Source: Halarchaeum grantii (GTDB taxonomy: Archaea > Halobacteriota > Halobacteria > Halobacteriales > Halobacteriaceae). Taken from it: DNA of 64,000 nucleotides. Position numbers and translations under genes: made by a program. The stretch covers positions 62,001-126,000 of the forward strand of contig NZ_BMPF01000002.1 in NCBI RefSeq assembly GCF_014647455.2, given 5' to 3'. Within the stretch, counting starts at the first letter, position 1; each line of letters begins with the position of its first letter. The notes below the pieces were generated by a model. That model was given only the letters and a program-made list of their open reading frames with translations. It did not search any database and had not been told where the DNA came from. This document shows, piece after piece, positions 1-64,000 of the stretch.

Positions 1-997
1 TGGCGCTCACCGTCTCGTTCACCACGTCACCGACGGAGGCGGTGCTGGTGGACGGCGCGCCGTCGGGCGCCGCCGTCGACGTGTGCGTGGCCGTCGCGTT
101 CCCATCCGAGTCGGCGGTCGTCGTGTCGACCGCCCCCGTTCCGACGGCCACGTCGGCGCTCGCGTTCAGGTGCGAGCGCGCCGTCTCGGCACGCACGACC
201 GCCCGCGTCGCGAGGCGGGCCGCGCGGGTCTCGTTCCCGGCCTCGCGAGCGTCGCGGGCGGCCTCGAGCGCGGTGTGCGCCCGTTCGAGTGCCGAGCGGG
301 CGTCCGCGCTCGCGTCGGGCGTCGCGTTTACGGCGGCGTCGAGGCGCTCGACGGCGCTCGACGCGCGTTCGAGCGCGCCCGTGGCGTTCGCGTTCCCGGA
401 GGTCGCGATGGGGGGAGTGGGGGGAGTGACGACGGCGTCGGCCCCCGGGAACTCGGTGACGTTGGCGAGCGAGCGCGCCCGTGCGCCGGTCGCGCGGAGC
501 GCCTGCGGGTCGGCGCCGTGGCTGGTGCGGACGGATGCGGGAAGCGCGTCCGCGGCGGCGGCGGCCCGGTCGGCGAGCGCGCTCGCGGACTGACCGCGTG
601 CGGCGAGCGCCGCCATTCGCGCGGCGAAGGCGCCGTCGCTCAGCGACCCGTTACGGTGGGCGGCGACGAGCGCGGCCCGTTGGTCGGCGAGCGCGTCGAC
701 GCGGTCGCTCAGGGCCGCCTGTCGCGACGCGACGAGTCGCGCCTTCGACGCGTTCGACTGCATGGTGGCGAGCGCGTGGTCGAACGCTCGGGACTCGAGC
801 GCCCCGTCGACGGTCGCGCCCTGCGCGCCGATTGCGCCGGCGAGCTGTGCCCCGGGCGCGACGGCGTTCGCGCTCGCGTTCGACGCTGTGGTCGTCGTAC
901 TCGACGGGCCCGGCTGTGCCGCCACGGCCGGGAGACCGACCCCGGCCGTGGCTACGACCAGCGCGAGCACCACGAGACGGACACGGGTCGTCACCAT
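1..997 (-). CDS. Secreted Ala-rich helical protein, 3' end off window (DUF7096-like)
   Basis: The reading frame starts at the ATG at 997 and runs off the left edge, giving about 332 visible residues. Residues 1-27 form a signal peptide (MVTTRVRLVVLALVVATAGV, then VAAQ). The remainder is Ala/Asp/Arg-rich, predicted helical with coiled-coil character, and contains a Thr/Ser-rich linker near the visible end. It lies just downstream of, and co-oriented with, the membrane winged-helix gene at 1107-2210, a pairing I recall from haloarchaea (DUF7096 beside DUF7345/DUF7343 proteins). A TATA-like element 30 nt upstream supports this start and a leaderless mRNA. Function unknown; a partner or sensor for the neighbouring regulator is inference. 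Confidence 0.75.
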   Translation of the reverse strand, partial: MVTTRVRLVVLALVVATAGVGLPAVAAQPGPSSTTTTASNASANAVAPGAQLAGAIGAQGATVDGALESRAFDHALATMQSNASKARLVASRQAALSDRVDALADQRAALVAAHRNGSLSDGAFAARMAALAARGQSASALADRAAAAADALPASVRTSHGADPQALRATGARARSLANVTEFPGADAVVTPPTPPIATSGNANATGALERASSAVERLDAAVNATPDASADARSALERAHTALEAARDAREAGNETRAARLATRAVVRAETARSHLNASADVAVGTGAVDTTTADSDGNATATHTSTAAPDGAPSTSTASVGDVVNETVSA

Positions 998-1021
998 GCA
1001 GTCCTCCGTAGGTCGGTGGGG

Positions 1022-1030
1022 ACCATATAC
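1022..1030 (-). promoter_or_regulatory. TATA-like promoter of the gene starting at 997
   Basis: On the minus strand this reads GTATATGGT, centred about 29 nt upstream of the ATG at 997, which is the spacing expected for a leaderless haloarchaeal transcript. Confidence 0.55.
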
Positions 1031-1050
1031 TCGGCAGACCGTTGACTCGA

Positions 1051-1082
1051 ATTTCGAACGGTTAAGCCGGATTTGAACGGTT
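1051..1082 (-). promoter_or_regulatory. Tandem 12-13 bp direct repeat, candidate operator
   Basis: Plus-strand copies are ATTTCGAACGGTT (1051-1063) and ATTTGAACGGTT (1071-1082), starting 20 bp apart, about two helical turns. They lie immediately upstream of the TATA element of the gene starting at 997. The position is that of an activator or repressor site. The binding protein is unknown; the winged-helix protein encoded next door is the obvious candidate by proximity. Confidence 0.5.
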
Positions 1083-1106
1083 TCGACCCGTACGCAGTCG
1101 GGCGAT

Positions 1107-2210
1107 TCACGACTCCTCGACCCCCTCGTCGGCGTCGGGAAGCTTCAGCACGTTCTCGCGACCGATCCGGAACGACTCCAGGTCGCCGGATTCGCGCATC
1201 CCGCTCACGACCTGACTCGTCTTCGCCTCCGTCCACCCGGTCTCGGCGACGACCTCCTGCTGGCGCGCGCGCCCGCCGTGCTCGCGGAGCACGCGTTTCA
1301 CGCGCTCCTCGTTACTCAACAGCTCCGCCGGCGGTCGCTCGTCCGCACCGTCGCGCTCACGCTCGCCGGCGGCCGCGTCCGGCTCGGCGTCCGACGCGGC
1401 GGCGTCCGACCCGCTCCCCGCATTCGCGCCACCCGCGGCCGTCCCGTCCGCCTCGCCATCCGCCTCCCCGTCGCTCCCCGCAGTACCGCCGGCCCGCGCG
1501 CGACGCCGGTACCAGAGACCGGCGCCCGCGAGGGCGGCGAGGAGGGCGACGACGCCCGCGACGAGCGGCCACGGGACCGGCGATGCGGGCGGGGCGAACG
1601 TCGCGCGCGGTTGCTCGTCCGTGAACGTCACCGGGCCCTCCCAGGCGACCGCGGTCTCACTCCGCGTCGTCGGCGGCGGCGACACCGAGGCCACGCGGTA
1701 GCCCTCGGGCGCGCTCAGGGTGAGCGTGGTGTCCTCGTCGATATAGAAGCCCGCGATGGCGTCCCCGGCCCGCACCGTCCGACCGTCGACGGCGGCGAAC
1801 CCGTGCCACGTGAACTGGTAGGCGACGACGCCGTACTGCGAGCCGATGGACTGGACGCGCGTCGACACCGAGAAGGCCGTGGCGTTCATCGGCCGGCCGG
1901 TCGCGTTCTCGGCCGTCCGCACCGTCGTTCGGATGCGCTCGGCGAACGGGTCGAGGTAGGCGCTCCGGTTCGCCCGGACGTCCCGCTGGAGGTCCTCGAA
2001 CGCCGCCGTCTCGTTCTCCGTCGCGAGCGCCAGCCGATAGGTGACGGTCCACGTCGCCGACCCGTTCTCGGCGACGTCGACGGTGAGGTCGACGCTGTCG
2101 GGCGAAACGCCACCGGGGGCGAGCGCGGCGAACCCGCCGCTCGCCGCCCCGACCGGCGTCGCGAGTAGGAGGACGACGCACGCGAGCGCCGCCGCGACCG
2201 TCCGCTGCAT
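1107..2210 (-). CDS. Membrane-anchored winged-helix regulator with extracellular domain
   Basis: 367 aa from the ATG at 2210, chosen because it begins a clear signal peptide (MQRTVAAALACVVLLLATPV); the frame is open upstream but that extension is Arg-rich and unlike a protein start. Domains in order: signal peptide (1-22), extracellular beta-rich domain (about 23-205) with several N-x-T sequons, one transmembrane helix (about 214-232) followed by RRR, an acidic Gly/Ala/Asp linker (236-303), and a C-terminal winged-helix domain (about 306-357, LLSNEERVKRVLREHGG then VVAETGWTEAKTSQVVSGM). This matches the haloarchaeal DUF7345/DUF7343 architecture as I remember it. Inferred role: one-component transmembrane sensor-regulator, possibly of the secreted-protein gene downstream. 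Ligand unknown. Confidence 0.8.
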   Translation of the reverse strand: MQRTVAAALACVVLLLATPVGAASGGFAALAPGGVSPDSVDLTVDVAENGSATWTVTYRLALATENETAAFEDLQRDVRANRSAYLDPFAERIRTTVRTAENATGRPMNATAFSVSTRVQSIGSQYGVVAYQFTWHGFAAVDGRTVRAGDAIAGFYIDEDTTLTLSAPEGYRVASVSPPPTTRSETAVAWEGPVTFTDEQPRATFAPPASPVPWPLVAGVVALLAALAGAGLWYRRRARAGGTAGSDGEADGEADGTAAGGANAGSGSDAAASDAEPDAAAGERERDGADERPPAELLSNEERVKRVLREHGGRARQQEVVAETGWTEAKTSQVVSGMRESGDLESFRIGRENVLKLPDADEGVEES

Positions 2211-2344
2211 ACCCGTGTGGGGGGGCGGGCGACTGAAAGCCGTTTCTCTCCGGCGATGGCGCCGCGCTCGGGTAGCGCCCGCCCTCCGTTCGCCCGACGG
2301 CGCCCTGACGGAGGACTCATACGCCTCGACGCCCACGGACGGGT

Positions 2345-3094
2345 ATGCGCGTCGAGAACTCCTTCATCGCCGCCGAGGGCGTCGGTCCCGCGACCGAGCG
2401 CTCGCTCTGGGCGGACGGCGTCCACCACTGGGACGACTTCGACACCGACTACCTCGGCGAGAAGACCGGCCGGCGAGTCGCCGACTACATCGAGACGGGC
2501 CGCGCGCGCCTCGAATCGGGCGACGCGTCGTTCTTCGCGGAGACGCTCCCGTCGGGCGAGCTCTGGCGGGCGTACGAGAACTTCGCGGACGGCGCGTGCT
2601 TCTTCGACATCGAGACGACGGGCTTGGACGCCGCGACGAACGACGTGACGACGGTGAGCTTCCACCGCTCGGACGGGACGCGGACGCTCGTTCGCGGGGA
2701 CGACCTGACGCGCGAGACCGTCCGCGCGGAACTCGACTCGGCGGACCTGCTCGTCTCGTTCAACGGCAAGCGCTTCGACGTCCCGTTCCTCGCGCAGAGC
2801 TTCGACCTCGACGTCACGACGCCGCACCTCGACCTCATGTACACCTGCAAGAAGCTCGACCTCTCGGGCGGGCTGAAGGCCATCGAGTCCGACCTCGGCC
2901 TCGAGCGCGACGGCGTCGAGGACGTGGACGGCCGCGAGGCCGTCCGGCTCTGGAAGCGCTACGAGCGCGAGAACGACGAGGCGGCGCTCGACCGACTCGT
3001 CACGTACAACCGCTACGACGCGGAGAACCTCCGCGCGCTCGCCGACCGGGTGACGAGCGACCTCCACGAGGAGACGTTCGTCCCGCACCGCTGA
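2345..3094 (+). CDS. RNase H-like 3'-5' exonuclease (YprB family)
   Basis: 249 aa. The RNase H-like fold is recognised by acidic motifs in order: FFDIETTGLD (about 84-93), LVSFNGKRFDVPFL (about 138-151), and RYDAENLRALADRV near the C-terminus, which together supply the metal-binding Asp/Glu residues of the DEDD-type nucleases. The segment at 1-60 resembles the helix-hairpin-like N-terminal extension common in haloarchaeal homologues. It stands alone on the plus strand, divergent from the membrane regulator. Substrate (DNA or RNA) cannot be told from sequence. Confidence 0.8.
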   Translation: MRVENSFIAAEGVGPATERSLWADGVHHWDDFDTDYLGEKTGRRVADYIETGRARLESGDASFFAETLPSGELWRAYENFADGACFFDIETTGLDAATNDVTTVSFHRSDGTRTLVRGDDLTRETVRAELDSADLLVSFNGKRFDVPFLAQSFDLDVTTPHLDLMYTCKKLDLSGGLKAIESDLGLERDGVEDVDGREAVRLWKRYERENDEAALDRLVTYNRYDAENLRALADRVTSDLHEETFVPHR

Positions 3095-3193
3095 GTCGCC
3101 CCCGACCGGTCGGCCCGCCGGGACGACGGCGGTTCCCGCGCGTCGTCGCGAATACCGTAGCGCTTTCGGCGGAGCAGACAGCTATCTACGCGC

Positions 3194-3532
3194 ATGGCTG
3201 CACGCCCGCCAACGAGCGACGACGACGACGGACCGGACGTCGTCGAGTTCGGCATCCCGGCCGCGGAATCGTTCCTCGACGCGGCCGACATCACGTATCC
3301 CGTTGACCGCGAGGCGCTCGTCGCCGCGACCGGCGACCCCGAGGTGCCCATCGACACGCGCGGTCGCACCATCGCCTTCTCGACGGCACTCGAACGCACC
3401 GAGCGGGAGCGCTTCGACTCGCGTCGCGACCTCCTGAACGCGCTCCATCCGGTCCTCGAGGACGCGCGCCAGTCGGGGGCGGCGGGCGTCCTCGGCTACG
3501 TCCGCTCGCTCATCCCGAGCGTGCTCCGGTAG
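3194..3532 (+). CDS. Small acidic haloarchaeal protein (DUF5789-like)
   Basis: 112 aa from the ATG at 3194. An acidic N-terminus is followed by a motif of the form PAAESFLDAADITYPVDREAL, which I associate with the DUF5789 family (small helical proteins of Halobacteria), and a basic, hydrophobic C-terminal helix ending YVRSLIPSVLR. No catalytic motif is visible. The codon bias is typical of neighbouring genes, supporting that it is real. Function unknown. Confidence 0.65.
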   Translation: MAARPPTSDDDDGPDVVEFGIPAAESFLDAADITYPVDREALVAATGDPEVPIDTRGRTIAFSTALERTERERFDSRRDLLNALHPVLEDARQSGAAGVLGYVRSLIPSVLR

Positions 3533-3563
3533 CGGGCGAGCGGTTCGTCGCCGCCGGAGGCGT

Positions 3564-3695
3564 ATGGCGGCCGTGATAGTCCTCGACATCCCCCGTCCGG
3601 CGTGCGGGCGGACGGACGCGGTACGGACGCGCGGACTCGGTTCCTATCGGTGTACGGCGTGCGGCCACGGGTGCACGCCGGAGCACGTCGGTTAA
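3564..3695 (+). CDS. Possible 43-aa zinc-ribbon microprotein
   Basis: A short frame between convergent genes. Residues 10-43 read like a single zinc ribbon: PRPACGRTDAV, then YRCTACGHGCTPEHVG, with Cys14, Cys30, Cys33 and Cys37. The expected first ligand position, three residues before Cys14, is Arg11 (codon cgt, one transition from tgt), so the first knuckle is CPxC-like but incomplete. The stop overlaps the stop of the convergent PfkB gene within a shared TTAA. A GGAGG lies only 3 nt before the ATG, too close to be a convincing ribosome site. Could be a decayed zinc-finger gene or chance. Confidence 0.35.
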   Translation: MAAVIVLDIPRPACGRTDAVRTRGLGSYRCTACGHGCTPEHVG

Positions 3696-4702
3696 CGGCG
3701 CTCGGCGAGCCAAGCGGCCAGCGCCTCGCGGTCGCCGGAGCGCGCGTGCGTGACGTAGAAGGTCGCACAGGCGTTCGCAAGCGTGAGCGCCTCACCGAGT
3801 GGCCAGCCGGCGGCGAGCGCGTACGCGAGGCCGGCGCTGAACCGGTCGCCCGCGCCCGTGTAGCGCACGGCGTCCACGCTGAGGGTCGGACAGCGCGTGA
3901 CGCCGGCGGCGTCGGCGGCGACGGCCGCGTCCTCGGCGTGGAGGACGGCGACGTCGAGCGCGCCGAGGCCGCGCAGGAGCGCCAACGCGTCGGCGCGCGT
4001 GGCCGGCGCCTCCTCGGCGTCCGACACCGCCTCGGCGAGGAAGGCGAGTTCGTCGTCGTTCACGCTGAGCGCGACGCGCCATTCCTCGAGGCCGGCGAGC
4101 GCGTCGAGGAACGGCGCGACGGCGCGCGCTTCGCGGACGGTCACGTCGCCGGGGTCGACGACGAGCCAGTCCCCGTCGCCGGCGGCCCGCTCGGCGAGCG
4201 CGTCGAGGGCGAGCGTCCCGGCCTGCACGGACGCCCAGTTCGTCCAGACGACGGCGTCCGCGCCGAGGGCGGCGTCGAGGTCGGCGACGCGGTCGAGGTC
4301 GGCGAGCGCCCAGTCCGCGATGTCGGGCGACTCCTCGGTGAACATCACGGCGTCGTCTTCGAACTCGAAGACCGCGACGTCGGCGGGCCGGCCCATCGAG
4401 TGCGTCTCGCAGTCGAGTGCGTCGAAGACCGCGTGGTCGAGGTGGCCGTAGAGCGCGGTGTCGGCGCCGAGCGCGTGCGCCTGTCGGGCGGCGTTCACGG
4501 CCTGCCCGCCCGGTTCCGTCGTCTCGTGGTCGACGAGGAAGGACTTCGCGTGCCCGCTCGCGATGCGCTCGCCGAGGTCGGCGCGGGACTCGACGTGGCC
4601 GGCGGCGTCCTCGACCGCGTAGCGCCGGTCGACGCTCCCGTCCGGCAGACACGTCACGGTGACTGCGGGGGACTCGGCGAGTCGGGCCTCGATCTCCTCC
4701 AT
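3692..4702 (-). CDS. PfkB-family sugar kinase
   Basis: 336 aa. Both PfkB signatures are visible: GGQAVNAARQAHALGADTAL (about 65-84, signature 1 region) and RYTGAGDRFSAGLAYAL (about 280-296), whose GAGD supplies the anion hole and catalytic Asp. The ATG abuts the stop of the phosphoglycolate phosphatase gene with no gap, so the two are co-transcribed with this gene second. The sugar substrate is unknown; haloarchaeal PfkB paralogues act on fructose-1-phosphate, KDG or ribose. Pairing with a phosphatase of glycolate metabolism gives no decisive hint. Confidence 0.88.
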   Translation of the reverse strand: MEEIEARLAESPAVTVTCLPDGSVDRRYAVEDAAGHVESRADLGERIASGHAKSFLVDHETTEPGGQAVNAARQAHALGADTALYGHLDHAVFDALDCETHSMGRPADVAVFEFEDDAVMFTEESPDIADWALADLDRVADLDAALGADAVVWTNWASVQAGTLALDALAERAAGDGDWLVVDPGDVTVREARAVAPFLDALAGLEEWRVALSVNDDELAFLAEAVSDAEEAPATRADALALLRGLGALDVAVLHAEDAAVAADAAGVTRCPTLSVDAVRYTGAGDRFSAGLAYALAAGWPLGEALTLANACATFYVTHARSGDREALAAWLAERR

Positions 4703-5380
4703 CTATTCGCTCGCCGCCTCGATCTCCGCGACGGCTTCGAGGAAGCCGTCGGCGTACGCGGCGTCCGTGACGTAGTCGGCGGCCGCGCTGGCGTGCTCGT
4801 CCGCGTTCGCGACGGCGTAGGCGACACCGACCGTCTCGAACATGTGGGCGTCGTTCTGTGAGTCCCCGACGGCCGCGAACTCGGTCACGTCGTAGCCGAG
4901 GCGGTCGGCGACGCTCGCGAGCGCGCGGCCCTTGCTTATCGTCGGGTCCTTCACGTGGTAGGCGTAGCCGGTGTCGACGACTTCGAGGCCCTGTTCGGCG
5001 GCGAGCGCTTCGAGGGGCTCAAGCGGCCGGTCGCGACTCACCGCGACCTCGGTCTCGCGCCAGCGGTTCGTCAGGTCCAACTCGCCCCAGCCGAGGTCGT
5101 GGCCGCGTTCGCGGTAGGCGTCCGCGACGGCCTGTGCGCCCGTGCGGTCGCCGTGGACGACGAGGTCGTCGCCGACGAGCGAGATACCGCCGTTCTCGGC
5201 GATGACGGTGCGTTCGATGCGGAGGAAGTGCGCGAGCGCCACCGGGTACGGGAAGGCCTTCCCGGTCGCGACGACGACCGGCGCCCCCCACGACTGGAGC
5301 GCCGCGAATATCCGCGGGTCGACGGCGCCGTCGCCGTCGGTGAGCGTGCCGTCGATGTCGACGGCGAGCGGTGGTACCAT
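4703..5380 (-). CDS. pgp: Phosphoglycolate phosphatase, archaeal HAD type
   Basis: 225 aa from the ATG at 5380, the first Met before the HAD motif. HAD motif I is LAVDIDGTLTDGDG (about 5-18), followed by VVVATGKAFPYPVAL, NGG (cap region), the motif III lysine within KDPTISKGRAL, and motif IV AAVGDSQNDAHMFE (about 177-190). Length and motif spacing match the archaeal Thermoplasma TA0175-type 2-phosphoglycolate phosphatases (EC 3.1.3.18). First gene of a two-gene unit with the PfkB kinase. A sugar-phosphate substrate is an alternative for this subfamily. Confidence 0.87.
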   Translation of the reverse strand: MVPPLAVDIDGTLTDGDGAVDPRIFAALQSWGAPVVVATGKAFPYPVALAHFLRIERTVIAENGGISLVGDDLVVHGDRTGAQAVADAYRERGHDLGWGELDLTNRWRETEVAVSRDRPLEPLEALAAEQGLEVVDTGYAYHVKDPTISKGRALASVADRLGYDVTEFAAVGDSQNDAHMFETVGVAYAVANADEHASAAADYVTDAAYADGFLEAVAEIEAASE

Positions 5381-5433
5381 AGCTACGCGTCGGACGCGCG
5401 CGGACAAAAAGTCGGCGTCACCCGCTCGCGCGC

Positions 5434-5880
5434 TCACTCCTCGCCGTTCTCGCCCTCGCGTGCGGCCTCGACGAGGGCTTCGTCGCGTTCGGTCTCGACG
5501 TCGAGGTCCGGCACTTCGGTCGGGCGGCCGTCCTGGTCGACGGCGACGAAGACGAAGTAGGACTCGGTCGTCTGGTGGCGCTCGCCCGTGCGCGGGTTCT
5601 CGCCGAACGCCCTGAGGCGGACCTTCACGCTCGTCCGGCCGACGTCGTAGACGTAGGCCTCGATGACGACGATGTCGCCGACCGGGACGGGGCGCATGAA
5701 GTCCATGTGGTCGATGCTCGCGGTGACGCACGTCTCGCCCGCGTGGCGCATCGCGCTCATCGCACCGACCTCGTCCATCCACTTCATGACGTTCCCCCCG
5801 TGGACGGTCTCGTAGTTGTTCGCGTGGTTCGGCTGAACCCGGTTCCGGTTCTCTATATAGGTCTCCTCGACGCGTGCCAT
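5434..5880 (-). CDS. Acyl-CoA thioesterase, hotdog fold
   Basis: 148 aa. The hotdog motif NYETVHGGNVMKWMDEVGAM (about 22-41) contains the HGGxxxxxxDE core of YciA/BACH-type thioesterases, and VTASIDHMDFMRPVPVGDIV is the following strand pair. The acidic C-terminal tail (EREDEALVEAAREGENGEE-like) is a halophilic feature. It hydrolyses acyl-CoA to free acid and CoA in the cytoplasm; chain length specificity is not visible. It is divergent from the surface glycoprotein gene. Confidence 0.88.
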   Translation of the reverse strand: MARVEETYIENRNRVQPNHANNYETVHGGNVMKWMDEVGAMSAMRHAGETCVTASIDHMDFMRPVPVGDIVVIEAYVYDVGRTSVKVRLRAFGENPRTGERHQTTESYFVFVAVDQDGRPTEVPDLDVETERDEALVEAAREGENGEE

Positions 5881-5980
5881 ACCTTGGCGTGGATGTGGAC
5901 GGCAATGAATCCCGCGACGGCGGCAGGTAGAGCCACCGCGTCCGGCGGGCCGTGAAGCGGCGACTGTACCCTACCGAACC

Positions 5981-5987
5981 GTTATGG
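5981..5987 (+). promoter_or_regulatory. TATA-like promoter of surface glycoprotein gene
   Basis: GTTATGG centred about 29 nt before the ATG at 6013 (23 nt before the alternative GTG at 6007); the spacing favours the ATG as the start of a leaderless mRNA. Confidence 0.4.
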
Positions 5988-6012
5988 GCGGACCTGTCGA
6001 ACAGCCGTGACG

Positions 6013-7419
6013 ATGCGCCCTCCACACGCACTCGCGCTCGGATCGCTCCTCCTCGTCGGGGTGACGGCCGCCCTCCTCGCGGGCCCCGCCGTCGCCGCCG
6101 ACCCCGTCGAGGCGACGAACGGAACCACCTACGACCACGGCACCATCATCGCCGTCGATGTCTCGACGAACGAGAGCCACGTCCTCCGGAACGCCGACGG
6201 TGCGTTCGTCGCGGAGTTCGCCGCCGAGAACGGAACCGTACTGATCGACACCGGCGCCCTCCGGAACGGCGACTACACGCTCAGGAACGGTGACGGCGCG
6301 ACGGTGTTCGCCTTCGGCGTCGACGGCGCGCCGACCACGACGACCACGACGACGGCGAACACGACCGACGACACCGACGACGGTGGCGAGACGGTGGCGC
6401 TCGAGGACGGCGCCACCCACGACGCCGGCGTGACGCTCACTCGCGACGTCGCCGGCGAGGAGTACGTCCTCCGCACCGGCGACGGCGCGTTCGTGCGACA
6501 GCTCGCCGCCGACGGCGGGACGGTGGCGTTCGACACCGGCGACCTCGACGGCCCGTACCGACTCGTCGACGCCGACGGCACCGTCGTCGCCTCGTTCACC
6601 GTCGACGGCGTGGACGAGACGACCACGACGACTCCGACCACCACGACAGCCGACGAGCGCGCCGGGTCCGAGGCCGATGCGCCGCTCGACCGAACCGTCG
6701 ACGCCGAGGACGGCGGCGTCTACTGGCGGGGCCTCACGCTCCGCTTCGACGTCGAGGGGGACGCCACGCTTCGAACCGGCGACGGCGCGTTCGTGCGCCA
6801 GCTCGCCGCCGACGACGGGCACGTCACCCTCGAGACGGCGTCACTCGACGTCGGCGACTACCGGCTGACAGCCACCGACGCCGCCGCGTTCAGCGTCGCC
6901 CGCCAGTCGCTCGACGCGACGGGCTCCGAGGGGACGCTCACGGTCACGTCGAACCGCGCGGACTACCCGCTCGTCCTCCGCTCCGACGCGCTCACGACCG
7001 ACGAACTCCACGCGCTCGTCCCCGCGAGCGCGGTTCGCGACGGCCGCGTCCTCGTCGGTGACGTGGGCGCGAACGCCACCCTCGACCTCGACGCGTCCGC
7101 GCTCGCGAGCGGGAGCTACGACCTGACCGCGATAGCGGGCGACACGGGCGTCCGCGACGACGCGACCGTCACGCTCGCGGCCTCCGCTCCGGCGAGCGGC
7201 GAGGCGAACAGCACCGCGACGGCGCCCGGCGAGAACGGCGCGAGCGAGACAACCACCACGAGCACCACGACGAGCGCCACCACGACGACGAACGCGACCA
7301 CGACCACCGACGGCACCGGCGGTGGGACGACGGTCGGCGACTCGCCCGGGTTCGGCCTCGTCGCCGGCGTCCTCGCGCTCGCCGGTGCGGCGCTCCTCGC
7401 GCGTCGAGACGGCGACTAG
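6013..7419 (+). CDS. PGF-CTERM cell-surface glycoprotein
   Basis: 468 aa from the ATG at 6013 (a GTG at 6007 adds two residues). A signal peptide ends near PAVAADP. Three copies of a beta domain follow, each with a shared core: RNADGAFVAEFAAENG, RTGDGAFVRQLAADGG and RTGDGAFVRQLAADDG, joined by Thr-rich linkers likely to be O-glycosylated, plus N-x-S/T sequons. The C-terminus is a textbook PGF-CTERM signal: SPGFGLVAGVLALAGAALLA then RR. The family is known to be cut by archaeosortase ArtA and lipid-anchored. The repeats resemble the DUF7827 S-layer-associated domain. Its 3' end overlaps the convergent peptidase gene by a few bases. Confidence 0.87.
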   Translation: MRPPHALALGSLLLVGVTAALLAGPAVAADPVEATNGTTYDHGTIIAVDVSTNESHVLRNADGAFVAEFAAENGTVLIDTGALRNGDYTLRNGDGATVFAFGVDGAPTTTTTTTANTTDDTDDGGETVALEDGATHDAGVTLTRDVAGEEYVLRTGDGAFVRQLAADGGTVAFDTGDLDGPYRLVDADGTVVASFTVDGVDETTTTTPTTTTADERAGSEADAPLDRTVDAEDGGVYWRGLTLRFDVEGDATLRTGDGAFVRQLAADDGHVTLETASLDVGDYRLTATDAAAFSVARQSLDATGSEGTLTVTSNRADYPLVLRSDALTTDELHALVPASAVRDGRVLVGDVGANATLDLDASALASGSYDLTAIAGDTGVRDDATVTLAASAPASGEANSTATAPGENGASETTTTSTTTSATTTTNATTTTDGTGGGTTVGDSPGFGLVAGVLALAGAALLARRDGD

Positions 7420-8528
7420 ACGCGCCACCCGCGCGGCGTGTCGTTCAGCCGCTCACAGCCCGACTCGGTGACGACGACGAGGTCCTCGACGCGGACGCCC
7501 CACTCGCCCTCGACGTAGACGCCGGGTTCGACGCTGAACACCATCCCCGCTTCGAGCGCGCGGTCGTTCCCGGCGACGATGTAGGGTTCCTCGTGGACGT
7601 CGAGACCGACGCCGTGGCCCGTCCGGTGGACGAACGCGTCGCCGTAGCCCGCCGTCTCGAGCACGTCGCGGGCGGCCGCGTCGACGGCCTGCGCCTCGAC
7701 CCCGGGTTCGACGGCGTCCACGGCGGCGCGCTGGGCCTCGACGACCGCGTCGTGCGCTTCCGCGTAGCCCTCGGGCGGGTCGCCCGCGAAGACGACGGTG
7801 CGCGTCTGGTCGCTCGGGTACTGCTCGACGCGCGTCCCGAAGTCGAGCGTCACGGGGTCGCCCGCGCGTATCTCGCGCTCGCCGTGCCCGTGGTGCGGGT
7901 TCGCGGCGTTCGGCCCCGACGCGACGATGGGCTCGAAGGACGTGCCCGTCCCGCCGTGCGCGACGAGGCGCTCCTCGACGTAGCGCGCGAGCGCCGTCTC
8001 GGTCATCCCGACGGCGTCCGCGCCCAGCTCTCGGACGTCGCGCATCGCGGCGTCCGCCGCGCGCCCGGCCGCACGGAGCGCGTCGAGTTCGGCGGCGTCC
8101 TTGCGAACCCGGAGGGCGTCGAGGACGGCGCCGGCGAGGCCGAACTCGCACGCGGGGAGGCAGTCGCGCAGGTCGAGCGTGAAGCGCGCGTGCATCGTCG
8201 GGTCGAGGAGCACCTCGCCGCTCGCGACGCCGAGGTCGGCGAGCGCGTCCGCGACGACGGCGAGCGGGTCGTCCCCGTCCGCCCACGTCCGCACGTCCGC
8301 GACCCACGTCGCGTCGCGGACCTGCGCGCCGTAGAGGGCGGGCACGACGAACACCGGGTCGCCCGAGGCCGGGACGAAGAGGAAGAAGTGACGCTCGCCG
8401 GGCGATTCCTCGAAGCCGCCGAGGTAGTAGGTGTTCGGGCTCGGGAAGAGCGCGAGCGCGCTCGCCCCGCGCTCGCGGAGGCGGGCCTGTGCGTCGCGAG
8501 TGCGGCGCTCGAACGGCGTCTCGGACAT
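7416..8528 (-). CDS. M24-family Xaa-Pro peptidase
   Basis: 370 aa from the ATG at 8528. An N-terminal creatinase-like domain (about 1-130) precedes the pita-bread catalytic domain. Metal-ligand motifs are visible in order: VTLDFGTRVEQYPSDQTRTV (two Asp), HRTGHGVGLDVHEEP (His), FSVEPGVYVEGEWGVRVED (two Glu). It cleaves an N-terminal residue preceding proline, using two metal ions in the cytoplasm. It is convergent with the PGF-CTERM gene and alone on its strand. Distinction between aminopeptidase P and prolidase (Xaa-Pro dipeptidase) cannot be made from this sequence. Confidence 0.9.
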   Translation of the reverse strand: MSETPFERRTRDAQARLRERGASALALFPSPNTYYLGGFEESPGERHFFLFVPASGDPVFVVPALYGAQVRDATWVADVRTWADGDDPLAVVADALADLGVASGEVLLDPTMHARFTLDLRDCLPACEFGLAGAVLDALRVRKDAAELDALRAAGRAADAAMRDVRELGADAVGMTETALARYVEERLVAHGGTGTSFEPIVASGPNAANPHHGHGEREIRAGDPVTLDFGTRVEQYPSDQTRTVVFAGDPPEGYAEAHDAVVEAQRAAVDAVEPGVEAQAVDAAARDVLETAGYGDAFVHRTGHGVGLDVHEEPYIVAGNDRALEAGMVFSVEPGVYVEGEWGVRVEDLVVVTESGCERLNDTPRGWRV

Positions 8529-8663
8529 ACCGCCACGTGGACGCGAGCGAGCAAGAAAGTGCCGTGCCGGACACACGCCGGCGGGAGAACCGCCCGACTG
8601 CGAGCGGGCGTCCGCGACCCGAGCCCGCCACGTTTTTGCTCGTGCCGGCCCGATTCTCCAGCG

Positions 8664-8927
8664 ATGAGTTCCGGTCTCGCCTCCCGTCTCCTCGGCGCCG
8701 TGAGCTCCCGCGTCCAGGAGCTCCTCGGCGTCGCGCTCAGTTGCGTCGGCCTCCTGCACTTCGCCGCGTGGGCGGCGAACGGCGACGGCACGCGCGCGCT
8801 CGCCGACCTGCAGGCCGGCCAGCTCTCCCTCGCCGCCGGCGGCTTCGGCGGGTACGCGAGCACCCACCCGGCGTACGTCCTCGCGTTCGTCGTCGGCATC
8901 GCCATCGTCGGCGCCGCGCGGCAGTGA
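8664..8927 (+). CDS. Small two-helix membrane protein
   Basis: 87 aa from the ATG at 8664. Two hydrophobic helices are visible (about 21-38, LLGVALSCVGLLHFAAWAAN, and 68-86, YVLAFVVGIAIVGAARQ). A GTTTTTG about 28 nt upstream of the ATG may be the promoter. It overlaps the following MFS gene by 4 nt (stop TGA within GTGA), so the two are translated together, and it may be an accessory to that transporter. No family recognised. Confidence 0.65.
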   Translation: MSSGLASRLLGAVSSRVQELLGVALSCVGLLHFAAWAANGDGTRALADLQAGQLSLAAGGFGGYASTHPAYVLAFVVGIAIVGAARQ

Positions 8928-10093
8928 GCGAGGGGAGCTGGCGCGGCGTCCTCGCCGTCGCGCTCTGGCAGGTCGTCGCGAGCCTCTGCTACTACTCGGC
9001 GTTCCCCGCGACGGACTCCTTCCAGACGGACTTCGGGCTCACCGGCGTGCAGGTCGGCCTCGTCATCACGACGCTCACGCTCGGCTACACGCTCTTCCTC
9101 TTCCCGGCGGGCGCGTTCGTCGACGCCTACGGTGACCGCCCCGCGATGGTCGCCGGCCTCGTCGGCCTCGCGCTCGGCGCCGTCGGCGTCTCGCTCGCGA
9201 CGAGCTACCTCACCCTGCTCCTCGCGGTGTTCGTCCTCGGCGCCGCGTACTCGACGGCGATGCCCGCGACGAACATCGCGGTCGCCGAGCGCGCCCCGCG
9301 CGGCGCGTACAACCTCGCCGTCGGCGTGAAGCAGGTCGGCGTCACCGCCGGCTCCGCGCTCGCCGCGTTCGTCGTCGCCGGCCTCGCCGCGCTCGCGCTC
9401 GGCTGGCAACTCGGCTTCCTCGTCGCGGCGGGCGCAGCGGGCGTCGTCGCGCTCGGCTTCCTCGTCGCCTACGAGGGCACCGGCGGGACGGGCGACGTGG
9501 GCTTCCCGGACGTCCGCGCGCTCTGGGGGAACCGCGCGCTGATGGCGCTCGCCGCCGGCGGCTTCTTCGTCGGCGCCGCCATCTTCACCACGACCGGCTA
9601 CGCCGTCCCCTACCTCGAAGCGGACACCACCGCCTCGAAGGCGACCGCCGGCGTCGTCCTCGGCCTCACGCAGGTGACGGGGAGCGTCGGCCGCATCGGC
9701 GCCGGCTGGGTCGCCGACCGCGTTCGCGGGACGGCCGCGCGCGCGTCCATCCGCGTCTTCAACTGGCAGACCGGCGTCGGCGCGCTCGCGATGGCCGCGA
9801 TCCCGCTCCTCGCGATGCCGGGCGCCGCCGCCGGCTTCGCGATACTCGGCGTGAGCCTCCTCGGCGTCACCGGCCTCTATCACGGCGCGCTCGTCGCGCT
9901 CGCGAGCGACGAGGAGTCCGGCGCCGCGACCGCAGCCGGCCAGACCACCATCAACCTCGGCGGCCTCCTCGTCCCGCCGACGTTCGGGTGGCTCGCCGAT
10001 ACGGCGGGCTACGCGGCCGGCTGGAACCTCCTCGCCGTCTGCGTCGCCGCCGGCGTCGCCTGCGCGCTCGTCGCCGGCCGCCTCACCGACTGA
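8924..10093 (+). CDS. Major facilitator superfamily transporter
   Basis: 389 aa from a GTG at 8924 that overlaps the preceding stop. About twelve transmembrane helices are visible. The first cytoplasmic loop carries the MFS signature GAFVDAYGDRPAMVAG (about 64-79), and the second half has a related loop, GRIGAGWVADRVRGTAARAS. Several helices are exceptionally Ala/Gly-rich. The substrate is unknown; the general shape resembles the oxalate/formate antiporter and nitrate-type MFS groups. Co-translated with the small membrane protein upstream. Confidence 0.87.
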   Translation: MSEGSWRGVLAVALWQVVASLCYYSAFPATDSFQTDFGLTGVQVGLVITTLTLGYTLFLFPAGAFVDAYGDRPAMVAGLVGLALGAVGVSLATSYLTLLLAVFVLGAAYSTAMPATNIAVAERAPRGAYNLAVGVKQVGVTAGSALAAFVVAGLAALALGWQLGFLVAAGAAGVVALGFLVAYEGTGGTGDVGFPDVRALWGNRALMALAAGGFFVGAAIFTTTGYAVPYLEADTTASKATAGVVLGLTQVTGSVGRIGAGWVADRVRGTAARASIRVFNWQTGVGALAMAAIPLLAMPGAAAGFAILGVSLLGVTGLYHGALVALASDEESGAATAAGQTTINLGGLLVPPTFGWLADTAGYAAGWNLLAVCVAAGVACALVAGRLTD

Positions 10094-10146
10094 CGCCCCG
10101 GCTCGGGTGGTGGGTTTAACTGCGCGTCGGCCCTCCCATCCACCGT

Positions 10147-10623
10147 ATGTACCGCACCGGGCACTACGGCGTCTCCCTGCTCGTGTACGCTCCGCTCGGT
10201 GCCGCCCTCCTCGCCGCCGGCTACCGCGTCCCCGCGCTCGTCGGCGGCGCCGCGATGCTCGCGCTCGCGCCCCTCCCCGACTACGACCAGCGCGTCCCGT
10301 TCGTGACGCATCGCGGCGTCACCCACACGCTCGTCTTCGCGTGGCTCGTCGGGACGACGCTCGCCGGCCTCACCCTCTTCCTCCCGGCCGCCGGCCCGGA
10401 GCGCCTCGCGCTCGCCAGCTTCGGCTTCGGCGTCGGCGCCCTCGGCGTTGTCGCCCACCTCCTCGGCGACGTCCTCACGCCCGCCGGCATCAGGCCGCTC
10501 TGGCCGCTCCGGGACACCCGCTATTCGCTCGCGCTCTGGACGGCCGATAACGCGCTCGCGAACTACGGCCTGCTCGGTGCGGGCGTCGCCGCCACCGTCG
10601 CCGTCCTCCTCCTCCTCGCCTGA
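10147..10623 (+). CDS. YdjM-like membrane-bound metal-dependent hydrolase (DUF457)
   Basis: 158 aa with four hydrophobic segments. The family's metal-binding motifs are present: LAPLPDYDQRVPFVTHRGVTH (trimmed region about 41-62, PDxD and HRGxTH) and VAHLLGDVLTPAGIRPLWP (about 104-122, HLxxDxxTxxG). Proteins of this type are predicted integral-membrane phosphohydrolase-like enzymes; biochemical role is poorly known. Plus-strand neighbour of the MFS gene with a short gap. Confidence 0.85.
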   Translation: MYRTGHYGVSLLVYAPLGAALLAAGYRVPALVGGAAMLALAPLPDYDQRVPFVTHRGVTHTLVFAWLVGTTLAGLTLFLPAAGPERLALASFGFGVGALGVVAHLLGDVLTPAGIRPLWPLRDTRYSLALWTADNALANYGLLGAGVAATVAVLLLLA

Positions 10624-10668
10624 CGCGGTGTCGGGTGGCTTTTCTCCCTCCGGCCCCTCCTCGGAGGC

Positions 10669-11250
10669 GTGACACCCACGACGACCGGGACCTACCGCGT
10701 GCGCTCGCGACGCCCCGAGGGGACGCTTCGCTGCGTCGACCTCGACGACGGCGAGGCCGTCGACGTCGCGCCCGCGGACGGCCTCCGACCGGGCTATCGC
10801 TTCACCGGCGACCTCGCGTGGGAGGACGGCGACGCCCGCCTCACCGACTTCACCGTCGAGGACCGGACGCTCTTCGCGTACGCCGAGGGCGTCGCGAACC
10901 TCTTCGAGGTCGCCCTCGACACGTGGGAGGAGGCGCGCCACGAGGGCCTCGGCGTGAACGCCCGCCCGACCTACGACACCGGCGGCGACCCGAACGGCGC
11001 CGTCTACACGTTCGCCGAACAGCAGGGCGAACGCGACGTCTACGCCGAACTCCGCGACGGCACCGCGCCGCTCGAACCGCTCCTCGCGCGCTTCCGCGAG
11101 GACTCCGACTTCGACGCCCCGAACGAGGTGTTCGTCCTCCGGCCCGCCACTCACCAGTTCGTCCTCGTCGCGCTCGTCGCCGAGAAGGGCGGCACGTACG
11201 CGGACACGATGCGCGACACCTACGGCTGTCCGCGCCCCTCGGAGCCTTAG
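10669..11250 (+). CDS. Haloarchaeal protein of unknown function (DUF6663-like)
   Basis: 193 aa from a GTG at 10669, with a T-rich promoter-like stretch (GCTTTTC) about 27 nt upstream. An N-terminal beta-rich OB-like part (TYRVRSRRPEGTLRCVDLDD) is followed by a helical part with FAYAEGVANLFEVALDTWEE and a C-terminal segment HQFVLVALVAEKGGTYADTM. I recall this layout from the haloarchaeal DUF6663 family. No catalytic motif; soluble and acidic. Overlaps the convergent panE gene by 4 nt. Confidence 0.7.
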   Translation: MTPTTTGTYRVRSRRPEGTLRCVDLDDGEAVDVAPADGLRPGYRFTGDLAWEDGDARLTDFTVEDRTLFAYAEGVANLFEVALDTWEEARHEGLGVNARPTYDTGGDPNGAVYTFAEQQGERDVYAELRDGTAPLEPLLARFREDSDFDAPNEVFVLRPATHQFVLVALVAEKGGTYADTMRDTYGCPRPSEP

Positions 11251-12149
11251 GCGTCCGCGAGCCGCACGAGGTCCGCGAGCGTCCGGTTCACTGGCGCCGG
11301 CAGCCCCGCGTCCTCCGCGCGCGAGACGACGGCGCCGTGAATCGCCTCCACCTCCGTCTCGCGTCCCGCCTCGACGTCCTGGCGCATCGAGGAGACGTTC
11401 GACGCGGTCCGCCGCGCCACCGTCAGCGTCTCCTCGATGACTCCCTCGGTGTCGACGCCCTCGTGGCGCGCGACCCGCGCGGCCTCCGCGACCGACCGCC
11501 GGACGAGTCGCGTCCCGGGCGCCGTCGCCGCGAGCGCGCCGTTCTCGACGCCCGCGAGCGCGGTCGCCGCGTTGATGCCGACGTTCACGAGCGCCTTCCG
11601 CCAGATGGCACGCCGGACGTCGTCGACGACGTGCGTCTCGATGCCGGCGAGCGACAGCTGCGTCGCGAGCGCGCGCACGTTCGCGTCGTTCAGCGCGAAG
11701 TAGCTCCCGAGGCGGGTGTCGCCCCGCCCGGCGTGCCGAACGACGCCCGGCTCGGGCACGTGGGCGCCGTGACTCGTCGCCCCCGCGAGCACGCGCTCCT
11801 CAGGGACGTACGCGGCGAGCGCTTCCGCGTTCCCGAGGCCGTTCTGGAGCGTCGCGACCGCCGCGTCCCCGAACGCCCCGGCCCACGTCGCGAGCGCGTC
11901 GTCCGTCTGGTAGCTCTTCACGCAGACGAGCACGTAGTCACAGCGCGGCGCCGCGCCGGGGTCACACACCACGGGGACGTCGACTGTCTCGGCCGTCCCG
12001 TCAGCGTGGACGACGCGCAGCCCAGACTCCCGGAGCGCCGCGACGTGGTCGCTCTCCCGCGCGAACAGTACCGTCTCCGTCTCCCTCGCCGCGAGCAGGC
12101 CCGCGAACAGCGACCCCATCGACCCCGCGCCGAGCACGCCGATACGCAT
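11247..12149 (-). CDS. panE: Ketopantoate reductase
   Basis: 300 aa from the ATG at 12149, chosen because it directly begins the Rossmann fold: MRIGVLGAGSMGSLFAGLLA (GxGxxG). Further family features: VLVCVKSYQTDDALA (about 69-83), QNGLGNAEALA (about 99-109), and IWRKALVNVGINAATALAGV (about 185-204) with the conserved Lys and Asn of the active site. It reduces 2-dehydropantoate to pantoate with NAD(P)H for coenzyme A synthesis (EC 1.1.1.169). Divergent from the FG-GAP gene. Confidence 0.92.
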   Translation of the reverse strand: MRIGVLGAGSMGSLFAGLLAARETETVLFARESDHVAALRESGLRVVHADGTAETVDVPVVCDPGAAPRCDYVLVCVKSYQTDDALATWAGAFGDAAVATLQNGLGNAEALAAYVPEERVLAGATSHGAHVPEPGVVRHAGRGDTRLGSYFALNDANVRALATQLSLAGIETHVVDDVRRAIWRKALVNVGINAATALAGVENGALAATAPGTRLVRRSVAEAARVARHEGVDTEGVIEETLTVARRTASNVSSMRQDVEAGRETEVEAIHGAVVSRAEDAGLPAPVNRTLADLVRLADA

Positions 12150-12264
12150 ACCCGACGGTGGCGGCGCCGCCCGCTTGTACCCGTCCATTCGGCGGCCGTC
12201 GGAGCACGCTCGGCGCTCGTCGGCGAGCGAAACTATTTCCGCGCGCCGCCGGAAGGGGAGGCGA

Positions 12265-14055
12265 ATGCAGCGTGGGCCACCCTCTGAGGCGGCGACCGAC
12301 CAGCGACGCGACCGCGGTCAGCTCCTCCTCGTCGCCGGCCTCGGTATCGCCGTCGCGTTCGTCGCGCTCGCGCTCGTCGTGAACAGCGTCGTCTTCACGC
12401 ACAACCTCGCGACGCGCCCCTCCGCGAGCGGCGCGGACGCCATGGAGTATCAGGACGTCGTCGTCGAGGGCGTCGGCGGCGTCCTCGCGGAGGCGAACGA
12501 GCGCGAGTACGTCCGCCACGGCGCGCTCGACGCCGCCTTCCGCGACGACACCGCCGAGTGGGCGAACCTCACGCTCCGGCAGTACGCCGCCCAGGGGACG
12601 CTCACGAGCGTCGCGATACACGACGTCACGAACGGCACGGGGATCCATCAGGCGAGCGTGCGCGAGTTCACCGACCGGAGCGGGGCGGCGGACTGGTCGC
12701 TCTTCGACGACGCGGACGGCGCGCGGCGCTTCAAGATGAACCTCACCGACGACCGGTCCGGTACGCTCACCGTCACGACGACGTTCGCCGACGGCTCGAC
12801 GCACAGCGTGGACGTCGACACCGGCTCGAACGTCACCGTCGACGGCGGCTGTTCGGCGCCCGCGCCCGCCACCGTCGACTTCTCGAGCGCGAGCGTCGAC
12901 GGCGCGCACTGCGCCGCGCTCGAGGGGTTCACGAGCGGGACGGTCGAGGAGATCGCCTTCACGAACGGCGACGCCGTCACCGGCCGCTACGTCGTCGTCG
13001 CGAACGCCACGACCGGCGACCTCTACGCGAGCGGGAGCTACACGGACCACTACTACACGGCGGACACGCCGTCGCCGTACGCGCTCGACGCCGTCTACGC
13101 CGCGACGCTGAACCTCACCTACCGCGCGCCCGATATCGAATACGAGACGCAGGTCCGCCTCGAACCGGACGCCGCCCCGCAGGGACCGCGCTACGGCGTC
13201 GTCCCGCTCGCGGATCGCGTCGTCTTCACGTACGCGAACGACCCGACGAACCTCTCCACCGTCGACGCGCTCGGCGGCGTGACGCGCTTCGCGCCGACGA
13301 ACGCCACCGTCATCGGCCCGCGCGAGTACGACTTCACGGGCGACGACGTGCTCGACACGCCGTACGTGAACGATTCGGGGGACGTCCGGCTCGCGAACGA
13401 GAGCGGGTCGTTCGTCATAGCTGAGAATGCGGAGCAATCGGGCTCGCTCCTCGCAGTCGGAAGCTGGAACGGGAGTCGTCCATCGGTCTTCTACGCGGGC
13501 AGTAACAACGACTACGTCTATCGGGTCAATCCCTCAATGGACACACCTGAGCGACTGTTCGCCGATCTGGATAACGACGGTGTCTCTGCCGTCTCCGGGA
13601 TCGGCGACATCGACGGAGACGGGGAGGACGAGCTAGTCTTCGTCGACAATAGCGGAATCGTCACGTACCATGACCCAAGCGGTAAGTACGATACCGCGGA
13701 GGGGGAGATGTTCAAGGCGTATACAAACGACGGAAATCCGAGCGGACGCGGCGTCGGTCCGCCGATAGACTTCGACGGGGACGGACGGGCGAAGATACCG
13801 GTCGTGCAGTCGTCCCACATATATCTCGGAGACGCGAGCGGACTCGACTCCGAGTCGCTCGTCGACGACCTAGCGCTCACCGCACCGATGGCGGGATTCG
13901 ACGTGGATGGTGACGGCCGCCCCGAGCTTGTCTACGTAAACGAAAACGGAAAAATCGCGTACATCGACGACGTGACTGCGTCAGCGAACGCCATCAAGTT
14001 CGAGAATGCGACGGGGAGTCAGATCCCCGTCGATCCGTCGACCGGCGTCGCGTAA
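12265..14055 (+). CDS. Surface protein: pilin-like N-terminal helix, FG-GAP-like C-terminus
   Basis: 596 aa from the ATG at 12265. Residues about 17-45 (DRGQLLLVAGLGIAVAFVAL onward) form one transmembrane helix preceded by Gly-Gln, as in haloarchaeal DUF7261 and pilin-like proteins. The middle (50-340) is beta-rich with many N-x-S/T sequons. The C-terminal third has FG-GAP/dockerin-like calcium-binding repeats: GDIDGDGEDELVFVDNSG, DFDGDGRAKIPVVQ, DVDGDGRPELVYVNENG. From about 13415 the DNA has visibly more A/T and rarer codons than the first two thirds, suggesting a swapped 3' segment. It ends abruptly after DPSTGVA with no second anchor. Its stop directly abuts that of the convergent regulator. 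Confidence 0.78.
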   Translation: MQRGPPSEAATDQRRDRGQLLLVAGLGIAVAFVALALVVNSVVFTHNLATRPSASGADAMEYQDVVVEGVGGVLAEANEREYVRHGALDAAFRDDTAEWANLTLRQYAAQGTLTSVAIHDVTNGTGIHQASVREFTDRSGAADWSLFDDADGARRFKMNLTDDRSGTLTVTTTFADGSTHSVDVDTGSNVTVDGGCSAPAPATVDFSSASVDGAHCAALEGFTSGTVEEIAFTNGDAVTGRYVVVANATTGDLYASGSYTDHYYTADTPSPYALDAVYAATLNLTYRAPDIEYETQVRLEPDAAPQGPRYGVVPLADRVVFTYANDPTNLSTVDALGGVTRFAPTNATVIGPREYDFTGDDVLDTPYVNDSGDVRLANESGSFVIAENAEQSGSLLAVGSWNGSRPSVFYAGSNNDYVYRVNPSMDTPERLFADLDNDGVSAVSGIGDIDGDGEDELVFVDNSGIVTYHDPSGKYDTAEGEMFKAYTNDGNPSGRGVGPPIDFDGDGRAKIPVVQSSHIYLGDASGLDSESLVDDLALTAPMAGFDVDGDGRPELVYVNENGKIAYIDDVTASANAIKFENATGSQIPVDPSTGVA

Positions 14056-14664
14056 CTAGTTCTCGACTTCCCGAAAGGCGTCCTCGAACCCCTCGACGTC
14101 GTCGAGGGAGTCCTGAACGCGCGCTTCGAGGTCGGCCTTGCGGCGTTGGAGGTCCCGATAGGCGGCGCTCTCGTCGCGCTCGTCGGGGGTGAGTTGGGCC
14201 TCGAGTGTGGCGAGCTTCGCGGAGACGGCGAAGTACGCCTGCAGGTCGTCGTCGTACTCGGAGCGCGCGAGCAGGTTCTCGACGGTGTCGACGACGTCGT
14301 CGCGCGTCACGGGCTTCACGAGGTACTCGTCGAAGGGCATGTCGAGGATGTCCTCGTCCGGCTCGACGGCGGTGAGCATGGAGACCCGGACGTCGTAGCC
14401 CCGCTCGCGGATGGCGTCGAGCACGTCGCCGCCGGACATGTCGGGCATGCGGCGGTCGAGGAGGACGACGTCGACGTCGGAGTCGACGGCGTCGATAGCG
14501 CTCTCCCCGTCGTAGGTGGTTCGGACGTCGTAGTCGCCGTCGAGCCAGATGGCGTACGTGTCGGCGAGGTCCTCGTCGTCGTCGACGGCGAGAACGGTCG
14601 GTCGGTCCTCCTCGGTGGTGTCGACGCCGGAGGGTGTGCCGTCGGCCGGGGAGTCGGGTATCAT
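14056..14664 (-). CDS. Response regulator with HalX domain
   Basis: 202 aa. Receiver domain at about 23-135: acidic pocket VLAVDDDEDLAD (24-35), phospho-acceptor Asp in VVLLDRRMPDMSGG, Thr in SMLTAVEPDED, and the conserved Lys in EYLVKPVTRDD. The C-terminal HalX domain (about 140-195) is helical, with YFAVSAKLATLEAQL and DLQRRKADLEARVQDSL. HalX proteins are haloarchaeal receivers without a classical DNA-binding domain; the kinase partner is not in this window. A TATA-like element (14710-14716) lies about 48 nt upstream, implying a short leader. Confidence 0.9.
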   Translation of the reverse strand: MIPDSPADGTPSGVDTTEEDRPTVLAVDDDEDLADTYAIWLDGDYDVRTTYDGESAIDAVDSDVDVVLLDRRMPDMSGGDVLDAIRERGYDVRVSMLTAVEPDEDILDMPFDEYLVKPVTRDDVVDTVENLLARSEYDDDLQAYFAVSAKLATLEAQLTPDERDESAAYRDLQRRKADLEARVQDSLDDVEGFEDAFREVEN

Positions 14665-14924
14665 AGTGGGGGGACTCGGTCGTCGCTTGGTGGGTAGGGT
14701 GGCGTGACGGTATAGTCTTGTGGCCTAGTTGACGGGCACTCGATCGCGCGCACGCACGCCGTGACACCCGAAAGCGCGGCCCTCGGTGTCGGCATCGCGG
14801 ACGGCGATCCGGGGGGAGCCCGGCGGCGTGGTCGTTGCACGCTACCACACAGCCTCGTTCTACATGAGCGAACGCATTGGGAATTCGTCCCGCCTATCGG
14901 AAACGATTTGCGCGCTTCCTGGGA
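14665..14924. other. Intergenic region between HalX regulator and ppc
   Basis: Divergent spacer. Its left part carries the regulator's TATA-like element (minus CTATACC, 14710-14716). Its right part is relatively A/T-rich and leads into the ppc promoter. The plus-strand frame from 14761 is not convincing as a gene. No tRNA, repeat or stable hairpin was found. Confidence 0.5.
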
Positions 14925-14931
14925 TTTAACT
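14925..14931 (+). promoter_or_regulatory. ppc promoter TATA-like element
   Basis: TTTAACT, centred about 27 nt upstream of the ppc ATG at 14955, consistent with a leaderless mRNA. Confidence 0.55.
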
Positions 14932-14954
14932 ACAGTGGTACGTAATGTCGAGGC

Positions 14955-17672
14955 ATGGGTTTACACGGACGGAGCGTCCGGCAGGACGTACGGGAGTTAG
15001 GCGACCTCCTGGGTGAAGCGGTCGAACGACACGCGTCCCGAGACGCCTTCGAGGCCGTCGAAGACGCGCGAACCGCCGCGATCGACTATCGTCAGGGGGA
15101 GACGTCGACGCGCGACGAACTCCGGAACGTCCTCGCGGAGAACGACGAGGAAGTCAACGCCTCCGTCGCCCGGGCGTTCACGACGTATTTCGAATTAGTG
15201 AACTTGGCCGAGGAGCGAGAGCGCGTCCGCTCGCTCCGCGAGGACGAGGACGACGGCACGCTCGCCGACAGCCTCCCCGCCGCCGTCGAGCGCCTCGCCG
15301 ACGACGGCGCCGCTCCGTCCGACGTTCGGGACGTCCTCGAGGCGGTTCGCGTCGTCCCGACGTTCACGGCGCACCCGACCGAAGCGCGCCGGAAGACGGT
15401 GAAGGCGACGCTCGTCCGGGTGACCGACCTCCTCGAGGAACTCGACCAGCACCGCCTCACGAAGCGCGAGCGCGCGAACAAACTCGCGCGCCTCGACGCG
15501 CTCGTCGAGAGTCTCTGGACGACGAAGCAGGTCCGCGGGCGCCGCCCCGAGCCGTTCGACGAGGCGCGCAACGTCCACTGGTACCTCGCGAACGTCATCT
15601 TCGACCAGGTCCCCGAGATGTACGCGCGTCTCGAGGACGCCCTCGAGGAGCACTACGAGGAGCCGCCGGCCGTCCCCGAAATCCTCGACTTCCGCTCGTG
15701 GGCCGGGAGCGACCGGGACGGTAACCCGTTCGTCACCCCGGAGGTGACGACGAAGACCCTCGAGCGCCAGCGCGACCTCGTCGTCGAGAACTACCGCGAC
15801 GCCCTCGACGACGTCTCGGGCGTCCTCAGTCAGGACGCGACGCGGATGGACCTCGCCAGCGTCGAGGCGTCGCTCGACCGGGACGCCGAGCGCGTCCCCT
15901 CGCTCGTCTCCGGCGCGCGCGAGCGCTACCCCGACGAGCCGCTGCGCCAGAAGGTGCTCGTGATGTGGCGCCGGCTCGGGCGCATCACCGACGTCCGTCC
16001 CGGCGGCTACGACGACTACGAGGAGTTCCTCGCGGACATCGACGTCGTCGAGGACGCCCTGCGCGCGAACGACGCCGACCGCATCGCCGACGAGTACATC
16101 GACCCGCTCGAGCGCCAGGTCCGGACGTTCCGCTTCCACCTCGCGAGCCTCGACCTCCGCGACCACCAGGAGATGCACACGGGCGCGCTCGAGGAGGCAC
16201 TGGAGCGCGAGGGCGTCGATTATAGGAGTATGGACGAGGACGAGCGCGTCGAGTTCCTCACCGAGGCCACGCTCCAGACGGAGAACGTCCTCGACCTCAC
16301 CGACACCGAGGACCTGAGCGACGAGGCCGCGCGCGTGCTCTCGCGCTTCGACGCGCTCGGCGGCTGGCACGAGGAGTACGGCGAGGAGGCCATCGACACC
16401 TACTGCATCAGCATGACCGAGCGCCCGAGCCACGTCCTCGAAGTGCTCTTCCTCGCCGATCAGGCGGGCGTCGTCGACCTCCCCGAGCACTGCGGGCTCG
16501 ACGTCGTCCCCCTCCTCGAGACGGAGTCCGCGCTCGCGAACGCCCGCGAGACCATGGAGACCCTCTTCGACAACGACGCCTACGGCGCGGCCCTCGAAGC
16601 GCGGGGCACCGTTCAGGAAGTCATGCTCGGCTACAGCGACTCGAACAAGGAGAACGGCTTCCTCGCCGCGAACTGGGCGCTCAACGAGGCCCAGCGCAAA
16701 CTCGCGGCGATCACGGACGACCTCGGCGTCGAGTTGCGCCTCTTCCACGGTCGCGGCGGCTCCATCTCCCGCGGCGGCGGCCCGATGAACGAGGCGCTCC
16801 TCGCGCTCCCGCCGGAGACCGTCACGGGCGAGGTGAAGTTCACCCAGCAGGGCGAGTCCATCGCCGAAACCTACGGCAACCCCTACATCGCCGAGCGGAA
16901 CCTCGAACAGATGCTGAACGCGCAGATCCGCGCGCGCCACGACGCGGTCTCCCGGGGCGACTCGACGGCCCTCGACGACCCCGGCTCCGACATCGACGCC
17001 GAGTGGGAGACGGCGATGGAGACGATGGCGAGCGCCGCCCGCGACGCGTACGTCGACCTCCTCGGCACCGAGGGGTTCGTCCAGTACTTCGAGCAGGCGA
17101 CCCCCATCACGGTCATCGAGGAGCTGAACATGGGCTCGCGGCCCGCGAGCCGCTCGAAGGAGCGCTCCGTGGAGGACCTGCGGGCGATCCCGTGGGTGTT
17201 CTCGTGGACGCAGAGCCGCTGTATCGTCCCCGGGTGGTTCGGCGTCGGCACCGGCATCGAGGCCTATCTCGACGCCGGCGGTGACGTCGAGACCCTACGC
17301 GAGATGTACGAGGCGTGGCCGTTCTTCCGGACGATGCTCGACCGGGCGTCCATGGCGCTCGCGCGCACCGAGATGGAGATCGCCGAGGAGTACGCCGACC
17401 TCGCCGACCCCGACCTCCGCGAGCGCATCTTCCCCACCATCGAGTCCGAGTACGGGCGCTCGAGCGACGCCGTCCTCGACATCACCGAGGCGGACGCGCT
17501 CATCACGCGCGAGTGGCTCACCGAGAGCCTCGAACGCCGCAACCCCTACGTCGACCCGCTCAACCTCCTGCAGGTGGACCTCCTCCGGCAGAGCCACCGC
17601 ACCGAGGCGGCCGAGCAGACGCTGCGCCTGAGCGTGAAGGGGATCGCCGCCGGCATGAAGAACACCGGGTAG
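14955..17672 (+). CDS. ppc: Phosphoenolpyruvate carboxylase
   Basis: 905 aa, the bacterial-type length. Catalytic motifs are all visible: VPTFTAHPTEARRKTVK with catalytic His140, GYSDSNKENGFLAANW, FHGRGGSISRGGGP, EELNMGSRPASRSKER, RAIPWVFSWTQSR, and the canonical C-terminus GMKNTG. It carboxylates PEP to oxaloacetate with bicarbonate and Mg2+ (EC 4.1.1.31), replenishing the TCA cycle. The start at 14955 is supported by a TATA element 27 nt upstream. A structured repeat begins 4 nt after the stop codon (17677 onward). Confidence 0.97.
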   Translation: MGLHGRSVRQDVRELGDLLGEAVERHASRDAFEAVEDARTAAIDYRQGETSTRDELRNVLAENDEEVNASVARAFTTYFELVNLAEERERVRSLREDEDDGTLADSLPAAVERLADDGAAPSDVRDVLEAVRVVPTFTAHPTEARRKTVKATLVRVTDLLEELDQHRLTKRERANKLARLDALVESLWTTKQVRGRRPEPFDEARNVHWYLANVIFDQVPEMYARLEDALEEHYEEPPAVPEILDFRSWAGSDRDGNPFVTPEVTTKTLERQRDLVVENYRDALDDVSGVLSQDATRMDLASVEASLDRDAERVPSLVSGARERYPDEPLRQKVLVMWRRLGRITDVRPGGYDDYEEFLADIDVVEDALRANDADRIADEYIDPLERQVRTFRFHLASLDLRDHQEMHTGALEEALEREGVDYRSMDEDERVEFLTEATLQTENVLDLTDTEDLSDEAARVLSRFDALGGWHEEYGEEAIDTYCISMTERPSHVLEVLFLADQAGVVDLPEHCGLDVVPLLETESALANARETMETLFDNDAYGAALEARGTVQEVMLGYSDSNKENGFLAANWALNEAQRKLAAITDDLGVELRLFHGRGGSISRGGGPMNEALLALPPETVTGEVKFTQQGESIAETYGNPYIAERNLEQMLNAQIRARHDAVSRGDSTALDDPGSDIDAEWETAMETMASAARDAYVDLLGTEGFVQYFEQATPITVIEELNMGSRPASRSKERSVEDLRAIPWVFSWTQSRCIVPGWFGVGTGIEAYLDAGGDVETLREMYEAWPFFRTMLDRASMALARTEMEIAEEYADLADPDLRERIFPTIESEYGRSSDAVLDITEADALITREWLTESLERRNPYVDPLNLLQVDLLRQSHRTEAAEQTLRLSVKGIAAGMKNTG

Positions 17673-17676
17673 GCGG

Positions 17677-17760
17677 TCGGCGGGACCGAGCGGAGCGAGG
17701 GCCCGCCGGACGGCGAGCGGGGAGCCTACGACCCGCGAGCGACCCGTGCGACGCGAGGCC
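17677..17760 (+). repeat. Dispersed structured repeat copy after ppc
   Basis: A hairpin immediately follows the ppc stop: left arm 17678-17687 and right arm 17699-17708 pair over ten positions with one A-G mismatch (plus a terminal G-U), enclosing an 11-nt loop GAGCGGAGCGA. Downstream lies a tail of the form GGCGAGCGGGGAG...ACGACCCGCGAG that is nearly the same as the tail of the copy at 57358-57421 (GACGAACGGGGAG...ACGACCCGTGAG). The position suggests a 3'-end stabilising or terminating structure, but the conserved tail implies something more specific. Not a known named element to me. Confidence 0.6.
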
Positions 17761-17866
17761 CCGCCGACCACCGGACGGCGAGCGTGTCACTCCGTCTCGC
17801 GGTTCTCGGCCCGGCGTTCGGGTTCCGTCGGCCTTAATCCCGTACGCGGCGTCGTCCCGACCACGA

Positions 17867-18868
17867 ATGCCACCAGCGATACGCGTCGAGGGCCTGGAGA
17901 AGGACTACGGCGACGTCCGGGCGCTCGACGGCCTCGACCTCACCGTTCCCGAGGGGTCGTTCTTCGGGCTCCTCGGGCCGAACGGCGCGGGGAAGACGAC
18001 GTTCATCAACGTCCTCGTCGGCCTCGTGCGCAAGAGCGGCGGCCGCGCCGAGGTGTTCGGCCACGACGTCGAGGACGACTACCAGGGCGCGCGCGACGCC
18101 ATCGGCCTCGCGCCACAGGAGTTCAACGTCGACCGCTTCTTCCCCATCCGCGAGGTGCTGATGCACAAGGCGGGCTACCACGGCGTCCCCGAGGACGAGG
18201 CCGCCGAGCGCGCCGAGCGCGCGCTGAAGCGCGTCGGCATCTACGACAAGCGCGACGTCCGCTTCGACTGGCTTTCCGGCGGGATGAAGCGGCGCTTCAT
18301 GCTCGCGCGCGCTCTGGTCACCGACCCCGACCTCCTCATCCTCGACGAACCCACGGCCGGCGTCGACGTCGAGTTGCGCCACGACCTCTGGGAGGTCATC
18401 ACCGACCTGAACGACGAGGGAACCACCGTCCTCCTCACCACGCACTACATCGAGGAGGCCGAACGCCTCTGTGACGAGGTCGCGATCATCGACTCCGGGC
18501 GGAAGGTGACGGTCGCGACGCCCGACGAACTCACCGAGAAGGGCGGTGACACCCTCACCGTCGCGCTCGACGCCGAACCCGACGACGTACCGGACATCGA
18601 CGACGAGCGCGTCGAGAGCCTCGAACTCGACGGCGACGAGCTCGTGGTCCGCACGCCGTCGGCGAGCGAACTCGTCCCCGAGGTCGTCCGCCAACTCGAC
18701 GCGCAGGGCTACACCGCAGTCGACATCGACATCGAGCGCACGTCGCTCGAGGAGGTGTTCGTCGAGCTGACGCGCCGCGACGAGGAGGAGACGCGCGAAT
18801 CGAACGACACCGACGGCGAGGACGACGCGGCGGACGCGGAGCGCGCCGTCGCGGAGACACAGCGATGA
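17867..18868 (+). CDS. ABC transporter ATP-binding protein (ABC-2 exporter)
   Basis: 333 aa from the ATG at 17867. Walker A GPNGAGKTT (about 38-46), Q-loop APQEFN, signature LSGGMKRRFMLARAL (about 139-153), Walker B LLILDEPTAGVD (about 158-169), H-loop TTHYIEEAE. The C-terminal extension (250-333) ends in a highly acidic tail typical of DrrA-type ATPases. It overlaps the permease gene by 4 nt, so together they form an ABC-2 exporter. The substrate is unknown; homologues are often annotated for drug or lipid export. Confidence 0.92.
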   Translation: MPPAIRVEGLEKDYGDVRALDGLDLTVPEGSFFGLLGPNGAGKTTFINVLVGLVRKSGGRAEVFGHDVEDDYQGARDAIGLAPQEFNVDRFFPIREVLMHKAGYHGVPEDEAAERAERALKRVGIYDKRDVRFDWLSGGMKRRFMLARALVTDPDLLILDEPTAGVDVELRHDLWEVITDLNDEGTTVLLTTHYIEEAERLCDEVAIIDSGRKVTVATPDELTEKGGDTLTVALDAEPDDVPDIDDERVESLELDGDELVVRTPSASELVPEVVRQLDAQGYTAVDIDIERTSLEEVFVELTRRDEEETRESNDTDGEDDAADAERAVAETQR

Positions 18869-19638
18869 GTGCGCTGTTCCCGACGGGACTGAAGACGCTC
18901 ACGAAGCGCGAGATCCTGCGCTTCCTCCGCCGGCCGTGGAACACCTTCCTCCCGCCGTTCATCACGAACGTCCTCTACTTCTCCGTCTTCGGCGTCATCC
19001 TCGGCGCGCGCATCCGCGAGGTCGGCGGCGTCCCCTACATCCAGTTCATCCTCCCCGGCCTCGTCGTCCTCGGCGCCATCGGGAACGCCTTCGAGAACGC
19101 CTCGTTCTCCATCTTCCACGGGCGCTGGAACGAGTACATCCACGAACCGCTCACGTCCCCGCTCTCCTATCGGTCGATGGTGTTCAGCTACGTCGCCTCC
19201 TCGGCGCTCCGGGGTATCATCATCGGCGTCCTCATCGCCGTCATCGGCGCGTTCTTCACGCCCGTCCACTCGCTCGCCCACCCGGCGTACGCCGTCGCGT
19301 TCCTCCTCATCATCACCGTGCTCTTCGCCGGCTTCGGCGTCATCGGCGGCCTCGTCGCCGAGGACTTCGACCACCTCACGGTCCTCAACCAGTTCATCCT
19401 CCGGCCGCTCGTCTTCTTCGGCGGCGTCTTCTACTCGCTGGACGCCCTCGAAGGCGCGGCGCTCACCGCCTCCTACCTCAACCCCATGGTCTACATGGTG
19501 AACGGCGTCCGCTACGGCGTCCTCGGAGTGTCTGACATCCCCGTGAACGAGGCGCTGGGCGTCCTGACGGGACTGACCGTCGTCGTGCTCGCCGTCGACG
19601 TCTACCTCTTCAAGCGCGGCTACGGCCTCACCGACTGA
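18865..19638 (+). CDS. ABC-2 type permease
   Basis: 257 aa with six transmembrane helices. ABC-2 features: RPWNTFLPPFITNVLYFSVF (first helix), NASFSIFHGRWNEYIHEPL (coupling-helix region), and RPLVFFGGVFYSLDAL (near helix 5). Translationally coupled to the ATPase upstream by a 4-nt overlap. The 3' end overlaps the convergent rtcA gene by 11 nt. Confidence 0.92.
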   Translation: MSALFPTGLKTLTKREILRFLRRPWNTFLPPFITNVLYFSVFGVILGARIREVGGVPYIQFILPGLVVLGAIGNAFENASFSIFHGRWNEYIHEPLTSPLSYRSMVFSYVASSALRGIIIGVLIAVIGAFFTPVHSLAHPAYAVAFLLIITVLFAGFGVIGGLVAEDFDHLTVLNQFILRPLVFFGGVFYSLDALEGAALTASYLNPMVYMVNGVRYGVLGVSDIPVNEALGVLTGLTVVVLAVDVYLFKRGYGLTD

Positions 19639-20635
19639 CGCGGACGACCCCGTCCGCGTCCGCGACGTCGACGTCGAACCCGAACGTCCCGAGGAGGTCG
19701 GCGTGCGTCTCGAGGTGTGCCGTCCGCTCGGGCGTCGTGTACACCCCGCCCGCGAGCGCGAGGTACGGGAGGAGCTGGTCGGCGAGGTGGGCGTCGGCGC
19801 TCGCCGGCGTCCGGTCGAACGCACGGAACGACTCGACGGCGCCCTCGGCCACCGCCTCGGCCGGCGTCCCGCGCTCCCCGAGCGCCGAGAACCCCGCGCG
19901 AGCGTGCTCGTACGCCGCGACCACCGTCACCACCGACCCCGACGAGGCCGTCTCGTCGTAGGCGGACTCGCGGAGGACGGGCACCGCCGCCGTCGACTGG
20001 AGCGCCTCGACGGCCGCGTCCGCCTGCCGCTCGGCGACGTCGGCCTCGCGGAGCGACTCGCTCGCCGCCGATTCGACCGCGAGGTGTCGCAGTCGCCCGC
20101 GCTCCCGGAGGTCGAGCGGAGTGAGCGTTGAGGGCCGCACGGTCAGCGTCACCGCGCCGCCGCCCGCCGGGTAGAACCCGCGACGGGTCGGCGTCACGCT
20201 CGCGTCGAGGCCGTGCGCGCGGAGCACCGGAAGCTTCACGTCGGTGAGGTAGTCGAGCGGCGGCGCCCACTGCACGTCCGTCCCGCCCGACACCGTCACG
20301 CGATAGGGCGCCTCGAGGCGCGCCGCGAGCGGGAGGACGGCGTCGAGGATGAGCGGCACGCTCCCCGCCGTCCCGACGTCGACGCGCGTTTCGCCACCAT
20401 CGAGCGCGCCCGGGTCGACGGCGACGCGCTCGGACCCCGCCTCGGCGCCCGCGAGGTCCGCGTCGCACGCCGCTGCGACCGCCTCCAGCGCCGCGACGTG
20501 CTGGCGCTTCAAGCCGGGTTCCTCGCGCGCCCCGCGGACGTCCGTCACTTCCACGGACTCGCCGGTGAGCGCCGCGAACGTCGCGGCCGTCCGGACGAGC
20601 TGGCCACCCCCCATCGAGCCGTCGACCGACATCAT
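19628..20635 (-). CDS. rtcA: RNA 3'-terminal phosphate cyclase
   Basis: 335 aa from the Met at 20635 (the next codon is also Met). Family signatures: DGSMGGGQLVRTAATFAALT (about 5-24), PGLKRQHVAAL (about 39-49), TAGSVPLILDAVLPL (about 89-103), RRGFYPAGGGAVTL (about 152-165), and HLADQLLPYLALAGGVYTT (about 285-303) with the catalytic His of RtcA. The enzyme converts RNA 3'-phosphate to a 2',3'-cyclic phosphate via an adenylated intermediate (EC 6.5.1.4). Convergent with the ABC permease and divergent from the DUF1684 gene. Confidence 0.93.
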   Translation of the reverse strand: MMSVDGSMGGGQLVRTAATFAALTGESVEVTDVRGAREEPGLKRQHVAALEAVAAACDADLAGAEAGSERVAVDPGALDGGETRVDVGTAGSVPLILDAVLPLAARLEAPYRVTVSGGTDVQWAPPLDYLTDVKLPVLRAHGLDASVTPTRRGFYPAGGGAVTLTVRPSTLTPLDLRERGRLRHLAVESAASESLREADVAERQADAAVEALQSTAAVPVLRESAYDETASSGSVVTVVAAYEHARAGFSALGERGTPAEAVAEGAVESFRAFDRTPASADAHLADQLLPYLALAGGVYTTPERTAHLETHADLLGTFGFDVDVADADGVVRVSR

Positions 20636-20759
20636 GCCCGCCCGGAGGCGCGTCGGAGGCAAAACGTCGGCGTTCGCGGCCGCGAGTTCGACGTGGTGGA
20701 CCCGAGGGGACTCGCGCGCATCCAGTAGCCTTACCGCCACGGCTCCCCGAGGACGACCC

Positions 20760-21308
20760 ATGCCCGAGCAGGACTTCGACGAGCCGGCGTGGCGCGAGCG
20801 TATCGAGGAGTACCGCGCGGAAAAGGACGAGTTCCTCGCCGAGCACCCCCAGTCGCCGATTCCGCCCGAGGAGCGCGACGACTTCGACGGCCTCGACTAC
20901 TACGCGCCCGACCCCAAATACCGCGTGGTCGCGCGCATCCAGGAGCCGAGCGAGATCGAAGAGGTCGAGTTGGAGACGACGAGCGGCCCCGACCGGACGT
21001 ACGAGCGGGTCGCGACGCTCGGGTTCACGCTCGAGGACGAGCACCACGTCTTAGAGGCGTACGCCGCGCCGTCACAGGAGGGGCTCTTCGTGCCCTTCAC
21101 GGACGCGACGAGCGGCGAGGAGACCTACGGGAAGGGGCGCTATCTCGAACTCGACGTCGAGACGTTCGAGACGGGCGACGACGTCGCCGTCGACTTCAAC
21201 ACCGCGTACAGCCCCTTCTGCGCGTACAACGAGGGCTTCGCGTGCGTCATTCCACCGGAAAAGAACCACGTCAGCGTACCGGTACGAGCGGGCGAGCGAG
21301 CGCCCTAG
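20760..21308 (+). CDS. DUF1684 family protein
   Basis: 182 aa from the ATG at 20760. The family's C-terminal signature is clear: DFNTAYSPFCAYNEGFACVI (about 145-164) followed by PPEKN, with two Cys and conserved Tyr/Phe. The N-terminal part has FDGLDYYAPDPKYRVVARI (about 42-60) and a region matching FVPFTDATSGEETYGKGRYL (about 104-123). DUF1684 proteins are widespread and uncharacterised, possibly flavin-binding-like beta barrels. A small GGGCG/CGCCC hairpin sits across the last codons. Confidence 0.87.
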   Translation: MPEQDFDEPAWRERIEEYRAEKDEFLAEHPQSPIPPEERDDFDGLDYYAPDPKYRVVARIQEPSEIEEVELETTSGPDRTYERVATLGFTLEDEHHVLEAYAAPSQEGLFVPFTDATSGEETYGKGRYLELDVETFETGDDVAVDFNTAYSPFCAYNEGFACVIPPEKNHVSVPVRAGERAP

Positions 21309-21338
21309 AAGAACACCAGAATCCGCGCCGGGAGGTCC

Positions 21339-22319
21339 TTACTGGACCGTTTCGGCGGCCTCGAGGAGCTCCTGATAGCGGTTGCGGATGGTGACCTCGG
21401 AGACGTCGGTCACGGCGCTGACCTCGCTCTGGGTGACCTTCTGGTTGGCGAGCAGGCTCGCCGCGTAGATCGCGGCGGCGGCGAGGCCGACCGGCGACTT
21501 CCCGCTGGTGACGCCCTTGTCGCCGGCGGTCTTGAGCAGGTCGCGTGCGCGTCGCTCGACCTCGTCGTTGAGGTCGAGTTCGCTGACGAAGCGCGGGACG
21601 TAGCTCGCGGGGTCGGCGGGCGCGACTTCGAGCTTGAGCTCGCGGACGATGTAGCGATACGTCCGCTTGAACTCCATGTCGTCGATGCGCGAGACGGTCG
21701 CGACCTCGTCGATGGAGCGCGGCGTCTGCATCTGGCGCGCCGCCGCGTAGAGTGCGGCGGTGGCGACGCCCTCGATGGAGCGCCCGGGGAGGAGGTCCTC
21801 GTTGAGCGCGCGGCGATAGATGACCGACGCCGTCTCGCGGACCTCCTTCGGGAGGCCGAGGGCGGAGCTCATGCGCTCGATTTCGCCGAGCGCCTGCTTC
21901 AGGTTTCGCTCCTTGCTGTTACGGGTGCGGAAGCGCTCGTTCCAGGTGCGGAGGCGCTGCATCTTCTGGCGTTGGCGGCTCGAGAGGGAGTTGCCGTAGG
22001 CGTCCTTGTCCTGCCAGCCGATGTTCGTCGAGAGGCCCTTGTCGTGCATCATGTTCGTGGTGGGGGCCCCGACGCGCGATTTCTGGTCCTTCTCCTGGGA
22101 GTTGAACGCCCGCCACTCGGGCCCGCGGTCGATGGCGTCGTCCTCGACGACGAGGCCACAGTCCGAACAGACGGTTTCGCCGTGCCCCTCGTCGGTGCGG
22201 AGGTCGCCCCCACACTCGGGACAGATCGTGGTGTCGGTTCGCGTCTCGGACTCCTCCTCGACGGTGCTCTCGGTGTGCTGGCGGTCGCTGGTGAACGTGC
22301 GGATGCTGGTGTCGCTCAT
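21339..22319 (-). CDS. tfb: Transcription initiation factor IIB
   Basis: 326 aa from the ATG at 22319. Zinc ribbon with CPEC (Cys33, Cys36) and CSDC (Cys51, Cys54); B-finger/linker region with RGPEWRAFNSQEKDQKSR (about 69-86) and VGAPTTNMMHDKGLSTNIGW; two cyclin folds (about 125-215 and 220-315) with GRSIEGVATAALYAAARQ and GKSPVGLAAAAIYAASLL, and the C-terminal recognition helix QSEVSAVTDVSEVTIRNRYQ. It recruits RNA polymerase to TBP-bound promoters. Haloarchaea usually carry several tfb paralogues, so the number cannot be assigned. The frame is open to 22388 but the conserved start is here. Confidence 0.96.
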   Translation of the reverse strand: MSDTSIRTFTSDRQHTESTVEEESETRTDTTICPECGGDLRTDEGHGETVCSDCGLVVEDDAIDRGPEWRAFNSQEKDQKSRVGAPTTNMMHDKGLSTNIGWQDKDAYGNSLSSRQRQKMQRLRTWNERFRTRNSKERNLKQALGEIERMSSALGLPKEVRETASVIYRRALNEDLLPGRSIEGVATAALYAAARQMQTPRSIDEVATVSRIDDMEFKRTYRYIVRELKLEVAPADPASYVPRFVSELDLNDEVERRARDLLKTAGDKGVTSGKSPVGLAAAAIYAASLLANQKVTQSEVSAVTDVSEVTIRNRYQELLEAAETVQ

Positions 22320-22623
22320 TATGGGGTACTCTGGGACCGGGTGGAGGAGGAACGTATAAAGGCCTCCGACCCGCTTCTTCCTAACCACAGATAAGGCCGT
22401 AACCTACTTAAACCTTTCGCCAATGTAACGTGTGTTATCTAGTACCAATAGGGACGGAGCGTGCGTGACGTGTACACTCGCGGTTGTTTTTGGCCCACCT
22501 AATACGCGATGGGGTCTCCGGTAGACCTATATGTGTCTTTCTTCCCGGCCACGGAAGATCGGTGGAGAACGGGGGCACGCGTCGGTCAGCGCCGAGCGCG
22601 GTCGGCCGCGACGCCACCGGCGT
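22320..22623. promoter_or_regulatory. tfb upstream region with three stacked TATA-like elements
   Basis: 304 nt without a gene and more A/T-rich than its surroundings. Three minus-strand TATA-like elements: TTTATACG (22353-22360, about 37 nt before the ATG); TTTAAGTA with an adjacent BRE-like CGAAAGG (22405-22419, the best match to a strong haloarchaeal promoter); and CATATAGG preceded by GAAAGA-like sequence (22526-22533). It also holds a GGTCT/AGACC hairpin (22513-22527) and a T5 run (22485-22490 area). Suggests multi-promoter control of tfb or a small RNA. Confidence 0.5.
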
Positions 22624-23049
22624 CTAGCCGTCGAGGTCGCGCGCGATCGACGCCAGCCCCGAATCCGGCGTCTCCGTCGCCGCGTACGTCGCGCGCTCGC
22701 CCGGCGCTCGCACCCCGTACTTGTAGTCGGGCGTGACGACGTCGAGGTGGACCGTCCGCCCGTAATCGAGGCCGACGTCGTCGAGCCACGCCCGCAGGTG
22801 GTTCCCCCCCTCGCCGGGTGTCCGCGCGAGCCGCGGCGTCTCGAACGCCCCCCTGAGCACGGGTTCGCCGTCCGCGTTCGACTCGACGCGCGCGCGATAC
22901 TCCGTCCCGTCGACGACGAGGCGAACCACCTCACCCACGGGGACGGCGTCGGGGTCACCCACCCGTAGCTGCGGGCGGTTCGTCGGTCCGTAGCGCTCGA
23001 GAGTCGTCTCCACGGTGCGAACGCCCTCGCTCGTGACGCGATCGGCCAT
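22624..23049 (-). CDS. Haloarchaeal protein of unknown function (DUF7112-like)
   Basis: 141 aa. N-terminal segment VRTVETTLERYGPTNRPQL, then a beta-barrel-like region VPVGEVVRLVVDGTEYRARV and GNHLRAWLDDVGLDYGRTVH, with the C-terminus YKYGVRAPGERATYAATETP. I associate this layout with haloarchaeal DUF7112 but could not check. No catalytic motif. Lies upstream of tfb on the same strand but separated by 300 nt. Confidence 0.65.
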   Translation of the reverse strand: MADRVTSEGVRTVETTLERYGPTNRPQLRVGDPDAVPVGEVVRLVVDGTEYRARVESNADGEPVLRGAFETPRLARTPGEGGNHLRAWLDDVGLDYGRTVHLDVVTPDYKYGVRAPGERATYAATETPDSGLASIARDLDG

Positions 23050-23107
23050 ACGGAACCGAACGGCGTCACCCCGGAAGGCCGTTTCGTCGCCGGGCGGGCG
23101 AGTACGG

Positions 23108-24016
23108 CTAGACGAGCGACGGAATCAGTATCGGCACCAGCAGGCTGAGCGTCGCGCCGCTCACGACCGCCGGCACCACCGCTTCGCGGCCGGCCGTGCG
23201 ACGCACCGCCGGGAGGGTGACGTCCATCGCCGTCGCGCCGCCGGGCGCGACGCCCGCTGCCCGGCCGAAGTGGCGCACGACGAACGGGAGGACGAGGAAC
23301 GTTAGGAGCTCGCGCAGGACGTTCGCGAGGAACGTCAGCGACCCGAGATAGACGCCGTGGAGGTCGCTCACGAGCACGCCGGAGAGCGAGTACCACCCGA
23401 AGCCCGCACCGACGGCGGCGGCCTCCGCGCTCGCCATCCCGAACGCCGACCCGACGAGGACAGCGCCGGCGAGACTGCCGAGCGCGATGCAGGCCGGGAG
23501 GACGAGCACCGTGGGTCCGAGGCGTCGCGCGGACGCGAACACGTCCGCGCCCGCCGCGAGCGTCGCACCGACTGCGACGAGGAGCGCGTAGAGCGTGGGC
23601 GTCGTCGCCGCCGCCACGAGCGCCACGACACGGTCGGGGGCGACCCAGCCGACGACCCCGCCGACGAGGAGCGCGGCGAGGACGAGCGCGGGGAGCGTCG
23701 CGCCCTCGTCGGTGGCGTCCGGCGTCGCGGACGCCCCGCCGTCGGGTTCGAGCGACGGGAGGTAGCGGCCCGCCGCCACCACGAGGAGGACGCTCCCCGC
23801 GATGCTCCCGGCGGCGAGCGCCACCGCACGAAGTCCGAGCGGTCCGAGGTTCGAGAGCACGCGCTCGCTCGCGCCCAGGCGCACGCCCATCATCGCGAGG
23901 AGGACGAGCAGACCGGCTTCGAGCGCGCGGTCCGCGACGCGCGCCACCGGCCACGCGTCCGGCGCGAGACGGCCGGCGACGCCGCCGCCGAGCAGGGAGA
24001 CGAAGAGCCAGAGCAC
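23108..24016 (-). CDS. LysO-like amino acid exporter
   Basis: 302 aa from a GTG at 24016 (reads as Met-Leu-Trp-Leu-Phe). About eight to nine transmembrane helices. Signature region of the LysO/YbjE family: GAGFGWYSLSGVLVSD (about 195-210) followed by SLTFLANVLRELLTFLVLP, and GGATAMDVTLPAVRR (about 250-264), with the conserved Asp. E. coli LysO exports L-lysine; the family assignment is by motif, and substrate in haloarchaea is inference. Alone on its strand, 58 nt from the DUF7112-like gene. Confidence 0.83.
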   Translation of the reverse strand: MLWLFVSLLGGGVAGRLAPDAWPVARVADRALEAGLLVLLAMMGVRLGASERVLSNLGPLGLRAVALAAGSIAGSVLLVVAAGRYLPSLEPDGGASATPDATDEGATLPALVLAALLVGGVVGWVAPDRVVALVAAATTPTLYALLVAVGATLAAGADVFASARRLGPTVLVLPACIALGSLAGAVLVGSAFGMASAEAAAVGAGFGWYSLSGVLVSDLHGVYLGSLTFLANVLRELLTFLVLPFVVRHFGRAAGVAPGGATAMDVTLPAVRRTAGREAVVPAVVSGATLSLLVPILIPSLV

Positions 24017-24105
24017 GCGCTATCGGAGTCGGCTCGCGGAGAAATACACGTCGGAACGTCGCCGCCGTGGTGTGGTTTCGCAGGGCGGCGTCGGGGCGGG
24101 CGCGC

Positions 24106-25248
24106 TTATAGGTAGTCCTCGGCGGCGAGGCGCTCGACGGCCTCGGCGAGGCGCTGCTTGCTGTTCGCGTAGGAGATGCGCGCGTAGCCGGGCGCGCCGA
24201 ACGCCGACCCGGGGACGGTGGCGACGTGCGCGTCCTCGAGGGCGTTCGTACACCACGACTCGTCGTCCTCGTCGACGGGGAGCATCATGTAGAACGCGCC
24301 CTCGGGCGTGGCGGGTTCGACGCCGTGCTCGGCGAGCAACTCGAGGAGGAACTCGCGGCGCTCCGCGAACGCCTCGACCATCTCCTCGACCGCGATGTCC
24401 GTGTTCTCGAGGGCCTCGACGCCCGCGTACTGGACGAAGTGCGTCGCCGAGGAGACGGAGTGGGACTGGATCTTCCCGGCTTCCGCGACGACGTCCTCGG
24501 GCGCGGCGAGGTAGCCGAGACGCCACCCGGTCATCGAGTAGGCCTTCGAGAAGCCGTTGATGGTGACGGTGCGCTCGTACATCCCCTCAAGGCCGGCGAG
24601 GCTGACGTGCTCGGGGCCGTAGTTGATGTGCTGGTAGATCTCGTCGCTGATGACGGTGATGTCGTGCTCGACGGCGAGGTCGCGCACGCCCTCCATCGCC
24701 GCCCGGCTGTAGACGGCGCCCGTCGGATTGCTCGGGGAGTTCACGACGAGGAGCTCGGTGTCGTCGCTCACCGCGTCCGCGAGGTCGTCGAGCGCGGGTT
24801 CGAGCTGGAAGCCGTGGGGCGAGAGGTCGACGCGCGTGAGGTCGCCGCCCGCCACCTTCGCCATCGCCTCGTAGGAAACCCACGCGGGGTCGAGGAGGAC
24901 GACCTCGTCGCCCTCGTCGACGACGGTCTGGAACGTCTCGAAGAGCGCCTGCTTCGCGCCCGGCGTCACGATGACGTTCCCGGCCTCGTAGTCGAGACCG
25001 TCGTCCTGCAGTTTCGTCGCGATGGCCTCGCGGAGCGCGGGCACGCCGTTCGACGGCGCGTAGCCCGTGTCGCCGCGCTCGACGGACTCCTCGGCGGCCT
25101 CGACGATGTTCTCCGGGGTCTCGAAGTCCGGCTCACCAACCGAGAGGTCGACGACGTCGTGGCCCTCGGCTTCCAGTTCCTTCGCGAGGTTGCTCACCGC
25201 GAGCGTCGCGCTCGGTTCGACACGCGTGACTCGGTCTGCGAATTCCAT
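24106..25248 (-). CDS. Class I/II pyridoxal-phosphate aminotransferase
   Basis: 380 aa. PLP fold type I motifs: VGEPDFETPENIVEA (about 37-51), YAPSNGVPALREAIA (about 63-77), NSPSNPTGAVYSRAAM (about 168-183), SDEIYQHINYG (about 200-210), and the Schiff-base lysine in NGFSKAYSMTGWRLGY (about 231-246). Closest in style to archaeal aspartate aminotransferase (EC 2.6.1.1). The gene starts 2 nt after the ribH stop, so they are co-transcribed. The amino donor cannot be settled from sequence. Confidence 0.92.
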   Translation of the reverse strand: MEFADRVTRVEPSATLAVSNLAKELEAEGHDVVDLSVGEPDFETPENIVEAAEESVERGDTGYAPSNGVPALREAIATKLQDDGLDYEAGNVIVTPGAKQALFETFQTVVDEGDEVVLLDPAWVSYEAMAKVAGGDLTRVDLSPHGFQLEPALDDLADAVSDDTELLVVNSPSNPTGAVYSRAAMEGVRDLAVEHDITVISDEIYQHINYGPEHVSLAGLEGMYERTVTINGFSKAYSMTGWRLGYLAAPEDVVAEAGKIQSHSVSSATHFVQYAGVEALENTDIAVEEMVEAFAERREFLLELLAEHGVEPATPEGAFYMMLPVDEDDESWCTNALEDAHVATVPGSAFGAPGYARISYANSKQRLAEAVERLAAEDYL

Positions 25249-25250
25249 TG

Positions 25251-25661
25251 TTAGAGGTCCTCCAGTGTTTCCGCGAGGTCGACGGCGGCGACGACGGCGT
25301 CCGCGCCCTTCTCGACGCGCTCGCGCGCCTCCGCACCGGACATCCCCGGACCCATGACGCCGAGCGTCACCGGGACGTCGCGCTCGAGGCTCACGTCCGT
25401 GAGCTTCTCTGCGATGGCGTGGCCGATGACTTGGTCGTGGTCGGTGTCGCCGGTGACGATGGCGCCGAGCACCGCGACGGCGTCGACGTCCGCGCGTCGA
25501 GCGAGTCGGTCCGCCACCAGCGGCGCGTCGTAGGCGCCCGGGACGCGGACGGTTTCGGCGACGGTCGCGTCGGCGTCCGCGGCGGCCGAGAGCGCGGCTT
25601 CCTCCATGCCCCCGGTGACGCTGCGGTTGAACTCGGCGACGACCAGACCCAGGGATACCAT
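25251..25661 (-). CDS. ribH: 6,7-dimethyl-8-ribityllumazine synthase
   Basis: 136 aa from the ATG at 25661. Substrate-binding motifs: VAEFNRSVTGGMEEAA (about 8-23), VPGAYDAPLVADRLA (about 39-53), AVLGAIVTGDTDHDQVIGHA (about 63-82), and PVTLGVMGPGMSGAEARER (about 96-114). The enzyme joins 5-amino-6-ribitylaminouracil with 3,4-dihydroxybutanone phosphate in riboflavin synthesis (EC 2.5.1.78). The usual GxTxHFE appears as GDTDHDQ. First gene of a pair with the aminotransferase. Confidence 0.93.
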   Translation of the reverse strand: MVSLGLVVAEFNRSVTGGMEEAALSAAADADATVAETVRVPGAYDAPLVADRLARRADVDAVAVLGAIVTGDTDHDQVIGHAIAEKLTDVSLERDVPVTLGVMGPGMSGAEARERVEKGADAVVAAVDLAETLEDL

Positions 25662-25742
25662 ACCGGATTCGTTCACGCGCGCCGTCAAAACGCTACCGTT
25701 CTCCGAAAAGCCCGTATGGGTCCCCCCGAACTACAGGGATAG

Positions 25743-27500
25743 ATGCCCGACTCGGACCGCCGCGTCGCCGCGGCCGTCGCCGCCGCGACCGCCGTCGCAC
25801 TCGTCGCCCGCCTCGTCGCCCTCGGTGCCCGCGTCGCCCACTGGGACGAGGGCCGCGTCGGCTACTGGGTGCTACGCTACGTCGAGACCGGCCAATACAC
25901 CTACCACCCGATCGTTCACGGCCCGTTCCTCTTTCACGTCAACGGCGTCGTCTTCGACCTCGTCGGCGCGGGCGACGCGTCGATGCGCGCCGTCGTCGCG
26001 CTCATCGGTGGCCTCCTCCCCGCGACGGCGTGGCTCCTCCGCGACCGACTGAAGCCCGCCGAGACCGTCTCGCTCGCCGTCCTCCTCGCCGCGAACCCGC
26101 TCCTCCTCTACTACTCGCGGTTCATGCGCAGCGACGTGCTCGTCGGCGCGTTCGCGTTCGCCGCGCTCGCGTTCCTCGTCCGCGCGCACGACACCGGCCG
26201 TCGGCGCCACCTCTACGCGGGCGCGCTCTCGCTCGCGCTCGCGTTCACAACCAAGGAGAACGTCCTCGTCTACGTCGCCTGCTGGGTCGGCGCGCTCGTC
26301 CTCCTCCTCGACTGGGCGCTCCTCGCCGCCAGACAGCGCGGCGAGGACCCGACGGCCGTCCTCGCCGAGCGGCTGTTCGCGACCGCACGCGGCCTCCGGG
26401 CGTGGGCGCGCGACGTCGCCGCGAGCGCCCTCCTCTTCCTCGCCGTCGTCGTGTTCTTCTACGCGCCGCGCCCGGAGCTCTGGCGCGCGTTCTCGACCCC
26501 CGTCCTGTTCGGTGACGTCGTCCGGCGCGCCACCGTCAGCTCCGTCGAGAAGTTCGCGAGCACGTGGGTGGGCGGGCACCCGCACAGCTACGTCGACTTC
26601 TTCGTGGGGGACGTCGAGACGCTCGTCGCGGGCGCGGCCGCCGTCTGCGTGCTCGGAGTCGCGGGCTTCGTCCACGACCGCTACCGGGGTGAGCGCCCGC
26701 GCGCACTCGTCTCCTTCGCGGGCTACTGGGCGCTCGCCTCGCTCGTCATCTACCCCGCCGTCTCCGACATTCAGGCGCCGTGGGCGATGATTCACGTCGT
26801 CGTCCCGCTCGCGGTGCCGGCGGCCGTCGGCGGCGGCCTCCTCCTCTCGGCCGTCGGCTCGACGCGCCACGACGGCGACGACGCCGGCACCGCCATTGCG
26901 CTCGTCCTCGTCGCCGCCGTCGTCGGCTGGATGGCGTTCACGGGCGTCACGGCGGCCTTCGTCCACCCACAGGAGCCGGGGCCGCTCGTCCAGTACGGCC
27001 AGCCGAACGGCGACCTCCACCCGACGCTCGCCGAGATCGATGAGGCCGTGCAGGCCCATCAGGGCGGGTCGGGCCCGGACGTCCTCTACTACGGGGCGCA
27101 CTTCTACGCCGCGAGCGAGCCCTCGCCGGCGCCCGACGAGAACTTCTCGGAACCCGGCCACTGGACGTGGCGCCTCCCGCTCCCGTGGTACTTCGAGGGA
27201 ATGGGCGCCGAGACGGCGAGTACCACCGACCTCGCCGCGCTGAACGGGTCGACGCCGCCGGTCGTCGTAACGCGCGCGTCGAACTACGGCGAGGTCGCCC
27301 CCCGTCTCGAGGGGTACGACGCGACGACGTACGAACTCACCTCGGCGGGGACGCCGACGGTGTTCTTCGTCCGTCAGAGCGGTGCCGGAAACGCGAGCGC
27401 GGCGAACGCGAGTCCGGGTGCGGCCGCGAACGCGTCGGCGGCGGGCGCCGCGACGCCGACGCTCCCCGCCGCACCCGCGCCCGCATCCACCGCGGGGTAG
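25743..27500 (+). CDS. Agl23-type polytopic membrane glycosyltransferase (TIGR03663)
   Basis: 585 aa with about twelve transmembrane helices and a C-terminal extracellular domain. The N-terminal GT-C-like motif HWDEGRVGYWVLRYVETGQY (from about residue 33, Asp35/Glu36) lies in the first outer loop, followed by HPIVHGPFLFHVN and YYSRFMRSDVLVG. These match the haloarchaeal family annotated as flippase activity-associated Agl23, implicated in protein N-glycosylation. The last 40 residues are Ala/Asn/Pro-rich with sequons. Divergent from ribH. Confidence 0.85.
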   Translation: MPDSDRRVAAAVAAATAVALVARLVALGARVAHWDEGRVGYWVLRYVETGQYTYHPIVHGPFLFHVNGVVFDLVGAGDASMRAVVALIGGLLPATAWLLRDRLKPAETVSLAVLLAANPLLLYYSRFMRSDVLVGAFAFAALAFLVRAHDTGRRRHLYAGALSLALAFTTKENVLVYVACWVGALVLLLDWALLAARQRGEDPTAVLAERLFATARGLRAWARDVAASALLFLAVVVFFYAPRPELWRAFSTPVLFGDVVRRATVSSVEKFASTWVGGHPHSYVDFFVGDVETLVAGAAAVCVLGVAGFVHDRYRGERPRALVSFAGYWALASLVIYPAVSDIQAPWAMIHVVVPLAVPAAVGGGLLLSAVGSTRHDGDDAGTAIALVLVAAVVGWMAFTGVTAAFVHPQEPGPLVQYGQPNGDLHPTLAEIDEAVQAHQGGSGPDVLYYGAHFYAASEPSPAPDENFSEPGHWTWRLPLPWYFEGMGAETASTTDLAALNGSTPPVVVTRASNYGEVAPRLEGYDATTYELTSAGTPTVFFVRQSGAGNASAANASPGAAANASAAGAATPTLPAAPAPASTAG

Positions 27501-27537
27501 CACGTTCGTGCGTACCTGAGCGAACGGTTCGGCAATC

Positions 27538-27544
27538 CTTATAC
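27538..27544 (+). promoter_or_regulatory. purK promoter TATA-like element
   Basis: CTTATAC centred 27 nt before the purK ATG at 27568; a perfect GAAC-G-GTTC palindrome (27522-27530) lies just upstream and may be a regulatory site. Confidence 0.5.
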
Positions 27545-27567
27545 ACTCCCGTCCACATCCCTCGCGT

Positions 27568-28692
27568 ATGCAGACGCCACCCGGGACCACGCTCGGCGTC
27601 GTCGGCGGCGGCCAACTCGGTCGGATGCTGGCCGAGGCCGCCTCACCGCTCGGCGTCGACGTGGTCGTCCTCGACCCCACACCGGACTGCTCCGCGTCGA
27701 CGCCCGCCGCCGACCACATCGAAGGCGACTTCGACGACCCGGCGGCGTTCGCCGAACTCGCGGCGCGCTCGGACGCGCTCACGTTCGAGATCGAACTCGC
27801 CGACGCCGACCTCCTCGCGGACGTCGATATTCCGGTGCATCCGAAGCCCGCGACGCTCCGCACGACCGAGGACAAACTCGCGGAGAAGGAGGCGCTCGCC
27901 GAGGCGGGCGTCCCCGTCCCCGCGTTCCGGTGCGTCGACGACGCCGCCCACCTCGAGAGCGCGTTCGACGACCTCGGGGCGCCCCTCATGCTGAAGGCGC
28001 GCCACGGGGGGTACGACGGCCGTGGCAACCACGTCACCGAGAGCGTCGCGGACGCCGAGGAGTACTTCGACGACCTCGAGGGGTTAGTCGCCGAGGAGCT
28101 CGTCGACTTCGAGCGCGAGCTCTCCGTCATCGGGGCGAAGGGCGCGAGCGAGGACGCGCAGTTCCCCGTCGTCGAGAACGTCCACGAGGCGGAGATACTG
28201 CGCGAGACGCGCGTCCCGCCCGCCGCCGACTCGGACGTGGTTCGAACGGCCCGCGACGTCGTCGGCGACGTCCTCGACGTCCTGGAGGGCCGGGGCGTCT
28301 ACGGCGTCGAGCTCTTCGAGGTCTCTGGGGAGGTGCTCGTGAACGAGATCGCCCCGCGCCCGCACAACTCCGGGCACTACACCATCGAGGGCGCCGTCAC
28401 CTCCCAGTTCGAACAGCACGTCCGGGCCGTCCTCGGCCTCCCGCTCGGCGACCCCTCGCTGCGAGGGCCGACCGCGATGGTGAACGTCCTCGGCGACGTC
28501 GAGGAGACGAAGCGCGCCGACCTCGGCGGCGTCCCCGGGGCGCTCGCGGTGCCGACCGCCGCGCTCCACTGGTACGGCAAGCGCGACGTGCGCCCGCTGC
28601 GGAAGATGGGCCACGTCACCGCCCTCGGCGACGACGTCGACGAAGCGAGCGCGCGCGCGAACGAGGCGCGCGACGAACTCCACTTCGAGTGA
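27568..28692 (+). CDS. purK: 5-(carboxyamino)imidazole ribonucleotide synthase
   Basis: 374 aa. Motifs: TLGVVGGGQLGRMLAEAAS (about 6-24), ATP-grasp lysine and loop LMLKARHGGYDGRGNHV (about 140-156), GVELFEVSGEVLVNEIAPRP (about 248-267), HNSGHYTIEGAVTSQFEQHV (about 268-287). It carboxylates AIR using ATP and bicarbonate (EC 6.3.4.18) in purine synthesis. purE follows after 7 nt, an operon by spacing. Confidence 0.96.
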   Translation: MQTPPGTTLGVVGGGQLGRMLAEAASPLGVDVVVLDPTPDCSASTPAADHIEGDFDDPAAFAELAARSDALTFEIELADADLLADVDIPVHPKPATLRTTEDKLAEKEALAEAGVPVPAFRCVDDAAHLESAFDDLGAPLMLKARHGGYDGRGNHVTESVADAEEYFDDLEGLVAEELVDFERELSVIGAKGASEDAQFPVVENVHEAEILRETRVPPAADSDVVRTARDVVGDVLDVLEGRGVYGVELFEVSGEVLVNEIAPRPHNSGHYTIEGAVTSQFEQHVRAVLGLPLGDPSLRGPTAMVNVLGDVEETKRADLGGVPGALAVPTAALHWYGKRDVRPLRKMGHVTALGDDVDEASARANEARDELHFE

Positions 28693-28699
28693 TCCGACC

Positions 28700-29335
28700 A
28701 TGACCAGCCTCTCCGACCCCGACGACGTGCAGGACAGCGTGGACGAACTCTGCGAGACCTTCCGGGAGGAAGCCGACCGCGAGCGCGAGCGGACCCCGGA
28801 CGTCGGCATCGTGATGGGGAGCGATTCGGACCTCCCGACGATGCGCGGCGCCTACGAGGCGCTCACCGACCTCGGTTTCGCCGAGGTCACCGACTACGAC
28901 GACCCGCCCGAGGAGCGCTTCACCTTCGAGACGTACGTCGTCTCCGCCCACCGCACGCCCGACCTCATGTACGCGTACGCGGAGACCGCCGAAGCGCGCG
29001 GCCTCGACGTCATCGTCGCGGGCGCGGGCGGGAAGTCCGCCGACCTCCCGAACATGACCGCGTCCATCGCCTACCCGGTGCCCGTCGTCGGCGTCCCCGT
29101 GCAGGAGAAGTCCGTCGACTCCGTCCTCGGGATGCCGACCGGCGCGCCTATCACCGCAGTCGACGCCGGGAAGTCCTACAACGCCGCGCTCTCCGCCGCA
29201 CAGGTGTTGGCCCGCGAACACGACGACCTCCGTGACCGGCTCGTCGCCCTCCACGACGAGCAGCGCGACGGCGTCGGCGACGTCTCCCGTCGCCTGCACG
29301 AGAGAGGGACGCCCGGATTCGAGAAGGACGCCTGA
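28700..29335 (+). CDS. purE: N5-carboxyaminoimidazole ribonucleotide mutase
   Basis: 211 aa. After a helical N-terminal extension (1-33) the class I PurE core begins: VGIVMGSDSDLPTMRGAYEA (about 35-54), VVSAHRTPDLMYAYAE (about 80-95), IVAGAGGKSADLPNMTAS (about 105-122; GAGGAAHLPG in bacteria), and VPVQEKSVDSVLGMPTGAP. It rearranges N5-CAIR to CAIR (EC 5.4.99.18). Downstream partner of purK. A TATA element for the next operon lies 46 nt after the stop. Confidence 0.95.
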   Translation: MTSLSDPDDVQDSVDELCETFREEADRERERTPDVGIVMGSDSDLPTMRGAYEALTDLGFAEVTDYDDPPEERFTFETYVVSAHRTPDLMYAYAETAEARGLDVIVAGAGGKSADLPNMTASIAYPVPVVGVPVQEKSVDSVLGMPTGAPITAVDAGKSYNAALSAAQVLAREHDDLRDRLVALHDEQRDGVGDVSRRLHERGTPGFEKDA

Positions 29336-29380
29336 AGCGCCGGAATACGGCGTTTTAGGACCTATCCGGAAGAATCAACG

Positions 29381-29387
29381 TTTATAC
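29381..29387 (+). promoter_or_regulatory. Promoter of the complex I-type operon
   Basis: TTTATAC, centred about 37 nt before the subunit A start at 29421, so the transcript should have a short leader of about 10 nt. It is the only clear promoter before the eleven overlapping genes. Confidence 0.5.
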
Positions 29388-29420
29388 GCATGGGGGGTGA
29401 AGTGCCGCGTGATACGGACG

Positions 29421-29816
29421 ATGAACGAATGGATCGCCGTCGGCGTGTTCGCCGTCGTGGCCGCTTCGATACCAGCCGTGATGGTGCAGACGTCGAAGCT
29501 GCTGCGGCCGAGCGTGCCGGAGAAAGGGAAAGAAACCGTCTACGAGAGCGGTGAGGTCCCGACGGGAGGGACGCGGCTCAACTTCAACATCCAGTACTAC
29601 CTGGTCGCGCTCCTCTTCCTCGTCTTCGACATCGAGACCGTCCTGATCTTTCCGTGGACCGTTATCTATCAGGACGCCGTCAGCGCCGTCGGTCTCGGCG
29701 CAGCGCTCTACCCGATGCTGGCCTTCATCGCTGTCCTCGTCGTCGGTCTCGTCTGGGCCTGGCGCACCGGTGCCATCCGGTGGGCGAGCACACCCAAATC
29801 GGAGTTCAACACATGA
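29421..29816 (+). CDS. nuoA: Complex I-type dehydrogenase subunit A
   Basis: 131 aa from the ATG at 29421. Three transmembrane helices. NuoA signature: VYESGEVPTGGTRLNFNIQY then YYLVALLFLVFDIETVLIFP (about 42-80), where bacterial NuoA has E-GxxP and FDxExxFLFPW. The antiporter-proximal junction subunit of the membrane arm. First gene of an operon in which nearly all genes overlap by 1-4 nt; this one overlaps nuoB through ATGA. Confidence 0.94.
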   Translation: MNEWIAVGVFAVVAASIPAVMVQTSKLLRPSVPEKGKETVYESGEVPTGGTRLNFNIQYYLVALLFLVFDIETVLIFPWTVIYQDAVSAVGLGAALYPMLAFIAVLVVGLVWAWRTGAIRWASTPKSEFNT

Positions 29817-30517
29817 GTAGCGACCACCCCCGAGACGACATCATCGACACGACCGCACCGCAGACGAAGACACGGGAGGACCGGATGGGCGAGGTCGACT
29901 CCCGGTTCAACTCGACGCTCCGGGAGGCCTTCGGCTCCACGCCGTTCATCCTCACGAAGTTCGACGAGTTCATGAACTGGGTTCGCGGCTCCTCCATGTT
30001 CATGCTCCAGTTCGGCATCGCGTGCTGCAGCATCGAGATGATGCACACGTACGCCGTCAAGCACGACCTCGACCGCTTCGGCTCCGGCGTCCCGCGCGCG
30101 TCGCCCCGGCAGGCGGACGTGATGATCGTCCCCGGGACGATCGTCTCCAAGTTCGCCCCGCGCATGAAGCGCGTCTACGACCAGATGCCCGAGCCGAAGT
30201 TCGTCGTGAACATGGGCAGCTGCTCGACCTCCGGCGGCCCGTTCCAGCAGGGCTACAACGTCGTCAAGGGCGCCGAGGAGGTCATCCCCGTCGACATCCA
30301 CATCCCCGGCTGCCCGCCGCGCCCCGAAGCCCTCGTCTACGGCGTCGTCAAGCTCCAGGAGCGCATCAAGAACGGCGAGACGTCGCCCGTGACCGTCAAG
30401 CCCTACGAGCTCGAGGAGTTCGGCGACCTCGAACAGGACGAGCTCGTCCAGAAACTCGCCGCCGAGATCGACGAGGACGACCTCGTCATGCGCTACAACT
30501 GGGCTGATTCGCCATGA
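29813..30517 (+). CDS. nuoB: Complex I-type dehydrogenase subunit B
   Basis: 234 aa. Ligands of the terminal N2 [4Fe-4S] cluster are present: FGIACCSIEMMHTYAV with the tandem Cys pair, NMGSCSTSGGPF, and HIPGCPPRPEALVYG. The N-terminal 35 residues are acidic and likely disordered. PSST-type subunit at the quinone site. Overlaps nuoA and nuoCD by 4 nt each. Confidence 0.96.
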   Translation: MSSDHPRDDIIDTTAPQTKTREDRMGEVDSRFNSTLREAFGSTPFILTKFDEFMNWVRGSSMFMLQFGIACCSIEMMHTYAVKHDLDRFGSGVPRASPRQADVMIVPGTIVSKFAPRMKRVYDQMPEPKFVVNMGSCSTSGGPFQQGYNVVKGAEEVIPVDIHIPGCPPRPEALVYGVVKLQERIKNGETSPVTVKPYELEEFGDLEQDELVQKLAAEIDEDDLVMRYNWADSP

Positions 30518-32196
30518 GTCAGGCCACCGAGGACCCGGCCGAGGACGCCGAGATCGACCCCGAGAGCGTCCCCGTAGAGGGCGTCGATTACGACGCCATC
30601 GAGGCGCTCCTCGGCGACGCCGTGGTGCGTCGCGAGACGCACACGAACGCCGAGGGCTTCGTCGTGCGCGCCGACCGCGTGCAGGACGCCCTCTCGACGC
30701 TCAAGCAGGAGGCGGGCTTCGACCACCTCTCGAACGTCTCCGCACAGGAGTACGCGGACCGCTTCGAGTCCATCTACCATCTGAAGAAGTACGACGACCC
30801 CACGCAGGAGGTCTCCGTGGTGGTGCCGACGACGCGCGACGACCCCGTCAGCCAGAGCGCCGAGCCGGTCTTTCGGACGGCCGACTGGCACGAGCGCGAG
30901 GCCTACGACCTCGTCGGCGTCGAGTACGACGAGCACCCCGACCTCCGGCGCATTCTCCTCCCGGAGACGTGGCAGGGCCACCCGCTCGGGCGCGACTACA
31001 ACCAGGACAAACCGCAGATCGTCACGTTCGAGGAGCACGAGAACCCGCTCGCGGACGACCACCGCGACGAGGACACGATGCTCCTCAACATCGGGCCCCA
31101 CCACCCCGCCACGCACGGCGTCCTCCACCTGAAGACGATCCTCGACGGCGAGCAGGTCGCGGACGTCGAACCCGACATCGGCTACCTGCACCGCTGCGAG
31201 GAGCAGATGGCCCAGTCCGGGACGTATCGCCACCAGATCATGCCGTACCCCGACCGCTGGGACTACGGCTCCGCCGGCATCCTGAACGAGTGGGCGTACG
31301 CGCGCGTCGCCGAGGACCTGAACGACATCGAGGTCCCCGAGTACGCGCAGGTCGTGCGGACGATGAGCGCCGAGCTCTGCCGCATCGCCGCCCACCTGCT
31401 CGCGCTCGGGACGTTCTGCCTCGACATCTACGGCGACTTCACCGCCATCTTCATGTACGCGATGCGGGACCGCGAAGTCGTCCAGAACATCCTCGAGGAC
31501 CTCACCGGCCAGCGGATGATGTTCAACTACCTCCGTCTCGGGGGTGTGGTCTGGGACGTCCCCGAGCCCCGCGAGGAGTTCTTCGCGACCGTCCAGGAGT
31601 TCCTCGACCAGCTCCCCGGTCGCATGGAGGAGTACCACGACCTCATCACGGAGAACGAGATCTTCCAGGCCCGCACCGTGAACACGGGCGTCCTCGAACC
31701 CGACGTCGCGAAGGACTACGGCGTGACCGGGCCGGTCGCGCGCGCCTCCGGCATCGACTACGACCTCCGGCGCGACGACCCCTACGGCTACTACGAGAAC
31801 CTCGACTGGAAGGTCGTCACTGACGACGGGAAGGACAACTACTCCCGGCTCCTCGTCCGCATGCGCGAGGTCGAACAGTCCGCGCGCATCATCCAGCAGT
31901 GCGTCGACCTCCTCGAGGACTGGGACGAAGACGACCGCGAGATCCAGTCGAACGTCCCGCGCACCCTCAACCCGGACCCGGACACCGAAGCCTACCGCGC
32001 CGTCGAGGGCGCGAAGGGAGAACTGGGCATCTACGTCCGCTCGGACGGGACGGACAAGCCCGCGCGCTTCAAGATCCGCAGTCCCTGCTTCAGTAACCTG
32101 CAGGCGCTCCCCGAGATGGCCGAGGGCGAGTACATCCCCGACCTCGTCGCCACCCTCGGGAGCCTCGACATCATCCTCGGCGAGGTGGACCGGTAA
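30514..32196 (+). CDS. nuoCD: Fused complex I-type subunits C and D
   Basis: 560 aa. Residues about 1-155 are the NuoC (30 kDa) domain with ADWHEREAYDLVGVEYDEHP then DLRRILLPETWQGHPLGRDY; residues about 185-560 are NuoD (49 kDa) with NIGPHHPATHGVLHLK, DIGYLHRCEEQMAQSG, YGDFTAIFMYAMRDRE, and the C-terminal LGSLDIILGEVDR. The HHPATHG histidine and Tyr line the quinone pocket in the family. Such C-D fusions occur in many bacteria and in haloarchaea. Confidence 0.96.
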   Translation: MSQATEDPAEDAEIDPESVPVEGVDYDAIEALLGDAVVRRETHTNAEGFVVRADRVQDALSTLKQEAGFDHLSNVSAQEYADRFESIYHLKKYDDPTQEVSVVVPTTRDDPVSQSAEPVFRTADWHEREAYDLVGVEYDEHPDLRRILLPETWQGHPLGRDYNQDKPQIVTFEEHENPLADDHRDEDTMLLNIGPHHPATHGVLHLKTILDGEQVADVEPDIGYLHRCEEQMAQSGTYRHQIMPYPDRWDYGSAGILNEWAYARVAEDLNDIEVPEYAQVVRTMSAELCRIAAHLLALGTFCLDIYGDFTAIFMYAMRDREVVQNILEDLTGQRMMFNYLRLGGVVWDVPEPREEFFATVQEFLDQLPGRMEEYHDLITENEIFQARTVNTGVLEPDVAKDYGVTGPVARASGIDYDLRRDDPYGYYENLDWKVVTDDGKDNYSRLLVRMREVEQSARIIQQCVDLLEDWDEDDREIQSNVPRTLNPDPDTEAYRAVEGAKGELGIYVRSDGTDKPARFKIRSPCFSNLQALPEMAEGEYIPDLVATLGSLDIILGEVDR

Positions 32197-33248
32197 TGAC
32201 GACGGCACCCGTCGCGCTCGCGGAGTGGCTCGGCTACGCGACGCCGCCGCTCTGGCTCGAGCTCGTGCTCGACGCGCTCGTCGCGGGCGTCATCGTCACC
32301 ATCCTCCTGCTCACGTCCGCCGTCGCCGGCCCGTGGGCGAAGCGGAAGATCACGGCGATGTTCACCGACCGCATCGCCGTCGACCGCATCGGGCCGTTCG
32401 GCGTCCTCACCATCGTCTCCGACGCCGTCCGCCTGATGTCGAAGGAACTCATCATCCCCGACGGCGCCGACCGCCCCGCCTTCGACATCGCGCCCGCGAT
32501 CCTCCCGCTCTCCGCGCTGCTCGGCTTCGCCGTCATCCCGATGGGAAGCGGGCTCCAGCTCGCCGACCCCGAGATCGGCCTCGTCTACGTCTTCGCCGTC
32601 TCCGGCATCGCGAGCGTCGGCATGGTCGTCGGCGGCTACGCCTCCGGGAGCAAGTACTCGCTCTTGGGGTCGATGCGCTCGGTCGCGGAAAGCATCGCCT
32701 ACGAGATCCCGCTCGTCGTCACCGCCGCCTCCATCGTCCTCCTCACGGGGACGCTCCAGCTCAGCGAAATCGTCGCCGCACAGCAGGGGACGCTGTTCGC
32801 GCTCGGGCCCATCGCGGTGCCCGCGTGGTACGGCTTCCTCAACCCGTTCGCGCTCGCGCTCTTCCTCGTCGCAAGCCTCGCCGAGGTCGGGCGCAACCCC
32901 TTCGACATCGGCGAAGCGGCGACGGAGATCGTCGGCGGCTACATCACCGAGTACTCGAGCATCTACTTCGTGCTCTTCTTCCTCGGTGAGTTCCTCCACA
33001 TCTTCCTCAGCGGCGCCGTCATCACGACGCTCTTCCTCGGCGGCCCCGCCGGGCCCGGCCCCGCGTGGCTCGGCATCGTCTGGTTCGTCGTGAAGATCTG
33101 GGCGGTCTTCCTCTTCACCCAGTGGTGTCGCTCTGCGGTCCCGCGCGTACGGATCGACCAGATGCTCGAAATCGGCTGGAAGGGACTCCTCGTCCTCTCC
33201 TTCGCGAACCTGGTTCTCACGGCCATCATCGTGGGAGTGATAGCATGA
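32196..33248 (+). CDS. nuoH: Complex I-type dehydrogenase subunit H
   Basis: 350 aa, eight transmembrane helices. NuoH signatures: GPWAKRKITAMFTDRIAVDR (about 45-64) followed by IGPFGVLTIVSDAVRLMSKE, and AEVGRNPFDIGEAATEIVGG (about 229-248), which faces the quinone tunnel. Start ATG shares one base with the nuoCD stop (TAATG). Anchors the peripheral arm in the membrane. Confidence 0.96.
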   Translation: MTTAPVALAEWLGYATPPLWLELVLDALVAGVIVTILLLTSAVAGPWAKRKITAMFTDRIAVDRIGPFGVLTIVSDAVRLMSKELIIPDGADRPAFDIAPAILPLSALLGFAVIPMGSGLQLADPEIGLVYVFAVSGIASVGMVVGGYASGSKYSLLGSMRSVAESIAYEIPLVVTAASIVLLTGTLQLSEIVAAQQGTLFALGPIAVPAWYGFLNPFALALFLVASLAEVGRNPFDIGEAATEIVGGYITEYSSIYFVLFFLGEFLHIFLSGAVITTLFLGGPAGPGPAWLGIVWFVVKIWAVFLFTQWCRSAVPRVRIDQMLEIGWKGLLVLSFANLVLTAIIVGVIA

Positions 33249-33706
33249 TCGGACTCCTCAAGTCGATGGCGACGACGATGAAGCACGCACTGGACGGCAA
33301 GACGTTCACCGTCGAGTACCCCGAGGAGGCCCCGGAGGTCTCCCCGCGGTTCCGCGGCATCCACAAGTTCAGCCAGGAGCGCTGTATCTGGTGTCGCCAG
33401 TGCGAGAAGGTGTGTCCGAACGACACCATCCAGATCGTCACCGACGACAAACGGCAGGGCGAACAGTACAACCTCCACGTCGCGCAGTGCATCTACTGCC
33501 GGCTCTGCGAGGAGGTCTGTCCCGTTGACGCCATCCTCCTCACGGAGAACTTCGAGTTCAACGGCGACACGAAACACGACCTCGTCTACAACAAAGAACA
33601 GCTCGGGAACGTCCCGTGGTACAAGGACATCGACCCGCTGGCGGCCCGCGAGCCCGACCGGGGCGCGTGGGTCGGCGAGGGTGACGGGGAGGTCGACTAC
33701 CAGTGA
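33245..33706 (+). CDS. nuoI: Complex I-type subunit I, 2x[4Fe-4S] ferredoxin
   Basis: 153 aa. Two complete cluster motifs: CIWCRQCEKVCPNDTI (about 47-62) and CIYCRLCEEVCPVDAI (about 84-99), each Cx2Cx2Cx3CP, ligating N6a and N6b. Preceded by FRGIHKFSQER. It links the electron input to NuoB; since no NuoE/F/G are in the operon, the donor that docks here is unknown. Overlaps nuoH and J1 by 4 nt. Confidence 0.96.
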   Translation: MIGLLKSMATTMKHALDGKTFTVEYPEEAPEVSPRFRGIHKFSQERCIWCRQCEKVCPNDTIQIVTDDKRQGEQYNLHVAQCIYCRLCEEVCPVDAILLTENFEFNGDTKHDLVYNKEQLGNVPWYKDIDPLAAREPDRGAWVGEGDGEVDYQ

Positions 33707-33966
33707 GCTCCACGCTCGAACTCGCGGCGTTCGCGCTCTTCGCGCTCACGACGGTGGGCTTCAGTCTCGGCGTCGTGCTCGCGAAGGAGGCGTGGCACTC
33801 CGCGCTCTCGCTCGGCGGCGCGCTCTTCACGGTCGCCATCCACTACGTGATGCTCGACGCCGAGTTCGTCGCCGCGATGCAGGTGCTGGTGTACGTCGGC
33901 GGCGTCCTCGTGCTGCTCGCGTTCGCCGTCATGCTCACCGAGGGTGAGCAGGAGGTGGCCGCATGA
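33703..33966 (+). CDS. nuoJ1: Complex I-type subunit J, N-terminal half
   Basis: 87 aa from a GTG overlapping the nuoI stop. Three transmembrane helices with the NuoJ features SALSLGGALFTVAIHYVMLD (about 32-51) and FVAAMQVLVYVGGVLVLLAF (about 54-73), which corresponds to the pi-bulge helix 3 of NuoJ. The C-terminal helices of NuoJ are encoded separately by the next gene, the usual haloarchaeal split. Confidence 0.92.
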   Translation: MSSTLELAAFALFALTTVGFSLGVVLAKEAWHSALSLGGALFTVAIHYVMLDAEFVAAMQVLVYVGGVLVLLAFAVMLTEGEQEVAA

Positions 33967-34259
33967 CGACGCGCCCGTCGCTCGCGACGGACGCGAACCT
34001 CGCGCGCGGCCTCGGCGCGCTCGTCCTCTTCGTCGTGCTCGCCGGCGCGTTCCTCCTCACGGAGTTCGGCCCGGCGGCGTGGTACCCCGAGGGCGCGTCC
34101 ATCACCGCCGGCATCGGCTACGCGCTCTTCGACATGAGCGCGCAGACGCCGCTCGTCAGCGATGGGTTCCTCGCGGCGTTCGAGACGGTCGACTTCGTGC
34201 TCGTCGCCGCGCTCGTCGCCGCGGTGACGCTCGCACGCCGGGACGGGGGTGAGGCCTGA
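33963..34259 (+). CDS. nuoJ2: Complex I-type subunit J, C-terminal half
   Basis: 98 aa with two transmembrane helices (about 18-35 and 78-93) flanking a loop. Weak sequence conservation, but position between J1 and K with 4-nt and 1-nt overlaps, and topology, match the C-terminal part of NuoJ. The split is by a real stop and restart, not a frameshift error: both junctions show the operon's standard overlap pattern. Confidence 0.82.
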   Translation: MTTRPSLATDANLARGLGALVLFVVLAGAFLLTEFGPAAWYPEGASITAGIGYALFDMSAQTPLVSDGFLAAFETVDFVLVAALVAAVTLARRDGGEA

Positions 34260-34561
34260 TGGTCCCCCTCGAGTACTACCTCGTGCTCTCGGCGGCGGTG
34301 TTCTGCATCGGCGTCTTCGGCGTGCTCGCGCGCCGGAACGCGCTCATCTTCCTGATGAGCGTCGAGCTCATGCTGAACGCCGCGAACCTCGTCTTCGTCG
34401 CGGCGAGCGGCCAGTACGGCACCATCAGCGGGCAGGTGTTCAGCCTGTTCACGATGGCGCTCGCCGCCGCCGAAGTCGCGGTCGGCATCGGCATCGTGCT
34501 CGTGGTGTATCGGAAGTTCAAAGGCGTGGACGTCACGAAAGCGACGGCTATGAGGTGGTAA
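34259..34561 (+). CDS. nuoK: Complex I-type dehydrogenase subunit K
   Basis: 100 aa, three transmembrane helices. NuoK signature: FCIGVFGVLARRNALIFLMS (about 16-35) followed by VELMLNAANLVF, carrying the conserved membrane Glu in helix 2, and TMALAAAEVAVGIGIVLVVY (about 62-81) with the second Glu. Part of the proton translocating E-channel. Confidence 0.95.
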   Translation: MVPLEYYLVLSAAVFCIGVFGVLARRNALIFLMSVELMLNAANLVFVAASGQYGTISGQVFSLFTMALAAAEVAVGIGIVLVVYRKFKGVDVTKATAMRW

Positions 34562-34562
34562 C

Positions 34563-36593
34563 ATGTCGGGTGCACTCTCCTTCGCGATGATCGCGCTGCT
34601 GCCGTTCGCGGCGTTCCTCGTCACGCTCCTCGTCGGCCACTACCGGCCGCGCGCCCTCCCGAAGGGCGGCGCGTTCGTCGGAATCGCCGCGACGGCGGTT
34701 TCGCTCGCCCTCTCCGCGTGGGCGCTCCTCGCGGTGAGCGTCGGCCAGACGACGTACTCGCAGGTCTGGACGTGGGTGCCGGCGGCGAACGGCGCGTACG
34801 AACTGACGTTCGGCGTGCTCGTCGACCCGCTCTCCGCGCTGATGGTCGTCATCGTCTCCGGCGTCTCCCTGCTCGTCCACGTCTTCAGCCTCGGCTACAT
34901 GAACGACGAGGGCGAGCGCGGCCTCCCCCGGTACTACGCCGGCCTCGGCCTCTTCACCGCGAGCATGCTCGCGTTCTCGCTCGCGTCGAACCTCCTGCAG
35001 GCGTTCGTCTTCTTCGAGCTCGTCGGCTTCTGCTCGTGGTGGCTCATCGGCTTCTGGTTCCGCGAGCCCGGCCCGGCGTCCGCCGCGAAGAAGGCGTTCC
35101 TCGTCACCCGCTTCGGTGACTACTTCCTCCTCGTCGGCCTCGTCGGCGTCCTCGGGACGTTCGGCACCGCCGCGTTCGCCGGCGCGGAGTCCTTCCCCGC
35201 GCTCGCGCACGCCGCCCTCGAAGGCGAGGCGTCCGTGAACACGTTCGGGTTCGACCCGCAGACGTGGTTCACGCTCCTCGGCCTCCTGATCCTCGGCGGC
35301 GTCATCGGGAAGTCCGCGCAGTTCCCGCTCCAGACGTGGCTCCCGGACGCGATGGAGGGCCCGACGCCCGTCTCCGCGCTCATCCACGCCGCGACGATGG
35401 TCGCGGCCGGCGTCTACCTCGTCGCGCGCATCTACGGCTTCTACGCGCTCACCCCGACCGCACTCACCGTCATCGCGCTCATTGGGGGCTTCACCGCGCT
35501 GTTCGCCGCGACGATGGCCCTCGTCAAACGCGAGATCAAGCAGGTGCTCGCCTACTCGACGATCAGTCAGTACGGGTATATCATGCTCGGCCTCGGCTCC
35601 GGTGGGTACGTCGCCGGCGTCTTCCACCTGCTCACGCACGCGACGTTCAAGGCGCTCCTCTTCCTCGGCGCCGGCGCCATCATCGTCGCGATGCACCACG
35701 ACGAGGACATGTGGAAGATGGGCGGCCTCAAGGAGCGGATGCCCACGGTCTATTGGGCGTTCCTCGCGGGGTCGCTCGCGCTCGCCGGCATCGTGCCGTT
35801 CGCGGGCTTCTGGTCGAAGGACGCCGTGCTCTACCACGCCCTGACCGTCGGCCTCGGCGGGCAGCCGCTGGTCCTGCTCGCCTACGCCATGGGCCTCCTC
35901 GCGGTGTTCTTCACGGGGCTCTACACCTTCCGGATGGTGTTCCTCACGTTCCACGGCGAGCCCCGGAGCGACGCCGCGCGCGAGGCCACGCCGGCGTCCG
36001 CGAACATGCGCTATCCCGTCGCGGTGCTCGGCGTCGGTGCCGCAGTCGTCGGCCTCGTGAACGTCGACGCGATCCGCGGCCTCGTCGGCAGTCAGGTGCT
36101 CTTCCTCGAGCGATGGCTCGACGGCGAACTCCCCGGCCTCGCCGGGCACACCGCCGAGCACTACCACGAACTCGTCGTCGACGTCGCGGGCTTCCACGCG
36201 GCGTCGCTCAGTCCGCTCGTCGCCGCCGGCGTGACGCTCGTCGTCGCGCTGCTCGGCGTCATGCTCGCGTGGTCGTGGTACAACGTACCGAACCCGAGCG
36301 AGCGCACGGACGCGCTCGGCCCGGCGAAGACCGTACTGTACAACAACTACTACCAGGACGAGTTCCAGACGTGGCTCGCGGAAGGCGTCGCCGCACCGGT
36401 CGCGCGCGGCGTCGACGTCTTCGACGGCAGTATCGTCGACGGCGTCGTCAACGGCGTCTCCTCCGTGAGCCTCACCGCCGGCGACCGCGTTCGGCGCGCC
36501 CAGACCGGCGTCGTGACGACGTACGCGACGCAGCTCGTCTTCGGGCTCGTCGTCCTGCTCGTTCTGGTCCTGCTGCTCGGGAGGTGGTTCTAA
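34563..36593 (+). CDS. nuoL: Complex I-type antiporter-like subunit L
   Basis: 676 aa. Proton-pumping antiporter module with the conserved Glu in FFELVGFCSWWLIGFWF (about 146-162), Lys in GKSAQFPLQTWLPDAMEGPT (about 249-268), PVSALIHAATMVAAGVYL, and the long C-terminal lateral helix region after about residue 560 with YNNYYQDEFQTWLAEGV. Starts one base after the nuoK stop. Length matches NuoL with its helix HL. Confidence 0.96.
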   Translation: MSGALSFAMIALLPFAAFLVTLLVGHYRPRALPKGGAFVGIAATAVSLALSAWALLAVSVGQTTYSQVWTWVPAANGAYELTFGVLVDPLSALMVVIVSGVSLLVHVFSLGYMNDEGERGLPRYYAGLGLFTASMLAFSLASNLLQAFVFFELVGFCSWWLIGFWFREPGPASAAKKAFLVTRFGDYFLLVGLVGVLGTFGTAAFAGAESFPALAHAALEGEASVNTFGFDPQTWFTLLGLLILGGVIGKSAQFPLQTWLPDAMEGPTPVSALIHAATMVAAGVYLVARIYGFYALTPTALTVIALIGGFTALFAATMALVKREIKQVLAYSTISQYGYIMLGLGSGGYVAGVFHLLTHATFKALLFLGAGAIIVAMHHDEDMWKMGGLKERMPTVYWAFLAGSLALAGIVPFAGFWSKDAVLYHALTVGLGGQPLVLLAYAMGLLAVFFTGLYTFRMVFLTFHGEPRSDAAREATPASANMRYPVAVLGVGAAVVGLVNVDAIRGLVGSQVLFLERWLDGELPGLAGHTAEHYHELVVDVAGFHAASLSPLVAAGVTLVVALLGVMLAWSWYNVPNPSERTDALGPAKTVLYNNYYQDEFQTWLAEGVAAPVARGVDVFDGSIVDGVVNGVSSVSLTAGDRVRRAQTGVVTTYATQLVFGLVVLLVLVLLLGRWF

Positions 36594-38111
36594 ATGCTCA
36601 TCGAAGCCCTACTCGCCGTCACGTTCGCCAGCGCGTTCGCGGTGTTGCTCGCCCCGGAGAAGTACGCGGGTCGACTCGCCGCCGCGCTGAGCCTGCTCCC
36701 GCTCGTCGGGAGCCTCTACGCGTACGCGACGTTCGACGCGAGCGGTAACGCCGTCCTCGGCGGGACGCCCGCGTTCGAGACGACAGCGGAGTGGATTCAG
36801 GCCGGTGCCTACACCATCGACTGGCACGTCGGTCTCGACGGTATCAGCCTGCCGCTCGTCCTCCTCACCACCGTGCTGACGACGCTCGCCGTCGTCGCCG
36901 CGTGGGGCGACGTCTCGGAGCGCAAGTCGCTGTTCTACGCGCTCCTCCTGTTCACGGAGGCGAGCCTGCTCGGCGTCTTCTCCGCGCTCGACTTCTTCGT
37001 CTGGTTCGTCTTCTGGGAGTTCGTGCTCGTGCCGATGTACTTCCTCGTCTCGGTGTACGGCGGCCCGCGCCGGCGCTACGCCGCGATCAAGTTCTTCGTC
37101 TACACGAACGTCGCGAGCCTCGTGCTCTTCGTCGGGCTGATGGCGCTCGTCGTCGCGACGCCCGTCACGAGCTTCGAGTTCGGCGCCATCGCCGCCGCCG
37201 TCCGCGCCGGCGAAGTCGGCTCGGCGTTCGGCCTCGCCGGGAGCACGATCACCGCCGTCGCGTTCCTCGCGCTCTTCTTCGGCTTCGCCGTCAAGAGCGC
37301 GTTCGTCCCGTTCCACACGTGGCTCCCGGACGCCTACACGGAAGCGCCGACGGCCGTGACGGTGCTCCTCGCGGGCGTCGTCACGAAGATGGGGACGTAC
37401 TCGCTGCTGCGCTTCAACGTCACGATGTTCCCCGACCTCCTGCGCGAGTGGGCGCTCCCGCTCGCCGTCGTCGCCGTCGTGACCGTGCTCTACGGCTCGC
37501 TCGCCGCGCTCGCCCAGCGCGACGCCAAGCGCCTCGTCGCCTACACGTCCATCCCGTCGATGGGGTTCGTCCTCCTCGGGCTGGTCGCGACGACGAGCTA
37601 CGGTGTCGCCGGCGCCACCTTCCAGATGGTGAGCCACGGCCTGCTCGTCAGCGTACTCTTCCTCGGCGTCGGCTACGTCGAGAACGAGACCGGCACGCGG
37701 ATGCTGGATAAGGTCAGCGGCCTCGCCGACCGGATGCCGGTCGCGGCCGCCGTCCTCGTCGCGGGCGCGTTCGGCTACATGGGCCTCCCGCTCATGAGCG
37801 GGTTCGCGGGCGAGTTCTTCGTCTTCACCGGCTCGTTCGCCGCCGGCTACGCGAACGCCCCGCTCGTCACGGCAGTCGCGATGTTCGGCATCGTCGTCGT
37901 CGCCGGCTACCTCCTCAGGCTCCTCCAGCGCGTCCTCATGGGACCGTTCGAGGCGCCCGAGTCGGTGTCGGCGGTGTCGCGACGCGACCTCGCGCCCGCC
38001 GTCGTCCTCGTGCTCCTCTCGATCCTGCTCGGGGTCGCCCCCGGGACGCTCATGGGGATGATTCAGAACGCCGCCGGCGCGCTCGTCGGCGTCCTCGGAG
38101 GTGGTCTCTAG
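36594..38111 (+). CDS. nuoM: Complex I-type antiporter-like subunit M
   Basis: 505 aa, fourteen predicted helices. Signatures: GLDGISLPLVLLTTVLTTLA (about 81-100), FVFWEFVLVPMYFLVSVYG (about 138-156) with the conserved Glu, KSAFVPFHTWLPDAYTEAPT (about 235-254) with Lys, and VVTKMGTYSLLRF. Follows nuoL with no gap (TAA directly followed by ATG). Confidence 0.96.
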   Translation: MLIEALLAVTFASAFAVLLAPEKYAGRLAAALSLLPLVGSLYAYATFDASGNAVLGGTPAFETTAEWIQAGAYTIDWHVGLDGISLPLVLLTTVLTTLAVVAAWGDVSERKSLFYALLLFTEASLLGVFSALDFFVWFVFWEFVLVPMYFLVSVYGGPRRRYAAIKFFVYTNVASLVLFVGLMALVVATPVTSFEFGAIAAAVRAGEVGSAFGLAGSTITAVAFLALFFGFAVKSAFVPFHTWLPDAYTEAPTAVTVLLAGVVTKMGTYSLLRFNVTMFPDLLREWALPLAVVAVVTVLYGSLAALAQRDAKRLVAYTSIPSMGFVLLGLVATTSYGVAGATFQMVSHGLLVSVLFLGVGYVENETGTRMLDKVSGLADRMPVAAAVLVAGAFGYMGLPLMSGFAGEFFVFTGSFAAGYANAPLVTAVAMFGIVVVAGYLLRLLQRVLMGPFEAPESVSAVSRRDLAPAVVLVLLSILLGVAPGTLMGMIQNAAGALVGVLGGGL

Positions 38112-39584
38112 ATGGAACTCCCAGCCCTCACACCGCAGTACGTCCTCGGCCTCGCCGCGCTGCTCGTGCTCGCCGCGGACGCGCTGTGGCCGACGGACCG
38201 CAAGAACAGCCTGCTCGCCGGCATCGCGACGCTCGCGAGCGCGGGGAGCGCCGGTATCGCCGCGTGGTTCCTCGCCGCCGGCGTCGGCGTGACGCCGCTG
38301 TCGCGCTTCGACGGCGCGCTCGCCGTCGACCAGTTCGCGCTCTTCGTCACCGTGATCGTCGGGAGCGTCGCGGCGCTCGTCTCGCTCGCGAGCTACGACT
38401 ACGTCCGCGATGAGCCGCATCGCGCCGCCTACTACTCGCTCGTCCTCCTCGCGACCGCCGGGATGTCGCTGATGGGGGCGGCGAACTCGCTCGTCACCGG
38501 GTTCGTCGCGCTCGAACTCGTCAGCCTCCCCGCGTACGCGCTCGCCGCGTACCTCAAACACGACGAGGGGAGCGTCGAGGCCGGCCTGAAGTACTTCCTC
38601 ATCGGCGCGCTCTCCTCGGGCGTGCTCGTCTACGGTATCGCGCTCATCTACGCCGCGACCGGTGTCTTCGGCTTCGACGCGCTCGCGTCGGCCGTCGCCG
38701 GGAACGAGCACGTCGAGTTGCTCGGCGTCGGTATCGTCATGGTCATCGGCGGGTTCGCGTTCAAGACCGCGAGCGTCCCGTTCCACTTCTGGGCGCCCGA
38801 GGCCTACGAGGGCGCGCCCGCGCCCGTCAGCGCGTTCCTCTCGTCGGCCTCGAAGGCCGCCGGGTTCGCGCTCGCCTTCCGCGTCTTCACGCTCGCGCTC
38901 CCCGCCGGCACGCTCGCCGACGTCGGCGTCCCGTGGCCGGTCGTCTTCGCGGTGCTCGCCGCGGTCACGATGACGCTCGGGAACTTCGCGGCGGCGACAC
39001 AGGAGAACGTCAAGCGGATGCTCGCCTACTCGAGCATCGGGCACGCCGGCTACGTGCTCATCGCGCTCGCCGCGCTCGGCGGGCCGGCGGAGACGTTCGT
39101 CGTCGGCGCCGCGCTCGCGCACCTGCTCGTCTACGGGTTCATGAACACGGGGGCGTTCCTCGTTGTCGCGCTCGCCGAGCAGTGGGGCGTCGGGCGGACG
39201 TTCGAGGACTACAACGGCCTCGCGCGCGAAGCGCCCGTGGCGTGCGCCGCGCTCGCCGTCTTCCTCTTCAGCCTCGCCGGCATCCCCGTCGGCGCGGGCG
39301 CCCTCTCGAAGCTCTTCCTCTTCCTCGGCGCGGTCGACTCGGGGCTCTGGTGGCTCGCCGCGCTCGGCGTCGTGAACAGCGCACTCTCGCTGTTCTACTA
39401 CAGCCGCCTCGTGAAGGCCGTCTGGGTGAACGAACCGGAGGGCGACTTCGACATCCGCGAGCGGCCGACCGGCATCTACGCCGCCGTCATCGTCGCGGCT
39501 GTCGCGACCGTCGCGCTCCTCGTCGGTTTCGGCGTCGTCTCCGACGCCGCGTTCTCCGCCGCGTCCGTCCTCGTCGGCGCCTGA
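38112..39584 (+). CDS. nuoN: Complex I-type antiporter-like subunit N
   Basis: 490 aa, about fourteen helices. Signatures: ALELVSLPAYALAAYLKHDE (about 134-153) with the conserved Glu, GSVEAGLKYFLIGALSSGVL, KTASVPFHFWAPEAYEGAPA (about 218-237), SSASKAAGFALAFRV. Last gene of the operon; the next gene has its own promoter 54 nt later. Directly abuts the nuoM stop. Confidence 0.96.
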   Translation: MELPALTPQYVLGLAALLVLAADALWPTDRKNSLLAGIATLASAGSAGIAAWFLAAGVGVTPLSRFDGALAVDQFALFVTVIVGSVAALVSLASYDYVRDEPHRAAYYSLVLLATAGMSLMGAANSLVTGFVALELVSLPAYALAAYLKHDEGSVEAGLKYFLIGALSSGVLVYGIALIYAATGVFGFDALASAVAGNEHVELLGVGIVMVIGGFAFKTASVPFHFWAPEAYEGAPAPVSAFLSSASKAAGFALAFRVFTLALPAGTLADVGVPWPVVFAVLAAVTMTLGNFAAATQENVKRMLAYSSIGHAGYVLIALAALGGPAETFVVGAALAHLLVYGFMNTGAFLVVALAEQWGVGRTFEDYNGLAREAPVACAALAVFLFSLAGIPVGAGALSKLFLFLGAVDSGLWWLAALGVVNSALSLFYYSRLVKAVWVNEPEGDFDIRERPTGIYAAVIVAAVATVALLVGFGVVSDAAFSAASVLVGA

Positions 39585-39638
39585 ACGCGAGTCACAGACG
39601 GCACACTTTACTTTCCACCCGCCCGATGTTCGGAGCAG

Positions 39639-41150
39639 ATGGTATCTCGGCTGGTGCTCGGTAGCGGGACGGTCTGTCACGCCGTCCTCGAGACGGTTCG
39701 CGAGCGGTCCGGCGACCTCCTTGTTCTCGACCCCGACGAGAGCCGCATCGAGTCGCTGCGCAACGAGAAGGTCGCCGCCGAGGTCGCGGACGTCACCGAC
39801 GCCACGGACCTCCGGCGGATGGGGGGCGCCCCGGACGTCGTATTCGTCGGCGGCGACGACCCGACCACGAACGTACTCGCGGCCGAGGCGGCCGCCGAGG
39901 CCTTCCCGGGGACGTACCTCGTCGCGTACACCGGGACGGGTGCGACCGCCGACCAGCGTCGAACGCTCACCGAGACGGCGGACCGCGTCTGCTCGGCGGG
40001 CGCGGCGATACTCGACGAGGTCGGGGCCGTTCTCGAGCACGGGATGGACACGCGCGTCCGGCGCTTGCGCGAGACCCTCCAATCGGTCGAGGGGACGCTG
40101 ACGGTGCTCGCACACGACAACCCCGACCCGGACGCGATCGCGGCCGCGGTCGCGCTCTGTCGCATCGCGGAATCCGTGGGCGTCGACGCCGAACCGTGCT
40201 ACTTCGGGGAGATAAGCCACCAGGAGAACCGCGCGTTCGTCAACCTCCTCGAGTTGGAGTTGACACGCCTCGACCCGGAGGAGGAGCGCGAGTTCGACGC
40301 GGTCGCGCTCGTCGATCACTCCGCGCCGGGCGTGAACGACCAACTCGACCCCGAGACGCCGGTGGACGTCGTCGTCGACCACCACCCGCCGAAGGGCGCG
40401 GTGACGGCGCGCTTCTCTGACATCCGCGAGGACGTCGGCGCGACGAGCACGATCCTCACGCAGTACTTGGAGCGGTTCGGCGTCACCGTCGAGCGCGACA
40501 TCGCGACGGCGCTCCTCTACGGCATCCGCATCGACACGAAGGACTTCCGCCGCGAGATCACCCAGCAGGACTTCGAGGCGGCGGCGACGCTCCTGCCGGA
40601 CGCGGACGTCGACGTGCTGGAGCGCATCGAGAGCCCGTCGATCAGCGCGGACACCTTCGAGGTGGTGGCGCGCGGCATCCGCAATCGCGAGCTCGACGGC
40701 TCCGTGCTCGCCTCCTGCGTCGGCCAGATCGCCGACCGAGACGCGCTCGCGCAGGCCGCCGACCGCCTGCTCGCGATCCAGGGCGTGACCGTGACGTTCG
40801 TCTACGGGTTCACGGACGGGACGATTTACGCGTCCGCGCGGGGTCGCGGAAACGACGTCGACCTCGGGGAGGCGCTGCGCGCGGCGTTCGACGGGATGGG
40901 GAGCGCGGGCGGCCACACGGACATGGCGGGCGCGCAGATCCCGCTCGGCATCTTCGACGTGCTCCAGGAGGAGGAGGGCGAGACGCTCGCGTCCGTCCTC
41001 GCGGACACGATCACGCCACGGTTCTTCGACGCCGTCCGCAAGCGCGGGCGCACCGCGACGAGCGGCACGGTACCGGCGGGCGGCCGGGACGGCGACAGCG
41101 GGAGCGACGGCGGGACGGAGGGGGCGGTGGACGACGACAGCGGCGTGTGA
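39639..41150 (+). CDS. TrkA-N/DHH-DHHA1 phosphoesterase fusion
   Basis: 503 aa. Residues about 1-125 are a Rossmann TrkA-N/RCK-like domain (RLVLGSGTVCHAVLETV, VVFVGGDDPTTNVLA). Residues about 150-330 are the DHH domain: VLAHDNPDPDAIAAAVALCR (DxDAxxS-like), VALVDHSAPG, DVVVDHHPP (DHH), and GIRIDTKDFRR. The DHHA1 domain follows with GSAGGHTDMAGAQIPLG (GGH motif). The fold degrades nanoRNA, pAp or cyclic dinucleotides; the substrate here is unknown. The C-terminal 40 residues are Gly/Asp-rich and likely disordered. A TATA-like TTTACTTT lies about 29 nt upstream. Confidence 0.9.
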   Translation: MVSRLVLGSGTVCHAVLETVRERSGDLLVLDPDESRIESLRNEKVAAEVADVTDATDLRRMGGAPDVVFVGGDDPTTNVLAAEAAAEAFPGTYLVAYTGTGATADQRRTLTETADRVCSAGAAILDEVGAVLEHGMDTRVRRLRETLQSVEGTLTVLAHDNPDPDAIAAAVALCRIAESVGVDAEPCYFGEISHQENRAFVNLLELELTRLDPEEEREFDAVALVDHSAPGVNDQLDPETPVDVVVDHHPPKGAVTARFSDIREDVGATSTILTQYLERFGVTVERDIATALLYGIRIDTKDFRREITQQDFEAAATLLPDADVDVLERIESPSISADTFEVVARGIRNRELDGSVLASCVGQIADRDALAQAADRLLAIQGVTVTFVYGFTDGTIYASARGRGNDVDLGEALRAAFDGMGSAGGHTDMAGAQIPLGIFDVLQEEEGETLASVLADTITPRFFDAVRKRGRTATSGTVPAGGRDGDSGSDGGTEGAVDDDSGV

Positions 41151-41165
41151 GGCGGCGGCAACGGC

Positions 41166-41170
41166 TTTTT
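41166..41170 (+). promoter_or_regulatory. T5 tract: terminator of DHH gene and/or promoter of CBS gene
   Basis: TTTTT 16 nt after the DHH-gene stop fits archaeal T-tract termination, while its distance of about 29 nt to the CBS-gene ATG at 41197 fits a degenerate TATA element. One element may do both. Confidence 0.35.
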
Positions 41171-41196
41171 GTCCGTCGCTCGCCTCCCTGTGCGTA

Positions 41197-42003
41197 ATGG
41201 ACGAGCCGTTCGACGCGAGCACCGAGGGGAAACCACGGGTGCGAGACTACATGACGCGGGACGTCGCGACGGTCGCCCCGGAGGACACGGTCGGGGAGGT
41301 CTCGCGGCGGATCGTGGAGAGCGACGGCCACAACGGCTTCCCGGTCGCGCAGGGCCGGAAGGTTGAGGGGTTCGTGACGGCGCGCGACCTCCTGCGCGCC
41401 GACGACGCCGCCCCGATGTTCCGCGTGATGTCGGACGACCTGATCGTCGCGCACCCGGAGATGGACGTGAACGACGCGGCGCGCGTCATCCTCCGCTCGG
41501 GCATCCAAAAGCTCCCCGTGGTGGACGACGCGGGGACGCTCGTCGGCATCATCTCGAACGCGGACGTCATCCGCTCGCAGATCGAGCGCGCGACGCCCGA
41601 GAAGGTCGGGAAGCTCCTGCGAACGCTGGAGACGATCCACGACGTACGCGCGGACGAGGAGCGCCGGCGCGTCGCAATCGACGACCTCGTGCCGACGCAG
41701 GGGAAGGTGTACGCGGACGAGCTCGAGGGACGGCGCTACGAACTCGAGCACGGGCTGACGGAGCCGCTGGTCGTCATCGACAACGCCGGCGACCTCCTGC
41801 TCGCGGACGGCCACCATCGCGCGATGGCCGCACACACGACGGACGTCGAGGAGATGGACGCGTACGTGATCGTGCTCGCCGAGCGCGTCGACCTCGGGAT
41901 GGCGCGTACGGCACGCAACGAGGGCCTCGAGTCCGTGGAGGACGTGAACGTCGTCGATTACGCGCGCCATCCGCTCGTCGAGACGACCGAGCGCCTCCAG
42001 TAA
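41197..42003 (+). CDS. CBS-pair protein fused to a ParB/SerK-like domain
   Basis: 268 aa. A CBS pair occupies about 12-130 (VRDYMTRDVATVAPEDTVGE; GIQKLPVVDDAGTLVGIISN). A ParB/sulfiredoxin-like domain follows (about 158-250): IDDLVPTQGKVYADELEGRR, then PLVVIDNAGDLLLADGHHRA with a DGHHR motif at 204-208. That motif position corresponds to the nucleotide-binding loop of ParB, Srx and the archaeal free-serine kinase SerK. The CBS pair would bind adenine nucleotides or SAM and gate the second domain. Inference: a nucleotide-regulated kinase or CTPase-like enzyme; a chromosome-partition role is unlikely without a helix-turn-helix. Confidence 0.8.
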   Translation: MDEPFDASTEGKPRVRDYMTRDVATVAPEDTVGEVSRRIVESDGHNGFPVAQGRKVEGFVTARDLLRADDAAPMFRVMSDDLIVAHPEMDVNDAARVILRSGIQKLPVVDDAGTLVGIISNADVIRSQIERATPEKVGKLLRTLETIHDVRADEERRRVAIDDLVPTQGKVYADELEGRRYELEHGLTEPLVVIDNAGDLLLADGHHRAMAAHTTDVEEMDAYVIVLAERVDLGMARTARNEGLESVEDVNVVDYARHPLVETTERLQ

Positions 42004-42115
42004 CGCCCCGGTCGTCGCGGCCGGTCGGCGGGCCGTCGAATCGCCAGACGTGACGGCCACGGCGCGGCGATCGAGGGGCGTGGTAAGAGTTATCTATCAC
42101 TATCCATCGGCAAGA

Positions 42116-42121
42116 TTTATA
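42116..42121 (+). promoter_or_regulatory. acs promoter TATA element
   Basis: TTTATA centred about 26 nt before the acs ATG at 42144. A direct repeat CTATCaCTATCc (42094-42105) lies directly upstream in the activator position. Confidence 0.55.
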
Positions 42122-42143
42122 GCGTTCATGGGTTACTGTGTAG

Positions 42144-44159
42144 ATGAACATGGCTGGCGAAGCAGACCCCGAAGACGTGGAACTGGAGGCACATCTCGCG
42201 GAGCAGGAGGTATTCGAGCCGCCCGCGTCCTTCGTGGAGCAGGCTAACGTCACCGACGAGGACATCTACGAGGAGTTCGAGGAGAACTGGCCGGAGTGCT
42301 GGGAGGGCGCCGCCGACCTCCTGAGCTGGGACGAGGGGTACGACGAGGTGCTCGACGACTCGAACCCGCCGTTCTACGAGTGGTTCACCGACGGGAAGCT
42401 CAACGCCTCGTACAACTGTGTCGACCGCCACCTCGAGGAGCGCGGCGACGAAGTCGCGCTCGAGTGGGTCGGCGAGCCCGTCGAGGAGGAGAACCGCTCG
42501 ATCACCTACGAGGAGCTCCACGAGGAGGTCAACGAGTTCGCCGCCGCGCTCCGCGACCTCGGCGTCGGCGAGGACGACGTCGTCACGATGTACATGCCGA
42601 TGATTCCGGAGCTCCCCGTCGCCATGCTCGCGTGTGCGCGCATCGGCGCCCCCCATTCCGTCGTCTTCGCCGGGTTCTCCGCCGAAGCGCTCGCCACTCG
42701 GCTGAACGCCGCCGACTCCGACTACCTCGTCACCTGCGACGGCTACTACCGGCGCGGCGACCCCCTCGACCACCTCGGGAAGACCAACGAGGGCCTCGCC
42801 GACGCCGACCACGACGTCGACACCGTCGTCGTCGACCGCCTCGGTCCGAACGGTGACGACTTCGGCCACGAACTCGGCGACGACCAGTACGACTACGACG
42901 ACCTCGTCGCCGACCACGCCGGCGCGGAGGTCGAGCCCGTCGAGCGCGACGCCGAGGACATGCTCTTCCTCATGTACACCTCCGGCACCACCGGCCAACC
43001 CAAGGGCGTCAAACACACCACCGGCGGCTATCTCGCGTGGACCGCGTGGACCTCGCAGGCCGTCCTCGACATCAAGCCCGAGGACACCTACTTCTGCGCC
43101 GCCGACATCGGCTGGATCACCGGCCACTCCTACATCGTCTACGGCCCGCTCGCGCTCGGCACCACCTCCATGATGTACGAGGGCACCCCGGACTACCCCA
43201 CCCGCGAGCGCCTCTGGCAGATCATCGAGGAGTACGAGGCCGACCAGCTCTACACCGCGCCCACCGCCATCCGCTCGTTCATGAAGTGGGGCGAGGAGTA
43301 CCCCGCGAACCACGACCTCTCCAGTCTCCGCCTCCTCGGGACCGTCGGCGAACCCATCAACCCGCGCGCGTGGAAGTGGTACTACAAGCACATCGGCAAC
43401 GAGGAGTGCCCCATCGTCGACACGTGGTGGCAGACCGAGACCGGCGGCCACATGGTGACGACGCTCCCCGCCGTCAACGACATGAAGCCCGGGAGCGCCG
43501 GCCCCGCACTCCCCGGCCTCGACGTCGAAATCGTCGACACGAACGCCGAGCAGGTCGAACCCGGCCGCGCGGGCTACCTGACCGTCCAGAAGCCGTGGCC
43601 CGGGATGCTGCGCACCCTCTATCAGAACGACGAGCGCTTCATCGAGGAGTACTGGGCCGAGTACTCGGACACCGACTCCGACGACCCCGAGGACTGGGTC
43701 TACTTCCCCGAGGACGGCGCGAAGATCGACGACGAGGACTACATCACCGTCCTCGGGCGCGTCGACGACGTCATCAACGTCTCCGGGCACCGCCTCGGAA
43801 CCATGGAGATCGAGTCCGCCATCGTCGGCGTCGAAGGCGTCGCGGAAGCCGCCGTCGTCGGCGGCGAGCACGACCTGAAGGGCGAAGCCGTCTACGCCTA
43901 CGTCATCCTCGAAGAGGGCTACGACGGCGACGAGGAGATGCGCGGGCGCATCGTCGAGGGCGTCGAGGACGCCATCGGCCCCATCGCACGCCCCGAATCC
44001 GTCGTCTTCACGCCCGAGCTCCCGAAGACCCGCTCCGGGAAGATCATGCGCCGCCTCCTCGAGGACATCGCGAACGAAGCCGAACTCGGCGACACCTCGA
44101 CCCTCCAGAACCCCGACATCGTCGGCGACATCCGCGATAAGGTCCACAGCGGGGACTGA
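42144..44159 (+). CDS. acs: Acetyl-CoA synthetase (AMP-forming)
   Basis: 671 aa. ANL superfamily motifs: SNPPFYEWFTDGKLNASYNC (about 73-92), LFLMYTSGTTGQPKGVKHTT (about 273-292; P-loop), VDTWWQTETGGHMVTTLP (about 426-443), VINVSGHRLGTMEIESAI (about 544-561; hinge Asp/Lys region), and KTRSGKIMRRLLEDIANEAE near the C-terminus with the catalytic, acetylatable Lys at about 632. It activates acetate to acetyl-CoA with ATP (EC 6.2.1.1). Single gene under a strong leaderless promoter. Confidence 0.95.
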   Translation: MNMAGEADPEDVELEAHLAEQEVFEPPASFVEQANVTDEDIYEEFEENWPECWEGAADLLSWDEGYDEVLDDSNPPFYEWFTDGKLNASYNCVDRHLEERGDEVALEWVGEPVEEENRSITYEELHEEVNEFAAALRDLGVGEDDVVTMYMPMIPELPVAMLACARIGAPHSVVFAGFSAEALATRLNAADSDYLVTCDGYYRRGDPLDHLGKTNEGLADADHDVDTVVVDRLGPNGDDFGHELGDDQYDYDDLVADHAGAEVEPVERDAEDMLFLMYTSGTTGQPKGVKHTTGGYLAWTAWTSQAVLDIKPEDTYFCAADIGWITGHSYIVYGPLALGTTSMMYEGTPDYPTRERLWQIIEEYEADQLYTAPTAIRSFMKWGEEYPANHDLSSLRLLGTVGEPINPRAWKWYYKHIGNEECPIVDTWWQTETGGHMVTTLPAVNDMKPGSAGPALPGLDVEIVDTNAEQVEPGRAGYLTVQKPWPGMLRTLYQNDERFIEEYWAEYSDTDSDDPEDWVYFPEDGAKIDDEDYITVLGRVDDVINVSGHRLGTMEIESAIVGVEGVAEAAVVGGEHDLKGEAVYAYVILEEGYDGDEEMRGRIVEGVEDAIGPIARPESVVFTPELPKTRSGKIMRRLLEDIANEAELGDTSTLQNPDIVGDIRDKVHSGD

Positions 44160-44249
44160 GGGACGACGGTCCGCTCGGTTCTCGCGCGAGTCGCGACGGA
44201 CACCCCCGCGACCGGGGGGCTTAGGGGCGTCGCGACCCCGGACGCACGT

Positions 44250-44918
44250 ATGGCCGACGACGAACTGCTCTGCTTCGACATGTACGGGACGCTCTGCGAC
44301 GTCTCCAGCGTCGCGGACGCCATCGAATCCGAGTTCGACGTCCCCGCCGCCATCGCCGCGGACGTCGACGCGCTCTGGCGCGAGAAACAACTCGAGTACG
44401 CCTTTCACCGGGGTGCGACCGAGCGCTACGCGCCCTTCGACGTCGTGACGCGCGACGCGCTCGAGTACGCGCTCGACTACTACGGCCTCGACGCCGGCGT
44501 CGCGGACGCGCTCGTCGACGCGTACGACGACCTCGACCCGTACCCGGACACGCTGGACGCGCTCGAGGCGCTGAGTGCCGACTACGAGACCGTCGTCTTC
44601 TCGAACGGGACGCCGGCGATGCTCGACGCGCTCGCCGCGAACACCGACATCGACGCGCACGTGGACGGCCTCGTGAGCGCGGACGGCGCGGGCGCACTCA
44701 AACCCACGCCGGCCGTGTACGAGCACGTCGCGCGCGAACGCGGGCGAGCGCTCGCGGACTGTCGGCTCGTCTCCTCGAACGCGTGGGACGTCGCGGGCGC
44801 GAGCGCCGCCGGCATGCGGACCGCGTGGGTGAACAGAGCGAACGAACCGCGTGAGCGAGTGGGCGGCGACGCCGACCTCGAAGTCGACTCGCTCGCCGCG
44901 CTCGCCGACGCCCTCTAG
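44250..44918 (+). CDS. HAD-superfamily hydrolase, haloacid dehalogenase type II
   Basis: 222 aa. HAD motifs: LLCFDMYGTLCDVSSV (about 6-21; nucleophile Asp), LWREKQLEYAF (about 46-56, a type II haloacid dehalogenase feature), VVFSNGTPAMLDAL (motif II), GALKPTPAVYEHVAR (Lys, motif III), SSNAWDVAGASAAGM (motif IV). The family includes L-2-haloacid dehalogenases, but many archaeal members are phosphatases. The stretch 44829-44868, coding NRANEPRERVGG, resembles part of the dispersed repeat seen elsewhere in this window. Confidence 0.86.
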   Translation: MADDELLCFDMYGTLCDVSSVADAIESEFDVPAAIAADVDALWREKQLEYAFHRGATERYAPFDVVTRDALEYALDYYGLDAGVADALVDAYDDLDPYPDTLDALEALSADYETVVFSNGTPAMLDALAANTDIDAHVDGLVSADGAGALKPTPAVYEHVARERGRALADCRLVSSNAWDVAGASAAGMRTAWVNRANEPRERVGGDADLEVDSLAALADAL

Positions 44919-45194
44919 TTACTCGACCTCGACGGGCGTCGCGTCGTCGAAACGCGAGACGTAGGAGACGAGAAGGAGGAGGACGCCGAGCATCGCCCCG
45001 ACCATCACCATCCCGTAAATCGCGAGGTTCAGCGGCGTCAGCGCGAACGTCACGGGGCCGAGCGAGCCGACGTGGCCGTCGAGGAGGTTCGGCTGGATGA
45101 CGTAACCGAGCGCGTACCCGAACAGGCCCGCGATCGCGACCGCCGCGCCGTAGATCGTGAAGACGACGCGACGACCGCCGGTGGCGAAGGACAT
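44919..45194 (-). CDS. Three-helix membrane protein beside cytochrome oxidase (DUF7520-like)
   Basis: 91 aa from the ATG at 45194. Hydrophobic helices at about 10-32 and 55-80 with a loop containing PNLLDGHVGSLGPVTFALTP. I recall this as the haloarchaeal DUF7520 family, found next to oxidase genes. Convergent with the HAD gene (stops adjacent) and divergent from a 28-residue peptide gene. Role unknown; an assembly or accessory subunit is inference from context. Confidence 0.7.
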   Translation of the reverse strand: MSFATGGRRVVFTIYGAAVAIAGLFGYALGYVIQPNLLDGHVGSLGPVTFALTPLNLAIYGMVMVGAMLGVLLLLVSYVSRFDDATPVEVE

Positions 45195-45216
45195 AGGCGG
45201 CGTTTGGGCCCGGAGC

Positions 45217-45224
45217 GATTAGCC
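45217..45224. promoter_or_regulatory. Shared TATA-like element for two divergent small membrane-protein genes
   Basis: GATTAGCC (GGCTAATC on the other strand) lies about 26 nt from the minus-strand ATG at 45194 and 32 nt from the plus-strand ATG at 45253. It is the only promoter-like element in a 58-nt divergent gap. Confidence 0.35.
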
Positions 45225-45252
45225 TTTTGCGCTGTCGACCGTACGAACGGCC

Positions 45253-45339
45253 ATGCAAGAGAAGGAGAAACTCCTCGTCATGCTCTTCGGTATCGCGGTC
45301 GTGATGATGGCGGCCGCCATCGCCGTCGCCGTCTCGTAG
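45253..45339 (+). CDS. 28-residue single-pass membrane peptide facing coxA
   Basis: A complete frame from ATG to TAG: five charged/polar residues (MQEKEK) followed by one long hydrophobic helix (LLVMLFGIAVVMMAAAIAV then AVS). It lies in the 171-nt gap between the DUF7520-like gene and coxA, convergent with coxA. Size and layout recall the 34-residue subunit IIa (CbaD) of the Thermus ba3 oxidase, which also starts with a short charged end and one helix. Too short for standard gene finding. Oxidase small subunit is inference. Confidence 0.55.
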   Translation: MQEKEKLLVMLFGIAVVMMAAAIAVAVS

Positions 45340-45365
45340 TGAACGCGAAAAGCGAGTAACCCGGT

Positions 45366-47120
45366 CTAGTTCGCCGTCTCGGCCCCGTCCTCTTCCTCGC
45401 CGCCGTCGGCGAGGAGGCGCTCACGCTTCTGCTCGTACCAGTCCCACTCGTGGGTGAACTGGTCGATCTCCTTGAGGTCCCACGGGTCGCCGGAGTCGAT
45501 GCGCTTGCCGTACTTCGCGGACTGCCAGAAGTTCCAGAGGAACGCGAGCTGCGCGACCGTCATGACGAGCGCGCCGAGCGTCGCGACCGCGTGCCACGTC
45601 ATGAACTGCGGGAGGTAGGTGGCGTAGCGACGCGGCATCCCGCCGTAGCCGAGGATGAGCATCGCGATGAACGTCACGTTCCCGCCGATGATGGAGAGCC
45701 AGAAGTGCCACAGCGCGAGGCGACGGTCGTACATCCGACCGGTCATCATCGGGAACCAGTAGTAGAGGCCGGCGAAGAGCGCGAAGCCGATCGCACCGAA
45801 GACGATGAAGTGGAAGTGGCCGACCACGTAGTAGGTGTCCTGCATCACGAGGTCGAACGGGATCGCGGCGAGGAAGACGCCGGTGACGCCGCCGATGATG
45901 AAGTTCTGCACGAAGCCGACGGCGAACAGCATCGGCGCCGTCATGCGCAGCTTCCCGTTCCAGAGCGTCGTGATCCAGTTGAACACCTTCACGGCGGACG
46001 GCACGCCGATAGCGAGTGAGATCGCCATGAAGGAGGCGGTGAGTCGCGGGTTGATACCCGTCGTGAACATGTGGTGAGCCCACACGCCGAAGCTCAGGAT
46101 ACCGATGGCGAGCGTCGAGTAGACGATGAACTTGAACCCGAAGAGCTTGCGGCCCGCGAACTTCGGGAGGATGAGGCTCACCAGCCCCATCGGCGGCAGC
46201 ACGAGGATGTAGACCTCGGGGTGGCCGAAGAACCAGAAGAGGTGTTGGAAGAGGAGCGCACCACCGCCCTCGGCGGCGAAGAACATCGTGCCGAAGTTCC
46301 GGTCGAGGAGGAGCATGAGGACGGCGCCGCTGAGGATGGGGAACGCGAAGAGGATGAGCCCGCCCTGCGTGAGCATCGTCCAGCTGAAGATGTCGAGCTT
46401 CGACCACGGCACCTTCTCCGTGTTCCGTTCGGCGACGATGGTGGCGATGAAGTTGATCGCACCCATCGTCGTGGAGAACCCGGAGAGGTGGAAACCGAGG
46501 AGGAAGACGTCGACACCGACGCCCTCTATCGACGTCGAGAGCGGCGTGTAGAGCGTCCACGCGGTCTTCGCGGCCTGAATGTCGATCCCGACGACCGGGA
46601 GGAAGAAGCCCGCCCACATCAGGATCGTGGAGAACGGGAGGATCCAGAACGCGATCGCGTTGATGCGCGGGAACGCCATGTCGTCGGCGTCGACGAGGAG
46701 CGGCACCATGTAGTTCCCGACGGCGAAGATCATCGGCGCCGCGAACAGGAACAGCATCGTGATGCCGTGCGTCGTCAGGAGGGCGTTGTAGAGCCCGAAC
46801 CCGCCGTAGCTGGAGAGGAGGTCCATCGACGGCGTGGTGAGCTCGAGACGCATCAGCAGCGCGGTGATGCCACCCCACGCGAACGCGACGACGCCGAACA
46901 CGAGGTAGAGGATACCGAGGTCCTTGTGGTCGACGGTCGTCAGCCAGCGAGTCAATCCTGCCGGTTTCTCTTCGTGTCCGTGCCCGGTGCTTTCGCCGTA
47001 GCCGCCCCCACCGACAGGCGCGTACGCCTGCCAGTCTTCGAGGCGGGTCAGCCATCCCGCCACGACGAGGAGCAGCAGCCCCATCAGCACCGAGAGTATG
47101 AGTTCGGGGGAGACTGCCAT
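45366..47120 (-). CDS. coxA: Cytochrome c oxidase subunit I, A-type
   Basis: 584 aa from the ATG at 47120, supported by a TATA-like element about 25 nt upstream. About thirteen to fourteen helices. Features: TTHGITMLFLFAAPMIFAVG (haem a His), FGHPEVYILVLPPMGL with the D-channel Glu and CuB His, WAHHMFTTGI (CuB His pair), VVGHFHFIVFGAIG (haem His-x-His). It reduces O2 with proton pumping. On the minus strand with small membrane proteins, coxC and coxB upstream. The C-terminal 25 residues are highly acidic. Confidence 0.96.
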   Translation of the reverse strand: MAVSPELILSVLMGLLLLVVAGWLTRLEDWQAYAPVGGGGYGESTGHGHEEKPAGLTRWLTTVDHKDLGILYLVFGVVAFAWGGITALLMRLELTTPSMDLLSSYGGFGLYNALLTTHGITMLFLFAAPMIFAVGNYMVPLLVDADDMAFPRINAIAFWILPFSTILMWAGFFLPVVGIDIQAAKTAWTLYTPLSTSIEGVGVDVFLLGFHLSGFSTTMGAINFIATIVAERNTEKVPWSKLDIFSWTMLTQGGLILFAFPILSGAVLMLLLDRNFGTMFFAAEGGGALLFQHLFWFFGHPEVYILVLPPMGLVSLILPKFAGRKLFGFKFIVYSTLAIGILSFGVWAHHMFTTGINPRLTASFMAISLAIGVPSAVKVFNWITTLWNGKLRMTAPMLFAVGFVQNFIIGGVTGVFLAAIPFDLVMQDTYYVVGHFHFIVFGAIGFALFAGLYYWFPMMTGRMYDRRLALWHFWLSIIGGNVTFIAMLILGYGGMPRRYATYLPQFMTWHAVATLGALVMTVAQLAFLWNFWQSAKYGKRIDSGDPWDLKEIDQFTHEWDWYEQKRERLLADGGEEEDGAETAN

Positions 47121-47125
47121 GTCCG

Positions 47126-47144
47126 ATGGTGGGGGACCCACCGT
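47126..47144 (-). promoter_or_regulatory. Palindrome and TATA region at the coxA start
   Basis: A perfect six-base inverted repeat GGTGGG-GGA-CCCACC (47128-47142), extendable by an outer A-T pair, sits between the coxA ATG (47120) and its TATA-like element (minus TTCTTTACGG, 47141-47150). In that place a bound protein would block transcription start. Confidence 0.4.
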
Positions 47145-47179
47145 AAAGAAAGGTACGGGTTCGTCCGCCGCCGGTTAGG

Positions 47180-47428
47180 TTATGGACCGACTTCGACGTC
47201 CTCAACGACTTCGATTCGGTTGGCGGCGACGTAGGTCAGGATGGCGAGGCCGATGAACGGCACGACGATGAGCGCGTACTGGAGGACGCGACTGAACAGC
47301 GTGTCGCCCGCCCACGGGTCGACGACCCAGAAGACGGCCGCGAACGCGACCATGATGGCGAGCGGGATGATGTTCACCGCGATGTCGAAGAGGACGTCCT
47401 TCTCGAAGACGCTGGAGTGTGATTTCAT
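47180..47428 (-). CDS. Small two-helix membrane protein of the oxidase cluster (DUF6684-like)
   Basis: 82 aa. MKSHSSVFEKDVLFDIAVNI start, then two helices (about 17-38 and 49-69). I associate this pattern with the haloarchaeal DUF6684 family that accompanies coxA. A TATA-like ATATATTTG about 29 nt upstream of the ATG (47453-47461) supports independent, leaderless transcription. Function unknown. Confidence 0.7.
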   Translation of the reverse strand: MKSHSSVFEKDVLFDIAVNIIPLAIMVAFAAVFWVVDPWAGDTLFSRVLQYALIVVPFIGLAILTYVAANRIEVVEDVEVGP

Positions 47429-47476
47429 TGTGGGAGTGTGCGGTCCGCGCCCAAATATATGTTGAGGGTTTCCGCC

Positions 47477-47836
47477 TTAGAGGTAGCCGGACTCGTAGAG
47501 GAAGAGCGCGACGGCACCGAGCACGGCGACGAGACCCCCGCCGGCGATCGTCAGCGCGCGCGCCGTGTACGGCGTGAAAACGAGGAGTGCCGTCCCGGCG
47601 GTGCCGGCGATGGCGCCGACGCCGAACGACGTGCCCCAGAGCGTACGCACGTAGCCCGACTCGCGCATGATGCCGACGATGCTCGCCTCCAGCAGGAGGA
47701 CGCCGCCAACGCCGATCGGGAGGGCGGCGCCGCCGAGGAACACGCCGGTCTCGGTGAGAACGAGACCGAGCGCGACGAACAGCGGCCATGGGCTCGCGGT
47801 CACGTATCGCTCGCTGAGGCCGGGTTGCTCTTCCAT
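47477..47836 (-). CDS. Four-helix membrane protein of the oxidase cluster (DUF7541-like)
   Basis: 119 aa from the ATG at 47836; a GTG two codons upstream (47842) is an alternative start. Four hydrophobic helices are visible, two short and Gly-rich (GGAALPIGVGGVLLLEASIVGI). It begins with an acidic MEEQPGLSERYVTASPWPLF. Located 49 nt downstream of coxC and likely co-transcribed with it. I recall it as DUF7541; possibly a subunit IV-like or assembly protein, but this is context only. Confidence 0.68.
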   Translation of the reverse strand: MEEQPGLSERYVTASPWPLFVALGLVLTETGVFLGGAALPIGVGGVLLLEASIVGIMRESGYVRTLWGTSFGVGAIAGTAGTALLVFTPYTARALTIAGGGLVAVLGAVALFLYESGYL

Positions 47837-47885
47837 GCTCACCAGTTGGGACGCGGGGATAAGAAGCGTATCGCTCCGAGGACGC

Positions 47886-48758
47886 CTAGAAGGGACTGAA
47901 CTCGGTGCCGTAGACGGACCCGATGTAGACGACGGCGACGAGGAACAGCCAGACGGCGTCGACGAAGTGCCAGTACCAGGAGACGGTGGTGACGGAGACG
48001 TGGCGGTCCTGGTCGTACTGGCCGCGGAGGGCGCGGACGACGAGGATGCCGATGAGTATCGCCCCGAAGCTCACGTGCATCCCGTGGAGGCCGGTGAGTC
48101 CGAAGAACCCGCTCGCGAAGATGCCGGAGGTGAGCGTGAAGCCCTCGTGGACGATGAACTCGTAGTACTCGTAGACCTGCCCGCCCATGAACACGACGCC
48201 GAGCAGGAGCGTTACGACGAGACCCTGCACGAAGCGCTGGTGGTTGCCCTTCTGGAGCTCGTGTTCCGCCCAGTGGATGGTGAAACTGGAGGCGACCAGC
48301 AGGAGCGTGTTCAGCACGAGGACGCCGGTGAGAATGCCGCTGTGTGGGAGGTACTCCCCGCTCCACCCGCCCGTGCGGATGAAGAAGTAGTACACGAAGC
48401 CGACGGCGAAGGTGGCGATGTCGGTCGCGAGGAACAGGAGCATCCCGAGGCGGAGCGACGCCCCGCCGTTGTGCGAGCCCCGGTCCCAGAAGTCGACGAT
48501 AAACGCCTGATAGATCCACCCGATCATGCCGGCGATGCTGACGACCCATCCGCCGACGAAGACGCCGACGCCGATCGTCGGCGACGCGACGAGGTCGGTC
48601 GTCCGCGCGACGACGAACAGCGTCGCGCCGAGATACACTAGCGTCAGCCCGAGTGCCGTGAAGAACGGCCACCAGCTCGCCTCGCCGTAGCCGCGCGGCC
48701 AGTCGCGGACGGCGGGCAGGAAGTGATGCCCGTGGTCTTCGCTTTCCTCCGTAGCCAT
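47886..48758 (-). CDS. coxC: Cytochrome c oxidase subunit III
   Basis: 290 aa from the ATG at 48758. Seven helices with subunit III features: NTLLLVASSFTIHWAEHEL (about 132-150), GGQVYEYYEFIVHEGFT (about 178-194), FFGLTGLHGMHVSFGAIL (about 205-222), and VSWYWHFVDAVWLFLVAVVY (about 250-269). An upstream T-rich TATA element (minus TTTTTTA, 48785-48791) sits 30 nt before the start and may also terminate coxB transcripts. Confidence 0.95.
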   Translation of the reverse strand: MATEESEDHGHHFLPAVRDWPRGYGEASWWPFFTALGLTLVYLGATLFVVARTTDLVASPTIGVGVFVGGWVVSIAGMIGWIYQAFIVDFWDRGSHNGGASLRLGMLLFLATDIATFAVGFVYYFFIRTGGWSGEYLPHSGILTGVLVLNTLLLVASSFTIHWAEHELQKGNHQRFVQGLVVTLLLGVVFMGGQVYEYYEFIVHEGFTLTSGIFASGFFGLTGLHGMHVSFGAILIGILVVRALRGQYDQDRHVSVTTVSWYWHFVDAVWLFLVAVVYIGSVYGTEFSPF

Positions 48759-48784
48759 ATACTCGCGGGTAGCGCGGGACAGAC

Positions 48785-48791
48785 TAAAAAA
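48785..48791 (-). promoter_or_regulatory. T6 element: coxC promoter and possible coxB terminator
   Basis: Minus-strand TTTTTTA, 30 nt before the coxC ATG and about 75 nt downstream of the coxB stop, in the only intergenic gap between them. Confidence 0.4.
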
Positions 48792-48865
48792 CCTCCCAAC
48801 TGCGGTCGCGCCTCGGCGGCGGCGCCGTCGCTCCACGGGCGTCGAGGGAGACGAGAAGAGAGGGG

Positions 48866-49714
48866 TTACGCGGCGAGCGCGGGGGCCGCGACGGACTCGG
48901 CGGTCGCGTTCGCGTCGGTGGTGTTCGTCTCGGTCGCGTTCGTGCCCTCATCCGAGCCACTGCTCGAACTCTCCGACTGGCTGGCTTGCTGGGCCTGCTC
49001 GCTCGCCCACTGGTCGTACTCGCTCTGGTCCATCACGACGACGTCGGCGAGCATGTTCGAGTGGCCGGCGCCACAGAACTCCGCACAGTAGAGGACGTAG
49101 GGCTCGTCCTGAACGGTGCTCGGGTCGATCTCGGTCGCGAGGTAGGTGGCGTGTCCGGGGAAGGCGTCCTTCTTCAGTCCGAGCGCGGGGATGTGGACGG
49201 CGTGGAGCACGTCTCGCGACGTGATCTTCAGGACGACCTGCTGGTCGGCGGGGAGCACGAGCTTGTTCGCGGTGAAGTTCGTCCCCTCGTGCTGGTAGTG
49301 GAACTGCCACGACCACTGGTAGGAGTCGACGTGGACGACTTCGGTGTTCGGCTCCTCCATCATCTGCTGGTACTGCTGGTCGGAGGCCATGACGTACGGC
49401 GACCCCATCGCGCCGTAGGCGGCGAGACCGACGAACAGCAGGACGACCGCGGTCGCGGCGGTCCACGTGATCTCGAGGCGGCGATTCTCCTGAGTGGGTT
49501 TCGCTTCGTCGGCCTTCCGGAACTTCCAGATGGCGTAGAAGAGGATTCCCTCGACGATGATGGTGATGGGGAGTGCGACGGCGAGCAGCAGGTTGCTGAC
49601 GTTGCCGATGTACTGGTCGGTGATCGAACTCGCCGCGGCGGCCGGATCGACGGCGAATACCACCAGCCCTACCAGCCCCATCGCCAGGACGGACGCGAGC
49701 CGCTTCCGGAACAT
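48866..49714 (-). CDS. coxB: Cytochrome c oxidase subunit II (CuA)
   Basis: 282 aa. Signal peptide (1-28), two transmembrane helices (about 41-64 and 87-105), then the cupredoxin domain with CuA ligands His171 (DVLHAVHIPALG), Cys210 and Cys214 (YCAEFCGAGHSNM), His218 and Met221, and the bridging Glu212. Aromatic patch SYQWSWQFHY is present. It passes electrons from a blue-copper donor or cytochrome to subunit I. The last 45 residues are a Ser/Glu/Asn/Thr tail with several N-x-T sequons, longer than needed for function. A TATA-like CTTATTTG (49743-49750) lies about 33 nt upstream. Confidence 0.95.
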   Translation of the reverse strand: MFRKRLASVLAMGLVGLVVFAVDPAAAASSITDQYIGNVSNLLLAVALPITIIVEGILFYAIWKFRKADEAKPTQENRRLEITWTAATAVVLLFVGLAAYGAMGSPYVMASDQQYQQMMEEPNTEVVHVDSYQWSWQFHYQHEGTNFTANKLVLPADQQVVLKITSRDVLHAVHIPALGLKKDAFPGHATYLATEIDPSTVQDEPYVLYCAEFCGAGHSNMLADVVVMDQSEYDQWASEQAQQASQSESSSSGSDEGTNATETNTTDANATAESVAAPALAA

Positions 49715-49825
49715 TGCTACGCGACGGTTGGGAGGTGGCGGGCAAATAAGTACCGACTCGGGGTCTGCGGGCGAGTCGGACAGGATAAGTACGCCCCGCC
49801 CTAACCGCCGCTAAGAGGTACCCTC

Positions 49826-51205
49826 GTGCGCACGACACGCCCCCGACTCACGCACGCACTCGTCGCCACGGCGCTCGGCGTCTACGCGCTCCTCGTCGTC
49901 GGTGCGACGACGGCGCTCACGGGCGCCGCGTCGGCCTGCCAGACGTGGCCGGCCTGTAACGGCCGGTGGTTCGCGCTCTCCTCGTTCGCACTCGAGGTGG
50001 TCTGGGCGCACCGCATCGCCGCCGCCGTCGTCGGCCTGCTCGTCCTCGCGACGGCCGTGCTGGCCGTCGTCTCGGACGCCGACAGACGCGTCGTCGCGTC
50101 GATCTGCGTCTCGCTCGCGCTCTATCCCGTCCAAGTCGGCGTCGGCGCGCTCGCCGCGATCGGTTCGATCACGTACGTCCCGGCGCTCCACCTCGGTCTC
50201 GGCGTCGTCATCTTCGCTGGTCTCGTGCTCGCGCTCGCGTGGACGCTCGAAGCGCAGACCGCGAACGAGCCGTCGGCGGAGTGGGCGGGCGACCCGAAGG
50301 GGTCGAGCGGGGGGTCGGACGCCGATAGCGCGTCGCGCTCCCGCCCGCTCGCGACCGCCCACGCCTACTTCCGCATGATGAAGCCGCGGCTGATGTGGCT
50401 GCTCTGCCTCGTCGCGTCGGCGGGGATGGCGCTCGCGGCCGGCCCCGACCTCTCGGCGCGCACGGTCGGGTTCACGCTGCTCGGCGGCGTGCTCTCCATC
50501 GGCGCGAGCGGCACGTTCAACCACGTCCTCGAGCGCGACGTGGACAAGAAGATGAACCGGACGAGCGACCGGCCGCTCGCCACGGAGACGATCCCGAAGC
50601 GGAACGCGCTCGCCTTCGGCGGCCTGCTCGCGGCCGCGTCGGTCGCGTCGTTCCTCCAAGTCGGCATGCTCGCGGCCGGGCTGGGTCTCGTCGCGATCAT
50701 CTTCTACTCGGTGGTGTACACGCTCGTCCTGAAGCCGAACACCGTCCAGAACACCGTCATCGGCGGCGCGGCCGGCGCGCTCCCCGCGCTCATCGGTTGG
50801 GCGGCGGTGACGGGGACGCTCGGGGTGCCCGCGCTCGCGCTCGCCGGCGTCATCTTCCTCTGGACGCCCGCGCACTTCTACAACCTCGCGCTCGCCTACC
50901 GCGACGACTACGAGCGCGGCGGCTTCCCGATGATGCCCGTCGTGCGGGGCGCGGCGGTGACGCGAAAGCACATCGTCGGCTGGCTCGGCGCGACGCTCGT
51001 CGGCGCGGCGGCGCTCGCGGGCGTCACGGACCTCGGCTGGCTCTACGCGGTGACCGTCGTCGCCGTCGGCGCGGTCTTCCTCTGGGCGGTCGTCCGCCTC
51101 CACTACGAGCGCGACCGCCCGGCGGCGATGCGCTCGTTCCACGCGTCGAACGCCTTCCTCGGGGCGACGCTCCTCGCGGTCGTCCTCGACGCGCTCGTGA
51201 TCTGA
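49826..51205 (+). CDS. ctaB: Half-size haem A synthase fused to haem O synthase
   Basis: 459 aa from a GTG. Residues about 1-150: four helices of CtaA type with the Cys pair CQTWPAC (Cys38, Cys44), VVWAHRIAAAVVGLLV and YVPALHLGLGVV carrying the haem-ligand-type His residues; this is half of bacterial CtaA. Linker 150-180 is polar. Residues about 180-459: UbiA-type farnesyltransferase with NHVLERDVDKKMNRTSDRPL (first Asp-rich motif) and YRDDYERGGFPMMPVV. Predicted to make haem O, and perhaps haem A, for the divergently encoded oxidase. Confidence 0.9.
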   Translation: MRTTRPRLTHALVATALGVYALLVVGATTALTGAASACQTWPACNGRWFALSSFALEVVWAHRIAAAVVGLLVLATAVLAVVSDADRRVVASICVSLALYPVQVGVGALAAIGSITYVPALHLGLGVVIFAGLVLALAWTLEAQTANEPSAEWAGDPKGSSGGSDADSASRSRPLATAHAYFRMMKPRLMWLLCLVASAGMALAAGPDLSARTVGFTLLGGVLSIGASGTFNHVLERDVDKKMNRTSDRPLATETIPKRNALAFGGLLAAASVASFLQVGMLAAGLGLVAIIFYSVVYTLVLKPNTVQNTVIGGAAGALPALIGWAAVTGTLGVPALALAGVIFLWTPAHFYNLALAYRDDYERGGFPMMPVVRGAAVTRKHIVGWLGATLVGAAALAGVTDLGWLYAVTVVAVGAVFLWAVVRLHYERDRPAAMRSFHASNAFLGATLLAVVLDALVI

Positions 51206-51206
51206 G

Positions 51207-51854
51207 ATGGCGACCGTCACGCGCCGCCTCCCGTCGCCGGACACCGGGACGCTCCTCGCGTGGGCGGCGATACTGAACGCGGAGATACTCCTCACGCTCG
51301 TCTACGTCGTGCTCTCCTCGGGGACGCCGACGAACCCGCTCACCTACGTCTACCCGTGGGTGTGGCTGAACGTCGCGGGGTGGGCGGTCGTGCGGGCGCG
51401 CCCGACGCCGACGTCGCGGCGGGTGCGCTGGCTCGCGGCCGCTATCGGCGTCGCGTACTTCCTCGTCGTCGCCTACGCGGGCGGGCTCTACCACCTCTCG
51501 GGGGCGGGGCTCGGGCTCTCCGTCCACTGGCTCCCGCCGGGCTGGGGGCCGACGCTCGTCTACAGCACGGCGGCGGCGACGGTGGTGGCGATGCCGTTCA
51601 AGCTCGGCGGGTACGCGGCGCTCGCCTACCTCGTCTCCGTGACGGTGCGCGACGCCTCGGCGTCCGCGCTCTCGGGCGTCCTCGGTCTCGTCTCCTGTGT
51701 CTCCTGTACGTGGCCGGTCCTCGCGACGGTCGCCACGGGGCTCTTCGGGAGCGCGTCGGCGCTCACGTCGGTCGCGATGACGCGCGCGTACGGCATCTCG
51801 ACGGTCGTCTTCGTCGTCTCGGTACTCGCGCTCTCGTGGCGACCGACGCGCTGA
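51207..51854 (+). CDS. Membrane protein with intramembrane CxxC (DUF7546-like)
   Basis: 215 aa, starting 1 nt after the ctaB stop. Six helices. The penultimate hairpin holds SGVLGLVSCVSCTWPVLATV, with Cys164 and Cys167, then GLFGSASALTSVA: an intramembrane CxxC before a Gly/Ala helix, as seen in MerT-like and other metal-handling membrane proteins. I recall the family as DUF7546. Context with ctaB and cox genes suggests copper or haem handling for oxidase assembly; this is inference. Confidence 0.75.
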   Translation: MATVTRRLPSPDTGTLLAWAAILNAEILLTLVYVVLSSGTPTNPLTYVYPWVWLNVAGWAVVRARPTPTSRRVRWLAAAIGVAYFLVVAYAGGLYHLSGAGLGLSVHWLPPGWGPTLVYSTAAATVVAMPFKLGGYAALAYLVSVTVRDASASALSGVLGLVSCVSCTWPVLATVATGLFGSASALTSVAMTRAYGISTVVFVVSVLALSWRPTR

Positions 51855-51938
51855 CTGCGCGCGGGCTCGATACAGTTGTGCGACTCGCCTCGTCCCGGAA
51901 GCGGAAGCGTTACCGAGCACCGTCGCGGACGGCTGTAC

Positions 51939-52856
51939 ATGGCGCCGGTCATCGTCGCCGACGACGTGTACGAGAGCTACGGCGACACCGTCGCGCTCGA
52001 TGGGGTGTCGCTCGCCGTCGAGGCGGGCGAGGTGTTCGCGCTCATCGGGCCGAACGGTGCCGGGAAGACGACGCTCACGCGCTGTCTCACGGGCACGCGC
52101 ACGCCGGACGACGGGCGCGTCTCCCTCCTCGGCGAGCCGCCGGGCGAGTCCGCGCGCGAGCGCCTCGGCTTGCTCCCGCAGGACTTCACGCCCCCGGAGC
52201 GCTTGACGCCGCGCGAACTCGTCGCCTACTACGCCGGGCTCTACGACGACGCGCGCGACCCCGCCGCCCTCCTCCGCGAGGTCGGGATGGACCCCGCCGT
52301 CGACACCCGGTACGAGTCGCTGAGCGGCGGGGAGAAGCGCCGGACCTGTGTCGCGGCGTCGCTCGCGAACGAGCCGGACGTCCTCTTCGTGGACGAGCCG
52401 ACGACGGGAATCGACCCGGCTGGCCGGCGCGCGCTCTGGGACGTCTTCGAGGCGCTCGCCGACGCGGGGACGACCGTGTTCCTCACGACGCACTACATGG
52501 CGGAGGCCGAGCGGCTCGCGGACCGCGTCGGCCTGCTCGCGGACGGCGAGCTCGTCGCGACGGGCACGCCCGAGGAGCTCGTCGCGGCCTACGGCGGCAC
52601 GCAGTACCTCGCCGTCGAGACGGCCGCCGACCCCGATGCGTTCGACGGCATCGGCTACGACGTCGAGCGCGCGGACGGCGAGGTGCGCGTCCTCGACGTC
52701 GCGCCGGAAGCCATCGGGGACGTCGCCGCCGCCCTCGACGCGCGCGGCGTCGCCTTCGACGCGCTCTCGTGGAGCGAGCCGGACCTCGAGGACGTCTACC
52801 TCCGTCTCGCGGACGACCCGGGCGTCGTCGAGGCCGACGAGGAGGTGGTGGCGTGA
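51939..52856 (+). CDS. ABC transporter ATP-binding protein, oxidase island
   Basis: 305 aa from the ATG at 51939. Walker A GPNGAGKTT (about 36-44), Q-loop LPQDFTPPERL, signature LSGGEKRRTCVAASLA (about 127-142), Walker B LFVDEPTTGIDP (about 148-159), TTHYMAEAERLADRVG. The C-terminal 90 residues are a DrrA-type regulatory domain. Its permease is encoded after a 121-nt gap that holds a structured repeat, unlike the 4-nt overlap of the other ABC pair in this window. Substrate unknown; NosF-like roles in copper-enzyme assembly are possible. Confidence 0.9.
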   Translation: MAPVIVADDVYESYGDTVALDGVSLAVEAGEVFALIGPNGAGKTTLTRCLTGTRTPDDGRVSLLGEPPGESARERLGLLPQDFTPPERLTPRELVAYYAGLYDDARDPAALLREVGMDPAVDTRYESLSGGEKRRTCVAASLANEPDVLFVDEPTTGIDPAGRRALWDVFEALADAGTTVFLTTHYMAEAERLADRVGLLADGELVATGTPEELVAAYGGTQYLAVETAADPDAFDGIGYDVERADGEVRVLDVAPEAIGDVAAALDARGVAFDALSWSEPDLEDVYLRLADDPGVVEADEEVVA

Positions 52857-52861
52857 GTTAC

Positions 52862-52955
52862 GCGGTAACTGACCGCAGGGAGGGCACCGCGCCCAGACGA
52901 GCGGGAGCGAACGACCGTGAGCGACACGCGAGCCGCGTCGGACCTGCGGTCCGAC
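52862..52955 (+). repeat. Structured repeat copy between ABC ATPase and permease genes
   Basis: Contains three short perfect inverted repeats: GCGGT-AACTG-ACCGC (52862-52876), GGGC-ACCGC-GCCC (52881-52893) and GTCGGAC-CTGCG-GTCCGAC (52937-52955). The middle part, 52896-52932, reads GACGAGCGGGAGC then GAACGACCGTGAGCGAC and aligns with the tails of the repeats after ppc and mgsA with two one-base gaps. The left end overlaps what would be the natural, overlapping permease start. Confidence 0.5.
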
Positions 52956-52977
52956 TGGCTCACACTCGCCACTGGGG

Positions 52978-53748
52978 GTGGCTCGCGTGAGTCGCTCCGG
53001 GCGTATCGCGGCGGAGGTCGGCGCGGCCTACAGGTCGTTCGTCCGTCGGCGCGTCGCGGTCTTCTTCACGTTCTTCTTCCCGGTCCTGCTCATCGCCATC
53101 TTCGCGGGCCTCGTGCGGACCGGCGGGGGCGGCACCGGCCTCTTCAGCCAGCCGCCGGGCTACTACGTTCCGGGGTATCTCGCCGTCGTCGTGCTGTTCA
53201 CGCCGCTCTCGCGACTCGGGAGCGAGGTCGCGCGCTTCCGCGAGGGCAACCGCTTCGAGAAGCTCTCGGCGTCGCCGATGACGCGCTGGGAGTGGCTGCT
53301 CGCGCAGACGCTCGTGAACGCTGCGCTCATCGCGCTCGCGTGCGCCGTCCTCCTCGGCCTGCTCGCCGCGACGGGCGCGTCGTTCCGGCTCTCGCCGTGG
53401 CTCGTCCTCTTCGTCCCGACGGCGTCGGTGCTCTTCTGTGGCGTGGGTGCGATGCTCGGGTCGCTCGCGGACAGCCAGGACGGCGCGATAACCGCGTCGA
53501 ACGGCGTCGCGCTCCCCCTGCTGTTCCTCTCGAACACCTTCCTCTCCCCCGCATCGCTCCCGTCGTGGTTCCGGCCGGTCACGGACCTCTCGCCGCTCAG
53601 CTACTTCGCGTACGGGGTGCGCGCGGCGACCTACCCGGGGAGCCACGCGGGGTGGCCGGGGTCGGTCGCGGCGAACTACGCCGTCCTGTTCGTCCTCGCG
53701 GTCGTCGCGTTCGCAGTCGGCGCGTGGCTCATCCCGTGGACGGAGTGA
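52978..53748 (+). CDS. ABC-2 permease, oxidase island
   Basis: 256 aa from a GTG at 52978; a second GTG at 52987 is equally possible. Six helices: FFTFFFPVLLIAIFAGLV (about 30-47), the coupling region LGSEVARFREGNRFEKLSAS, and FLSNTFLSPASLPSWFRPV (about 182-200), which is typical of DrrB-type exporters. Partner of the ATPase at 51939-52856. The 3' end directly abuts the convergent DUF420 gene. Confidence 0.88.
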   Translation: MARVSRSGRIAAEVGAAYRSFVRRRVAVFFTFFFPVLLIAIFAGLVRTGGGGTGLFSQPPGYYVPGYLAVVVLFTPLSRLGSEVARFREGNRFEKLSASPMTRWEWLLAQTLVNAALIALACAVLLGLLAATGASFRLSPWLVLFVPTASVLFCGVGAMLGSLADSQDGAITASNGVALPLLFLSNTFLSPASLPSWFRPVTDLSPLSYFAYGVRAATYPGSHAGWPGSVAANYAVLFVLAVVAFAVGAWLIPWTE

Positions 53749-54348
53749 TCAGCGGGGCACCCACGAGTAGACGTGGTTCAGGAGCCAGTAGGTGACGACA
53801 CCGAACGCGAGGCTGAGCGACCAGGACGCGACGGCGAGTTTGCCGGCGAGCGGGTGGTCGGTGTCGGGGAGTTCGGCGACGTCGTGCGAGAGGCCGAGGA
53901 CGACGGCGTGGACGACGACGGGGACGGCGAGCGCGCTGAGGAGGATGTGGATGGCAAGCATCGCGAGGTAGAGCGGGTAGACGACGTCGGCGTACGCGGC
54001 GAGGAACTGGCCCTGCTCGATGACGATCTCCTTCTCGAAGCCGCCCCCGACCTTCCAGAGGTAGGCGACGAGGAAGAGAAGGATGAGCGCGAACGCGGTG
54101 AGCATCGCGGCGCGGTGGGCGCGTATCCGCCCGCGCTTCACGAAGTAGTAGCCGAGGAGGAGTGCGCTGAGCGCGCACGTGTTGATGACGGCGATGGCGT
54201 CGGAGAGCAGGAGGACGGTCCGCTCGCCGATGGCGGGGAAGATCGGGAGGACGCCGGCGAACGTCCCGAGGACGAGCGCGTACCCGACGGCGGAGACGAC
54301 GGCGGTGACGCGGCGCGGGTGTGCGTGGGCGTAGCCGCGAATGGTCAT
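53749..54348 (-). CDS. DUF420 membrane protein, CtaM-like oxidase assembly factor
   Basis: 199 aa from the ATG at 54348, with a TATA-like CCATAAGGG-side element 28 nt upstream. Five to six helices. DUF420 features: INTCALSALLLGYYFVKRGR (about 55-74) with RIRAHRAAMLTAFALILLFL, YPLYLAMLAIHILLSALAVP (about 123-142), and HPLAGKLAVASWSLSLAFGV then TYW. Conserved His residues lie at the membrane surface. In Staphylococcus and Bacillus the DUF420 protein CtaM is required for haem A-containing oxidases. Located at the edge of the cox island, which fits. Confidence 0.88.
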   Translation of the reverse strand: MTIRGYAHAHPRRVTAVVSAVGYALVLGTFAGVLPIFPAIGERTVLLLSDAIAVINTCALSALLLGYYFVKRGRIRAHRAAMLTAFALILLFLVAYLWKVGGGFEKEIVIEQGQFLAAYADVVYPLYLAMLAIHILLSALAVPVVVHAVVLGLSHDVAELPDTDHPLAGKLAVASWSLSLAFGVVTYWLLNHVYSWVPR

Positions 54349-54439
54349 ACGCGTCCGTTCCCGCGCCCGGCCCTTATGGTGTGCGATTGGGGGGTGCGCC
54401 GGCACAACGCCTAACCGGTCGGCGGGCGACGCGAGAGGC

Positions 54440-55351
54440 ATGAGCCTTCGGAAGACGGTCGCCGGCCTCATCGGTGCGGGCGGGGCGACGGTCGCCGCCG
54501 ACGGACTGCTCTCCGCGCTCGCCGGACCGCTCGGGCCCGCCCTCCCCGGGCGACAGGAGACGGTTCGCTGGCGCGGCTTCGATGTCGCGTACGCGGAGGT
54601 GGGCGACCCCGACGACCCGGACGTCCTCTTGCTCCACGGCGTCCACGCCGCCGCCTCGTCGCGCGAGTTCCGCGGTGTGTGGGAGGCGCTCGCCGAGGAG
54701 TACCACGTCGTCGCGCCCGACCTCCCCGGGTTCGGCCGCAGCGACCGCCCGCAGGTCACGTACACGGCCGCACTCTACGAGGCGTTCGTCGCTGCGGCCA
54801 TCGAGCGCCTCGACGACCCGGCGGTCATCGCGTCCTCGCTCACGGGGTCGTACGCCGCGATCGCGGCCGGGGACGCGGACGTGTCGCGTCTCCTCCTCGT
54901 CTGCCCGACCGCCGATACCGCGGCGCGACGCGAGTGGCTGTGCGACCTCTTCCGCGCGCCCGTCGTCGGGCAGGCGGCCTTCGACTGCCTCGTCTCGAAG
55001 CCGTCGCTCCGGTACTTCGACGCGCGCGAGGCGTACGCCGGCCCCGTCCCGGACGGCGTCGTCGACTACCAGTGGACGAGCGCACACCAGCGGAACGCGC
55101 GCTTCGCACCCGCGTCCTTCGTCGGCGGACTCCTCGACCCGGCGGTCGACCTCGGCGCGGAGCTCGGTGCGCGCGACGTCCCGGTGACGCTCGTCTGGGG
55201 TCGCGAGGCGACGACCACTCCGCTCTCGCGGGGACGCGAACTCGCGGCGGCGGCGGACGCCCGCCTCGTCGTCCTCGACGACGCGAAACTCCTCCCGCAC
55301 GACGACCACCCCGAGCGGTTCCGGGAGGCGGTCGCGGCCGACCTCCCCTGA
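54440..55351 (+). CDS. Alpha/beta-fold hydrolase
   Basis: 303 aa from the ATG at 54440. Motifs: DVLLLHGVHAAASSREF (oxyanion loop, about 61-77), YHVVAPDLPGFGRSDRP (about 88-104), nucleophile region VIASSLTGSYAAIAAG (about 132-147, a diverged nucleophile elbow), VTLVWGREATTTPLSRG (acid), and LPHDDHPERF (His, about 287-296). The nucleophile elbow SxLTG departs from GxSxG. Substrate unknown; neighbours (DUF420 and thiolase genes, both on the other strand) give no clear link. Confidence 0.82.
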   Translation: MSLRKTVAGLIGAGGATVAADGLLSALAGPLGPALPGRQETVRWRGFDVAYAEVGDPDDPDVLLLHGVHAAASSREFRGVWEALAEEYHVVAPDLPGFGRSDRPQVTYTAALYEAFVAAAIERLDDPAVIASSLTGSYAAIAAGDADVSRLLLVCPTADTAARREWLCDLFRAPVVGQAAFDCLVSKPSLRYFDAREAYAGPVPDGVVDYQWTSAHQRNARFAPASFVGGLLDPAVDLGAELGARDVPVTLVWGREATTTPLSRGRELAAAADARLVVLDDAKLLPHDDHPERFREAVAADLP

Positions 55352-55717
55352 CTACTCGAAGCGGAGGTGGCGCTCGTCGCCGGCCGTCCCGACGCCGAGC
55401 GTCACGTCGTCGCCGCGAGCGAGGCCGTCGAGGGCGTCCGCGCGCACGTGGCCGGTGAGTCGAACCGGCCCGAAGCGCGCGATGGCGAGGCCGTACGGCG
55501 TCTCGTCGGCGAACGCGGGCGGCCCGACGTGGACGGTCGTGACGGCGCGAACCGTCCCCGTCTCCGGGAGAGCCTCGCGTTCGAGGGCGCGCGACCCGCA
55601 CGCCGGACAGACCGTTCGCGGCGGGAGCGAACCGTGGCCGTTCGCGCAGACGAGGCAGAACCCCGCGCCGTTCTCGACGGCGTCGAGGACGTCGGCGGAC
55701 GTGGCCGCGTCGGTCAT
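55352..55717 (-). CDS. DUF35 OB-fold protein with zinc ribbon, thiolase partner
   Basis: 121 aa from the ATG at 55717. Zinc ribbon with Cys21, Cys24, Cys37 and Cys40 (FCLVCANGHG, CPACG), then the OB-fold domain (TGTVRAVTTVHVGPPAFADE onward). DUF35 proteins bind CoA and bridge thiolases to partner enzymes; in archaea a DUF35 protein scaffolds the thiolase/HMG-CoA synthase complex. Here it overlaps the thiolase gene by 4 nt, so the pair is translated together, but no HMG-CoA synthase is present. Confidence 0.9.
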   Translation of the reverse strand: MTDAATSADVLDAVENGAGFCLVCANGHGSLPPRTVCPACGSRALEREALPETGTVRAVTTVHVGPPAFADETPYGLAIARFGPVRLTGHVRADALDGLARGDDVTLGVGTAGDERHLRFE

Positions 55718-56880
55718 TCCGCCACCTCCAGGACGTGGACGACGGCGCTCGCCACCGTCCCGCCGGCGTTGTGCGCGAGGGCGACCTCCGCGTCGGGCAC
55801 CGCGTCGGCGTTGTGGTGGTCGCCGCGCAGGAGCGCCGTGAGTTCGGCGATCTGACTCGTCCCCGTCGCGCCGACCGGGTGGCCCTTCGCCTTCAGGCCG
55901 CCGGAGAGGTTGACGGGGAGGCGCCCGTCGCGCGTCGTCTCGCCCGCGCGCGCCGCGCCGATGGCGTCGCCGTGCCCGTAGAAGCCGAGCGCTTCGAGCG
56001 CGAGCACCTCCGCGATGGTGAAGCAGTCGTGGACCTCCGCGACGTCCACGTCGGCGGGCGTGACGCCCGCGTCGGCGTAGGCGGCGTCGGCGGCCGCGCT
56101 CGCGGCGGGCGTCCGCGCGAGGTGCGCGCGGTCCGCGAGCGCGAGGCGGTCCCCGCCCTGTCCGGACCCCGTCACCGCGACGGGCGCGTCGACGTCGTGT
56201 TCGGCGACGTACGCCTCGCTCGCGAGGACGACCGCGCTCGCGCCGTCCGTGATGGGACAGGCGTCGAGCAGACCGAGCGGGTCCGCGACCGGTGGGGCGT
56301 CGAGCACGTCCGCGACGGTGACCTCGCGCTGGAACTGCGCGTGCGGGTTCCCCATCGCGTTCGCGTGGTTCTTCACGGCGACGTGCGCGAGGTCCTCGCG
56401 CGTCCCGCCGTACTCGCCGAAGTAGGCGTCCGCCATCAGCGCGTAGACGCCGGGGAACGTCGCGCCGGCGCGGCCCTCCCAGAGTTCGTCGGCGGCCGAC
56501 GCGAGCGCCTCGGTTGTGTGCGCGGTGTCGAGGTGTGAGAGGCGCTCGGCACCGCCCGCGACGACGACGTCGGCGTCGCCGGCGCGGACCGCGCGGACGC
56601 CCTCGCGGAACGCCACGCCGCTCGACGCGCACGCGGCCTCGTAGCGCGTCGCCGGCGCGTCCACACCGAGGGCGTCGGCGGCGAGCGGGCCCGCGTGGCC
56701 CTGCCCTTCGACCGCCTCGCCCGCGAAGTTCCCGTACGCGACGAACTCGACGTCCGCGTGCGGGACGCCGGCGTCCGCGAGCGCGCCCGCGCCGGCCTCC
56801 GCGAAGAGGTCGCGACTCGCCCGCTCGGGTTGCTTCCCGAACTGCGTCGATCCGACCCCGGCCACGCGCACAGAATGCAT
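55714..56880 (-). CDS. Thiolase family acyltransferase (SCP2/acetyl-CoA acetyltransferase type)
   Basis: 388 aa from the ATG at 56880. Catalytic Cys84 in YEAACASSGVAFREG; His in DVAEVHDCFTIAEVLALEAL (about 283-302); and NLSGGLKAKGHPVGATGTSQ (about 318-337) with the second catalytic His. Lacks the typical bacterial thiolase second Cys motif, as in SCP2-like archaeal thiolases. Likely condenses or cleaves acyl-CoA together with the DUF35 protein. A T-rich element lies about 28 nt upstream. Divergent from mgsA. Confidence 0.9.
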   Translation of the reverse strand: MHSVRVAGVGSTQFGKQPERASRDLFAEAGAGALADAGVPHADVEFVAYGNFAGEAVEGQGHAGPLAADALGVDAPATRYEAACASSGVAFREGVRAVRAGDADVVVAGGAERLSHLDTAHTTEALASAADELWEGRAGATFPGVYALMADAYFGEYGGTREDLAHVAVKNHANAMGNPHAQFQREVTVADVLDAPPVADPLGLLDACPITDGASAVVLASEAYVAEHDVDAPVAVTGSGQGGDRLALADRAHLARTPAASAAADAAYADAGVTPADVDVAEVHDCFTIAEVLALEALGFYGHGDAIGAARAGETTRDGRLPVNLSGGLKAKGHPVGATGTSQIAELTALLRGDHHNADAVPDAEVALAHNAGGTVASAVVHVLEVAE

Positions 56881-56973
56881 ACTGCGGTCTTCGACGCGCG
56901 GGGTGAAAAAACGCGGCGGCGCGGGCGTCCGCGCGTCCGCTAGCTTCTTGGGCGTCCTCCGTGGACTGTGCGT

Positions 56974-57357
56974 ATGCGTATCGCACTCATCGCACACGAC
57001 GAGAAGAAGCCGGACCTCATCGACTTCGCGCAGAGCCACGAGGAGCGCCTGCGGCAGTTCGACCTCATCGGCACCGGCACGACGGGCAAGCGCATCATGC
57101 AGGAGACGGACCTCGAAGTGGAGCGCAAGGCCTCCGGGCCGCTCGGCGGCGACATGATGATCGGCGCGGAGGTCGCGGAGGGCGACTGCGAGGCCATCAT
57201 CTTCATCCGCGACGTCCTCACTGCCCAGCCCCACGAACCCGACATCTCCGCGCTGTTGCGCATCTGCGACGTCCACGACATCCCGCTCGCGACGAACATC
57301 GCGTCCGCCGAGCACGTCATCGACGGCCTCGCCGCCGAGATCGGCGCGGACGAGTAA
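56974..57357 (+). CDS. mgsA: Methylglyoxal synthase
   Basis: 127 aa from the ATG at 56974; a GTG two codons upstream also exists. Active-site motifs: ALIAHDEKKPDL (His), IGTGTTGKRIMQ, KASGPLGGDMMIGAEVA (catalytic Asp), FIRDVLTAQPHEPDISALLR (Asp and His). It converts dihydroxyacetone phosphate to methylglyoxal and phosphate (EC 4.2.3.3). Allosteric phosphate loop residues are conserved. The first structured repeat overlaps its stop region, starting 1 nt after the stop. Confidence 0.95.
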   Translation: MRIALIAHDEKKPDLIDFAQSHEERLRQFDLIGTGTTGKRIMQETDLEVERKASGPLGGDMMIGAEVAEGDCEAIIFIRDVLTAQPHEPDISALLRICDVHDIPLATNIASAEHVIDGLAAEIGADE

Positions 57358-57421
57358 CGTGGTTCTGAGCGTGGCGAAGAACCACGGCGAGACGAACGGG
57401 GAGGGACGACCCGTGAGTAAA
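57358..57421 (+). repeat. Structured repeat, unit 1, after mgsA
   Basis: 64 nt. Perfect 9-bp hairpin CGTGGTTCT / AGAACCACG (57358-57366, 57378-57386) with the 11-nt loop GAGCGTGGCGA, then a tail GACGAACGGGGAG...ACGACCCGTGAG shared with the ppc copy. Starts directly after the mgsA stop. Confidence 0.65.
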
Positions 57422-57485
57422 CGCGGTTCCGAGCGACACGAGGAACCGCGAGGAGGCGAACGGGGTGTACGCGGTCCCGACGGGA
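57422..57485 (+). repeat. Structured repeat, unit 2, tandem
   Basis: 64 nt, head to tail with unit 1. Perfect 9-bp hairpin CGCGGTTCC / GGAACCGCG (57422-57430, 57442-57450), loop GAGCGACACGA. Two stem pairs differ from unit 1 by compensatory change (T-A to C-G at positions 3 and 9 of the stem), while the CGAACGGGG block follows 35 nt after the unit start in both. Confidence 0.65.
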
Positions 57486-57553
57486 TGGGGCCGCGAACCG
57501 AACGGTGGAACCGTGAGGAGCGACCCGCGAGCGGCGCGGCCCGAGCGAAGTGA
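57486..57553 (+). repeat. Degenerate third repeat unit
   Basis: Contains GGAACCGTGAGGAGCGACCC, which matches the right arm and following bases of unit 2 with small differences; the left arm and loop appear collapsed to a short ACGGT-GGA-ACCGT hairpin (57502-57514). Ends in GAGCGGCGCGGCCCGAGCGA just before the nth gene's 3' end. Confidence 0.4.
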
Positions 57554-57563
57554 CGGCGCCGCG

Positions 57564-58379
57564 TCAGTCCGCGGCCTCGCTCGGGTCGACGACGTCGCCG
57601 GTGGCGGGGTAGACGCCGACCTGCTCGCAGCAGTCGGCCATCGGGCAGGCCTCGGGGTCGTCGAGGCACGCAGGCGCGCGCGCCGTGCAGAAGTCGCGGC
57701 CGAACTGGATCATCGCCGTGTGTCCGAAGCCGCATTTCTCGGCCGGGAGGTCGGCTTCGATGGCTTCGCGGACGCCCTCGTGGTCGGCGTCCGGCGGCGC
57801 GAACCCCATGCGGCGCGCGATTCGGTGGACGTGCGTGTCGACGGGGAAGACGCCGTCGCGCCCGCCGGCGAAGAGGAGGACGCAGTCGGCGGTCTTCGGC
57901 CCGACGCCCTTCATGTCGAGGAGGGCGGCGCGAACCTCCTCGTAGTCGGCGTCCCGGACGAACTCGTCGAACGCGTCGGCGCCGCCGTACTCCGTGCGGA
58001 CGCGCTCGGCGAGCCTGATTAGCGTCTCCGACTTCTGGTTGTAGAGGCCGGCGGCCGAGATGGTCTCGGCGAGGTCGGGCTGGTGGGCGTCCGCGAGCGC
58101 GTCCGCGAGGTCGCCGTCCCCCTCGCCGTAGCGCGCCATCAGCGAGTCGTGGGCGGGCTGACTGGCCTTGTCGGAGGTGTTCTGTGAGAGGACCGTGCGG
58201 ACGAGGCACTCGAAGGCGTCCCGGCCGCCGTAGGTCTTCTGCCAGTAGCGCTCGCCGAGGCGGTCGACGACGCGCTCGACGAGCGGGGTCTCCGGGTGGT
58301 CGCCGGACGCGAAGGCGCGCTCGGTGCCGCCGCCGGCCGCGCCGCCGAAGATGTTCTCGGCGGGTTCGTCGTCGCTCAT
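57564..58379 (-). CDS. nth: Endonuclease III, DNA glycosylase/AP lyase
   Basis: 271 aa. After a 35-residue acidic N-terminus: ECLVRTVLSQNTSDKASQPA (about 57-76), helix-hairpin-helix LLDMKGVGPKTADCVLLF (about 151-168) with the catalytic Lys, FPVDTHVHRIARRMGF (about 176-191) with the catalytic Asp, and a [4Fe-4S] region CTARAPAC then CPMADCC. Cluster spacing is Cx6Cx6Cx4-5C, with a longer second gap than the x2 of E. coli Nth. Removes oxidised pyrimidines in base excision repair. Convergent with mgsA and its repeats. Confidence 0.94.
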   Translation of the reverse strand: MSDDEPAENIFGGAAGGGTERAFASGDHPETPLVERVVDRLGERYWQKTYGGRDAFECLVRTVLSQNTSDKASQPAHDSLMARYGEGDGDLADALADAHQPDLAETISAAGLYNQKSETLIRLAERVRTEYGGADAFDEFVRDADYEEVRAALLDMKGVGPKTADCVLLFAGGRDGVFPVDTHVHRIARRMGFAPPDADHEGVREAIEADLPAEKCGFGHTAMIQFGRDFCTARAPACLDDPEACPMADCCEQVGVYPATGDVVDPSEAAD

Positions 58380-58428
58380 GCGCGGGGGTTGGCCGGCCGA
58401 CGGTAAAAGCGGGGCGGCCCGGCGCTCG

Positions 58429-59073
58429 TTACTCGCCGAGGCCGTTCACGATACCGTTCACGGCATCGACTTCGTCCTCGAAGATGCCGTGCGGGGCGTC
58501 CGGGTAGATGCGTTCGTCGACGTCCGCGCCGAGGTCGCGGAGGACGTCGGTGGTCGCGTGCACGCGCTCCTCGGGGATGTGGGGGTCGGAGTCACTGCAG
58601 CCGACGAACGCGGGCGTGCCGTCGAAGTCGCCGCCGTAGCGCTCGCGCTCGACGGCCTCGCCGATGAGACCGCCCGAGAAGGCGGCGAGCCCGCCGTAGC
58701 GCTGGGCGTGTCGGGCGGCGTACTCGGTGGTGAGGCAGGCCCCCTGACTGAAGCCGAGCAGGAGGACGTTCTCGGCGTCGATGCCAGCGTCCGCGAGGCG
58801 GTCGAGCGCGCGAGAGAGGACGCCGAGCGCGGAGTCGAGATGGGGCTGGTTCGCGTCGGTCGCGGCCAGGAAGGACTGCGGGTACCACGTTCGGTTCGCG
58901 GCCTGCGGGGCGAGGTAGGCGACGTCGTCGCGCTCGAACTCCTCGGCGAGGCCGAGGACGCTCTGCGCGGTGGCGCCGCGCCCGTGGATCAGGACGGCGC
59001 CGACGTCGGCGTCCTCGGGGTCGACGCCCGCGGTCGCGAACCCGGCGTCCGCGTGCGGGTCGTCGGCGCTCAT
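58429..59073 (-). CDS. Phospholipase/carboxylesterase-type hydrolase (MhqD-like)
   Basis: 214 aa. Motifs: AVLIHGRGATAQSVLGLAEE (about 27-46), nucleophile LLLGFSQGACLTTEYAARH (about 107-125, GFSQG), PAFVGCSDSDPHIPEERV (Asp, about 161-178), and DAPHGIFEDEV (His). COG0400-type hydrolase. It starts 1 nt after the DoxX gene stop, so the two are co-transcribed from the promoter shared with the HxlR gene. The same hydrolase-DoxX pairing is known as mhqD and mhqP/catD in Bacillus quinone-stress operons. Confidence 0.87.
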   Translation of the reverse strand: MSADDPHADAGFATAGVDPEDADVGAVLIHGRGATAQSVLGLAEEFERDDVAYLAPQAANRTWYPQSFLAATDANQPHLDSALGVLSRALDRLADAGIDAENVLLLGFSQGACLTTEYAARHAQRYGGLAAFSGGLIGEAVERERYGGDFDGTPAFVGCSDSDPHIPEERVHATTDVLRDLGADVDERIYPDAPHGIFEDEVDAVNGIVNGLGE

Positions 59074-59074
59074 C

Positions 59075-59494
59075 TCAGAACACCCCCACGCCGAGGGCGT
59101 ACGGCCACGCGGTGCCGCCGACGGAGAGGAGGAGGAGCGCGCCGCCGGCGAGGCCGACGTTCTTCAGGAACGACGTCTGTTCGTCCTGCGCCTGCTCGGC
59201 GGGCGCGGCCCAGAAGTCGTGGATGGTGACCGCGGAGACGAGCAGGAAGAGCGCGAGGCCGCCCGACGCGAGGACGGGGAACGCGCCGACGACGACGGCG
59301 AGGCCGCCGAGGACGAGCAGTCCGCCGGAGGCGAGGACGCCCGCCTTCGGGGCGGGGACGCCCTTCGAACCGGCGTAGTCCGCGAGGTAGTCGGCGGCCT
59401 GGAAGTGGTTGAGCCCCATGTAGGCGAGGACGAGTCCGAAGAGGACGCGGCCGACGAGGAAGAACTCGGCGGCGAGCGGCGTCTCGAACGCCAT
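59075..59494 (-). CDS. DoxX family membrane protein (MhqP/CatD-like)
   Basis: 139 aa, four helices. DoxX features: LVGRVLFGLVLAYMGLNHFQ (about 13-32), ASGGLLVLGGLAVVVGAFPV (about 55-74), and HDFWAAPAEQAQDEQTSFLK then NVGLAGGALLL. In bacteria CatD, MhqP and relatives are induced by quinones and catechols. First gene of a pair with the esterase; divergent from the HxlR regulator across a 135-nt gap holding an operator-like palindrome. Confidence 0.88.
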   Translation of the reverse strand: MAFETPLAAEFFLVGRVLFGLVLAYMGLNHFQAADYLADYAGSKGVPAPKAGVLASGGLLVLGGLAVVVGAFPVLASGGLALFLLVSAVTIHDFWAAPAEQAQDEQTSFLKNVGLAGGALLLLSVGGTAWPYALGVGVF

Positions 59495-59567
59495 CAGGCC
59501 GACACCTCGTCGGCGGCACTGGTACTCGGGTCGTCCGTCGCTGCGAGGACATCTGGTTGTGTCACGA

Positions 59568-59594
59568 TACCTGGTACGATAGTGAACTACTTAA
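59568..59594. promoter_or_regulatory. Operator-like palindrome and TATA region between doxX and hxlR genes
   Basis: TACC-T-GGTA (59568-59576) is a perfect palindrome flanked by direct repeats ACGATA (59564-59569 region and 59576-59581). Just to its right is CTACTTAAC (59588-59596), readable as a TATA element for the HxlR gene (ATG 59630) and as TTAAGTA for the opposite strand. The palindrome could control both directions. Confidence 0.45.
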
Positions 59595-59629
59595 CGGCTC
59601 GCGGACGTAGGCGTCAGTAGGTAACACTC

Positions 59630-59956
59630 ATGTCAGTAGACACAGAGGCGGACGCGCAGGTCGGCGAGGCGTGCGCGGTCGTCGACTCCCTCCAACTCGT
59701 CGGCTCGCAGTGGCGCCTCCTCGTCCTCCACGACCTCCAGGAGGGCGAGAAGCGGTTCAACGAGCTGAAGCGCTCGACGGACGCGAACGCCCGCACGCTC
59801 TCGCGCGTCGTCGACGACCTCGGCGAGGCCGGCCTCGTCTCCCGGCGCGTCGAGGAGGACGCCCCGGTCGCCACCTACTACACGCTCACCGAGAAGGGCG
59901 AAGCCCTCTGCCCGGTCTTCGACGAGATCGAGTCGTGGGCGGACGAGTGGCTGTAG
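59630..59956 (+). CDS. HxlR-family winged-helix regulator with N-terminal redox Cys
   Basis: 108 aa. HxlR fold: CAVVDSLQLVGSQWRLLVLH (from Cys15 to about 34), RFNELKRSTDANARTLSRVV (recognition helix, about 42-61), LGEAGLVSRRVEEDAPVATY (wing, about 64-83). Cys15 lies 13 residues before Trp28, the position of the redox-sensing Cys of YodB/HypR-type regulators; a second Cys94 is near the C-terminus. Predicted repressor or activator of the divergent doxX-esterase pair, responding to electrophiles or quinones; inference from context. Confidence 0.9.
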   Translation: MSVDTEADAQVGEACAVVDSLQLVGSQWRLLVLHDLQEGEKRFNELKRSTDANARTLSRVVDDLGEAGLVSRRVEEDAPVATYYTLTEKGEALCPVFDEIESWADEWL

Positions 59957-60044
59957 GGGGGCGTCCGCGACGCGCCCGAGCGCGCGAGGCGGCGTGCGAG
60001 GCCTCCGCCGGAAGCTCTTTCGACGCGCCCGCACACCAGCGAGT

Positions 60045-61844
60045 ATGGCCTACGACATCGAGCGGTACCTGAACGTCCGGAGCGCCGGCGGCCCCTCCTT
60101 CGGTCCCGACGGCCAGCTCGCGTTCTCGATGGACACGACGGGCGTCCGACAGGTCTGGCGCCTCGACGGTCCGCGCGAGTGGCCGGCACAGCTCTCCTTT
60201 CACGAGGAGTCCATCGGCTTCGCCTCCTACTCGCCGACGCGCGACGAGCTCGCCTTCGGGATGGACCGGGGCGGGAACGAGAAGACCCAGCTCTTCCGGC
60301 TCGCCGGAGACGGGAGCGAGGAGGTCGCGCTCACCGACGACCCCGAGAGCATTCACCAGTGGGGCGGCTGGAGCCACGACGGCGAGCGGATCGCCTACAC
60401 CGCGAACCGCCGCGAGGAGGGGAGCTTCGACGGCTACGTCCAGCGCCGGGACGAGCCCGGTGGGGCCGCCGAGTTGGTCTTCGACGGTCGGGAGAAGGAC
60501 TGGCTCACCGTCGCGGGGTGGAGTCCCGCCGACGACCGGCTGGTCTTCCACGAGATGCACTCGAATCGCGACCACGACCTCTACGTCTGCCACCTCGACT
60601 CCGGCGACGTCACGCACCTCAGCGCCGACCACGACGGCGAGGTCCGCTACGGCTCCGTCGCGTGGGCGCCCGACGGCGAGACGCTCTACGTGACGAGCGA
60701 CCACGGACGCGACACGCTCGCGCTCTTCGAACTCGACCCCGTGACGGGCGCGCTCTCCGTCGTTGAGGAGGGCGGCGAGTGGAACGTCTCCTCGGTCGCG
60801 GTAGACGCCGACTCGGGGACGATGGCCGTGGTTCGGAACGTCGAGGGGTACAGCGACCTCACGCTCTACGACCTCGACGCCGACGGCGGGCGACGCGAAC
60901 TCGCCGACCCCGACCTCCCGGAGGGCGTCCTCATGGGCCTCTCCGTCGGTCCCGACGGCGAGCGCGTCGCCGCCGCCGTCTCCGCGCCGACCGAGAACAC
61001 GAACGTCCACGTCTTCGACGTGGAGAGCGGGGCGAGCGAGCGCTGGACGGACGCCTCCACCGCGGGTATCCCGGCGGAGACCTTCCGCGAACCCGACCTC
61101 GTCCACTACGAGAGCGTCGACGGGGAACGGATTCCGGCGTTCCTCACGCTCCCCGAGGACGAGGGACCACACCCCGTCATCGTCGACATCCACGGCGGCC
61201 CGGAGTCACAGCGCCGCCCCTACTTCCTCGCCCTCCGCCAGTACTTCGTCGCGAACGGCTACGCGGTCTTCGAGCCGAACGTCCGGGGGTCCTCGGGCTA
61301 CGGGAAGCGCTACATGAACCTCGACGACGTGGAGAAGCGCATGGATTCGGTGGCCGACGTCGATCGGGGCGTCGAGTGGCTCACCGCACGCGACGACGTC
61401 GACCCCGAGCGCATCGTCGCCTACGGGGGTTCCTACGGAGGGTTCATGGTGCTCGCCGCGCTCACCGAGTACCCCGAGCGCTGGGCGGCGGGCGTCGACG
61501 TCGTCGGCATCGCGAACTTCGTCACCTTCCTCGAGAACACCGGGGAGTGGCGCCGCGAGCACCGGGAGGCCGAGTACGGGAGCCTCGAAGACGATAGAGA
61601 ATTCCTCGAGGAGATCTCACCCATCAACAACATCGACTCGATCAGAGCGCCCCTCCTCGTGCTGCACGGCGCGAACGACCCGCGCGTGCCCGTGGGCGAG
61701 GCCGAGCAGATCGCCGAGGAGGCCGCCGAACACGTCCCCGTCGAGAAACTCGTCTTCGAGGACGAGGGCCACGGCTTCTCCAAGCTCGAGAACCGCATCA
61801 CCGCCTACCGGACGGTCGTCGAGTTCCTCGACGAGCACGTCTGA
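60045..61844 (+). CDS. S9-family prolyl oligopeptidase
   Basis: 599 aa from the ATG at 60045. Residues about 1-345 form a beta-propeller (repeated SPTRDELAF, WSHDGERIAY, WAPDGETLYV, VGPDGERVAA). Residues about 350-599 are the alpha/beta hydrolase domain: HGGPESQRRPYF, GSSGYGKRYMNLD, catalytic Ser at about 463 in YGGSYGGFMVLAAL, Asp at about 545 in GANDPRVPVGEAE, His at about 576 in EDEGHGFSKLENR. Cytoplasmic peptidase of acylaminoacyl type, cleaving short peptides. Stand-alone plus-strand gene. Confidence 0.93.
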   Translation: MAYDIERYLNVRSAGGPSFGPDGQLAFSMDTTGVRQVWRLDGPREWPAQLSFHEESIGFASYSPTRDELAFGMDRGGNEKTQLFRLAGDGSEEVALTDDPESIHQWGGWSHDGERIAYTANRREEGSFDGYVQRRDEPGGAAELVFDGREKDWLTVAGWSPADDRLVFHEMHSNRDHDLYVCHLDSGDVTHLSADHDGEVRYGSVAWAPDGETLYVTSDHGRDTLALFELDPVTGALSVVEEGGEWNVSSVAVDADSGTMAVVRNVEGYSDLTLYDLDADGGRRELADPDLPEGVLMGLSVGPDGERVAAAVSAPTENTNVHVFDVESGASERWTDASTAGIPAETFREPDLVHYESVDGERIPAFLTLPEDEGPHPVIVDIHGGPESQRRPYFLALRQYFVANGYAVFEPNVRGSSGYGKRYMNLDDVEKRMDSVADVDRGVEWLTARDDVDPERIVAYGGSYGGFMVLAALTEYPERWAAGVDVVGIANFVTFLENTGEWRREHREAEYGSLEDDREFLEEISPINNIDSIRAPLLVLHGANDPRVPVGEAEQIAEEAAEHVPVEKLVFEDEGHGFSKLENRITAYRTVVEFLDEHV

Positions 61845-61892
61845 GGCGGGCGGGAGAGACCACCGTGACGCGTGGGCGGCGAGCGTCGTCCG

Positions 61893-62489
61893 TCACCCCA
61901 TCGAGAGGTCGCCCGCCGCGAGCGCGTCGTTCCACGCCGCGCGCTCGCGGAGCTCGAAGAGCGGCGTCGGTTCCTCGGGCTCCGCGGGGTGCTCGCGGAG
62001 CGCGAGCGACCACCAGCCGACGTCGTGCCACTCGCCGTGCTTGTACCCCATCCGCTCGAAGGTGCCCTCGCGCTCGAAGCCGAACGCCTCGTGAATCGCG
62101 GCGCTCGCCGGGTTCGGGAGCGTCACGACGCCGTAGACGGTCACGTAGCCCTGGCGTTCCAAGAGCGCGAGCAGGGCCTCGTAGAGCGCGCTCCCGATCC
62201 CGGAGCGGTGGGCGTCGCGCTCGACGTAGAGCGAGCTCTCGACCGACCACTGGTAGGCGACGCGCTCGCGGACCGGGCCGGCGTACGCGTAGCCGACGAC
62301 GTCGCCGTCCGCCTCGGCGACGACCCACGGGTAGTCGTCGAGTTTCGAGCGGATGCGCTCGCGGAGGGCGGCGACCGACGGCGGGTCCGCGTCGAACGTG
62401 ATGGCGGTCTCCTCGACGTACGGGGCGTAGATCCGCCGGACCGCGGTCGCGTCCGACGCCTCGGCGAGGCGGAGTCTCACGTCGCTCAT
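61893..62489 (-). CDS. GNAT acetyltransferase, phosphinothricin-acetyltransferase type
   Basis: 198 aa. GNAT motifs: VRLRLAEASDATAVRRIYAP (start), WVVAEADGDVVGYAYAGPVR (about 55-74), acetyl-CoA loop YVERDAHRSGIGSALYEALL (about 88-107, RxGIGxAL), and NPASAAIHEAFGFEREGTFE (about 125-144). This layout matches the PAT/bar and MddA group acting on amino-acid analogues such as methionine sulfoximine. The last 30 residues form a haloarchaeal tail. Last of three co-oriented genes after egsA. Confidence 0.88.
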   Translation of the reverse strand: MSDVRLRLAEASDATAVRRIYAPYVEETAITFDADPPSVAALRERIRSKLDDYPWVVAEADGDVVGYAYAGPVRERVAYQWSVESSLYVERDAHRSGIGSALYEALLALLERQGYVTVYGVVTLPNPASAAIHEAFGFEREGTFERMGYKHGEWHDVGWWSLALREHPAEPEEPTPLFELRERAAWNDALAAGDLSMG

Positions 62490-62551
62490 ACCGGCGGGAG
62501 GCGGGCGACGCCCAAGCGCACTTCGGTCCGTTGGTGGCCGACGAACGGGCG

Positions 62552-62788
62552 TCAGCGCAGCGCCGCGACGCGCGGCCGGACCCGGTCGCGAGCGACGAGG
62601 TACGCGACGGTGATGGCGACGAGACCGAGCACCGTCGCCCAGACGCCGATCGGGAGGCGGCCGCTCTCGGCGGCCACGAGGGCGAAGCGTTCGAGGGCGA
62701 GGCCGCCGACCGAGAGGAGGAGGCTTCCGATACCGAAGACGGCGACTTCGAGCAGTTCGGGAAGCGATTCGAGGAGTGGCGTGACCAT
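62552..62788 (-). CDS. Small two-helix membrane protein
   Basis: 78 aa from the ATG at 62788. Two helices (about 13-39 and 46-65) and an Arg-rich C-terminus (ARDRVRPRVAALR). No family recognised. Lies 37 nt downstream of egsA on the same strand, so a role near membrane lipid synthesis is conceivable but unproven. Confidence 0.6.
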   Translation of the reverse strand: MVTPLLESLPELLEVAVFGIGSLLLSVGGLALERFALVAAESGRLPIGVWATVLGLVAITVAYLVARDRVRPRVAALR

Positions 62789-62825
62789 GCGTCCCGTCGC
62801 CGCGCGGTCGTTGTGAGTCTTTCCC

Positions 62826-63884
62826 TCAGAGCACGCCCGTCTTCGTCGCGGCCTCGACGGCGGCCTCGCGACTCAGGCCGTCGCCGAGTATGGTGTAGCG
62901 GTCGCGGATCTCGTGTGCGGTCGTGAGCGCCTCCAGCAGCTCGTCCTCGCCCACCCCGAGGTCGGCGGCGGTCGTCGGCGCGTCGAGCGACGCGAGCGCG
63001 TCCCGCACCGCCGTCCAGTCGCCGCGCTCGCCGCTGTGCAGGTACTCCGTGACGATGGCGGCGACGCCGACCTGGTGGCCGTGGAGGGCCTTCCCGGGCG
63101 CGATGCGGTCGAGCTGGTGGCTGATGAGGTGCTCGGCGCCCGACGCGGGCCGCGAGGAGCCCGCGATGCTCATCGCGACGCCGGAGGAGACGAGCGCCTT
63201 CACCACCATCCACGAGGACTCCTCGAGGCCGGGCCGGATGCTGTCCGCGCGCTCGACGAGCAGCTCCGCCGTCATCTCCGAGAGCGCGGCCGCGTACTCG
63301 CTGTACTCGACGTTCTTCAGGCGGTTCGCGAGCCGCCAGTCCTTCACGGCGGTGTAGTTCGATATGATGTCCGCACAGCCCGCCGTCGTGAGCTCCCACG
63401 GCGCCTGCGCGAGCACGCTCGTGTCCGCGATGACGGCGAGCGGCGGGTCCGCCGCGACGCTGTGGCGGGTGTCGCCCTCCGGGACGGAGCCGCGCCCGGA
63501 GACGATGCCGTCGTGGCTCGCGGCCGTCGGGACGGAGACGAACCCGAGTTCGCAGTGGTCGCTCGCCATCTTCGCGATGTCGATGGCCTTCCCGCCGCCG
63601 ACGCCGACGAGGTAGTCCGCCCCGGCGGACTCGGCGGCGTCGATGACGGTCTCGACCGCGTCGAAGCTCGCTTCGGCCACCTCGACGAGCGCGGGGTCGA
63701 CGCCCGCGTCCTCGTACTGCGCGACGATCTCGGCGGCCGCCACCTCGCGCGGCGTCGGGCTCGTGACGACGAGCGGCCGCCCGCGGAGGTGCGTGTCCGC
63801 CACCACCTCGCGGACGTCCCCGAGGACGTCGTGGCCGACGACGACGTTCCGCGGGAGCTTGATCCATGACGTCTTCGTGAACAT
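62826..63884 (-). CDS. egsA: sn-glycerol-1-phosphate dehydrogenase
   Basis: 352 aa. NAD(P)-binding GVGGGKAIDIAKMAS (about 93-107), VPTAASHDGIVSGRGSV (about 117-133), zinc-ligand regions TTAGCADIISNYTAVKDW (Asp), GAEHLISHQLD (His) and ALHGHQVGVAAI (His). It reduces dihydroxyacetone phosphate to sn-glycerol-1-phosphate (EC 1.1.1.261), the step that defines archaeal lipid stereochemistry. A long nested inverted repeat sits 10 nt upstream of the ATG. Confidence 0.96.
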   Translation of the reverse strand: MFTKTSWIKLPRNVVVGHDVLGDVREVVADTHLRGRPLVVTSPTPREVAAAEIVAQYEDAGVDPALVEVAEASFDAVETVIDAAESAGADYLVGVGGGKAIDIAKMASDHCELGFVSVPTAASHDGIVSGRGSVPEGDTRHSVAADPPLAVIADTSVLAQAPWELTTAGCADIISNYTAVKDWRLANRLKNVEYSEYAAALSEMTAELLVERADSIRPGLEESSWMVVKALVSSGVAMSIAGSSRPASGAEHLISHQLDRIAPGKALHGHQVGVAAIVTEYLHSGERGDWTAVRDALASLDAPTTAADLGVGEDELLEALTTAHEIRDRYTILGDGLSREAAVEAATKTGVL

Positions 63885-63893
63885 ATCGGCGTG

Positions 63894-63934
63894 TCGGCGT
63901 CGGGCGACAAAGCGGTTGTCCTCCGCGACGCCGA
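63894..63934. promoter_or_regulatory. Nested inverted repeat upstream of egsA
   Basis: Outer arms TCGGCGTCG (63894-63902) and CGACGCCGA (63926-63934) are a perfect 9-bp pair; inside, GACAA-AGCGG-TTGTC (63906-63920) forms a second perfect stem. It lies between the stop of an upstream minus-strand gene (63956) and the egsA ATG (63884). Could be an operator over the egsA promoter or a terminator of the upstream gene; no T-tract follows. Confidence 0.5.
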
Positions 63935-63955
63935 CCGCGACGGCGCGGCCGAGCG

Positions 63956-64000
63956 CTAGATCGTCTCGAGGACGCCGATCACCGTCTCCTCGGCCGCGCG
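63956..64000 (-). CDS. C-terminal fragment of a gene continuing beyond the window
   Basis: Only 14 codons and a TAG are visible, ending in RAAEETVIGVLETI on the minus strand. Codon bias and position upstream of egsA fit a real gene end, but nothing can be said about function. Confidence 0.35.
   Translation of the reverse strand, partial: RAAEETVIGVLETI

Follow-up and report, generated by a model that had tools for sequence, protein, structure and literature searches.

Short inverted repeats lie directly after two genes, ppc and mgsA, in the 64,000-nt stretch of Halarchaeum grantii DNA analysed here (the window, meaning that whole stretch; both gene names are taken from a preliminary description of it). 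The locus raises two questions: whether these repeats belong to one family, and whether they serve the 3' ends of genes or are mobile DNA that survives there.

Anatomy of the repeat unit

The features at ppc are as follows.
17670–17672, plus strand: ppc stop codon, TAG
17678–17708, plus strand: hairpin 1, a 10-position stem (arms 17678–17687 and 17699–17708) with an A17685·G mismatch, enclosing the loop GAGCGGAGCGA at 17688–17698 (cap GA-GC-GGA-GC-GA); homologous hairpins follow ppc in H. nitratireducens and H. rubridurum
17709–17716, plus strand: linker with a conserved CGA at its end
17717–17736, plus strand: hairpin 2, GCGGG (17717–17721)-GAGCCTACGA-CCCGC (17732–17736), followed by GAG
17740–17772, plus strand: remnant of a second unit, with an arm at 17757–17769 pairable with 17675–17687; L056 has an intact second hairpin here

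The features at mgsA are as follows.
57355–57357: mgsA stop codon, TAA
57358–57386, plus strand: hairpin 1 of unit 1, 9 bp, loop GAGCGTGGCGA, directly 3' of the TAA
57396–57414, plus strand: hairpin 2 of unit 1, ACGGG-GAGGGACGA-CCCGT
57422–57450, plus strand: hairpin 1 of unit 2, 9 bp, loop GAGCGACACGA
57451–57560, plus strand: further degenerate units, reaching a convergent endonuclease III-like gene

Each unit of the family consists of a hairpin 1 and a hairpin 2. The ppc copy (17673–17772) and the mgsA copies (57358 onwards) are members of one family, as the preliminary description proposed, and its view that they are not a recent duplication also stands, since stem sequence varies between copies. 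It placed the ppc element at 17677–17760. The element is located there, but its distal arm can pair with the 5' arm (17757–17769 with 17675–17687, 12 pairs and one mismatch), so that it extends slightly beyond these limits, over approximately 17673–17772. The predicted RNA fold takes this alternative distal pairing, about 70 nt further on (z −3.9); the predicted DNA fold is unremarkable (z −0.7). The ppc gene has its nearest relatives in H. nitratireducens and H. rubridurum, at 85% identity. The hairpin is homologous in the three species and includes one A-T/G-C compensatory pair, the neighbour of which is broken in two of the three.

Hairpin 1 has a variable stem of about 8–11 pairs and a "loop" that is often 11 or 12 nt long and in other copies 3 nt. 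Across 87 different hairpin 1s, identified from the stem only, Watson-Crick pairs outnumber all others by 723 to 47. GA stands at both ends of 30 of the 35 distinct 11–12-nt loops, and in 29 of these 30 the loop positions 3 and 9 (or 10) form G-C, A-T or C-G, the remaining one being G·T. The GA ends and the pairing of the next positions thus define a cap made of a tandem G·A step (GA/GA), two pairs and a tiny loop of 3–4 nt. The conserved loop first noticed at these loci is therefore real as an 11-nt class, but it is not open, being itself paired through tandem GA and covarying inner pairs. Likewise, the nearly identical tail is conserved, although it is a second hairpin, hairpin 2. Both tandem GA in a C-GA-G context and tips of the C-GNA-G type form stable structures in RNA or DNA. 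Extraordinarily stable mini-hairpins are described in the available part of PMC10527192.

The sequence of hairpin 2 is RCGGG-GAG..CGA-CCCGY, with CGA before it and GAG after it. In 216 matches (77 from four Halarchaeum genomes and 139 others, the latter being 150 listed places minus 11 collapsed tandem duplicates), the free positions mostly read GA-G-NNN-C-GA (9 nt) or GA-GC-NNN(N)-GC-GA (11–12 nt), and GNA is the most frequent tip. Covariation is seen at the closing pair of the stem (G-C 99, A-T 93, G·T 14, A·C 10).

The proportion of G·T to A·C was considered as a discriminator between RNA and DNA and set aside as uninformative: in the stems of the 87 hairpin 1s, G·T (6) is no commoner than A·C (10), which gives no family-wide support for selection at the RNA level. 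An unsupervised scan of a 464-kb sample of the H. grantii genome for perfect stems with 2×2 internal loops supports the cap weakly, because most family stems carry a mismatch; GA/GA makes up only 4 of 150 such loops and is joint top, with its complement, only at stems of at least 8 (3 of 28). A·G accounts for 14 and G·G for 12 of the 47 hairpin 1 stem mismatches. A stem subtype AACC..GGGC, or RCC..GGG, recurs in hairpin 1 (L074, L096, L086 and others) and has a conserved purine·G mismatch three pairs below the GA cap.

Copy number and distribution

Taken alone, the loop motif could be explained by a high G+C content and by codon usage. GAGCGNNNCGA occurs 95 times in the window versus 26 expected from shuffles, mostly through codon usage, and GAGCGNAGCGAG shows no excess genome-wide (26, versus 52 in the reversed control). 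Because it is common for this reason, the loop motif is not diagnostic by itself and was discarded as a family marker. The loop alone is thus not evidence of more than chance; the loop with its stem is. Stems with 9 or more pairs and no more than one mismatch accompany 3 of the 95 loop motifs versus 36 of 127870 background positions, and the three are the ppc hairpin and the two mgsA hairpins. A loose hairpin 2 pattern occurs 44 times in the H. grantii genome and 0 times in reversed form; some of the 44, inside genes and without the CGA and GAG flanks, are probably chance matches. These controls refute a chance origin of the family, an explanation to which we give practically no credence.

The strict hairpin 2 pattern has 31, 11, 7 and 28 copies in four Halarchaeum genomes and 0 when reversed; the genome with 7 is referred to as G002. 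The pattern is present in 184 of 293 genomes of the order, with 0 reversed among the matches listed, and in 52 of 81 genomes of a second, overlapping draw from the order. It is found in 0 of 311 genomes elsewhere in the phylum, an absence that high G+C confounds and for which the reversed pattern also counts 0 among the matches listed. Array neighbours, as judged from the hairpin 2 sites listed, lie on the same strand, head to tail. Two regular arrays are seen in other genera, one of 7 hairpin 2 copies with a 77-bp period (G148:C1:2168941-2169429) and one of 5 copies with an 87-bp period (G175:C1:1986482-1986854). The 64-kb window has 0 matches to Rfam families at the gathering threshold, and BLAST of the element against plasmids and phages returns weak, chance-level matches, none of them haloarchaeal. 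Literature searches, mainly of papers outside subscription, found no description of this hairpin family.

Position relative to stop codons

The copies were said to start 1–4 nt after a stop codon, which is about right: the distance is 0 nt at mgsA and 2–5 nt at ppc. Set against chance, as had been proposed, abutment on stops is far above expectation in Halarchaeum. With tandem units within 400 nt collapsed to the first (as also in the ortholog-sharing counts below), the sense stop of a long frame lies 15–45 nt upstream of hairpin 2 at 43 of 66 sites, compared with 7 of 66 in the mirror-image antisense test, whose count is raised by the long open frames that G+C-rich DNA contains. Hairpin 1 usually begins at −1 to +2 of the stop. 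A hairpin 1 is detectable at 46 sense sites that come first in their array; its start is no more than 3 nt from the stop at 26, is 9–21 nt before the stop's end at 5, with the stop in or beside the hairpin, and is further away at 15. Under random placement, a start at −1 to +2 would be expected for about 1.5% of the nucleotides in downstream gaps, or for 15% when the average is taken over genes. At 16 of the 26, a GAG or GAA codon immediately precedes the stop, versus 15.9% of gene ends (p = 1.8e-7). The stop link is weak in 14 genomes of other genera (sense, 6 of 29; antisense, 0 of 29), where the codon-phase gene caller is unreliable. Some of the "CDS" and "far" labels given to sites are wrong.

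In one orthologous group the stop is a TGA within CCCGTGAG of hairpin 2. In L107, L125 and L187 (near 1500), from three species, the element encodes the protein tail and hairpin 2 gives the TGA stop. Annotation is affected, as elements can supply both stop codons and C-terminal tails. In L095 and L191 each repeat of the tandem unit includes the gene's own stop (TAG or TAA), indicating that the duplicated unit there begins before the stop.

Sense orientation at gene ends would also suit an intrinsic transcription terminator or an RNA-processing signal. In the available part of PMC7237163, a Haloferax hairpin gave 59% termination in a reporter, and Haloferax has hairpins at or near RNA 3' ends, where the present ones would also lie. 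In the same text, however, the intergenic terminators of Haloferax are T stretches, and the family has no adjoining T tract. A hairpin followed directly by a U tract, as in an intrinsic terminator, is found at 1 of 66 sites (TTTT no more than 15 nt past hairpin 2); within 100 nt, TTTT is present at 11 of 66 sites, near the general 47 of 320 gene ends. Copies also lie within coding regions, and a terminator or processing signal is a very improbable explanation of the family.

Insertion, retention and turnover

Comparisons with related genomes show lineage-specific insertion and spread at the DNA level. First, dapF of H. grantii contains 44 extra in-frame codons that spell a whole unit and that three of three relatives lack (dapF, Bud32 and nfo are presumed names, read from the translated proteins by their motifs). 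Second, the mgsA array has no counterpart in the syntenic relative G002, in which about 17 nt separate mgsA from the convergent gene; in G001 and G003 other genes lie beside mgsA, with no element there. A Bud32-like linker in H. grantii also carries a unit, and the linkers of its relatives differ and are partly similar. Reading of element-bearing frames alone places at least four sites of other genera (L155, L162, L167 and L168) in open frames that run through the element. The filled and empty dapF sites reveal no obvious target duplication by eye. A host-derived left arm, made by fold-back copying of flanks, was rejected, as the dapF and mgsA sites of the relatives have no left arm. The dapF gene with the insertion is L139 (G000:C2:169683-170648); in the Bud32-like kinase L133 (G000:C1:916903-917505) the element lies in the linker ahead of the LIDFGLG motif.

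For copies inside coding regions a 3'-end role is impossible. The 3'-end role suggested at first is in line with stop abutment in Halarchaeum; a role at 3' ends only is opposed by the in-frame copies, by the absence of the mgsA array from G002 and by the low count in other genera. The proposed link to central-metabolism genes is not supported: other hosts include nfo, dapF, a Bud32-like coding region and unnamed genes. We favour, with a probability of about one half, a REP/RPE-like mobile palindromic element that is retained at the ends of genes as a 3' hairpin of the mRNA. Copies would spread as DNA, either through an enzyme acting in trans or by recombination or conversion between copies. 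Those landing at gene ends would be tolerated, and some may be retained through the action in mRNA of a hairpin abutting the stop. There, the hairpin would be the first thing met by a terminating ribosome or a 3'–5' exonuclease, and once transcribed it could be a barrier to such exonucleases or a brake on the ribosome. E. coli REPs near stops are described as acting in this way; ribosome stalling is reported for REPs no more than 15 nt from a stop in the available part of PMC12306157. On this reading, archaea gain a REP/RPE-like element whose tandem GA caps are a structural code recognisable across an order, and stop-touching hairpins would be natural experiments on the control of archaeal mRNA decay and translation termination.

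The same copies might instead be purely selfish REP/PATE-like DNA that survives mostly past stops since other places are harmful. The in-frame copies, the polymorphic presence of the mgsA array, the tandem arrays and the weak stop-adjacency in other genera are consistent with this, as is the cap type, tandem-GA/GNA caps being suited to single-stranded DNA hairpins recognised by ssDNA transposases. However, sense starts at −1 to +2 of the stop are more exact than tolerance predicts (about 1.5% or 15%), and the nfo hairpin is retained in all of four species. Moreover, no Y1 transposase is linked: PF01797, the parent sought for a MITE-type comparison, has five matches in three of the four Halarchaeum genomes, their flanks lack the hairpin 2 pattern, and G002 carries 7 elements yet has no match. 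Mobilisation by a RAYT is thus unsupported, and the selfish explanation is possible, if on the unlikely side.

The resemblance to known repeats is partial. Like the RAYT-mobilised REP/REPIN elements of E. coli and Pseudomonas, the family consists of multicopy short palindromes that are mainly extragenic and often just 3' of genes. It is unlike them in having no linked Y1/RAYT gene, in units arranged head to tail and not as inverted doublets, in a variable hairpin 1 stem with a conserved cap, and in its restriction to haloarchaea in the genomes searched. REPs also carry a conserved foot tetranucleotide. Rickettsia palindromic elements (RPEs), characterised in the available part of PMC10969869 as palindromic elements of about 100–150 bp inserted in frame in unrelated genes, are alike by description in entering protein genes such as dapF; the present family differs in its haloarchaeal host, in having most copies at gene ends in sense and in its two-hairpin tandem-GA anatomy. 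PATEs and small mobile repeats of Haloquadratum walsbyi, again compared by description (PMC3119063, available part), are likewise palindrome-bearing, transposase-less mobile repeats of a haloarchaeon. In that text PATEs have IS605-like near-terminal palindromes; for the present family, the PF01797 flanks gave no such link, as they lack the hairpin 2 pattern.

Orthologous gene ends keep the element and rewrite it. At eight such ends, nfo included (12 pairs of sites), coding DNA is 83–95% identical and four-fold sites are 68–79% identical (9 pairs), yet the identity of 5' arms is 0.49, versus 0.47 in unrelated elements (1882 of 5000 random sets are as high). Fifty of 100 stem positions have changed on both sides, with both states Watson-Crick, versus 1 on one side; L181 (group C) and L199 (group I), units elsewhere relative to the gene, are left out of this comparison, and one group I hairpin (L111) is probably mis-paired in it. 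H. grantii and G003 have 5 sites in common, out of 28 and 21, respectively, where about 0.2 would be expected if some 3000 genes were equally likely. The shared sites and turned-over stems together indicate that many of these gene ends keep the element while its letters change.

Any one of three processes is enough to explain this turnover: re-insertion at favoured ends, conversion by other copies, or arm-copying. The block turnover at the eight gene ends fits re-insertion or conversion as well as it fits selection. Palindrome maintenance at the DNA level, by template switching in the hairpin or by conversion, would rewrite both arms without selection; it is in keeping with the excess of two-sided changes and with 5' arms hardly more alike than those of unrelated elements beside four-fold sites that are 68–79% identical. 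In contrast, the nfo and ppc stems are clearly homologous and change pair by pair, with two G·U states, and independent re-insertion would give the same picture at the other sites, so that maintenance of this kind appears doubtful. A stop-marking hairpin cassette would go further: its presence and architecture (stem, tandem-GA cap, second hairpin and a position at or around the stop) would be kept at orthologues while both arms are rewritten jointly, at a rate above that of synonymous sites, which would imply dedicated DNA- or RNA-templated renewal of the palindrome, with a role in translation termination or protection of the mRNA 3' end. We consider such a cassette unlikely.

Strong selection on pairing accounts best for nfo and ppc. 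In four of four species the nfo stop codon lies inside the hairpin; no strict hairpin 2 lies downstream in G002 and G001. Pairs counted directly, excluding from the counts an alignment that places a gap in the stem, comprise 34 Watson-Crick and 2 G·U of 36. Both partners have changed at four pair positions, and the C-terminal codons of the protein vary along with them, which suggests that structure can outweigh the encoded tail.

Follow-up and report, generated by a model that had tools for sequence, protein, structure and literature searches.

The array of hairpins behind the methylglyoxal synthase gene (mgsA) of Halarchaeum grantii is probably a local tandem expansion of a dispersed, haloarchaea-wide repeat that resembles the REPs and the Rickettsia palindromic elements (RPEs) of bacteria. 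The repeat, whose unit consists of two different hairpins, A and B, is real and widespread and, as far as the literature can be searched, undescribed. The array lies in the 64,000-nt stretch of contig NZ_BMPF01000002.1 that we analysed (positions 62,001 to 126,000; hereafter the window), and our best reading of it is a spreading hairpin repeat rather than an RNA element dedicated to mgsA.

The array and its degenerate relatives occupy the whole of a 206-nt gap (57358-57563) between the convergent genes mgsA and nth, from the first base after the TAA stop of mgsA to the last base before the stop codon of nth (Table 1). An earlier, sequence-only reading of this DNA had described two units 64 nt apart, directly after a stop codon, each beginning with a perfect 9-bp stem and an 11-nt loop. 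Spacing, stems and loops are exact in hairpins A1 and A2, and the array indeed adjoins the mgsA stop. The paired changes reported at stem positions 3 and 9 are present, with both arms differing between the two units; loop variation is limited to the middle three bases in both, and the conserved blocks said to follow at a constant offset are represented by CGAACGGGG, in register at 57393 and 57457. The degenerate third unit corresponds to hairpin A3, and a further, weak fourth hairpin lies near the nth stop. The single hairpin, taken as the repeating unit, did not hold up: the unit comprises hairpin A, a linker of about 8-10 nt and hairpin B, often followed by a short direct repeat and the next unit. 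When the 231-nt array region was folded as RNA, it scored z = -4.9, and none of 200 dinucleotide shuffles was as good. Perfect hairpins with a 9-bp stem and an 11-nt loop number four in the window, which has 70% GC, and 0-4 in 20 Markov controls; a lone hairpin of this kind is unremarkable here, and the signal lies in recurrence and covariation.

Table 1. Array behind mgsA and further copies in the window (R2, covariance model built from 19 copies; hairpin sequences given as arm-loop-arm).
Feature	Position	Strand	Basis
Hairpin A, 6 nt past the stop of a PEP carboxylase gene	17679-17707	+	R2, 38.1 bits
Hairpin B of the 17679 copy: GA-GCGGG-GAGCCTACGA-CCCGC-GA	17715-17738	+	sequence
Weak A-like hairpin past the stop of an upstream gene	52861-52891	+	R2, 20.1 bits, E 0.058
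mgsA (methylglyoxal synthase), upstream gene, stop TAA at 57355-57357	56968-57357	+	ORF; NCBIfam TIGR00160, 173 bits (above cut-off 146.9)
GAGTAA ending mgsA: copy 1 of the short direct repeat on either side of the A-B unit	57352-57357	+	sequence; flank test
Hairpin A1: 9-bp stem, tandem G.A mismatch, inner G-C; CGTGGTTCT-GAGCGTGGCGA-AGAACCACG	57358-57386	+	R2, 44.1 bits
Hairpin B1: GA-ACGGG-GAGGGACGA-CCCGT-GA	57394-57416	+	sequence
GAGTAA between units 1 and 2: copy 2 of that repeat	57415-57420	+	sequence; flank test
Hairpin A2: CGCGGTTCC-GAGCGACACGA-GGAACCGCG	57422-57450	+	R2, 41.4 bits
Hairpin A3, degenerate: one G.T pair, 8-nt loop	57470-57495	+	R2, 21.3 bits
Degenerate B-like hairpin ACGGT-GGA-ACCGT	57502-57514	+	fold
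Fourth, weak hairpin GCGGCGC/GCGCCGC, loop contains GAGCGAAGTGA	57531-57562	+	fold; R2, 16.5 bits at 57535-57563
nth-like DNA glycosylase gene, convergent neighbour	57564-58379	-	ORF; NCBIfam TIGR01083, 97.9 bits (below curated cut-off 211.7)

Units are about 54-66 nt long. Hairpin A has an 8-9 bp stem, and its apparent loop starts and ends with GA, forming a tandem G.A step followed by a covarying inner pair (G-C, A-U or C-G). Hairpin B follows the pattern GA-GCGGG-GA..GA-CCCGC-GA. We built a first covariance model, R1, from three copies, with the inner pair of A treated as unpaired, and a second, R2, from 19. Despite its treatment in R1, the inner pair is formed in 19 of 19 copies (GC in 14, AU in three, CG in two). 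Across the same alignment, seven of 11 pairs have changed on both sides, and the paired fraction is 94.7% as against 29-44% in slid controls, a rate that is partly by construction for the A stems, which the model chose; the inner pair and hairpin B were not chosen in this way. Arms that vary independently, the observation named in advance by the sequence-only reading as contrary to its claim, are not what the alignment contains: the arms covary, with 31 cells changed on both sides compared with 7.7 in shuffles. In hairpin B, loop bases N1-N5 are Watson-Crick in 115 of the 123 exact matches from 293 genomes (shuffled maximum 98), with C-G, T-A, A-T and G-C all represented.

A-stem mismatches set two purines against each other in 30 cases and two pyrimidines in one; the folded form therefore belongs to one strand only, and strand-specific folding is supported. 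A G.G or A.G mismatch recurs at A-stem position 6 or 7, near the tandem G.A step, in many Halarchaeum copies. Counts of G.U against A.C are 10 to 2 in B stems with at least four Watson-Crick pairs and 8 to 7 in A stems, where there is no G.U excess, and are equivocal between RNA and single-stranded DNA as the folded form.

The covariance search that the sequence-only reading had proposed for the genome and its relatives returned many copies in both. Among the best 150 candidates scored, R1 has at least 25 matches and R2 at least 42 in the 3.02-Mb H. grantii genome, the E-values being rough and the weakest matches uncertain; exact hairpin B matches number 23. With the best 150 candidates scored per genome, three congeners each hold at least 11-18 R2 copies, and other genera hold 0-2. 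The two further copies that the same reading had named in the window fared differently, the one behind the PEP carboxylase gene being a strong match and the other a weak one. At the site orthologous to the former, the stem is paired differently in H. rubridurum, and in 14 groups of copies, each at a site shared by two to four congeners as orthologues, the stems are intact but different. Some Halarchaeum copies lie between divergent genes. Elsewhere in the H. grantii genome (G000:C2:604611-604760, locus L110), three A+B units with identical hairpins stand behind a gene in a 60-bp tandem, which is a recent local expansion. At three other loci that still adjoin a stop codon (G002:C1:129064, G002:C1:92971 and G001:C114:2205; L091, L089 and L109), the loop stands the other way round in a stem that is itself intact, as though the hairpin had flipped.

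Beyond the genus, 145 of 293 Halobacteriales genomes contain exact hairpin B, as do 47 of 87 genera. A reversed control pattern has no match in those 293 genomes, and hairpin B itself has none in 312 genomes of the same phylum outside Halobacteriales. The exact patterns of A and B are absent from the viral contig collection. In the genome contig collection, the exact-consensus A pattern occurs in 14 stretches, of which five are haloarchaeal (three of these from H. rubridurum); the non-haloarchaeal matches, scattered over single bacterial stretches, are taken as chance. Lone exact consensus A hairpins were also seen in Halapricum (L117) and Haloglomus (L122). Rfam has no match above the gathering score in the window, and at the array only a chance hit below threshold.

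The relation of the repeat to genes was examined in 60 loci selected across the order by hairpin B alone, with genes called by codon-usage heuristics rather than curated annotation. In 24 of these, B follows a same-strand coding stop by 27-49 nt, which places hairpin A next to the stop; a same-strand stop lies within 260 nt in 36. All three stop codons, TAA, TAG and TGA, are adjoined by copies. A further pattern is insertion in-frame inside genes (16 of the 60 loci), in sense orientation in all 16 and in one common phase in 12, where a copy adds about 19 residues, for example SEARSASERTSGEQSDPR. By family assignment, the host genes include trpA, aroC, purK, purC, menB and menE, among others. 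The insert of PurK corresponds to extra residues relative to PDB 3ax6, and the alignment of TrpA splits into two pieces that flank the insert. At loci L168 and L169, from two genomes (G069 and G050), one and the same in-frame copy occurs in a protein whose domains are repeated and alike; the hairpin loops differ slightly between the two. At L198, an in-frame copy in the rarer phase lies near the C-terminal part of what appears by eye to be a 2-oxoacid dehydrogenase E2 catalytic domain.

Empty sites in relatives point to gain of the element. In one congener (G002), mgsA and nth converge across a gap of 17 bp from which the element is absent, and in a genome of another genus (G009) the two genes converge without room for it; by parsimony, the array was therefore probably gained in the lineage of H. 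grantii. The element is missing after mgsA in all three congeners read. A further case comes from menB in one genus (32 genomes), where empty sites (L235-L238) stand beside filled ones (L225/L230) with an in-frame insert of 57 nt, or 19 codons, at the same point, flanked in the clearest cases by direct repeats of AGACA. For 68 Halarchaeum units, the mean similarity between the sequence before A and that after B is 2.53, a value reached by none of 2000 within-genome shuffles (null mean 1.24, maximum 1.93); GAGTAATGC is an example of flanks that match on both sides of a unit. The flanking repeats are short and variable (3-9 bp) and absent in 33 of the 68 units, and tandem duplication could be an alternative source of them.

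The sequence-only reading took the covariation to imply selection on the folded form, either as RNA or as a cruciform or protein site. The fold and its covariation stand. A need to maintain it locally is not supported, given copies that are dispersed, absent between mgsA and nth in a congener, in-frame in enzymes and between divergent genes. A structure needed for copying or mobilisation is no worse an explanation than a local RNA function, and the RNA or cruciform reading may be right, but the data do not demand it.

Sense orientation and exact adjacency to stop codons would suit a functional 3'-UTR RNA element that stabilises the mRNA 3' end, aids termination or binds an RNA-binding protein and is kept by selection on the transcript, whereas the copies translated within genes (16 of 60 order-wide) and those between divergent genes would not. 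Such selection would also agree with the covariation, which extends to orthologous sites, and with the purine-rich loops and purine mismatches found on the sense strand only (the array is 64.6% purine, which only 0.2% of windows reach), but the element is lacking after mgsA in all three congeners. As to termination, a haloarchaeal hairpin gave 59% termination in vivo, yet the mapped intergenic termination motif of haloarchaea is a T stretch (PMC7237163), and 57358-57563 has no T tract, T running to at most 2 bases and A to at most 3. Weighing these points, we regard a 3'-UTR element as unlikely.

Arms could also change together, with no selection on folding, through template-switching correction of imperfect inverted repeats. 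This would account for orthologous stems that turn over fast yet remain paired and for the loops inverted in intact stems (G002:C1:129064 and others). However, the tandem G.A step and, near stem position 7, the G.G/A.G mismatch have been conserved rather than corrected, the inner pair past the G.A step covaries, and dispersal, empty sites and in-frame copies are left unexplained, which makes template switching a quite improbable account. A chance or compositional artefact of the 70% GC genome, which could appeal to single perfect 9-bp hairpins not being rare here (four, as against 0-4 in the Markov controls), is refuted by covariation above every shuffle and by a reversed control without a match where the element occurs in about half of the genomes.

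For the spreading repeat that we favour, the following mechanism may be envisaged. One strand folds into two hairpins, their Watson-Crick segments split by tandem G.A (and often G.G) mismatches, and this folded single strand, as DNA or RNA, would be the form that some enzyme or repair process recognises and copies. Insertions would persist where they are harmless, either behind a stop codon or in a protein loop in which the sense strand is read as a hydrophilic peptide. At mgsA, the element would be a passenger that also places stable hairpins in the 3' UTR. Several observations count against this reading. No mobilising enzyme was found, and in particular no IS200-type Y1 transposase in three genomes that carry the repeat (G002, G008 and G016). 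A fixed target sequence does not account for the exact adjoining of all three stop codons; candidate explanations are an insertion bias linked to translation or transcription, selection for harmless sites and a real 3'-UTR role. The shortness and variability of the flanking repeats and the want of a G.U excess in A stems also weigh against it. Finally, orthologous sites hold stems that are intact but different, a hint that selection acts once a unit has been inserted or that gene conversion replaces it.

The idea that an IS200/IS605 Y1 transposase is the obligatory mover is not supported. Matches to PF01797 (Y1) occur in 186 of 293 genomes and are absent from those same three carriers; a diverged RAYT may have escaped detection, and the alignment of PF01797 to RAYTs is only partial (PMC6006769). 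Contig C9 of the H. grantii genome (G000) holds two Y1_Tnp (IS200-type) matches, one full-length and one partial (L126 and L127), and R2 finds nothing within 1.5 kb of either gene. We tentatively suggest, as a possibility we would not bet on, a haloarchaeal mobile hairpin system independent of Y1 transposases that recognises a strand-specific two-hairpin G.A fold, copies it in sense directly behind stops and in this way also writes a standard hydrophilic peptide, about 19 residues long, into core-enzyme loops.

Literature searches by sequence (GAGCGAAGCGAG and CGAGCGGGGAG) returned only unrelated papers, and we found no published description of the haloarchaeal A-B repeat in the open-access literature, where an account in a subscription journal could be missed. 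Protein-coding palindromes have been described as recurrent in Rickettsia, and intragenic REPs in some other bacteria. With a counterpart that ranges over an archaeal order and includes a metabolic enzyme whose empty and filled sites are clean, both the spread of repeats that lack a transposase of their own and the tolerance of enzymes to standard inserted peptides become testable. The copies can confuse the annotation of gene ends and domains in haloarchaea, and covariation alone in haloarchaeal intergenic DNA is no proof of a regulatory RNA.

Each known system shares only some of its defining features with the repeat, which we therefore file as a member of none. The intergenic T-stretch terminators of Haloferax volcanii resemble the array in their 3' intergenic location, and a few of them have upstream hairpins (PMC7237163); unlike them, the array lacks a T tract and is therefore not a usual haloarchaeal terminator, and the repeat also occurs in coding sequence. 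Terminal inverted repeats of the MITE type are absent, A and B being separate hairpins with no inverted repeat joining the ends of the unit. Closer in taxon are the PATEs of Haloquadratum walsbyi, haloarchaeal two-palindrome elements (PMC3119063), which share with our repeat the lack of a transposase and two near-terminal palindromes; their 52-bp terminal-only forms are near the A-B unit in size. PATEs, however, derive from IS605-type ends and make no target duplication, whereas the haloarchaeal repeat has short flanking repeats that exceed shuffles, including AGACA at the menB insert.

RPEs, which are CGTC-tagged repeats, offer the model for in-frame insertion (PMC10969869). Like them, the haloarchaeal palindromic repeats lie between genes and in-frame in unrelated protein-coding genes, where they are read as a conserved peptide, as the 16 in-frame sense copies illustrate. 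RPEs differ in taxon and sequence and in their length of about 150 bp; many haloarchaeal copies stand directly behind stops, and a CGTC tag is not apparent in them by inspection.

The GTAG REPs of bacteria (REP/BIME/REPIN) are mobilised by RAYT, or TnpA_REP (PMC3733652, PMC2817692 and PMC6006769), and where the REP and RPE literature names the hosts of GTAG and CGTC repeats, the passages concerned list only bacterial phyla. The haloarchaeal unit is archaeal and has two different hairpins in direct order, in contrast to inverted pairs: units run head-to-tail, and head-to-head or tail-to-tail pairs are not predominant. It has an inner tandem G.A step and no constant GTAG tag; of the copies scored, 9 of 30 intergenic ones and none of 8 in-ORF ones have GYAG immediately ahead of A, and where present it overlaps the stop TAG. 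RAYT was not seen in several carriers. In other respects the two are alike. According to PMC3733652, bacterial GTAG REPs lie mostly downstream of genes, can supply a TAG stop and occur inside genes; the haloarchaeal copies, too, are short hairpins with 6-9 bp stems, present many times over, in tandem or convergent gaps downstream of genes, often abutting or supplying a TAG stop, sometimes in-frame in genes and in clusters of tandem units. With hairpins of 23-31 nt in at least 42 R2 and 23 exact B copies, the repeat conforms to the description of REPs as palindromic hairpins of 20-40 bp in many copies, and some Pseudomonas REPs in a table of PMC2817692 even have the same GA-GCGGG..CCCGC-GA foot as hairpin B.
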